NCBI GenBank assembly: GCA_023251435.1
Contig: JAHEYU010000066.1
Span: 1-32,582 of the forward strand
DNA length: 32,582 bases
Reading direction: 5' to 3'
Source: Bacteroidota bacterium
GTDB taxonomy: Bacteria > Bacteroidota > Bacteroidia > Bacteroidales > Prolixibacteraceae
The notes under the pieces: generated by a model
What the model saw: only the letters and a program-made list of their open reading frames with translations
The model's database searches: none
Told to the model about the DNA's origin: nothing
Shown here: positions 1-32,582 of the stretch, piece by piece
How positions within the stretch are numbered: position 1 is the stretch's first letter
How the letters are laid out: each line of letters starts with the position of its first letter
Translations under genes and position numbers: made by a program

Positions 1-1848
1 GGACAACAGATGGAAGGGTTGATGTTCAAGGACGGCGGTCCGATTGTGGCTGTTCAGTTTGAAAACGAATTTGAGCATGCTCCGTCTTCCTGGGGATTCA
101 CAGGTGAGGGTGGTGAACAGCACATGCTTAATCTTAAACGTATGGCCATTGAAGCAGGATTGGTGGCACCGATGTATGTTTGCACCGCATGGGGTGGAGC
201 GCCAGTGCCTCATGATGAAATGATTCCGGGACAAGGGGGCTACCCATTTATGGGACAGGGCAATCCAAGCGCATATTACACATTCTATGATGCAGCTACC
301 AGAAAGCATTCCAACTACGACGCTTTGCGCTATCCGATCGCAAATATTGAGGTGGGACCGGGGATGTTAAATGTAGGTAAATGGCGTCCGGTGGCTCCAC
401 CAGAACACGCGGAAGCTTTGGCGTTGATTATGACGGGCATGGGAGGAAACATTCTGGGCTACTACATGTACCAGGCTGGCACACATTTTATAGGCAAAAA
501 AGGCAACAGTAGCGTATGGGGACCACAGTCCAGCTTAAGTTATGACTGGCATTGCCCGTTACGTGAATTCGGCAACAGCCGTCCGGTATATGACTACATG
601 AAACCGGTGAACTTTTTTCTTTCCGATTACGGGGATTTACTTGCCCCTATGGTTACCGAAATTCCGGCAAACTCGGCTATCTATAAGGATGATACAACAA
701 ATTTACGCTATGCAGTAAGAGCCAAAGGCGAAAGTGGATTCCTCTTCCTTAACAACTATCAGGACCGCTTGCAACTACCTGATCGTAATAATGTGAGTGT
801 AGATTTGAAATTCAACAATTTCTCCATGCGCATTCCGCAGGAAGGCGGTTTCACCTTGAAACATAACCAATCCGCCATTCTTCCCTTTAATTTGGATCTT
901 GACGGCGTTCGTCTGAACTATGCCATGGCGCAGCTTTACACACGGACAACTTCTGCTGATGGTCGCAATGTCTATGTATTTTTCGTTCCGGATGGCTTCG
1001 ACGGTAGTTATGCATTCGATTCCAATACGCTTAAGAAAGTGTCATCGACCACTGCCAATGTTGATAAAAAAAGCGGATGCACTATCGTGAAGTCGGTGCC
1101 CGGCACATCCAGTTTAATCGACATTCAGTCAAAATCCGGAAAGAAGTTACAGATAATGACCCTGACCCGGGCGCAGGCACTTACTTTGACACGACAAGAA
1201 ATTTTCGGTCGTCAGCGTATCGTACTTTCCAATAATATGACCATTTCCGCAGATAACAAACTCCGTGTTTCTCAGATCGGTGAATCTAATCTGGGTTTTT
1301 CTGTGTTTCCAGCCCCTGAGCAGAAACTGGTTGCCGAAGCAGGAAAACTGATTGCATCTGACGACGGTGTCTTCCGACGCTACTCGATTAAACTTCCGGA
1401 GGTTAAACCCGCCATCTCGATCAATGGAATCGGCAGCGCAGAAGTGAAGATCAGCACAAAATCCTCCGTGCTGGACTGTTGTAACGATATATTCCTTTAT
1501 GTGGATTATCTCGGTGATAAAGCCGAGTTGAAACACGAAGGTGAACTTCTCTGCGACGACTTGTTTGACCGCACGGGCTGGCAGATTGGATTGAAGCGGT
1601 TCCGTAACAAGCTGAGCGGGGAATCGCTCGTTATGACAGTCAATCCACAACAACCGATTGTTGAAATCGTCAATAATATGGAGGTAAACGCTGAAGTTAT
1701 CCAGAAAAAAGATACGAAAGGGGATTTACTAGTAGGTTCGTATGACGGAACTTCGGTGAAAGTAGCAGAACAGGGCAGGATCAATTCGATATCCGTTCTC
1801 CCGGAATATGCTGTTTGGGTGTCAGTAAAAACAAAAAAAAGTGAATAG
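1..1848 (+). CDS. GH35-like beta-galactosidase, 5' partial
   Basis: The reading frame is open from base 1, so the N-terminus, including any signal peptide and the first barrel strands, lies outside the window. At least 615 residues are visible. The early motif GGPIVAVQFENEFEH matches the GH35/clan A acid-base strand, with the proton donor probably the Glu at bases 67-69. The Glu in NIEVGPG (bases 349-351) fits the nucleophile strand. After the barrel come beta-rich regions (from about base 650) typical of the C-terminal sandwich domains of bacterial GH35 enzymes. The expected reaction is exo-hydrolysis of terminal beta-galactosyl residues in the periplasm or at the cell surface. It is followed by a 122-bp gap and then the other enzymes of the cluster. 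The family call rests on motifs only; another clan A exo-glycosidase is possible. Confidence 0.75.
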   Translation, partial: GQQMEGLMFKDGGPIVAVQFENEFEHAPSSWGFTGEGGEQHMLNLKRMAIEAGLVAPMYVCTAWGGAPVPHDEMIPGQGGYPFMGQGNPSAYYTFYDAATRKHSNYDALRYPIANIEVGPGMLNVGKWRPVAPPEHAEALALIMTGMGGNILGYYMYQAGTHFIGKKGNSSVWGPQSSLSYDWHCPLREFGNSRPVYDYMKPVNFFLSDYGDLLAPMVTEIPANSAIYKDDTTNLRYAVRAKGESGFLFLNNYQDRLQLPDRNNVSVDLKFNNFSMRIPQEGGFTLKHNQSAILPFNLDLDGVRLNYAMAQLYTRTTSADGRNVYVFFVPDGFDGSYAFDSNTLKKVSSTTANVDKKSGCTIVKSVPGTSSLIDIQSKSGKKLQIMTLTRAQALTLTRQEIFGRQRIVLSNNMTISADNKLRVSQIGESNLGFSVFPAPEQKLVAEAGKLIASDDGVFRRYSIKLPEVKPAISINGIGSAEVKISTKSSVLDCCNDIFLYVDYLGDKAELKHEGELLCDDLFDRTGWQIGLKRFRNKLSGESLVMTVNPQQPIVEIVNNMEVNAEVIQKKDTKGDLLVGSYDGTSVKVAEQGRINSISVLPEYAVWVSVKTKKSE

Positions 1849-1970
1849 ATTGATCCTAGTTCGTAAACATTGCTGGAACAATAATTTTCACACAACATTT
1901 AGAGACTGATTAAATGTTATTTTAAACATAATATGAGCTTTTAGTCTCATTTATTATAAATTATTTACGT

Positions 1971-2888
1971 ATGAAAAACATAGCATTTCTTTTACTAATG
2001 TTAATGTCATGGGGAGCCTTGTCAGGGCAGGATGAAATTGGGATAGATAACGACACCCTACATGTCAAAGTTGATTTAACAAGAGGTGGAGCCATTTGCT
2101 ATATCTCAAAATCGTCTGTCGATAGAAATATTATCAATATTGCTGACGAAGGGCGGTATGTACAGCAATCCTATTATGCCGGAAAAAGCATTGACAGAAA
2201 AGCAGAAGGCCAATCGCCAAGTTGGTCACCTTGGTCGTGGAATCCTATTCAGGTGGGAGATGCATTTCGTAACCGGGCTAAAATACTGGATTATAAAAAA
2301 ACAGGGAATACTATCTACGTAAAATGTACTCCCATGCTTTGGGATATGAATAATAAGCCCGCAGAAGCAGAAATGGAACAATGGACAACGCTCTCGGGCA
2401 ATGTTCTTAAAGTCAAAAATAAATTGACTTGCCATCGAACTGACACTATATATGGCGAAGGGAAAATGAATGATCAGGAATTACCTGCGGTTTATCCAAT
2501 TTCGGCACTAAAGAACTTGTATACATACTTCGGAAACCAACCATTTACAAATGCACCGTTAACAAATCCAAAAACAGTGCTGCTTTCGAGTGGATTTTGG
2601 GGAAGATATAACAACGACATTGTCACAGAGAACTGGATGGCTTATGTAGATGATGCAAAATGGGGAATCGGTGTTTACAGCCCGATTTGTTCTAACTTTT
2701 TGGCAGGCATGCATATCGGGCCGGATGGTGAGGCAAACAGCGATGCAACGTCCTATATTGCTCCTGTTAAAAAACATGCTCTGGATCGTAATTCAATTTT
2801 CGAATACGATTATTATCTGATTATTGGGGAACTCGGTGAAATCCGGAAAACAGTGTACAAGATTAGACGGGCAGTAAATAAAAAATAA
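1971..2888 (+). CDS. Secreted beta-sandwich protein of unknown function
   Basis: This is a 305-residue protein with a signal peptide (MKNIAFLLLMLMSWGALSGQ, cleavage after about residue 19). The mature part has the segment GGAICYIS followed by IINIADEGRYVQQSYYAG. That pattern resembles the super-sandwich fold of galactose-mutarotase-like and polysaccharide-lyase-like proteins, but I recognise no named family. Trp-rich and acidic stretches (SPWSWNP, MLWDMNN) could line a sugar-binding face. It lies 53 bp before the GH106 gene on the same strand, so it is probably co-transcribed and serves the same substrate as a binding protein or enzyme. The start is the first ATG giving a proper signal peptide. 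The function is unassigned. Confidence 0.7.
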   Translation: MKNIAFLLLMLMSWGALSGQDEIGIDNDTLHVKVDLTRGGAICYISKSSVDRNIINIADEGRYVQQSYYAGKSIDRKAEGQSPSWSPWSWNPIQVGDAFRNRAKILDYKKTGNTIYVKCTPMLWDMNNKPAEAEMEQWTTLSGNVLKVKNKLTCHRTDTIYGEGKMNDQELPAVYPISALKNLYTYFGNQPFTNAPLTNPKTVLLSSGFWGRYNNDIVTENWMAYVDDAKWGIGVYSPICSNFLAGMHIGPDGEANSDATSYIAPVKKHALDRNSIFEYDYYLIIGELGEIRKTVYKIRRAVNKK

Positions 2889-2941
2889 ACACATTCAAAC
2901 CTTCGGGAAATACGTTTTTTAATCAGCAATTCAATATAATC

Positions 2942-5900
2942 ATGAAAAAACATCAAATCATCTTTTTAAACACTCTCTTATTGGTTTTTCAATTTTCTAT
3001 AGCTACGGCACAATTAAAATCGAATAAAGCAAATTTTTCTAAATTAGAATCGGGGTTTAAAACGACACCTGACAGCATCCAAACCACTGTGTATTGGTAC
3101 TGGATGTCTGATAATATTTCGAAAGAAGGTGTAAAAAAAGATCTTCATGCCATGAAAAGAGTAGGGATAAACCGTGCATTTATTGGCAATATTGGTGGTT
3201 ATGGAACTCCTTATGGCTCTGTGAAAATTTTTAGCGACCAATGGTGGGAAATAATACATACAGCGCTTAAAACAGCTACCGAATTAAATATTGAAATTGG
3301 GATTTTCAACAGTCCGGGTTGGAGTCAATCCGGTGGCCCCTGGGTTAAGGATGAGCAATCGATGCGTTATTTAAATTCGTCGGAAATAAAAGTGACTGGA
3401 CCACAAAAACTGAGTAAAAAACTCATTGCTCCACACGAACATTTTCAGCGAGTAAGTGTAATTGCGTACAAAGATCCTACTTTTTCAGCAAAAACATACA
3501 GTTCGTTACAGCCGAAAGTCAGTTCGGTACCCAAGTTAGAGGGAGTAGATAAACTTGTTGATGGTGATACCTCCACAGTTGCTGGACTTAAAAACAACAA
3601 ACCACTTACGCTAACTTTTGAAACAAAAGAAAAAGCCACAGTTCGCAGTATTATCATTCATACAGCTGCTAATAAACAAATAATTGTTAATGCTGAACTT
3701 TTTGTGAAAGATGGTTCAAAACTCCATTTGTTAAAGAGATTTGAAATTAATCGAAGTAAATTTAGCTTTCAGGTTGGGTTCGAGCCTAATGCTCCTATTG
3801 TTGTTTCGCTGCCAGAAACAAAATCAACAACTTATCAATTAGTAATTGCAGATATTACAATCCCCGGAGCACTTGCCGAGATTGAACTTTCGGAAACGCC
3901 GAAATTGGAACGTTATCCAGAGAAGTCGTTTGCAAAAATGTTTCAGACACCACTGCCTTATTGGAAAGAGTATATGTGGGAGTCGCAACCAAAAATTTCA
4001 AAGAAATTAGCAATAGAGCCAAAAAGCGTTATCGACATTACCAAACACCTTTCGGCTGATGGCAGATTGAATTGGTCGGTACCAAGTGGAAATTGGGTAA
4101 TCATGCAAACGGGTATGACAAATACAGGTGTTACCAACGGACCAGCATCGCCCGAAGCAACAGGTTTGGAAACTGACAAGATGAGTAAAGAGCATATTGC
4201 AGCTCATTTCGATGCTTTTATGGGAGAAATTATTCGTAGAATACCTGCTGCCGACCGCAAAACATGGAAAGTGGTGGTGCAAGACAGCTACGAAACTGGT
4301 GGGCAGAATTGGACCGATGGATTAACGGAAGAGTTTACAGATAAATATGGATATAGTCCGCTGCCTTTTCTTCCTGCTTTGAAAGGAAATGTTGTAGGAA
4401 GCCGTGACCAATCCGACCGTTTTCTTTGGGATTTACGTCGCTTGGTAGCCGACAAAGTATCCTACGATTATGTAGGCGGTTTGCGCGACGTAAGTCATAA
4501 ACATGGACTTACCACATGGCTCGAAAATTATGGACACTGGGGTTTTCCCGGAGAGTTTCTTCAATACGGTGGACAATCCGATGAAATTGCTGGTGAATTT
4601 TGGAGCGAAGGCGAATTGGGTGATATTGAAAACCGTGCAGCATCTTCTTGCGCACATATCTATGGCAAAACGAAAGTTTCTGCCGAATCGTTTACTTGTG
4701 GTGGAATGGCTTATTCTCGCTATCCTGCCACAATGAAACAGCGTGGTGATCGCTTTTTTACCGAAGGTATAAACAACACTCTGTTACATGTTTTCATTCA
4801 GCAACCTTACGAAATAGCGCCTGGTGTAAATGCTATTTTTGGTAACGAATTTAACCGGCACAACACTTGGTTTAACCAGATGGATATGTTTGTGCAATAC
4901 TTGAAACGAACCAACTTTATGCTTCAACAAGGTAATTATGTGGCAGAAGTGGCTTATTTCATTGGTGAAGATGCTCCCAAAATGACGGGAGTTTGCGACC
5001 CTGCTTTACCTCAGGGTTATTCGTTCGATTACATTAATGCGGAGGTTATTCATACACGAGTAAGCGTAAAAGATGGAAAATTGGTATTGCCCGATGGAAT
5101 GACTTACAGCATGTTGGTACTACCAAAACTTGAAACCATTCGTCCTGAATTGTTGGCAAAAATTAAAGAGTTGGTATTGCAAGGTGCTGTGGTGCTTGGA
5201 CCAAAACCCACCTCATCGCCAAGTTTGAAAGGTTACCCGAAAGCCGATGCGCAAGTAAAGAAAATGGCTGATGAACTTTGGGGAAAAGTGGATGGTGTGA
5301 AAGTAAAATCGGCAAAAGTAGGCAAAGGCATGATACTGTCGGGAATGGAAATGCAGGAAGCGCTTGATTTAATAGGAATTTTGCCTGATTTTAAATTGGC
5401 CAAAAACGACTCCACTCTTTTTATTCATAGAACAGTTGCTGAAGGCGAAATTTATTTTGTTTCCAATCAATCAAACAAAACAATCAGCATTTCTCCCGAA
5501 TTTAGAGTAAAAGGTAAAAGTCCCGAATTATGGGATGCTGTAGCCGGTACTAAACGCGATTTACCTGCTTACAAACAAACCGAAAAAACAACTATTGTTC
5601 CTTTAAAATTGGAGGCTTATGAAAGTCAGTTTATAATTTTCCGAAAAAATGCCGGAACGCCTTCAAACTTTGATGTTGAAGCTAATTTTCCTATTGGAAA
5701 AACGTTGGTCGAATTGAACGAAAACTGGACAGTGAGTTTCGATAATGCCATTCGTGGGCCAAAAAAACCTGTTGAATTAAAAAGACTTATCGACTGGACT
5801 TTATCTTCAAACGACAACATTAAATATTATTCAGGAACAGCTATTTATAGCAAAAATGTTCAATTGACAGAGAGGCTAATGGGTGGAAAAGTATTATTGA

Positions 5901-6187
5901 ATACAGGTAAACTTACTTCTATGGCTAAAGTAAAAGTTAACGGCGTGGATGTAGGAGGCGTGTGGACTGCTCCGTGGCAGGTTGATATTAGTTCGGCAAT
6001 AAAGTCGGGAAATAATACTATTGAAATCTCGGTGGTAAACAATTGGATGAATCGTTTGATTGGTGATTTGAAATTACCAGAAAACGAACGCCCAACATGG
6101 ACTTCGGTTGTTCCATATAAAGCAGATAGTCCTTTACAGCCTTCAGGATTGTTTGGGCCGGTTAAAATAATACAAATCAATTTGTAA
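2942..6187 (+). CDS. GH106 alpha-L-rhamnosidase
   Basis: This is a 1081-residue secreted protein (signal peptide about residues 1-23, ending ATAQ), a normal length for GH106. The N-terminal barrel begins VYWYWMSDNISKEGVKKDL and continues with GIFNSPGWSQSGGPWV, both typical of the family. The segments QDSYETGGQNWTDG (Glu451), TTWLENYGHWG (Glu528), DEIAGEFWSEGE (Glu548-556) and VSAESF (Glu582) carry conserved-looking carboxylates. From memory of the Bacteroides enzyme, Glu451, Glu552 and Glu582 have about the spacing of its catalytic and calcium-ligand residues. The C-terminal part (about 920-1080) is a GH2-like jelly roll ending in LQPSGLFGPVKI. GH106 removes terminal alpha-L-rhamnose from pectic or other rhamnosylated glycans. 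It lies 42 bp upstream of the GH43 gene. Confidence 0.88.
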   Translation: MKKHQIIFLNTLLLVFQFSIATAQLKSNKANFSKLESGFKTTPDSIQTTVYWYWMSDNISKEGVKKDLHAMKRVGINRAFIGNIGGYGTPYGSVKIFSDQWWEIIHTALKTATELNIEIGIFNSPGWSQSGGPWVKDEQSMRYLNSSEIKVTGPQKLSKKLIAPHEHFQRVSVIAYKDPTFSAKTYSSLQPKVSSVPKLEGVDKLVDGDTSTVAGLKNNKPLTLTFETKEKATVRSIIIHTAANKQIIVNAELFVKDGSKLHLLKRFEINRSKFSFQVGFEPNAPIVVSLPETKSTTYQLVIADITIPGALAEIELSETPKLERYPEKSFAKMFQTPLPYWKEYMWESQPKISKKLAIEPKSVIDITKHLSADGRLNWSVPSGNWVIMQTGMTNTGVTNGPASPEATGLETDKMSKEHIAAHFDAFMGEIIRRIPAADRKTWKVVVQDSYETGGQNWTDGLTEEFTDKYGYSPLPFLPALKGNVVGSRDQSDRFLWDLRRLVADKVSYDYVGGLRDVSHKHGLTTWLENYGHWGFPGEFLQYGGQSDEIAGEFWSEGELGDIENRAASSCAHIYGKTKVSAESFTCGGMAYSRYPATMKQRGDRFFTEGINNTLLHVFIQQPYEIAPGVNAIFGNEFNRHNTWFNQMDMFVQYLKRTNFMLQQGNYVAEVAYFIGEDAPKMTGVCDPALPQGYSFDYINAEVIHTRVSVKDGKLVLPDGMTYSMLVLPKLETIRPELLAKIKELVLQGAVVLGPKPTSSPSLKGYPKADAQVKKMADELWGKVDGVKVKSAKVGKGMILSGMEMQEALDLIGILPDFKLAKNDSTLFIHRTVAEGEIYFVSNQSNKTISISPEFRVKGKSPELWDAVAGTKRDLPAYKQTEKTTIVPLKLEAYESQFIIFRKNAGTPSNFDVEANFPIGKTLVELNENWTVSFDNAIRGPKKPVELKRLIDWTLSSNDNIKYYSGTAIYSKNVQLTERLMGGKVLLNTGKLTSMAKVKVNGVDVGGVWTAPWQVDISSAIKSGNNTIEISVVNNWMNRLIGDLKLPENERPTWTSVVPYKADSPLQPSGLFGPVKIIQINL

Positions 6188-6229
6188 GTATTTTATATCT
6201 AATCGGTTGTATCTTATATTTTCCAAAAA

Positions 6230-7573
6230 ATGAAGAAGTTGAAAATCATTTTGTTGCTGTTTTTTGCATGTACACTAACATTTTCGCAAAATCCTATTTG
6301 TCCTCCGGGATTGAATATTGCCGATCCTACGGCTCGGGTTTGGAAAGATGGTAAGTTATATGTGTATGGATCGCGCGATGAAAGTCTGGATTATTACTGC
6401 TCGTACGATCATTGGGTGCTCTCATCAAGTGATTTGATTAACTGGGAATACACCCCAAATGTATTTGCCTCGAAAGGCAAATACGATCAGATTCCGTGGA
6501 ACGATCAAGCACTTTATGCACCGGATGCAATGTACAGAAATGGAAAATACTACTTATATTATTGTCAGTCCGGAGGACAGGAAGGTGTAGCTACAAGTAA
6601 CTCCCCTACCGGACCGTTTACGAACCCAAAAGAGATCTATCTGAAAAATAAAAATCAGATTGATCCGGCAGTTTTTATCGACGACGACGGTCAGGCTTAT
6701 TACTTATGGGGTCAATTTCAGGCAAAAATTGCGAAGCTGAAACCTAACATGACAGAGATTGATACAACCACTATTGTAGATAATTTAATTACCGAAAAAG
6801 AACACTTTTTTCACGAAGGTGGATACATGGTAAAACGCAACGGCATTTACTATTTTATTTACGCCGATATGAGTCGAAAAGGAATGCCAACTTGTATTGG
6901 TTACGCAACTTCAAGGTCGCCATTAGGTCCATTCAAATACGGTGGTGTAATCGTAGATAATGATGGTTGCGACCCTGCAAATTGGAACAATCACGGTTCT
7001 ATTGTTGAATTCAAAGGAAAGTGGTATGTATTTTATCATCGCACTACCAATGGTGTAATAAATTCACGTAAAGCCTGTATCGAACCTATCAATTTCAATC
7101 AAGACGGAAGCATTAACGAAGTGGAAATGACTTCGCAGGGAGCTGGAAAACCACTTGATGCTTTTTCTAAGATCGAAGCAGAACGTACTTGTCTTATGTT
7201 CGGGAATATTCGAATTGAGTATTTGAGTTTTGACGAAACAAATCTTCTTAACCCATCGAATAACGACCAATTAGGGAAAATCAAGAATAAAGATTGGGCG
7301 GCATATAAATACATTGATTTTGGAGCTGGAGCAAAAACGGTAACAGTTTGTGTGGCACCAGGAGCAAAGCCCGGAAAAATTCAGTTTAAATTGGATAATG
7401 TATGGGGCGCACCAATTGGAACACTCGATGTACCAGGAGGAGGCGATGGAAAAACCTTCAAGACCTTATCAACAAATATCAGCTTAGCAAAAGGTGTGCA
7501 TTCACTCTACATCGATTTTACAGCTCACGAAAATGAGTCGTTTAATGTGGATTGGTTTGAATTTAAAAAGTAG
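6230..7573 (+). CDS. GH43 glycosidase with C-terminal CBM6-like module
   Basis: This 447-residue protein has a signal peptide (MKKLKIILLLFFACTLTFSQ). The five-bladed propeller carries the GH43 triad: base Asp32 in NIADPTARV, pKa modulator Asp145 in QIDPAVFIDDDG, and acid Glu196 in FHEGGYM. APDAMYRNGKYYLYY is the typical second-blade signature. Residues about 310-447 form a CBM6-like beta-sandwich (starts FSKIEAER, ends FNVDWFEFKK). GH43 members cleave alpha-L-arabinofuranosides, beta-xylosides or beta-1,3-galactans; the architecture alone does not decide which. It sits between the GH106 and GH2 genes with gaps of 42 and 52 bp, which suggests a joint operon. Confidence 0.9.
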   Translation: MKKLKIILLLFFACTLTFSQNPICPPGLNIADPTARVWKDGKLYVYGSRDESLDYYCSYDHWVLSSSDLINWEYTPNVFASKGKYDQIPWNDQALYAPDAMYRNGKYYLYYCQSGGQEGVATSNSPTGPFTNPKEIYLKNKNQIDPAVFIDDDGQAYYLWGQFQAKIAKLKPNMTEIDTTTIVDNLITEKEHFFHEGGYMVKRNGIYYFIYADMSRKGMPTCIGYATSRSPLGPFKYGGVIVDNDGCDPANWNNHGSIVEFKGKWYVFYHRTTNGVINSRKACIEPINFNQDGSINEVEMTSQGAGKPLDAFSKIEAERTCLMFGNIRIEYLSFDETNLLNPSNNDQLGKIKNKDWAAYKYIDFGAGAKTVTVCVAPGAKPGKIQFKLDNVWGAPIGTLDVPGGGDGKTFKTLSTNISLAKGVHSLYIDFTAHENESFNVDWFEFKK

Positions 7574-7625
7574 AATAATTATTAATGGATGTATTTAATC
7601 AATTATATATCAAACAAATAACAAA

Positions 7626-10100
7626 ATGAATAAATCTTTTTTGTCATATCTTTTTTCTTTACTCATTTTGGGGGTGTTTAATTCTCATCTATTTGCTCAG
7701 ATAGATGAGAATGTATTCCGAAATACAACGGGAGTTAAAGCAAAATTATCTTCTGAATCCATTATGGATGAGAAAATAAATTTCAATACAAATTGGAAAT
7801 TTCAGTTGGGAGAATTACCCGGATTTCATCTTCCAAATTACAACGATAACAATTGGCGTACACTTGATGTTCCCCACGATTGGTCAATAGAAGGAAAATT
7901 CGACGAGCAAAATCCTGCTGGCGCTTCAGGTGGATTCCTCCCTACAGGAATTGGTTGTTACCGCAAACACTTTGTAATGCCCGAAGGATCAAAAGGGAAA
8001 CGGATAAAAATTAGGTTCGATGGTGTTTATATGAAATCATCGGTTTTTCTGAATGGCGTTTTTCTGGGAAACAGACCGTATGGATTCAGTACGTTCGAAT
8101 ATGACCTTACTCCTCATCTTAAATACGAAAATGCGGAAAACATATTAGCTGTTGAAGTGGATAACTCTTTGCAACCAAGTTCGCGTTGGTACACAGGCTC
8201 AGGCATTAACAGGAATGTGTATTTAATAATCACCGAACAGCAGCATTTTAAGTCGTTCGGAACTTTCATCCGTACCGATAAGTTAACGGCAAATAGCGCC
8301 GTTGTTAAAATTGACTGCAAGGTTGTTTCCAACCAATATGCTGAAAGTGAATCGGTAAAGTTTCAGCGTTTTCCTGAAGATGTTACACGGAAAGTAAAAC
8401 CATCAAAAATTGTGGTAGTACTAAAAAATGCCAAAGACGAAGTGGTAAAGGAAGTAAGCACTAATCAACCTTTAAGCGACTATTCAGAACTTGAGGCTCA
8501 GTTAGTACTAAATGTTGAAAATCCAATTCTTTGGTCTGACAAAACCCCTTATCTCTACAAAATGGAATTGCAGTTGTGGATTGACGGAAAATTAACAGAT
8601 ACAGAACAACATCGCATTGGAATCCGTAAAATAGAATTCAACAATAATCGGGGGATGCTTGTAAATGGCGAAAAAGTTATTGCTAAAGGAGTGTGCCTGC
8701 ATAAAGATGCCGGTTCGTTCGGAACAGCTGTGCCAAAAGATGTTTGGCGGTATCGGTTACAAAAATTAAAAGCTTTGGGTTGTAATGCTATACGTAAGCA
8801 TGGGACGGTTGACCCTGTTTTTATTGATTTATGCGACGAAATGGGTTTTTATTTTATGGCCGAAGCATTTGATGAATGGGACAAAACATGGGAATATGGT
8901 TATTCGGAAGATTCGTGGGGAAAAGTGCCAAACGGCTACAATAAATATTTTAAACAATGGGCTGAAACCGATTTAAAGGACATGGTGAAACGGGAAAGAA
9001 ATCATCCTTCTGTATTTATGTATTCAGTTGGGAACGAGATGCCCAATCAGCGCTATTCCGACGGACCAAAAACCCTCAAAATGTTGATGGATTGGGCGAA
9101 GGAAGAGGATAAAACCCGACCGGTAATTGCAGCCTGCGATTGGGCTCCATGGGCTAATAAATCAGGTTTCATGGACACAATGGATATTGCAGGGTATAAT
9201 TATCCCGACAGGTATTTCAAAAAACATTACGCAGAGGAACATGCAGCTCACCCCGACAGAATTCTGTTAGGAACAGAGAACTACCTCACGCTCGAAAACT
9301 GGATTATGGTACGCGATAATCAGTATGTAGTAGGTTTGTTTTTATGGGCTGGTATCGATTACCTTGGCGAAGCTTTGCAATGGCCACGCCGTGGTTGGGA
9401 ATGGGGTTTAATTGATATTGCCGGCTTCGAAAAGAGTGTATATTATTACTGGAAGGCATTTTGGTCGGAAAAACCAATGGCACATATTGCAGTAAATCTC
9501 AAAGAGAAAGACAAATTTGAGTGGAGGAGTTATAACATAGCTTCGCACTGGAATTTCGCAAAAAATGATGTGGACACAGTTTTTGTTTACAGCAACACCG
9601 AAGAGGTGGAATTATTTCTAAATAAAAAAAGTCTTGGCAAAAAGCGCATTGACAAAAACACCTACGTGGCTCAATATCAAGTTAAATACCAAGAAGGTAC
9701 TTTGATGGCTGTGGCATACAATCAAGGAAAAAAAGTAAGCCAACATATTCTCAAAACAGCAGATAAACCGCAACAACTGGTATTAACTCCTGAAAAAGAA
9801 ACAGTAGAATTATCAAAAGGAGAGTTGATATTTATTCCAATTGAAATAGCGGACAAAAATGGAGTTCGCTGCCCAAATGCCACCAATAACATTAAAATAT
9901 CAGTAGAAGGCGCGGGCGAATTGATTGGAATGGATAGCGGCAATCAGAATAGTCACGAGCTATACAAAATAGATAATCGGAATGCTTACGAGGGTCGGAT
10001 ATTGGTAACCATTAGACCTACTAAAGCTGGTAGTGTAACTGTGAAAGCAATTTCAGATAATCTAACAATAGGTGTTAAAACAATTAATATAATCAATTAA
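7626..10100 (+). CDS. GH2 beta-galactosidase-type enzyme
   Basis: This 824-residue secreted protein has a signal peptide of about 24 residues ending LFAQ. The domain order is that of GH2: jelly roll (about 50-210, with TLDVPHDWSIEGKF and GCYRKHF), an Ig-like domain (about 215-330), a TIM barrel (about 335-620), a DUF4982-like domain (from about 625, KPMAHIAV) and a last Ig-like domain (about 720-824). The acid/base is Glu471 in YSVGNEMPNQ and the nucleophile Glu551 in LLGTENYL. The most likely activity is exo-beta-galactosidase, but beta-glucuronidase and beta-mannosidase are related by the same scaffold. Its stop codon is 6 bp from the start of the decayed GH43-like remnant, so the operon once continued there. 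Confidence 0.9.
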   Translation: MNKSFLSYLFSLLILGVFNSHLFAQIDENVFRNTTGVKAKLSSESIMDEKINFNTNWKFQLGELPGFHLPNYNDNNWRTLDVPHDWSIEGKFDEQNPAGASGGFLPTGIGCYRKHFVMPEGSKGKRIKIRFDGVYMKSSVFLNGVFLGNRPYGFSTFEYDLTPHLKYENAENILAVEVDNSLQPSSRWYTGSGINRNVYLIITEQQHFKSFGTFIRTDKLTANSAVVKIDCKVVSNQYAESESVKFQRFPEDVTRKVKPSKIVVVLKNAKDEVVKEVSTNQPLSDYSELEAQLVLNVENPILWSDKTPYLYKMELQLWIDGKLTDTEQHRIGIRKIEFNNNRGMLVNGEKVIAKGVCLHKDAGSFGTAVPKDVWRYRLQKLKALGCNAIRKHGTVDPVFIDLCDEMGFYFMAEAFDEWDKTWEYGYSEDSWGKVPNGYNKYFKQWAETDLKDMVKRERNHPSVFMYSVGNEMPNQRYSDGPKTLKMLMDWAKEEDKTRPVIAACDWAPWANKSGFMDTMDIAGYNYPDRYFKKHYAEEHAAHPDRILLGTENYLTLENWIMVRDNQYVVGLFLWAGIDYLGEALQWPRRGWEWGLIDIAGFEKSVYYYWKAFWSEKPMAHIAVNLKEKDKFEWRSYNIASHWNFAKNDVDTVFVYSNTEEVELFLNKKSLGKKRIDKNTYVAQYQVKYQEGTLMAVAYNQGKKVSQHILKTADKPQQLVLTPEKETVELSKGELIFIPIEIADKNGVRCPNATNNIKISVEGAGELIGMDSGNQNSHELYKIDNRNAYEGRILVTIRPTKAGSVTVKAISDNLTIGVKTINIIN

Positions 10101-10106
10101 TCAAAA

Positions 10107-10431
10107 ATGAAAAAATTTATTCTAATCTCATTTTTGATATTTTTGCCTCATTGAAAATGAATGCACAACGAGATTATATTGATAATACCTTTATAAAAAT
10201 TCAGAATGAATCTGCGATGATTCAACCAAAAAACCTACACACGCGCTAAATGTTTTTATTCGCGGTACTGAATGCTTTAAAGGTGGTGATGGAACTTATT
10301 ACTTAACCGTAACTCCTGGAGACGATACATATCTAAAACCCAATCCAAACTATTTGCTTATTTCACCGGGTATTCAGGTTTTCTACAGAACTGATATAAA
10401 AAATTGGAAAACACTTGGTAATTTATGCTAA
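10107..10431 (+). pseudogene. Decayed, truncated GH43-like secreted protein remnant
   Basis: No open frame spans this gap, but three consecutive frames join into a coherent protein. Frame 1 gives a signal peptide (MKKFILISFLIFLPH, stop at 10152-10154). A second frame continues KMNAQRDYIDNTFIKIQNES from 10154 to about 10228. A third frame from about 10231 reads ALNVFIRGTECF, then GGDGTYYLTVTPGDD, and ends GIQVFYRTDIKNWKTLGNL with stop 10429-10431. DGTYYLT followed by a GIQ-DxKNW motif is characteristic of the first blade of GH43/GH117-type propellers. The rest of the enzyme (some 250 or more residues) is missing, so this is a real deletion as well as two frameshifts. It fills the space between the GH2 and T9SS genes. 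Confidence 0.65.
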
Positions 10432-10477
10432 GTTTTAAGAATGAGAAGATTATAAAATCAATAATAAATACTAAGGA

Positions 10478-13400
10478 ATGAAATCACAATTATTAGCGAT
10501 GCTAGTATTCATTGCAAGCATTTACGGGCTGAAAGCTCAAACATGGGACTTTACTTCCGGAGTTGAAAACTGGAATTGGGGTCAAGCAAATTGTGCAATA
10601 TCTCAAGCATCTGGCAGTCTAGTTATTACCTCCGATGGAGTTGGAAATGCAAGTTTTGGAATTACCGACCTAAATCTGCCTGCTACAAATGTGGATTTAA
10701 TGGTTTTAAATCTGAAAAACCAGTCGAACGCCCCTTATTTTGCAATAAATCTCTGGGTATTAATACCTAATGGGAGTGGTGGATATACAGAAAAAATTCG
10801 GTCATTTTATCCTTCAATTACATCAAATAGTGCAAATTATAAATTAAATACGATTAATTTGTCAAGCTCTATCGGCGATTTCTCCCATACTTGGAAGATA
10901 AACAGAATTAGGATTGATGCTGTTGCTCAAACAAATACAAGTGTTATTTCGATTGATTATATTAAATTCGTTGATTTTACTACACCTGATGCACCCACAA
11001 ACGTAGTTGCCACACCTGGAAATGAAAAAGCCTCGGTTGCTTTCATAGCACCTGCATTCACTGGAGGGTTACCAATTCTAAACTATACAGTTACTTCAAA
11101 TCCTGGCAATTTTACGGCAACGGGTACAACAAGCCCAATAGTAATTACAGGATTAACTAACGGAACTGCTTACACATTTACTGTTACCGCCATTAATGCA
11201 GCAGGTACCGGAGTTACAAGTACTCCATCTGTATCAGTTACACCAAAAGCTAGTATTGGAAGTGTTACTTTTTCTACACCTGGTATCATGAGCAGTTACC
11301 GACCGGGAAGCAATGCAGCCTATGTGGTTGCATTAGATAACAATGTTGCTGCTTTGACGAGCAAAGTAGAGTTTTATAAGGATAACGTGAAAATTGCTGA
11401 AGATTTAACAGCACCTTACGAGCATACAATTACTAACGTACAATCAGGATATTACAAAATACATGCTGCTGCAATTAATTCAGCGGGTGAAACATTGGCT
11501 ATTACAAATACCAGCGAACTTTTTGTAGGAACATCAAAAGTTGGGGTAAGACCATTACCCCGTGGCGATGTGTACGATTTTGACAGGGCAATAGATAAGA
11601 ATAATCCTGGTGGATATTTTGCAGATTATAAAGGCCAATATCCTTTTGTGGCAAGTCATACCGATGTTCTTACACATCATGACTATGGCGAAAGTTTTGA
11701 AGGTGATTTCCGAACAAAAAAAACCTTCTTTGAACATTATCTGCCTTTTGACAGTCAATGGATTGATACTAACCCTCAAACCAATCCGCTTATAGCAAAA
11801 ATTTGCGTTCTCGAAAAATACGGTGTTGAACTGGAACATATTATTATATCCCGGGAAGGAAAACTATATGGTAAACCCTCTTTCACCTGGGGTTCTCATC
11901 CATTAGAGTGGCGTCTTCTTTTTCAAAGAGATATCGATGATTATCGCAAGTTATTTAAAGATGCCTATGCCGCTGGTATTACCAAACATGACAATTACAA
12001 GTTAATTCAGTTGTTAGCGGAGCCTGCTGTTTTTTATAATGATATTGCTGCACGTAACATTATAAAAAATATGGATGGGGTTTGCTACGAGCTTCATCAG
12101 TATAACGTTCACTGGCCTTTGGAAACCGGGAAAAGTAAAGATTTGGAGTCTATGAGTGAGGCAATAAGATGGACTTTGGCTAACAATCTGGATTATGTTT
12201 TGTATTATGGTCCCTGGAGGTCAACTACCGATCCTGTATATTATAAAGATGCACCAAAAGATTGGATTCAGAAATATTGGGCAGCCGGTATGCCTAAGTT
12301 TTCTGACAAAATGTACTACTATACTAACAATTTCCCTCATGAGGAAAGTGCGAAAACCCCTGTGGGACCAGAAACAAATCCCGATTCACATACAGGATTT
12401 GTAAAATGGCTGATTGAACAAGCAGGCCGACAAACCCCACTTGCGGATGTGAAACGTATTCCAAATATGGGATGGGATTTTGATAAGAGTATAGAAAGGT
12501 GGGGAAGCATTAAAGATAATTGTACCCCTTCATGGAGCCTCGGTAGCTTACTAATAAAACCTATAGCGGCTGGTTCAGTTTCCGTTGGAGTTAAAAAACA
12601 CAACTTCCATATGAAAGATGTTGAGGACTTTTATGTTCGCATAAAAAATGAATCCCCAGCGACAAATATTGTAGTTAATCTCTGGATTGCAATGCCTGGT
12701 AGTCAGACCCAGGAAATAAAAACCTTCAATTTGCCAATTGTGTCAAACAGTACAGAATACAAAACCTATCATGTGGATTTAACCAACGCAATTTCAGGCT
12801 TTTCAACTACATGGCGCATACAAAATATAATGTTTATGATTCCTAATCAAACGCTTTCTTCAATGATTAGTTTTGATTACATTAAATTCTTGATTGATTT
12901 ACCATTGACAGAATCAATTGTTATCGAAGGTAGTAATTTAATTGATGGCATTGGAGTAAAGCAACAATATACAGCAACAAGTTTTCCCAATTTAGCTTCA
13001 AGTAATGTCTCTTGGTCAGTAAATAACACGAATATTGCAACCATCGATGCTAATACCGGTCTACTAACAACTGTAGCAGTTGGTGAAGTAACCATTACCG
13101 CAACCTCACAGGATGGGTCAGGAGTAAAAGGGGAGAAAACGGTATTAATAACAAATACTGTTTATGCCACGTCTATTTCAATAGTCGGCCCATCAGTTAT
13201 TGATTGTCTTGGAAAACAAGTTCAGTTATCGATTGCCTTTCAGCCAGAATCGACAACAAATAAGGCTGTAAAATATACTGTTGATAAGCCTTCTGTTGCC
13301 ACTGTCGATGAAAATGGCTTACTGACTGCTGTTTCAATGGGTGTAGTAAGAGTTATTGCTGAAACTATGGAGGGACCCAAATTATCTACACAGTTAGTAA

Positions 13401-13675
13401 TTACAGTAACAATTTCAACTTCGATAAATAATTTAGGTGTTGCTAATTTTAATATTTTCCCAAATCCTGCTTCAAAAGTACTTACAATTTTTAGTGGAAC
13501 AAATCAGGTAAACGAGATTAAAATCGCAGATTTACTGGGAAGAATAGTTTACTCAAATAAGGAACAATTCACTGGTCAAAAAACAATTAATATTAGATTA
13601 AAGAAGGGTATTTACTTTGTTAATTTGACGGGGAGTGTTCCATTTGCTAGTCTCAAATTATTAATTTTGGTATAA
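10478..13675 (+). CDS. Modular T9SS-secreted protein with unclassified KVG[IV]RP domain
   Basis: This is a 1065-residue secreted protein. Visible modules are: signal peptide (1-20, ends LKAQ); a CBM-like sandwich (about 21-165); a fibronectin type III domain (about 168-258, DAPTNVVATPG); an Ig-like domain (about 260-350); a central domain of about 295 residues (354-648) homologous to the whole standalone protein at 22213-23190; a second CBM-like sandwich (about 660-805) similar to the first; two BIG2-type Ig domains (about 810-985); and a T9SS type A sorting domain (about 990-1065, FNIFPNPASKVLTIF). It is probably cleaved by the T9SS sortase and released or anchored at the cell surface. The central domain is presumed catalytic: Glu460 (SREG), Glu538 (YELHQ) and Glu632 (GPETNP) are shared with the homologue. 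The stop codon lies inside the left end of an IS, so the extreme C-terminus may be altered. Confidence 0.85.
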   Translation: MKSQLLAMLVFIASIYGLKAQTWDFTSGVENWNWGQANCAISQASGSLVITSDGVGNASFGITDLNLPATNVDLMVLNLKNQSNAPYFAINLWVLIPNGSGGYTEKIRSFYPSITSNSANYKLNTINLSSSIGDFSHTWKINRIRIDAVAQTNTSVISIDYIKFVDFTTPDAPTNVVATPGNEKASVAFIAPAFTGGLPILNYTVTSNPGNFTATGTTSPIVITGLTNGTAYTFTVTAINAAGTGVTSTPSVSVTPKASIGSVTFSTPGIMSSYRPGSNAAYVVALDNNVAALTSKVEFYKDNVKIAEDLTAPYEHTITNVQSGYYKIHAAAINSAGETLAITNTSELFVGTSKVGVRPLPRGDVYDFDRAIDKNNPGGYFADYKGQYPFVASHTDVLTHHDYGESFEGDFRTKKTFFEHYLPFDSQWIDTNPQTNPLIAKICVLEKYGVELEHIIISREGKLYGKPSFTWGSHPLEWRLLFQRDIDDYRKLFKDAYAAGITKHDNYKLIQLLAEPAVFYNDIAARNIIKNMDGVCYELHQYNVHWPLETGKSKDLESMSEAIRWTLANNLDYVLYYGPWRSTTDPVYYKDAPKDWIQKYWAAGMPKFSDKMYYYTNNFPHEESAKTPVGPETNPDSHTGFVKWLIEQAGRQTPLADVKRIPNMGWDFDKSIERWGSIKDNCTPSWSLGSLLIKPIAAGSVSVGVKKHNFHMKDVEDFYVRIKNESPATNIVVNLWIAMPGSQTQEIKTFNLPIVSNSTEYKTYHVDLTNAISGFSTTWRIQNIMFMIPNQTLSSMISFDYIKFLIDLPLTESIVIEGSNLIDGIGVKQQYTATSFPNLASSNVSWSVNNTNIATIDANTGLLTTVAVGEVTITATSQDGSGVKGEKTVLITNTVYATSISIVGPSVIDCLGKQVQLSIAFQPESTTNKAVKYTVDKPSVATVDENGLLTAVSMGVVRVIAETMEGPKLSTQLVITVTISTSINNLGVANFNIFPNPASKVLTIFSGTNQVNEIKIADLLGRIVYSNKEQFTGQKTINIRLKKGIYFVNLTGSVPFASLKLLILV

Positions 13676-13690
13676 TCGCTTAGGCTGCCC
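13669..13690 (+). repeat. Left terminal inverted repeat of the IS
   Basis: The sequence begins ggtataatcgcttagg and ends gccc. Compared with the reverse complement of 14618-14639 it differs at three positions only. It contains the TAA stop codon (13673-13675) of the upstream T9SS protein gene. Confidence 0.88.
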
Positions 13691-13718
13691 GATATTTTAA
13701 TACTGCTACATTTGTGGC

Positions 13719-14614
13719 ATGACAGAACGAAATCAATTTAAAGGAGTGAACTCGATTAAATTTCATAATGCATTTTCTTCCGATGATGACTGTTAACCTT
13801 ATCTTGCTGATATTAAGTGGCAAGATTCCGACTATAAATGCAAAAATGTAGCCATACAAAATATTATAAAGGTGTAAAGCCTTATTCAAGACGGTGTATG
13901 AAATGTAAATATGATGAAAGCCCCAACGCCGGGACGATGTTCGACAAGTGTAAATTTCCTTTGCACCTGACTTTCCACATAGCATTCAAGATAAGCACCA
14001 AAAAGAAAGGCATGTCGTCATTGGAATTGTCCCAGGAATTTGAATTACGTCAAATGACTTGTTGGGAATTTAGATGGAAAATACAACAAGCCATTCAGAG
14101 CAGCAAACAACATCCAATCAATCGTACTGTTCATGTCGATGAATTCTTTATTGGCGGAGAAGAAGGCAAACGAGGTCGAAGCAAAGGGGACAAAAAGCTT
14201 GTCGTTGTCGCTCTCGAAATTGTCGAGGGCGGTGTTGGACGAGCATATGCTCAATGTATCGACAATGCTTCTGCTGTTTCCTTCCGGCCATCCTTCGAGA
14301 CATACATCAGTAAGGACTCAAAAGTCATAACCGATGAGTGGAAAAGGTATATTCCTTTGAAAAAGATCTATCCGAATCTGGAACAAATCAAATCTAAAAA
14401 CGGGAAAAGCTTTCAAGATATACATATTCACATTATGAATTTGAAAGGATGGCTGCGAGGGATTCATCATCATTGCAGTAAAGAACGCCTTCAGGGATAC
14501 CTTGACGAGTACCATTTTAGGTACAATAGACGCTCTAATATGGATACAATATTCGATTCACTCATAAAAAAGATGGTTTTGAATAATCCTATTCGTTTAT
14601 ATTCAAATAATTAA
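13719..14614 (+). pseudogene. IS1595-family transposase, frameshifted
   Basis: The intact 3' frame (13838-14614, 258 residues) has the zinc-ribbon remnant (CSHTKYYKG, RRCMKCKYDES) and the DDE-type catalytic core: Asp101 in VHVDEFFIGG, Asp166 in VITDEWKRY and Glu224 in YLDEYHFRYNRR, counted from the Met at 13838. The original start was probably the ATG at 13719. From there the protein is interrupted by a frameshift near 13739-13742, an in-frame TAA at 13793-13795 (between DDDC and PYLADIKW), and a one-base loss in the A run at 13842-13846 just before CSHTKYY. The broken N-terminus removes the first zinc-ribbon cysteine pair. The family call is secure. Confidence 0.85.
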
Positions 14615-14617
14615 CTT

Positions 14618-14639
14618 GGGCGGCCTATGCGCTTATACC
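14618..14639 (-). repeat. Right terminal inverted repeat of the IS
   Basis: The reverse complement begins ggtataagcgcatagg and ends gccc, pairing with 13669-13690 at 19 of 22 positions. It ends 18 bp before the ATG of the sulfatase gene, so any original promoter, leader or upstream coding sequence of that gene has been displaced. Confidence 0.88.
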
Positions 14640-14657
14640 AATTAAAAAATTTTAAAA

Positions 14658-16052
14658 ATGAAAACCCGAAAACCCAATATTCTCATCATAGTCTCCGATC
14701 AGCAGGGGATTGACACCATTGCGGCCTACAAAGACTTTTTTAAACATGAAGCCAATTTGTGTCATTGGTTGAAAACTCCCAATTTCGACAGGATGGTTGC
14801 CAATGGGTACTCTTTCCTGGAATCGCACAGCACAAACCCGGTGTGCTGTCCTGCCCGTTCCAGTCTTTTTACCGGACGGTACAGTACCGAAACCGGCGTA
14901 ACTTTCAACAATGTCGGGATCGACAAGAACGTTCCCAACATGGGCCAGTGGTTTGGAGATAAATCTGAATACAACAGGGTTTATTGTGGAAAATGGCATG
15001 CCGGAGGACAATGGAATTACCCCGATGTTGAGGGAGAGCGGAAAATTCCGGGATTTGAAACAATCCCTGTAGGAGTAGCCGGAACAGGCGATTTTAATGA
15101 TTATCAGGTCGCCGGTGCAATGAAAGGCTACATCATGAATTACAAGGAGGACAAACCTTTTCTTGCAGTGGCAGGTCTAATGAACCCGCATGATATTTGT
15201 TACTGGACACCGCCGCTTCATGGGAACAGACTGGTGCCCAAAACTGATCTTTTCAATCTTGGAAATTCGCTACCTCCTTTGCCTCCCAACTTTGATTTTC
15301 AATTTAAAGATCCATCACCTAAACAGCAGGTGAAATTTTCTAAATCAGAGTGGCAAAACTACCTGTTTGATTATTGCCGGATGATTGAAAAGCTCGATGC
15401 TGACCTTGGGCGTTTGCTCGATGCGGTCGATTCGCGCAACGATGAAACACTCGTCCTATTTACTTCTGATCATGGCGAAGGCTCTGCCCGCCACAAAAGA
15501 GTTCAAAAGTGGCATCCGTTCGAGCAGTCGGTGAAAGTTCCGTTTATTGCATACATGTCCGGACATGTTAAGTCGAATGTCATTGACCAAAATCACATCA
15601 TATCAGGAATTGACCTAATGTCAACGGTGTGCGATTATGCCGGTATTCCTGCTCCTCCAAACTGCATGGGCCGCAGCCTTAAAAGTTTAATCGAAACGGG
15701 AGAGACGAACGATAAAATGGATGTTGCCTTTGCCGAATTTCAGCACACCGGTCGTGTCGTGCGAAAAGGTGATTTTAAATATGTGAAAATCTATGAGTTT
15801 TCAGGGAATCCGGATCAACCTTTTGTCCGTATTGAAGATGGCCAGCCTGAAAAATTTCAGCCTTGTGCCGGAAGCAGCCGATACAAGACCCTGCCTGATA
15901 AATTGCTGTTCAACATTAAAAATGATCCATGGGAATTAACCGATTTGTCAGCCGATCCGGCTTACGCCAGAAAAATAGCAGAATTGGACCATTTGCTGGC
16001 CGCAGAATGGGAAAAGAAAATGGTATCCGGAACGCATTTCGATAGAAACTAA
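14658..16052 (+). CDS. S1-family sulfatase
   Basis: This 464-residue formylglycine-dependent sulfatase carries the activation motif Cys63-Cys-Pro-Ala-Arg67 (NPVCCPARSSLFTGR), in which Cys63 would be converted to formylglycine. Metal-ligand segments are NILIIVSDQQG (Asp14) near the N-terminus and FTSDHGEG (Asp271, His272). GKWHAGG and GLMNPHD are further alkaline-phosphatase superfamily motifs. It would remove sulfate esters from the polysaccharide. No signal peptide is visible: the protein starts MKTRKPNILIIVSDQQG, directly on the first core strand, unlike almost every other protein here. The frame is closed by a TAA at 14643-14645, so no longer in-frame start is possible. The IS end 18 bp upstream may have removed a leader, or the enzyme may be cytoplasmic. 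The next gene follows after 13 bp. Confidence 0.92.
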   Translation: MKTRKPNILIIVSDQQGIDTIAAYKDFFKHEANLCHWLKTPNFDRMVANGYSFLESHSTNPVCCPARSSLFTGRYSTETGVTFNNVGIDKNVPNMGQWFGDKSEYNRVYCGKWHAGGQWNYPDVEGERKIPGFETIPVGVAGTGDFNDYQVAGAMKGYIMNYKEDKPFLAVAGLMNPHDICYWTPPLHGNRLVPKTDLFNLGNSLPPLPPNFDFQFKDPSPKQQVKFSKSEWQNYLFDYCRMIEKLDADLGRLLDAVDSRNDETLVLFTSDHGEGSARHKRVQKWHPFEQSVKVPFIAYMSGHVKSNVIDQNHIISGIDLMSTVCDYAGIPAPPNCMGRSLKSLIETGETNDKMDVAFAEFQHTGRVVRKGDFKYVKIYEFSGNPDQPFVRIEDGQPEKFQPCAGSSRYKTLPDKLLFNIKNDPWELTDLSADPAYARKIAELDHLLAAEWEKKMVSGTHFDRN

Positions 16053-16065
16053 ACCTGAAAACATC

Positions 16066-16926
16066 ATGGAAAAATTACATAGCAGAAGAAATTTTCTGAA
16101 AAGCGCAGGGTTAATTGCAGGTTTAACACAGCTCCCGCTGATGGGGTGGGCTTCAGGTTTTTCTACCTTACTGAATGAAGGAGTGAATCCGGCAAATGAA
16201 TTTTCATTACTGAAACTGGATACAATTCTGTCCGGTTACAAATACGCTTTTGTTGATCAGTTTTCGACCATCTCATTTGAAGCAAACTATAAGCTTTATA
16301 ATCTCTATGGCGATAATGCTGTTTTTTCAGGTGAGTTTGCTTTAATATCAGGAATAAAAGGGAAAAACCGGCAGGTTGAATTCTCGAATTGGCGGTTGGC
16401 AAATAACGGCATCAAAAAAGTTAACCCAGAATTTAAGTACATCGTTTCCGGTGGAGTACAATGTAAAAATGATTCAACCCTTTCTCCTAAAAAGTGGATT
16501 GTTTCTTCGCGGATAGCTCTGGCCGAAGATGAACCGGCTTATGCCGGGACTGGATTCAGAAATAAAGGAGCAGCTAAAAATGGAATTGTAAGTCTGACAA
16601 CTCCTGGTAAAACAATCAAAAAAACGTATGGGAGCATGTCTTTAAGCTGGAAATGGGGTTTGACGGCTGTTGTTCAGGATATGGCCAAAGAATCATTGCC
16701 GGAACTTCAGTTTGCGATGCTCGATGAGTTTGATGCCATCTATCAAAATCAAAGAATCAGGTTCCGCAGAAAAGTAACGCTCGATTGTGGCAGTAACCGT
16801 CTGGTGGACTTTAAAGTGTTTGAGTTAATCGGCGATGGAGTAATTCCAACTGTTTATTGGGTTGATAATATGAACCGAACAGTGTTTGTGGTTTCGGGAA
16901 TGGAAGCTTATGTTTTAAAAAACTAA
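16066..16926 (+). CDS. Tat-exported protein of unknown function
   Basis: The 286-residue protein has a twin-arginine signal: SRRNFLKSAG at residues 6-15, followed by a hydrophobic stretch to about residue 30. Tat export implies folding, and often cofactor or metal insertion, in the cytoplasm before transport. The mature part is beta-rich and I do not recognise a family; it contains WRLANNGIKKVNPEFKY and ends YWVDNMNRTVFVVSGMEAY. It starts 13 bp after the sulfatase stop, so the two are almost certainly co-transcribed. A binding or accessory protein, or a small enzyme acting on the same substrate, are the plausible options. Confidence 0.75.
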   Translation: MEKLHSRRNFLKSAGLIAGLTQLPLMGWASGFSTLLNEGVNPANEFSLLKLDTILSGYKYAFVDQFSTISFEANYKLYNLYGDNAVFSGEFALISGIKGKNRQVEFSNWRLANNGIKKVNPEFKYIVSGGVQCKNDSTLSPKKWIVSSRIALAEDEPAYAGTGFRNKGAAKNGIVSLTTPGKTIKKTYGSMSLSWKWGLTAVVQDMAKESLPELQFAMLDEFDAIYQNQRIRFRRKVTLDCGSNRLVDFKVFELIGDGVIPTVYWVDNMNRTVFVVSGMEAYVLKN

Positions 16927-16975
16927 TTTGGGACATATTTGAATGTATTTGGGATATTATCGAAAGTTGTTTGCA

Positions 16976-17005
16976 TTGCAGAAGTTTAACTTGCAGAAAT
17001 TAACC
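16976..17005 (+). repeat. Imperfect tandem 15-bp direct repeat in intergenic region
   Basis: ttgcagaagtttaac is followed immediately by ttgcagaaattaacc. It lies in the 105-bp gap before the DUF5722-like gene, one of the larger gaps in the cluster. A tandem pair could be a regulator binding site, but no promoter of the Bacteroidota TAnnTTTG type is seen, and chance is possible. Confidence 0.3.
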
Positions 17006-17031
17006 AACGCACATCAAACAACACCAATGCT

Positions 17032-19176
17032 ATGCTCCAAATTAGAAATGTATTCCGAAATTATTATCTGATAGTCTTTGCCATTTTCGAGATCCTGTCA
17101 ATGAATGTTCAGGCTCAATCCGGAGGTTCTGTTTTCGAACTGGATGGCAATCAGGTGAAACAGCTTAAAGCCGAACGACAATCCAATGGAGCCTGGCAAT
17201 TGGAAACTACAGGCAAAGATCCCTGGATTTATACCCAACCTTTATCGCAAGCCATTGGCAGCGATGCTAAAATCCTGTCTTTTCAGTATTTCTGTCCCAA
17301 AGGATTAGATCATTTGCAGGTTTATTTCGGGCCTGCAATTCGCGAAGAAAACTCCAAATTGGTTCGGCGGATTGGCCCTTCCGAAGGTTGGGTGGGTTTT
17401 ACCATCGACTTGAGCAAGGAGATGAAAGCATGGGGGAAAACAGGAGATCTCCTCCGAATAGACCTTGGAAGTCGGGCCGATGTCAACATCCAGATCCGGA
17501 ATTTAATGCTGCGCCCGATGAGCGAAAGAGAAAAGGAAATTGCTGCCAACCGCGAAGAAAAAGTGCAAAGGGAAGCCAAAATGGAAGCTCGTTTGAAAGC
17601 CTACCTTGAAACGAATTATACTTCCGGAATTACTGAAGTAGAGGTAGAGGAATCGAAAATTTCGGTGGAGGGAAAAATAACTGCTTCTGGGGCGGTTTAT
17701 CTGTGCGAAGTGGCTCCTTATCAGGATGTAACCGAAGAAACTGTTTTCGAAACTGCCATTTTGCTGAAATCAAAAAAGTTTGAACAGAACCTGGATCGTT
17801 TTGTAAACAGAAAGGGTATTAACTACGATCGGGTGCTTTCCAAGTGGGTACTGGCCGAAAAAACAGCAACAGGCTATCAATTGCTTTCTCACGCCCGCTA
17901 TCCTGATGAAATTAAAGCAAAATACAGCTATCCGAAAGAAGTTGCCAAAGGCCGCAAAGGCATTGGTGGTTTCAGTGTGAACCGGGGGCATCAGGAAGAT
18001 TTGGATGAACTGAATGCGACCAGTGCAACAGTCAATATCTGGTTTGCGAAATTCATGTTCACCAAACCTGCAACCGGAAGGATGGAGCATGTTTACAACG
18101 GGAAATCCTATTATTTCGGCGAAAAGCAGGTGGCTATGTTCGATTCAACTTTTCGCGTTACTGCCCGGAAAGGAATTGTTACTGCGGCTATTCTGCTGGT
18201 TGATAAAGCGGAAACGTGTCCCGATCCTGAAATCGGACGGCTGTTACAACATCCGGATATGGATCCGGCAGGCATTTACAGCATGCCCAACATGACAAAT
18301 CCTGCCAGTGTGGATTGTTATGCCGCCGCGCTCGATTTTCTGGCCAGCCGGTACAGCCGTGCCGATAAGAAATACGGACGCTGCAATCACTGGATCATGC
18401 ACAATGAGGTGGATGCTGGTTGGGAATGGACCAATATGGGCGAAAAAACAGCTTTGATCTTTATGGATACCTACATCAAATCGATGCGTATGTGCTATGC
18501 CATTGCCCGAAAATACAACCCGCACAGCGAAGTCTTTGTTACCCTGACCCATTATTGGGCGTGGACGTCGCACCCACGGTTTTACCCTTCCAAAGTACTG
18601 ATGGAAATGCTGATTCAATATTCGAAAACAGAAGGCGATTTTGAATGGGCCATGGCGCATCATCCTTATCCGCAATCGTTGATGGAGCCTAAAACCTGGC
18701 TCGATAAACAAGTAGATTTTACCTTCAACTCTCCGCTCATCACCTTTGCAAATCTTGAAGTATTGAATGCATGGATTAAACTTCCGGAGGTACTTTATAA
18801 AGGGAAAACAAAGCGCACACTTTGGCTTTCAGAGAATGGTACCAACTCCAGAACCTACTCGGAAGAACACCTGAAAGAGCAGGCGGCAGGTTTTGCCTAT
18901 ACCTGGAAGAAAATGAAAGTATTGGATGGAATTGACGGTTTCCAATGGCACAATTGGTTCGATAACCGTGGTGAAGGTGGATTACGCATCGGGCTGCGCC
19001 GCTTCCCCGATGACGAACAGGATCCGGGCGGCGCAAAACCTGTTTGGTATGTGTTCAAAGCTGCCGATACTGAAAATGAAAATGCTGTTTTCGATCAATA
19101 CAAAGAAATGATTGGGATTAAAGATTGGACGGAAGTTCAGTACAAAGGCGAAATTGTTGACGGGAAGAATAAGTAA
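17032..19176 (+). CDS. DUF5722-like TIM-barrel putative glycosidase
   Basis: This 714-residue secreted protein has a signal peptide of about 28 residues (ends NVQAQ). The N-terminal region (about 30-165) looks like a carbohydrate-binding sandwich. Residues about 165-190 are highly charged and helical (SEREKEIAANREEKVQ). The rest is a beta domain plus TIM barrel resembling DUF5722. Candidate catalytic residues of a retaining clan A enzyme are Glu459 in IMHNEVDAGWEW (acid/base) and Glu601 in LWLSENGTNS (nucleophile); both sit at ends of predicted strands as in GH5/GH39 enzymes. Other barrel motifs are AMAHHPYPQ and GFQWHNWFDN. The substrate is unknown. The gap to the next gene is 29 bp. Confidence 0.75.
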   Translation: MLQIRNVFRNYYLIVFAIFEILSMNVQAQSGGSVFELDGNQVKQLKAERQSNGAWQLETTGKDPWIYTQPLSQAIGSDAKILSFQYFCPKGLDHLQVYFGPAIREENSKLVRRIGPSEGWVGFTIDLSKEMKAWGKTGDLLRIDLGSRADVNIQIRNLMLRPMSEREKEIAANREEKVQREAKMEARLKAYLETNYTSGITEVEVEESKISVEGKITASGAVYLCEVAPYQDVTEETVFETAILLKSKKFEQNLDRFVNRKGINYDRVLSKWVLAEKTATGYQLLSHARYPDEIKAKYSYPKEVAKGRKGIGGFSVNRGHQEDLDELNATSATVNIWFAKFMFTKPATGRMEHVYNGKSYYFGEKQVAMFDSTFRVTARKGIVTAAILLVDKAETCPDPEIGRLLQHPDMDPAGIYSMPNMTNPASVDCYAAALDFLASRYSRADKKYGRCNHWIMHNEVDAGWEWTNMGEKTALIFMDTYIKSMRMCYAIARKYNPHSEVFVTLTHYWAWTSHPRFYPSKVLMEMLIQYSKTEGDFEWAMAHHPYPQSLMEPKTWLDKQVDFTFNSPLITFANLEVLNAWIKLPEVLYKGKTKRTLWLSENGTNSRTYSEEHLKEQAAGFAYTWKKMKVLDGIDGFQWHNWFDNRGEGGLRIGLRRFPDDEQDPGGAKPVWYVFKAADTENENAVFDQYKEMIGIKDWTEVQYKGEIVDGKNK

Positions 19177-19205
19177 TTACATCTGACAATCAGTAAATAA
19201 GTCGT

Positions 19206-21044
19206 ATGAAAACCACTCTTTTTTTATTTCTGATCCTGTTTGGATTTGCTGGTTTCACTCAGGAAAATATTAAGAATCAAATTCGAAACCTGAATGTGGA
19301 CGATTGGGTAGTAACCGATGCGCTCGGAAGGAAACTCCCCACCTTTGAAGAGTGTGGGCCGGTTAAGAAGGATCGTTTTGTGGGCATGTTTTATTTTATG
19401 ACCCACACTTATCCTGGCGGGAAAGGGCCGTTTGATGTTACAAAAATCATGAAGACCAACCCTGAAAATCCGCAATGGGGGGAAGGTGGGCACTTTTGGG
19501 GCGAACCCGAAACAGGCTATTACCTGTCGTATGAAAAGTGGATGATCCGCCGACATGCCCGGATGTTATCGGATGCCGGAGTGGATGTGATCATTTTTGA
19601 TGTGACCAACGACCGCACTTATCCTGATGTTTACATCCCAGTTTGCGAGGTTTTTACTGAAATGAGAAAGTTGGGCGAAAAAACGCCACAAATTGCATTT
19701 CTGGGAAGCGAAATTTCCGTCAACACGCTGTGGAAAGAATTTTATATCAAAGGATTGTACCCCGATCTTTGGTTTCAATGGAAAGGTAAACCGCTTTTGC
19801 TTTTTGGGCAGCACGAGATTCCTTCCAGAAAAAAGAACAACGATGTGGTTTTTTCGGATGAAATTAAAAACATTTTCTCCATCCGCCAGAGTTGGGCCTG
19901 GACATCGTTGCCCTGGTACCAGAGTTGTCCGTATGGAAAAGACAAATGGCCCTGGGTCGATCATTATCCGCAGGCAGTCGGCTGGCATGAATCACCCGAC
20001 AGGGCTGAAATGGTGCCGGTTGCTGTGGCCCAACATCCATTAAGTAATATTGGCCGCAGTTTTCATAACTACAACCAACCGCAAGCCGACAAATACGACC
20101 TAACACCTTTTACCGATCAGGGATTGTGTTTCGTAGAGCAGTGGAGCCGCGCGCTCGAAGTCGATCCGGAGTTTGTGTTTGTAACCGGTTGGAACGAATG
20201 GAGCGCAGGAGCACAGGTTATGGGGAAAGACATCAATAAATCGTTACTGAAATGGGATTTTTATCCCGGAGCTCATCTGGGCAAAGCCGGTAAAAAGTTA
20301 AAAGAAGGCGATTTTTATTTCATCGACCAATACAACCAGGAATTCAGCCGCGACATTGAACCCATGACCGGAGGACACACGGATAATTATTATTACCAGT
20401 TGATAGCCAACATCCGCAAATACAAAGGCATGGAAAAACCGATGCAGGCTGGCCCATCGGTTACTGTTAACATTCGCGGAAGCTTTACGCAATGGGACAA
20501 AGTGGAGGCCACATATTCCGACCATATTGGCGATACCGAACACCGCAACAGCCCGGGACAAGGACAGGCCGGGCCTTATGTGAATACCTCCGGACGAAAT
20601 GATCTGGTAGCGATGAAAGTAGCTTACGATGCTACCTCCGTTTATTTTTATGCTGAAACAGCACAACCTCTTACACCATCAACTGACTCCAATTGGATGT
20701 TGCTCTTTATCGATGCCGACCAAAATAAGGAAACCGGATGGGAAGGCTATGATTTTGTAGTGAACAGCAAAGTAAACGATCCTAAAACTAGTACTTTGAC
20801 CAGTTTGAGCAAGGATGGATCATTGGGAAAATCAGTACCTGTACCCTTTCAGGTTACGAAGAATAAGCTGATGATTCAAGTGAAACGGGTTAATCTGAAT
20901 CAAAATGAAAAGCTGGCTTTCGATTTTCACTGGGCTGATAACATTGCGAAAATCGGCGAAATTACCCAATTTTTTCTGAACGGAGATAGCGCTCCTGAAC
21001 GGAGAGCCAATTACCGGTTTCAAACTGAACTGACGTTTAAATGA
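19206..21044 (+). CDS. GH99/GH71-like barrel protein with CBM9-like C-terminal domain
   Basis: This 612-residue secreted protein has a signal peptide (ends FAGFTQ). The barrel (about 45-400) has FVGMFYFMTHTYP, AGVDVIIFDVTND and TGWNEWSAG (Glu331). The WNEW motif is typical of GH99 and GH71-like proteins. Residues about 425-612 form a CBM9/DOMON-like sandwich (DLVAMKVAYDATSVYFYAE, then WMLLFIDADQNKETGWEGYD). GH99 enzymes are endo-alpha-mannosidases or mannanases, but this group is distant and its substrate cannot be read from sequence. It lies 7 bp before the next gene, which also begins with a CBM9-like domain. Confidence 0.75.
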   Translation: MKTTLFLFLILFGFAGFTQENIKNQIRNLNVDDWVVTDALGRKLPTFEECGPVKKDRFVGMFYFMTHTYPGGKGPFDVTKIMKTNPENPQWGEGGHFWGEPETGYYLSYEKWMIRRHARMLSDAGVDVIIFDVTNDRTYPDVYIPVCEVFTEMRKLGEKTPQIAFLGSEISVNTLWKEFYIKGLYPDLWFQWKGKPLLLFGQHEIPSRKKNNDVVFSDEIKNIFSIRQSWAWTSLPWYQSCPYGKDKWPWVDHYPQAVGWHESPDRAEMVPVAVAQHPLSNIGRSFHNYNQPQADKYDLTPFTDQGLCFVEQWSRALEVDPEFVFVTGWNEWSAGAQVMGKDINKSLLKWDFYPGAHLGKAGKKLKEGDFYFIDQYNQEFSRDIEPMTGGHTDNYYYQLIANIRKYKGMEKPMQAGPSVTVNIRGSFTQWDKVEATYSDHIGDTEHRNSPGQGQAGPYVNTSGRNDLVAMKVAYDATSVYFYAETAQPLTPSTDSNWMLLFIDADQNKETGWEGYDFVVNSKVNDPKTSTLTSLSKDGSLGKSVPVPFQVTKNKLMIQVKRVNLNQNEKLAFDFHWADNIAKIGEITQFFLNGDSAPERRANYRFQTELTFK

Positions 21045-21081
21045 CTATTGAATGACTAAGAATGACCACTTAATTACCACT

Positions 21082-22149
21082 ATGAAACCCCAAACTTTAT
21101 TCCTGCTTATTGCTGCTCTTGGCCTACTCTCATTTGCCCGTCTGGAGAAAGAATTCAAGATCTTTCAGTTTCCGCAGAATCAGATTCCCCGGATAGATGG
21201 CGATTTTTCGGATTGGGGAATGGTGCCCGAAACAGATAGAATTGGGATCGAAGAATTAAAAAATACCAAAATCGGCGAAGGGATACCGATTGATGTGAAG
21301 GATTTTGACCTGAACGTAAAAGTGGGTTGGGTGAATGGCCTGAACCGCTTGTATTTCTATATTGATGCTTACGACAATTACTGGGATTTCAATGATCCGG
21401 TAATGCGGCAGGATATTTTTGAGCTGGTGGTGGATGCCGACCTTTCTGGAGGTCCATTTATTTACAAGGAAAACAGCAATAAGGATAAAGTTCCGGTAAA
21501 CGAATTGTACTTCAAAGGGCATGGTGCTCACGCCCAGAATTACCATGTATTTACCCCTGTTCAGAATAAAGATTGGGCGATGCCCTGGGGAAATACCCCT
21601 TGGATCAAGGAGTTTCCGTTTGCCAATGTGGCTTACAACTATAACTTTAAATCGGGCGAAAGCGGTCGGTTGCAAATGGAGTTTTACATTACCCCGTTCG
21701 ATTATGCTGCAGTTGAAGGACCCGATCGTTCCATCGTTTCAAAACTGAAGGAAAATGAATTGATCGGTTTGTCGTGGTCGATGCTCGATTTTGACGGAGA
21801 GAAATGCAAGGCATTCATGAATTTGTCGCACGACCTGAAAATGATCAACAATGCATCGTACTTGTGTGCTTTTCGTCTGATGCCGCTGGAAGAGGTGTAT
21901 AAAAAACCGATCGATGTCAACTGGACTTTTGTTACCGAAAACAGAGAACAGCGGATCATCCGGTTTTATGACAATTCAACGGGCGAAGTCACCAAATGGC
22001 ATTGGGATTTTGGCGATGGAGAATCTTCAGAAGAAAAGAATCCGGTGCACCAGTACAAACAGGGAAGAGAGTGGACCGTTGTTCTGACAGTTGAAGGTCC
22101 GGCGGGCAAATCGGTGCGCTCGAAGGTGTGGGACGTGGTGACACAGTAA
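21082..22149 (+). CDS. Secreted CBM9-like and PKD-domain protein
   Basis: An upstream ATG at 21052 is in frame, but the one at 21082 gives a normal signal peptide (MKPQTLFLLIAALGLLSFA), so I prefer it (355 residues). Residues about 35-240 look like a CBM9/DOMON-type sandwich: RIDGDFSDWG, then LNRLYFYIDAYDNYW and IFELVVDAD. Residues about 265-355 form a PKD domain with the signature WHWDFGDGESSEEKNPVHQY. It has no enzyme-like domain and is probably a surface glycan-binding or adhesin-like protein. Its upstream neighbour ends only a few bases before the alternative start, which implies translational coupling. The shared CBM9-like fold suggests both recognise the same glycan. Confidence 0.78.
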   Translation: MKPQTLFLLIAALGLLSFARLEKEFKIFQFPQNQIPRIDGDFSDWGMVPETDRIGIEELKNTKIGEGIPIDVKDFDLNVKVGWVNGLNRLYFYIDAYDNYWDFNDPVMRQDIFELVVDADLSGGPFIYKENSNKDKVPVNELYFKGHGAHAQNYHVFTPVQNKDWAMPWGNTPWIKEFPFANVAYNYNFKSGESGRLQMEFYITPFDYAAVEGPDRSIVSKLKENELIGLSWSMLDFDGEKCKAFMNLSHDLKMINNASYLCAFRLMPLEEVYKKPIDVNWTFVTENREQRIIRFYDNSTGEVTKWHWDFGDGESSEEKNPVHQYKQGREWTVVLTVEGPAGKSVRSKVWDVVTQ

Positions 22150-22212
22150 TTTAAACTTAAACCCTGGATAAAATAGTTATTACAGTTTATATAACCTAAA
22201 CAAAACAAGAAA

Positions 22213-23190
22213 ATGAAACACCTGAAGAATTGCAAAACGATGATTTTGATCTTCCTTTTAACAACCACTGTATCTCTTGCACAAGAGAACCGGTCTAAAG
22301 TGGGCATCAGGCCATATCCCCGCGACAGTGCTCATGAAATGACTGGAGGCGACAGGGTTGCCAATTGGAAGCCAGGCATAGGAAATTATGATGCCATGCT
22401 GAAAGCCGATGATTATACCGCCTTGCACATGGATGTGGTAAAAGGTTACAACGGTGTTTTTAAAACCAAACAACGCTTTTTTGAGCATTACATCCATCAG
22501 CAGGGAGGGAAATGGGTGGATACCAATCCGGAAACAAATAAGTTGGTGAAAACTATTCGCGATTACGAACAAAAAGGCACTGAAGTAAAACACATTATTA
22601 TTAGTCGTGAAGGCTGGTTGTATGATAAAGTCAATGGCGATACCGGACCAATTGCAGGTGATCCACGGATACTCCATCAAAGAGATGTTGATGAAACACG
22701 AAAAGTATTCAAAGATGCCTATGTTCTTGGCTTGATCAAAAACGACAACTACAAATTGATTCAGATGGTTGTTCATCCGGCTGTATTTCTCGATGACCCA
22801 CAAGCCAGAGAGATTATTAAAACCATGGATGGCATTTGCATTGAATCACATCAGTTTAACCGTTACTGGCCTTTGGGAAACGAAATTTCAAATCCTGAAG
22901 AAATTGCCCGTGGCGCCAAATGGGAGCTGGAACAAGGCATGGATTATATCTTCTATTACGGGCCTTACCAATTTAAAGGTTGTAGTACCTATACCGACTT
23001 TCTTGAGAGAGATTGGCTGAAAGTTTTTTGGGAAAAGGGCTTGCCAAAACACCATAAGAACATGTATTACTACCTAAACGCATTTCCGCATGCCTGTGGT
23101 AATACGAGGCCAGTTGGACCGGAATCAGACCCATATTCATACCTCGGATTTGCCAAATGGTTGATTCAGGAGCTAGAACAAGGAAAGTAG
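22213..23190 (+). CDS. Standalone KVG[IV]RP-domain protein, putative novel glycosidase-like enzyme
   Basis: This 325-residue secreted protein (signal peptide about 1-24, ends SLAQ) consists almost entirely of the domain found inside the T9SS protein. Shared segments in order are KVGIRPYPRD, FFEHY, WVDTNPET, HIIISREG, QRDVDE, RKVFKDAY, NDNYKLIQ, MDGICIESHQFNRYWPL, DYIFYYGP, MYYYLNAFPH and PVGPESDP. The succession of short hydrophobic strands followed by conserved polar residues suggests a TIM barrel. Candidate catalytic acids are Glu133 (SREG), Glu211 (IESHQ) and Glu304 (GPESDP). I recognise no named family. It lies between the PKD protein and the nucleoside-hydrolase-like gene, with gaps of 63 and 22 bp. 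The enzyme role is inferred. Confidence 0.8.
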   Translation: MKHLKNCKTMILIFLLTTTVSLAQENRSKVGIRPYPRDSAHEMTGGDRVANWKPGIGNYDAMLKADDYTALHMDVVKGYNGVFKTKQRFFEHYIHQQGGKWVDTNPETNKLVKTIRDYEQKGTEVKHIIISREGWLYDKVNGDTGPIAGDPRILHQRDVDETRKVFKDAYVLGLIKNDNYKLIQMVVHPAVFLDDPQAREIIKTMDGICIESHQFNRYWPLGNEISNPEEIARGAKWELEQGMDYIFYYGPYQFKGCSTYTDFLERDWLKVFWEKGLPKHHKNMYYYLNAFPHACGNTRPVGPESDPYSYLGFAKWLIQELEQGK

Positions 23191-23212
23191 AATTTCAATT
23201 AAAAAAACAGAC

Positions 23213-24169
23213 ATGAAGAATTTGATTGCTTTTTTGATGGTTGTTGCTCTGACAGTGATATCATCAATATCCAATGCACAGGAAACAAAAACTCCAAATT
23301 ATAACTACGCCTATTCCTGCGATGGATATAATCAGGATAGGGACGACATAGCTGCTTCGGCCATGACTTTAGCTATTTTTGATCGTGTTGGTCTGGCCGA
23401 CCGGATTGTCCATTTTCATTTCAATACTAATTTTGGAGGAAAACCAACACATGCTGCAGAGCACCGAAAAAGTGTTTTGGAAACTGCTGTTCTTTTTGGG
23501 ATTATTAAAGAAGTTGATGGGAATGATGCATATTTCGATGTTTCCCAATCGGATGATGAGAAAACAGCGGCAATTGCCCATTTGGCCGGTCAGATTAGAA
23601 AAGCAAGTAAAAAGAAACCATTGATGATATTTGCTGCCGGTGGTGTTCAGGTTCCTTATGCCGCTCTGAAAAAAGCGATTGGCGATGGTGCGGGAAAAAA
23701 AGCACTTCAGAATGTTGTTTTTGTTTCGCATGCCGCAGCTAACGAACAAACCAGAAAAAAAGATTCACATAATCCTGAATACAGTTTTAACTGGGATAAT
23801 CTAAAAGAATTGTCAACAGATGTTCAATTTATAGATTATAAGTCTAAACTTATCAATGGTAAGAGGGGTGGAGGATGGTTTCCATCTCAAAATACAACGG
23901 ATTGGAATCAGGCCTTAAGGGATAAACGCCCCGGAGTTGCTGCATGGCAATGGCTGGCCAATTATGGCGAACAGGTGGAAGGCTTTGGTTTTAAAGGAAC
24001 CAAGGGCGAATGGTTACTAACCCGCTTAAAAGCAGCCGGTGCACCAGAGTTGGGGAATAACGGAAATGCCGAAGGTGATGCTTCTGATGCGGGAATGGTT
24101 TTTTCCCAGATGCCGGGTGGAATTACAGATGCAACTATGGAGGAAATCCGAGACTTTTTTATGAAGTAA
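23213..24169 (+). CDS. Secreted nucleoside-hydrolase-like protein
   Basis: This 318-residue protein has a signal peptide (about 1-23, ends SNAQ). The opening YSCDGYNQDRDDIAASAM resembles, in relaxed form, the Asp-rich metal loop at the start of inosine-uridine nucleoside hydrolase folds. The middle has LMIFAAGGVQVPYAAL, equivalent to the strand that carries the conserved Asn/Gly region in that fold. The C-terminal part has GDASDAGMVF, an Asp pair that could complete a metal site. In nucleoside hydrolases this site binds calcium and cleaves N-ribosides, but secreted relatives in polysaccharide loci more likely act on O-glycosides or only bind sugar. The next gene follows after a 115-bp gap with no clear promoter motif. 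Confidence 0.65.
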   Translation: MKNLIAFLMVVALTVISSISNAQETKTPNYNYAYSCDGYNQDRDDIAASAMTLAIFDRVGLADRIVHFHFNTNFGGKPTHAAEHRKSVLETAVLFGIIKEVDGNDAYFDVSQSDDEKTAAIAHLAGQIRKASKKKPLMIFAAGGVQVPYAALKKAIGDGAGKKALQNVVFVSHAAANEQTRKKDSHNPEYSFNWDNLKELSTDVQFIDYKSKLINGKRGGGWFPSQNTTDWNQALRDKRPGVAAWQWLANYGEQVEGFGFKGTKGEWLLTRLKAAGAPELGNNGNAEGDASDAGMVFSQMPGGITDATMEEIRDFFMK

Positions 24170-24284
24170 AACAGGCAAGATATGCCAACAGATAAAATTA
24201 TTAATAGCACAATAATATTTACTCATTACATTCTTTTTCAATGAATGATACTTTAAGAAATGAAAAACTAGTTAAATTAAAATT

Positions 24285-26552
24285 ATGAATCTGAATATAT
24301 TAAAAACTAAATTCAAAATTGGTCTTCCGTTTTTTAGAACACAAAGGTGGTCTTTGTTGTTTGGCGTAATTTTTACCGTCCTGTCAATTAATCTTTTCGC
24401 TCAAAAAACGATTTCTATATATAGCCCTAAAAGTTCACCAATGCTTGATTTTGCGATGAAAGATTTACAGGATGAACTTCGTTCGAAAGGCATCGAAATT
24501 AGCAAATCAGTTTTTTCAGGTGCAAATGTTTTGTTGCTAACCCAGTCTGAACTCCTTGATCTAAAATCAGAAGGAGCACCCCAAAAAAAGCTTGATTTTG
24601 ACCTTAAACCTGAAGGTTTTTGCATCAGAAAGGACAACCAAAATAAAACCTGGGTGGTGGGTGCCGATGAACCCGGACTTATGTACGGAATGCTTGAGCT
24701 GGCTGAGCAAATAAGTTTATACGGAGTTAAAGGTGTGAAGGAAATCAACCAAAATCCGTACATGGCAACACGCGGAATAAAATTCAATATCCCGCTGGAT
24801 GTGCGAAATCCAACTTACACCGACCCTAGCGAAGCATGTCAGCAAAATATGCTTGAAATGTGGAGTATGGATTTCTGGACGGAATACATTGATGAACTGG
24901 CACGTGATCGTTACAACCTGGTTTCGCTTTGGAACCTTCATGCATTTCCATCCATGATAAAAGTACCTGAATACCCCGACGTTGCACTTAATGATGTCTA
25001 CCGGACAAATGCTCCTGTAGAGGTATTCTATCCGGTTGGAAATGGTGTAAAATACCCAAACCTATACAATAACAGAGAATTAATAAAGAACATAAGCATA
25101 GAAGAAAAAATTCTATTCTGGCAAAAGGTAATGCGCTATGCCAAAGAACGAAATGTTAATTTCTATTTAATGCAATGGAATATATTTGACTGGGGCATTG
25201 ATGGTAAATATGGTATTGATGAGAAAATTGATAATCCGGTCACAAAGGATTATTTTAGAAAGAGTGTAAAACAAATGCTTCTCACTTACCCTGATTTAGC
25301 TGGTATTGGAATTACAGTTGGCGAGAACATGATTAAACAGCCTGCCGATATAAAAGAAGCCTGGGCGTATGACACTTATGGCAAAGGTGTTCTTGATGCA
25401 TTAGAGCTCAATCCTAACCGAAAAATCACTTTTATTCACCGCTTACATGAGGGACAGGTTAAAAGTATTGAAGACCAGTTTGCCCCGTTGATTGAAAATA
25501 AAAATGTCAATTTCATTTTCAGCTTTAAATATGCCGAGGCGCATATCATGAGCTCAACCAATCAGCCTTATTGCAACGAATTTGTAAAAGAAATTGAAGG
25601 TAAGAAAACCATCTGGACACTTCGGAATGATGATAATTATTACTTCCGTTGGGGTGGTGCAGGCTTTTTGCGCGAATTTATTAAAAATATTCCTTACGAT
25701 GTTTCCGAAGGGTTTTACTATGGTTCAGACGGTAATGTGTGGGGACGTGAGTATTTGTCAAAGAATCCAAAATCGCCCCGAGAGTTGGAAATTAAGAAGC
25801 ACTGGTACCATTCGATGAGTATGGGACGGCTTGGCTATAATCCCGATTTGCCAGACCAGCGATTAGCAGATATTCTACAACATCGTTTCCCCGAAGTTGA
25901 TGGTAATCTGCTTTTTACAGCCTGGAACGAAGCTTCGATGATTTACCCTGTTACAACAGGATTTCATTGGGGACCCGCCGATTTTAGTTGGTACATCGAA
26001 GCGTGCCGATCACGTAATGGGCATCCAACGGCTTCAATCGATGGTTTGGGTATACACCATGTTGAGCAGTTTATACAACAACCCGTTCATCCGGGTACAA
26101 ACAACCAAACCATTCCAGCTTATGTTGAGATGATTGCAAAAGGTGGAACCACCGATTTAACTACGCCATTGCAAGTCTCAAAGCAGCTTCATGACCACTC
26201 CGATAAAGCCCTTGAGATTTTAAATGGTTTTAAGCCTACCAAAAATGAAGAACTGTCGAATACACTGGAGGACATATTATCAATCAGCCTTTTGGGTAAA
26301 TACTATGCATACAAAATCAGCGGATCAACCAATGTAGCTTTATATCGAAAAACAAAAAACAAAGAAGTTCAGGCCAAGGCAGTGAAGGAACTTGAAATGG
26401 CGCTTGATTACTGGCAGAAATTCACCAAAAATGCCATGAAACAATACATCAACCCAATGTGGATGAATCGGGTTGGAATGGCCGACTGGGTGAAATTTAC
26501 AGAGTATGCCAAAAAGGATATTGAAATTGCTAAACAGGGTATTAAAGAATGA
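24285..26552 (+). CDS. GH20b/GH67/GH115-like putative glycosidase
   Basis: This 755-residue secreted protein has a long signal peptide (about 40 residues, ends INLFAQ). Residues about 42-150 form the alpha/beta domain that precedes the barrel in GH20, GH67 and GH115 enzymes (DFAMKDLQDELRSKG; WVVGADEPGLMYGMLELAEQ). The barrel (about 155-560) contains RGIKFNIPLD, NFYLMQWNIFDWG, GIGITVGENM (Glu347), TFIHRLHEGQ and FTAWNEASM. The C-terminus is helical. Alpha-glucuronidases of GH67 and GH115 share this layout, which would fit an acidic polysaccharide, but the catalytic residues cannot be assigned by eye and the activity is open. It is co-directional with the propeller gene 52 bp downstream. Confidence 0.68.
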   Translation: MNLNILKTKFKIGLPFFRTQRWSLLFGVIFTVLSINLFAQKTISIYSPKSSPMLDFAMKDLQDELRSKGIEISKSVFSGANVLLLTQSELLDLKSEGAPQKKLDFDLKPEGFCIRKDNQNKTWVVGADEPGLMYGMLELAEQISLYGVKGVKEINQNPYMATRGIKFNIPLDVRNPTYTDPSEACQQNMLEMWSMDFWTEYIDELARDRYNLVSLWNLHAFPSMIKVPEYPDVALNDVYRTNAPVEVFYPVGNGVKYPNLYNNRELIKNISIEEKILFWQKVMRYAKERNVNFYLMQWNIFDWGIDGKYGIDEKIDNPVTKDYFRKSVKQMLLTYPDLAGIGITVGENMIKQPADIKEAWAYDTYGKGVLDALELNPNRKITFIHRLHEGQVKSIEDQFAPLIENKNVNFIFSFKYAEAHIMSSTNQPYCNEFVKEIEGKKTIWTLRNDDNYYFRWGGAGFLREFIKNIPYDVSEGFYYGSDGNVWGREYLSKNPKSPRELEIKKHWYHSMSMGRLGYNPDLPDQRLADILQHRFPEVDGNLLFTAWNEASMIYPVTTGFHWGPADFSWYIEACRSRNGHPTASIDGLGIHHVEQFIQQPVHPGTNNQTIPAYVEMIAKGGTTDLTTPLQVSKQLHDHSDKALEILNGFKPTKNEELSNTLEDILSISLLGKYYAYKISGSTNVALYRKTKNKEVQAKAVKELEMALDYWQKFTKNAMKQYINPMWMNRVGMADWVKFTEYAKKDIEIAKQGIKE

Positions 26553-26604
26553 TAAATTATTGAAATAGAAATATTTTGAAAAACTAACTTTAACTGATTT
26601 AAAA

Positions 26605-27645
26605 ATGAAACGGGTACTTTTCGGTTGTTTTCTGCTATTTTTTGTAAGCACCGTTCTTGCACAGGAGCTTAATAAGAGTAATTGGTCGGATACACAATAT
26701 CCCGATTACATCACCAAAATAACCGATTTTGGAGAGCGGGCAGACTGGTCGCACGATGGAAAACGTATTCTGTTTGTAGAGCGTTCTTTTGGCGATGTTT
26801 ACGAATATAATCTCGAAACAAAGAAATACAAACCGCTTACCCACCATTATTTTCACGGAGGTTATGTGCGTGCCCATTACCTTAGCAATGGCGACATTCT
26901 TCTGTCTGGCGTCAAAGATTTTCCGGGCGAAGATTGGAAAGAAGCACGCTTTCGTTTAGCCGAATTATGGGTGTTGGATAAAAATCTTGATAAACCAGCC
27001 GAACGTTTGGGCGAATATTGCTGGGAAGGTCCTGGCGTTTCGCGCACCCAGCTAAAAATTGCATGGGCACAGCATCATGGTTTGTACCCCGAAAGCATAA
27101 GATATTACAATCTGTGGGTGGGCGAATTGGATTATTCATCTGGAAAACCAGTTATTGTAAATCAAAAAGTTGTGCTTGATAATCAACGTGAAGGAATAAA
27201 GGGTATGGTTATCGAGCCACAGAATTTTATCCCCGACAACGAAAATGAACTCACTGTTCAGTTGTATAACAATTGTGATGTTTATGGCTTAAACCTGCAA
27301 AACGGGGCATTGGTAAATTATTCAAAAGCCCCTGAAAATTACGATGAGCCTGAAGGAATTTTCCCCGACGGAAAATATACCCTTGTTGAAAGCAGCAGGC
27401 ACAATCAGTCGAATAGCGGTGCAAACATCGATTTATGGAAACTAAAACTCGACCCCGAGAAACCCGAATGGGAAAGGATTACATGGTTTAACGAAGTCGG
27501 TATTTACAAAGCATCGAATCCGGTGGTGAGCGATGATGGTAAATACATTGCTTTTCAGGTTACAGGTGCAAAAGAAGTGGCTGGCATTGGCCACGGTATT
27601 TACATTCTGGATTTGGAAAAATGGAAAAAATCGAACAAGAAATAA
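26605..27645 (+). CDS. Secreted TolB/WD40-like beta-propeller protein
   Basis: This 346-residue protein has a signal peptide (about 1-19, ends TVLAQ). The mature part shows repeated blade motifs of the PD40/TolB type: ADWSHDGKRILFVE, FPDGKYTLVES and VVSDDGKYIAFQV. His-rich spots (THHYFHGG, AWAQHHG, SSRHNQS) might bind a metal, as in the propeller lyases of family PL22, but this is not established. Other possibilities are a glycan-binding or scaffold protein. It sits between two putative glycosidase genes in what appears to be one operon. Confidence 0.68.
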   Translation: MKRVLFGCFLLFFVSTVLAQELNKSNWSDTQYPDYITKITDFGERADWSHDGKRILFVERSFGDVYEYNLETKKYKPLTHHYFHGGYVRAHYLSNGDILLSGVKDFPGEDWKEARFRLAELWVLDKNLDKPAERLGEYCWEGPGVSRTQLKIAWAQHHGLYPESIRYYNLWVGELDYSSGKPVIVNQKVVLDNQREGIKGMVIEPQNFIPDNENELTVQLYNNCDVYGLNLQNGALVNYSKAPENYDEPEGIFPDGKYTLVESSRHNQSNSGANIDLWKLKLDPEKPEWERITWFNEVGIYKASNPVVSDDGKYIAFQVTGAKEVAGIGHGIYILDLEKWKKSNKK

Positions 27646-27675
27646 TATTTAGCGAATCTGTATAAATTGATGGCA

Positions 27676-29220
27676 ATGAATAAATACAAGACATTTGCTA
27701 CCCGGATAGTTGTTTCATTGATTATGGTTTTCTGTGCTTTTTCAGATGCAGTTGCCCAAAATAATTCTGAATCAAAACACACGGAAAATGCCGGGGCCAA
27801 AAAATTTCGTCTGATTGTTCTTGCCGACATGGGAAACGAACCCGATGAAATGCAGCAAATCGCCCATCTGCTGATGTATAACAACGAGTTGGAACTGGAG
27901 GGTTTAATTGCTGTTACTGGTATATGGCTTAGACCAGATTTCGATGGACCAGCTTACCGAAGGCAGCTTCATCCCCAACTTTTTGATTCGCTGATAAACG
28001 GGTACAGCAAAGTCTTTCAAAACCCGAAATTGCATGCCAGTGGCTGGCACACGCCCGAATACCTTAAAAGTATTGTAAAAACCGGGCAGATAAATTTTGG
28101 GATTGACGATGTTGGCGAAGGAAAAACGAGTCCGGGTTCGCGGTTAATAACTGAAGCGGTTTTGAAAAATGATTCAAGACCGGTTTACATTGTGGTGAAT
28201 GCCGGTGCCAACACACTTGCACAGGCTATTTTTGATTACCGGAAATCACATTCCAAACAAGAACTTGACTCCTTTATTTCGAAATTGATTGTTTTTGACA
28301 ATGGCGGTCAGGACGATACCGGGGCATGGATAGTTAAAAATTTCCCCGAAATTCATTGGATACGAAGTAACAACCAGAAAAATGCTTACGCGGGGAATAC
28401 GGGTGTAAAAGGAGTAGGAGTTGAAGATTTAGGGCCCTGGGCATGGAAACCTTATCCGAATACTGTGGAGGGAACGCATCTTTGGGCAAAGGAACATATT
28501 CAAACCAACCACGGTGCGCTGGGTGAATTGTACCCCGACAGGTTTGACATCGGACGCTTGCATTTTATGGAAGGTGGAGGTACAATTCCTTGGACTGGCC
28601 TTATAAATACTTCACTTTACGACCCGATGCATCCGTCATGGGGAGGTTTTAGCGGAAGATATACTTCGGTCAAGGTGAAAAATGTGCTTTCGGTTTATCC
28701 AACAATTGCAAAACGCGAAAAGGAAGAATTTGGTGGTTTTGCAGTTTTTGCTGACACCAGCGACGTTTGGATCGACCCCGATGACGGGAAAATATACAAC
28801 AACATAAATACCCCGGTTCACCGCTGGCGACAGGTTTTGTTCGATGATTTTAAATGCCGGATGGACTGGTGTGTTCAGCCCTGGGAAAAAGCCAATCACA
28901 ATCCGGTTGCTGCAATAAATGGCGATAGTGAGGAAAAAATTCATTTTTTGAAGGTGAAAGCAGGTGGAAAAATAACCTTGGATGCATCTGCTTCTTCTGA
29001 TCCTGATGGAGAAAAATTAGAATATAAATGGTGGGTTTATCCCGAATCGGGTACATATCTTGAAAAGGTGAACCTGGGAAAATCCAACAAAGCAAAAGTT
29101 AAATTTTCAGTCCCTGCCGATGCGTCTGGTAAAACCATTCATCTGATTCTTGAAATTAGAGATAACAACAAAATTGCAAACCTTTCAGATTTTCGGCGGG
29201 TAGTTTGTGAGATTGAATGA
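27676..29220 (+). CDS. DUF1593/Sde182-type nucleoside-hydrolase-like protein
   Basis: This is a secreted protein of 514 residues from the ATG at 27676; a TTG at 27667 and an ATG at 27670 are in frame but only lengthen the n-region. The signal peptide ends DAVAQ. The N-terminal domain starts RLIVLADMGNEPDEMQQIAHLLMY, the metal-binding loop form of the DUF1593 family, with YIVVNAGANTLAQAI and LIVFDNGGQDDTGAW following. The C-terminal domain (about 415-514: KITLDASASSDPDGEKLEY) is the immunoglobulin-like domain of the cellulose-binding protein Sde182. The biochemical role of the family is poorly known; it is frequent in plant and algal polysaccharide loci. It is the second nucleoside-hydrolase-fold protein in this cluster. 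Confidence 0.85.
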   Translation: MNKYKTFATRIVVSLIMVFCAFSDAVAQNNSESKHTENAGAKKFRLIVLADMGNEPDEMQQIAHLLMYNNELELEGLIAVTGIWLRPDFDGPAYRRQLHPQLFDSLINGYSKVFQNPKLHASGWHTPEYLKSIVKTGQINFGIDDVGEGKTSPGSRLITEAVLKNDSRPVYIVVNAGANTLAQAIFDYRKSHSKQELDSFISKLIVFDNGGQDDTGAWIVKNFPEIHWIRSNNQKNAYAGNTGVKGVGVEDLGPWAWKPYPNTVEGTHLWAKEHIQTNHGALGELYPDRFDIGRLHFMEGGGTIPWTGLINTSLYDPMHPSWGGFSGRYTSVKVKNVLSVYPTIAKREKEEFGGFAVFADTSDVWIDPDDGKIYNNINTPVHRWRQVLFDDFKCRMDWCVQPWEKANHNPVAAINGDSEEKIHFLKVKAGGKITLDASASSDPDGEKLEYKWWVYPESGTYLEKVNLGKSNKAKVKFSVPADASGKTIHLILEIRDNNKIANLSDFRRVVCEIE

Positions 29221-29252
29221 TGTGAAACAATTAAACTTAAATAACTAAAAGA

Positions 29253-31353
29253 ATGAAATAATTACTTCCTATTCTTTTGCCTGTTTTTTTGCTTTTCAGT
29301 GGTCATGCCAACAGCCGCAAAAACTGGATTTGTCATCCATCGATCCGGGTAGTTACGATTCTACATGGTATATCGTGCACCCATGCGTTTTATACAAACC
29401 AACCTCCGTGAAACGGATGCGGCAATGAATGTGGATACCTATGTTCAGTCACTTGTCGATGCTTCAGCAAACGTGGTTTTATTTAATGTTGGCGGAATCA
29501 GGGCATTTTACCCCACGCAGGTTCCATTTCACTATAAATCCCCATACATGAAAGGCGACCTCGTTGATGAGGTTATCCGGAAATTTCATAAAAAAGGGAT
29601 CCGGTTTGTTGCCCGTTTCGATTTCAGCAAGGTTCATGAGTCGGTAGCAGCGCAAAACCCGGATTGGCTTTATGTTGGCACCGATGGGAAAACTGTGAAT
29701 TACAATGGCGAGGTGCATGCCTGTATCAATGGGAGGTATCAGCAGGAGTATGCTTTTAAAATTATGGAGGAAGCCATTACAAAATATCCATTTGATGGGA
29801 TATTCTTTAACAACCCCGGTTTTTCAACGATTGACTACAGCCTTATTGACCATGGAATTTGTCAGTGCCGGAATTGTGCTGAAAAGTTTAAAAATGCCTC
29901 CGGTTTAAATCTGCCGGTTTCTCCAGACCTTAAAAATCCAGTGTACAGGGAATATCGCAAGTGGCAAACATCAGTAATCGAAGAATATACAGCAAGGATG
30001 AAAACTCTTTTTTCCACGCTCAACCCCAAACTTGTTTGGTTTAACCAAGAAGGAGATGTCGATCGTCTGGAATCAGGAACTTCGTTTACTGTAAATACAG
30101 ACTGGAATTATCATGCCACCGAGAATACCAAAAAAGTATTGGATGCCAGATCAGATCAAATGGCTGCCGATACATATAACTACCTGATGGGAATGGATTA
30201 CCGCCACGTAGCCACATCACCAAACATTGGAAGGATTCTTATAGCAGAGCAAATGCTGAACGGTGCCAGCCCTGGAACATATGTAATCGGTACATTGGAA
30301 AACCAGTTGGACAGGGTTTTTCTTCCGGAGTTGAAGGAAATGTACGGGTTTCATAAAACTTATGAAAAGCTATTCACCAACATGGAAAGTGTGGCAAAAG
30401 TTGGCCTGATAATGGGTTCAACAGCCGAATACCGCGGGATCATGAGGATGTTAACTGAGGAACACATCCAGTATCATCTTATTCCCGCTTCGGCTTTGGG
30501 TGCCCCCGGTTTTCCTCGAAACCTGAAGGATTACGAGGCACTCATTCTTGCCAATGTTACTGAAATGGATGAATCCTTGGTAGAAATGTTAGACAATTAT
30601 GTGAGAGCTGGCGGTAAACTGCTCACCACTGGTTTCCCTGGAATTTCTGCAGGAAAAATCAGGCTAAAATGCCTTGGTGTTAGCAATGAGTTTAAGGTAA
30701 TGCCGCGAATGCAGTCAACCTATCTCAACGTTTCACCAAACGATAAGCTGGAGTTGGGGCAAAAAGAGTTTGAAGATTTTGATGTGCTTTTAATGAATTC
30801 TGAATTTTTACAATGCAAAGCAGAAGACAATGCTAAAAGTATGCTGAAACTTGTACCAAATACAATGCACGAACCACCCGAACAATGCTACATTAAGGAG
30901 GATAATGTAACTGATTCTCCGGGCTTGATAGTAACTCAGTTTGGACAGGGTAAGTCCGTTTTTATTCCCTGGCATATTGGTTCGCAATACAACTGGAAGG
31001 GAAACAACGGGCAGCGGGCTCTTTTTCTTGCTTGCCTTAAGAATGTGTTACAAGTTGAAAGCCAGCTCGAAACGGATTGTTCGCCATTAATAGAAATTAC
31101 ACGGATGAGTAACCGGAACAATGCTTTTGAATGGGTTGGGATGATTAATCATTCAGGCCAGCTTGGAGATGGGTTCCGGGAACCGGCACCTTTATTTAAC
31201 AGCACAATAAAGTTTAAACTGCCGAAACCCGTAAAATTGGTGTATTTGGTAAAATCGGGAGAAAATATAGAGTTTAAAAAAGATGGAGATTGGGTGGAAT
31301 GTGCGGTTCCGCAGTTAAACCATTTCGAAATGATACTTTGTCTGTACAAGTAA
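29253..31353 (+). pseudogene. GHL6-like putative glycosidase with broken 5' end
   Basis: The long open part (29365-31353, 662 residues) lacks a signal peptide. Reading upstream in the other frames recovers one: ATG at 29253, then MK-stop-LLPILLPVFLLFSGHA (TAA at 29259-29261), then in a second frame QQPQKLDLSSIDPGSYDSTWY (29309-29371), joining the main frame at RAPMRFIQTNLRETD. So one stop and two frameshifts separate the export signal from the enzyme. The N-terminal half resembles the hypothetical glycosyl hydrolase 6 barrel (VARFDFSKVHES, FDGIFFNNPGF, Cys cluster ICQCRNCAEKF). Residues about 345-560 resemble the Rossmann-like beta-galactosidase trimerization domain (VGLIMGSTAEYRG; YVRAGGKLLTTGFPG). 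An internally started, unexported product may still be made. Sequencing error is an alternative explanation. Confidence 0.7.
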
Positions 31354-31382
31354 TCTAAAAACCGAATTGAAAAAAATAACTA

Positions 31383-31574
31383 TCATGAATTAATCTTTGG
31401 CCGTATTAATTTTTTGGCTGATAATGGCCGGAATTTCATAGTGTTCACATTGTACTCGGTTCTGTTTTCCGGTGCCATGTTAAGCCACGATTGCAACTCT
31501 TCTTTCTGTTGCTTATCCAGCCCGTTGGTAATTTCGAGCGTAATTAAATGGTATATGAATTTCTTTTTTTCCAC
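31383..31574 (-). pseudogene. N-terminal fragment of FecR-type anti-sigma factor
   Basis: This 63-residue reading frame begins MEKKKFIYHLITLEITNGL followed by QQKEELQSWLNMAPENRTEY. This is the typical N-terminal cytoplasmic domain of Bacteroidota FecR anti-sigma factors (leucine-rich helices, then SWL and P-E-N-R). Full-length members have about 300-400 residues with a transmembrane helix and periplasmic FecR domain; none of that is present. After residue 42 the sequence does not look family-like. It lies 87 bp downstream of the sigma gene on the same strand, the normal order. The fragment marks a deletion that also removed any SusC/SusD genes that would usually follow. Confidence 0.65.
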
Positions 31575-31661
31575 TTTACTTGTGCATTTATATTTAGGAC
31601 GTAATTTTTTGAGTTACCCCCTATGCAATTTTAGAAAATATCTGAAGTAAAGTAATCAGAA

Positions 31662-32058
31662 TTATCTGAGAAAGTGAAAAAACTCAAAAAGAGCCAACAA
31701 GGGCAAGTAATCCTTTAGTTCTTCTTTTAAAATATGGAGTGCTTTTGTTATCTGGTTCTCTACTGTTTTCTCAGACAAATTCAACTTCGCGGCAATTTCG
31801 CGGTTTTTAAGTCCATGAAATCGACTTAGTTCAAAAACCTCACGGCAACGTTCAGGTACTTTGTTCAGGCTTTTATTAAAAAGGGTTTCAAGTTCCGATA
31901 AAATATAAGTTTCAAATGATTCATCGGTAAAGTCGTGTTCAACGGTGATTTCCTGGACTTTTATATTTCTGTTTTTTTTTTCGTAGGATATCGAAACATT
32001 TTTTTTTTACGGAGACAAACAGATATGAACGAATAGAAAATTGGATATTTATTGCGCC
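31662..32058 (-). pseudogene. FecI-type ECF sigma factor, frameshifted and interrupted
   Basis: Read on the minus strand, the region encodes sigma region 2 (NIQFSIRSYLFVSVKKKC, FDILRKK) and, in another frame, region 4 (VPERCREVFELSRFHGLKN; REIAAKLNLSEKTVENQITK) with stop at 31662-31664. The two parts are separated by a one-base expansion of an A10 run (T run at 31972-31981 on the + strand): with nine A the protein reads through as RKKNRNIKVQEI. The N-terminal part (about 60 residues) is missing because a group II intron begins at about 32059, immediately before the residues INIQF. Intact relatives partner with FecR anti-sigma factors to control SusC/SusD-type operons in response to glycan. 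Confidence 0.75.
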
Positions 32059-32582
32059 GTGCAAGTCCGAGAGGTGGGGATTACATAAAGCGTATCGACA
32101 TATGAATGAAACACCTCGAAGCAACCCTGCAGGTAACCAATCCTGTCCGGCAAGGTTTAGTCAGCCACCGGAAGCGAGTTTTACATAGTCATCAGAAATG
32201 GTGGCTTGGAGCGTAAACAGCGACTGTTAAAGGTTTACTAATAAGCCTCGAAAGTAATATAAAGTTGAAGCCTTAATTTTTAAATAGGTTGGGGCAACAC
32301 TGAAACTGCGCAGAGACGAGTGGTGGAAGTTCGACCGGGGTCTTGGGGTAGGTCAGAGACAGATTAGGGTAGCACGGGAACACGGGAGAGCCTAACTTCT
32401 CCGCACGAGAAGCGGTAAATAAGGACAAGCCGCACATGAATGGTCCTATCCTGTGAGGTTAATACCAACACCTTACAAGGAGGTAAGAAAAGATTGGTAT
32501 CGCAAGCGGTATCGACACCGAGGGAAACCGAAGGTTAAGAGAAGGAAGAAGGCAGTCTTAACAACTACATAGTACCGATGAA
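32059..32582 (+). mobile_element. Group II intron, 5' RNA region (partial)
   Basis: Gene-free sequence with strong RNA-like character starts at gtgcaagtccgag, close to the GUGYG-type 5' end of group II introns. Short pairings are visible, for example gaggtg near 32070 with cacctc near 32113, and gcttctcgtgcggag-type complementarity around 32391-32416 (cttctccgcacgagaag). No protein frame longer than a few dozen residues exists in the roughly 520 bases. The element interrupts the ECF sigma gene and lies antisense to it. The window ends at accgatgaa, where an ATG (32578-32580) could be the start of the intron-encoded reverse transcriptase. The 3' end is outside the window. The class is not assigned. 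Confidence 0.72.

Follow-up and report, generated by a model that had tools for sequence, protein, structure and literature searches.

An unnamed family of apparently exported, predicted barrel domains: candidate glycoside hydrolases of sulfated glycans

Results

Gene content of the window

The window analyzed here, the whole stretch of 32,582 nucleotides, is one whole contig (C45) of a Bacteroidota genome (5.7 Mb, 148 contigs). It carries two copies of the domain under study, one in a standalone protein and the other within a modular T9SS protein (Table 1), and a genome-wide search returned these two family matches only. The genes around them encode GH35 (cut at its 5' end), GH106, GH43-CBM6, GH2, sulfatase, DUF5722, weakly GH99-like, Sde182-like and GHL6 proteins.

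Table 1. Positions of genes, domains and conserved Glu codons in the window (strand residue numbers in the remarks follow the 301-aa modeled construct)
Feature	Position	Strand	Remark
GH106 alpha-L-rhamnosidase family protein	2942..6187	+	Pfam PF17132, E 5.1e-237
GH43-CBM6 protein	6230..7573	+	Window locus annotation
GH2 protein	7626..10100	+	Window locus annotation
Modular exported protein, 1065 aa	10478..13675	+	Pfam/NCBIfam
Module 1 of the T9SS protein	10541..10972	+	Putatively CBM-like, from its position; no Pfam name
Second domain copy, residues 354-648 of the T9SS protein	11537..12421	+	BLASTP
E460 codon, second copy	11855..11857	+	Counterpart of E133
E538 codon, second copy	12089..12091	+	Counterpart of E211
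E632 codon, second copy	12371..12373	+	Counterpart of E304
Module 2 of the T9SS protein	12476..12919	+	Same kind as module 1; no Pfam name
Sulfatase	14658..16052	+	Pfam PF00884, E 1.6e-38
DUF5722 protein	17032-19176		E 2.3e-120
Weakly GH99-like protein, 612 aa	19206..21044	+	GH99 match, E 5e-4
Standalone family protein, 325 aa	22213..23190	+	Signal-peptide-like N terminus; domain at about residues 29-322
E91 codon	22483..22485	+	Invariant in 57/57 core and 5/5 distant rows; in strand 63-69
E119 codon	22567..22569	+	Invariant; in a helix
E133 codon	22609..22611	+	Invariant; two residues past strand 100-107
E211 codon	22843..22845	+	Invariant; close to where strand 183-188 ends, with invariant H213 two residues on
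E304 codon	23122..23124	+	Invariant; in the loop past the last strand

Both ORFs were confirmed as placed by the initial annotation, which had described the two copies as alignable from end to end. BLASTP bears this out: at 44% identity and 61% positives (E 5e-84), residues 28-320 of the standalone protein match residues 353-648 in the T9SS protein. All 13 shared motifs that the annotation had quoted were located in both proteins, and the three Glu that it had called collinear (E133/E211/E304 and E460/E538/E632) are Glu at all six positions.

The T9SS protein contains, in order, a CBM-like module, an fn3 domain, a Big_7-like domain (Pfam/NCBIfam match just under the cut-off), the family domain, a second CBM-like module, two Big_2 domains and a T9SS sorting tail. 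Its C-terminus matches both PF18962 (Por_Secre_tail, E 5.1e-12) and the TIGR04183 sorting domain (39.2 bits, cut-off 23), marking the protein as T9SS cargo. The two CBM-like modules, which lie on either side of the family domain, are about 145 residues long each and share 37% identity. Stretches similar to them were seen again in another locus, L034.

An IS1595-type transposase ORF (13838-14614) stops 43 bases ahead of the sulfatase ORF, which begins without a hydrophobic N-terminal segment. Such a segment is present in 11 of the 15 sulfatases adjoining family members. The two closest relatives of the window sulfatase among these loci (L038 and L068) likewise lack it, so insertion of the transposase need not explain its absence. 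The weakly GH99-like protein, a candidate member of a GH99/GH195-like family, has relatives in L011, L013, L018 (three copies) and L096. BLAST relatives of the DUF5722 protein were found in L012 and L028, and a search of the open-licence PMC literature for the term DUF5722 returned no paper.

Searches against known families

The standalone protein gave only two Pfam matches, both below the cut-off (Agglutinin, E 0.023; Git3, E 0.098), and none in NCBIfam or among PDB sequences. When the 56 members that make up the profile A3 were scanned against Pfam and NCBIfam, none matched a family at E <0.01; the best sub-threshold matches were Agglutinin (E 0.018) and MPN214 (E 0.014), in three members each. 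A3 covers all but five of the 55 loci described below, the exceptions being L014 (on the same contig as L003) and the fragments L064, L065, L067 and L068. Searched against PDB sequences, A3 returned two matches, at E 0.4 and 0.78, each of them a designed Nanofitin fusion, and a wider profile of 28 rows, A7, returned none. No relatives were found in the viral contigs, phages and plasmids searched, and no description of the domain family was found in the open-licence PMC papers returned by the literature searches, judged by their titles and the starts of their abstracts. The domain thus represents a family that is unnamed in the Pfam, NCBIfam and PDB sequences searched, which upholds the initial annotation in its view that the motifs belong to no known family, for single proteins and for profiles alike.

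Occurrence and ancestry

A scan of genome_contigs yielded 55 loci, mostly with titles of Verrucomicrobiota, Planctomycetota, Kiritimatiellae and Bacteroidota. Carriers are few: the family occurs in 3 of 140 genomes from the taxonomic family of the window (the window's genome counted) and in 1 of 395 genomes of its phylum, which is the window's genome itself. The phylum of Pelagicoccus (G544) gave 4 of 288 genomes, one by distant copies only, and the phylum of L054 (G549) gave 5 of 294, one as two fragments only; both of these samples were drawn around genomes already known to carry the family, the numerators include those genomes, and some of the matches are the already known L027, L031, L059 and L063.

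In a quick tree with SH-aLRT support only, the standalone copy falls in a nine-row clade with support 100, the eight other rows being 81-93% identical to it. The titles in this clade are Flavobacteriaceae, Cyclobacteriaceae, Reichenbachiellaceae, Bacteroidales and Akkermansiaceae. The last of these is L019, whose copy shares 81% identity with the standalone protein of the window and lies within an otherwise Bacteroidota clade. The spread of the clade suggests transfer or, for L019, a mis-binned contig. The module copy groups instead with L034 and L024 (support 99), both multidomain proteins with tails resembling the window's T9SS tail in a sequence comparison made without Pfam. A recent duplication inside the locus was rejected, since the two window copies fall in different clades of the quick tree; they look like separate, older lineages.

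A sister branch contains five more copies (L074, L075, L076, L080 and L083) in two genomes, G785 and G859, both of the order of Pontiella. L074 shares 18-26% identity with the core rows to which it was compared.

A hydrophobic 12-mer precedes the domain in 43 of the 44 single-domain members examined, by a crude test that is not a signal-peptide predictor, and a loosely lipobox-like motif is present in 13 of the 44. Together with its signal-peptide-like N terminus, this suggests that the standalone protein is exported.

Sulfatases near family members

The flanks of 41 loci contained 51 sulfatases, compared with an expectation of 12.5 based on the sulfatase density of each genome, where the background consists of first-look candidate counts (an upper bound) and the observed sulfatases were called with a profile made from these same loci. 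The 41 comprise all genome_contigs loci of at least 9 kb, with L014 dropped as it shares the contig of L003. A sulfatase lies next door to the family gene in 12 of the 41 loci (1.5 expected with strand ignored and one gene per kb assumed; tail 8e-9), a count in which L025, lacking a target ORF in the ORF list, was scored as not adjacent. At least one sulfatase is in view in 17 of the 41 (9.7 expected, tail 0.004), and none in the remaining 24. Both tail values assume independence among the loci, an assumption that does not hold for related ones. A subset of 25 loci, hand-picked after the neighbour table was seen, gave 46 sulfatases against 10.1 expected, with 9 of 25 adjacent; the other 16 loci were added later.

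A natural fusion is present in G859, in which a single ORF of 1439 aa contains the domain (residues 60-342) and a sulfatase (residues 593-1049). One dedicated sulfatase partner for the family was rejected, as the 15 adjacent sulfatases form 13 groups at 45% identity.

Several large proteins were seen at these loci. A 1197-aa ORF (L010:5077-8667) falls among the sulfatases by clustering and has a match to the GH78 profile as well, and L095:3334-7908 is a sulfatase-CBM-GH3 protein of 1525 aa. Two further kinds recur: L011:13968-17690 and L096:11538-15284 have accessory domains only (Pfam), and L010:12247-15147 and L028:9258-12575 have no Pfam match.

Rhamnosidases near family members

The initial annotation had proposed sulfated rhamno- or galacto-polysaccharides as assay substrates. 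The sulfated context agrees with the sulfatase counts. The rhamnose part fits 7 of the 12 Bacteroidota genomes (the window, G030, G062, L016, L018, L023 and L034), which have GH78 and/or GH106 near the family gene, whereas in the PVC core loci, which commonly have sulfatases, rhamnosidases are rare, with one GH78 profile match (L029) and weak GH106 matches in L051 and L053. The Bacteroidota stretches compared are of unequal length (3.6 kb to 72 kb); those with no rhamnosidase in the stretch read are L020, L021, L024 and, on short contigs, L015 and L017. SusC-like and SusD genes are present in L023.

In the sister branch, L093 has GH78 and GH106 on the same strand, with GH106 adjoining the family gene, and L095 has GH78. 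A GH78-like fragment ends locus L096, weak GH106 matches occur in L094 and L096, and neither family is in view in L092. Pfam confirmed GH78 in L007, L093 and L095 and GH106 in the window and L093; the other assignments rest on profiles built in this analysis.

In two Alistipes genomes (L020 and L021) the family member is lipoprotein-like and has quite different surroundings. The member in L020 follows a dihydroorotate dehydrogenase gene, and the same neighbour cluster is found in L021.

Predicted fold

An AlphaFold2 model of a 301-aa construct, computed with A3, reached pLDDT 93.8 and pTM 0.92. It contains strands at residues 5-8, 51-53, 63-69, 100-107, 158-162, 183-188, 220-225 and 260-264 of the construct, with helices between most of them and none between 53 and 63. 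At E <= 0.001 a Foldseek search of the PDB gave 37 matches, with 6.3e-6 as the best value. Among the best 50 rows, which from their names we take to be known barrel enzymes, TM did not exceed 0.57, with 8-13% identity. They are a mixture of barrels: pyruvate kinase (top row), ENGase (6kpl/6kpm), EndoS2, PdxJ, GH191 (9euz), GH26 (4zxo), GH1 (8kap) and aldolases, with two GH5 enzymes further down the list (E 1.4e-3). Against viral models, GH5-annotated phage proteins came out on top (E 1.3e-5). The model is thus that of a (beta/alpha) barrel closed by seven or eight strands, in line with the TIM barrel that had been guessed from the strand rhythm, and the Foldseek matches support a barrel fold and not any particular family.

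The Cordyceps endo-beta-N-acetylglucosaminidase (6kpl and 6kpm, E 1.2e-5 and 2.1e-5) is likewise a barrel, at TM 0.48-0.50 and 13% identity to the domain. We take both entries to be GH18, a family with the motif DxxDxDxE. A GH18-type enzyme is not supported, the motif being present in 0 of 56 rows.

Invariant residues

When the 57 core rows and 5 sister-branch rows are aligned jointly, 14 residues are invariant: E91, E119, E133, R152, E211, H213, W237, W268 and E304, each in 62 of 62 rows, together with three Gly, one Leu and one Pro. The conservation of the three Glu pointed out in the initial annotation thus extends to the distant sister branch, and their number is revised to five, out of 42 Asp/Glu in the 301-aa query. 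The invariance of H213 is partly by construction in the genome_contigs loci, because this residue lies within the peptide patterns by which they were retrieved; the five Glu lie outside those patterns. All five are also kept in the rows found by profile (L074, L075, L076, L078, L080 and L083).

E133 and E211 are, in the model, carboxylates at or just past the C-terminal ends of strands, and both are strictly conserved (62/62 rows). Their strands are separated by one strand (158-162). In clan GH-A the catalytic pair sits at the ends of strands 4 and 7, so the predicted layout is not that of GH-A. E119 is probably structural, given its position in a helix.

Strict conservation of charged residues over 62 rows, and the fact that most members are stand-alone proteins, argue against a carbohydrate-binding or otherwise non-catalytic barrel, to which the Agglutinin match below the cut-off (E 0.018) would point. 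We consider such a barrel highly improbable.

The main mechanistic rival to acid/base hydrolysis is a metal-dependent sugar enzyme with a barrel fold, of isomerase, epimerase or aldolase type, in which E133, E211, H213 and E304 would hold a divalent metal. The invariant E..ExH..E set could also bind metal, since it resembles what we take to be the metal ligands of sugar isomerases and epimerases of the xylose isomerase-like superfamily, and the Foldseek rows include pyruvate kinase at the top, HpaI aldolase and sulfofructosephosphate aldolase beside the glycosidases. However, no isomerase family appears in the Pfam matches of the 56 members, and the multimodular T9SS copy and the sulfatase fusion suit an enzyme acting on polysaccharide better than one acting on monosaccharides. 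We regard the metal enzyme as quite unlikely.

Another class of carbohydrate enzyme with a barrel fold, a polysaccharide lyase or an esterase, would also fit polysaccharide loci with sulfatases, some of which additionally encode heparinase II/III-like, BNR_4 or SASA esterase proteins. The invariants over 62 rows include one His and no Tyr, Lys or Ser, which would be an unusual set for such enzymes, yet this depends on the alignment: one of 9 rows lists three Tyr as invariant, unlike that of 62 rows. A lyase or esterase seems to us a shade less probable again than the metal enzyme.

Discussion

Comparison with known systems

Some CAZy families have no PDB entries, and the domain might belong, as a remote and so far unrecognised relative, to a CAZy family with neither a Pfam model nor a sequence relative in the PDB. 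We rate this as rather unlikely on the following evidence. GH168 and GH107 have PDB entries according to the portions of PMC11943901 consulted, and neither A3 nor A7 matched any of them, on the assumption that they are present in the copy searched; at this sensitivity the domain is then not a sequence relative of either family. The GH174 and GH187 enzymes listed in the same portions (PMC11943901) are 54-101 kDa, larger than the domain at an estimated 33 kDa or so.

The GH168 endo-1,3-fucanase FunA/Fun168A is described in the sections seen of PMC7401878 and PMC11943901 as having a signal peptide, a barrel, a sulfated polysaccharide substrate and the key residues D206/E264, with homologues in Bacteroidetes, Planctomycetes, Kiritimatiellaeota and Verrucomicrobia, among others. 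The present family shares with it a predicted barrel, a signal-peptide-like N terminus in the standalone copy, a sulfated-polysaccharide context and overlapping phyla. Membership in GH168 was rejected on the PDB searches above. So was membership in GH107, whose fucanases are, in the excerpted text of PMC11943901, modular enzymes with a barrel catalytic module, a sulfated substrate and Asp/His as key residues.

PbSulf1-GH195 of Polaribacter is a T9SS-exported tandem of sulfatase and hydrolase acting on sulfated mannan, in which GH195 is an endo-alpha-1,3-mannanase described as distantly related to GH99 (PMC13063451, in part). As in that system, the present locus is a sulfatase-containing Bacteroidota locus with T9SS export, and in one relative sulfatase and domain are fused. 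Unlike GH195, which was compared by its description only, the domain has no GH99 (PF16317) match, and the weakly GH99-like protein of the window is a different gene from those of the domain proteins.

Proposed function

We favor the view that the domain defines a new, unnamed family of exported barrels, which probably are glycoside hydrolases of a sulfated glycan, in Bacteroidota one containing rhamnose. The apparent export, the predicted barrel and the frequent sulfatase and rhamnosidase neighbours make it likely that the domain cuts a sulfated polysaccharide. A glycoside hydrolase is also the most economical reading of the barrel, the invariant carboxylates, the sulfatase fusion and neighbours, the T9SS-type copy and the rhamnosidase loci taken together.

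We infer hydrolysis, the substrate and the roles of the Glu residues as follows. Acidic residues at the C-terminal ends of the barrel strands, E133, E211 and possibly E304, would serve as the acid/base and as the nucleophile or base. The domain would cut a sulfated polysaccharide that is also processed by the accompanying sulfatases and, in many Bacteroidota, by GH78/GH106 rhamnosidases. The T9SS-type modular copy would act outside the cell, and the standalone copy would be periplasmic or secreted and perhaps directed at a different linkage.

A bolder version of this hypothesis, which we hold only tentatively and would not bet on, is that the domain is the founding family of a new GH clan, with E133 and E211 one strand apart, that cleaves a sulfated, rhamnose-containing backbone. 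The extracellular T9SS paralogue would then make the first cut and the periplasmic paralogue would take the oligosaccharides, with the enzyme's own sulfatase fused to it in the Pontiella relative.

Catalysis and substrate are directly testable, through the five invariant Glu and the sulfatase fusion. If the domain is a hydrolase, the finding would put a name to a family of Planctomycetota, Verrucomicrobiota, Kiritimatiellota and Bacteroidota that has no entry in current Pfam and NCBIfam, and would account for one step in the breakdown of sulfated polysaccharides, which are of importance to the marine carbon cycle.
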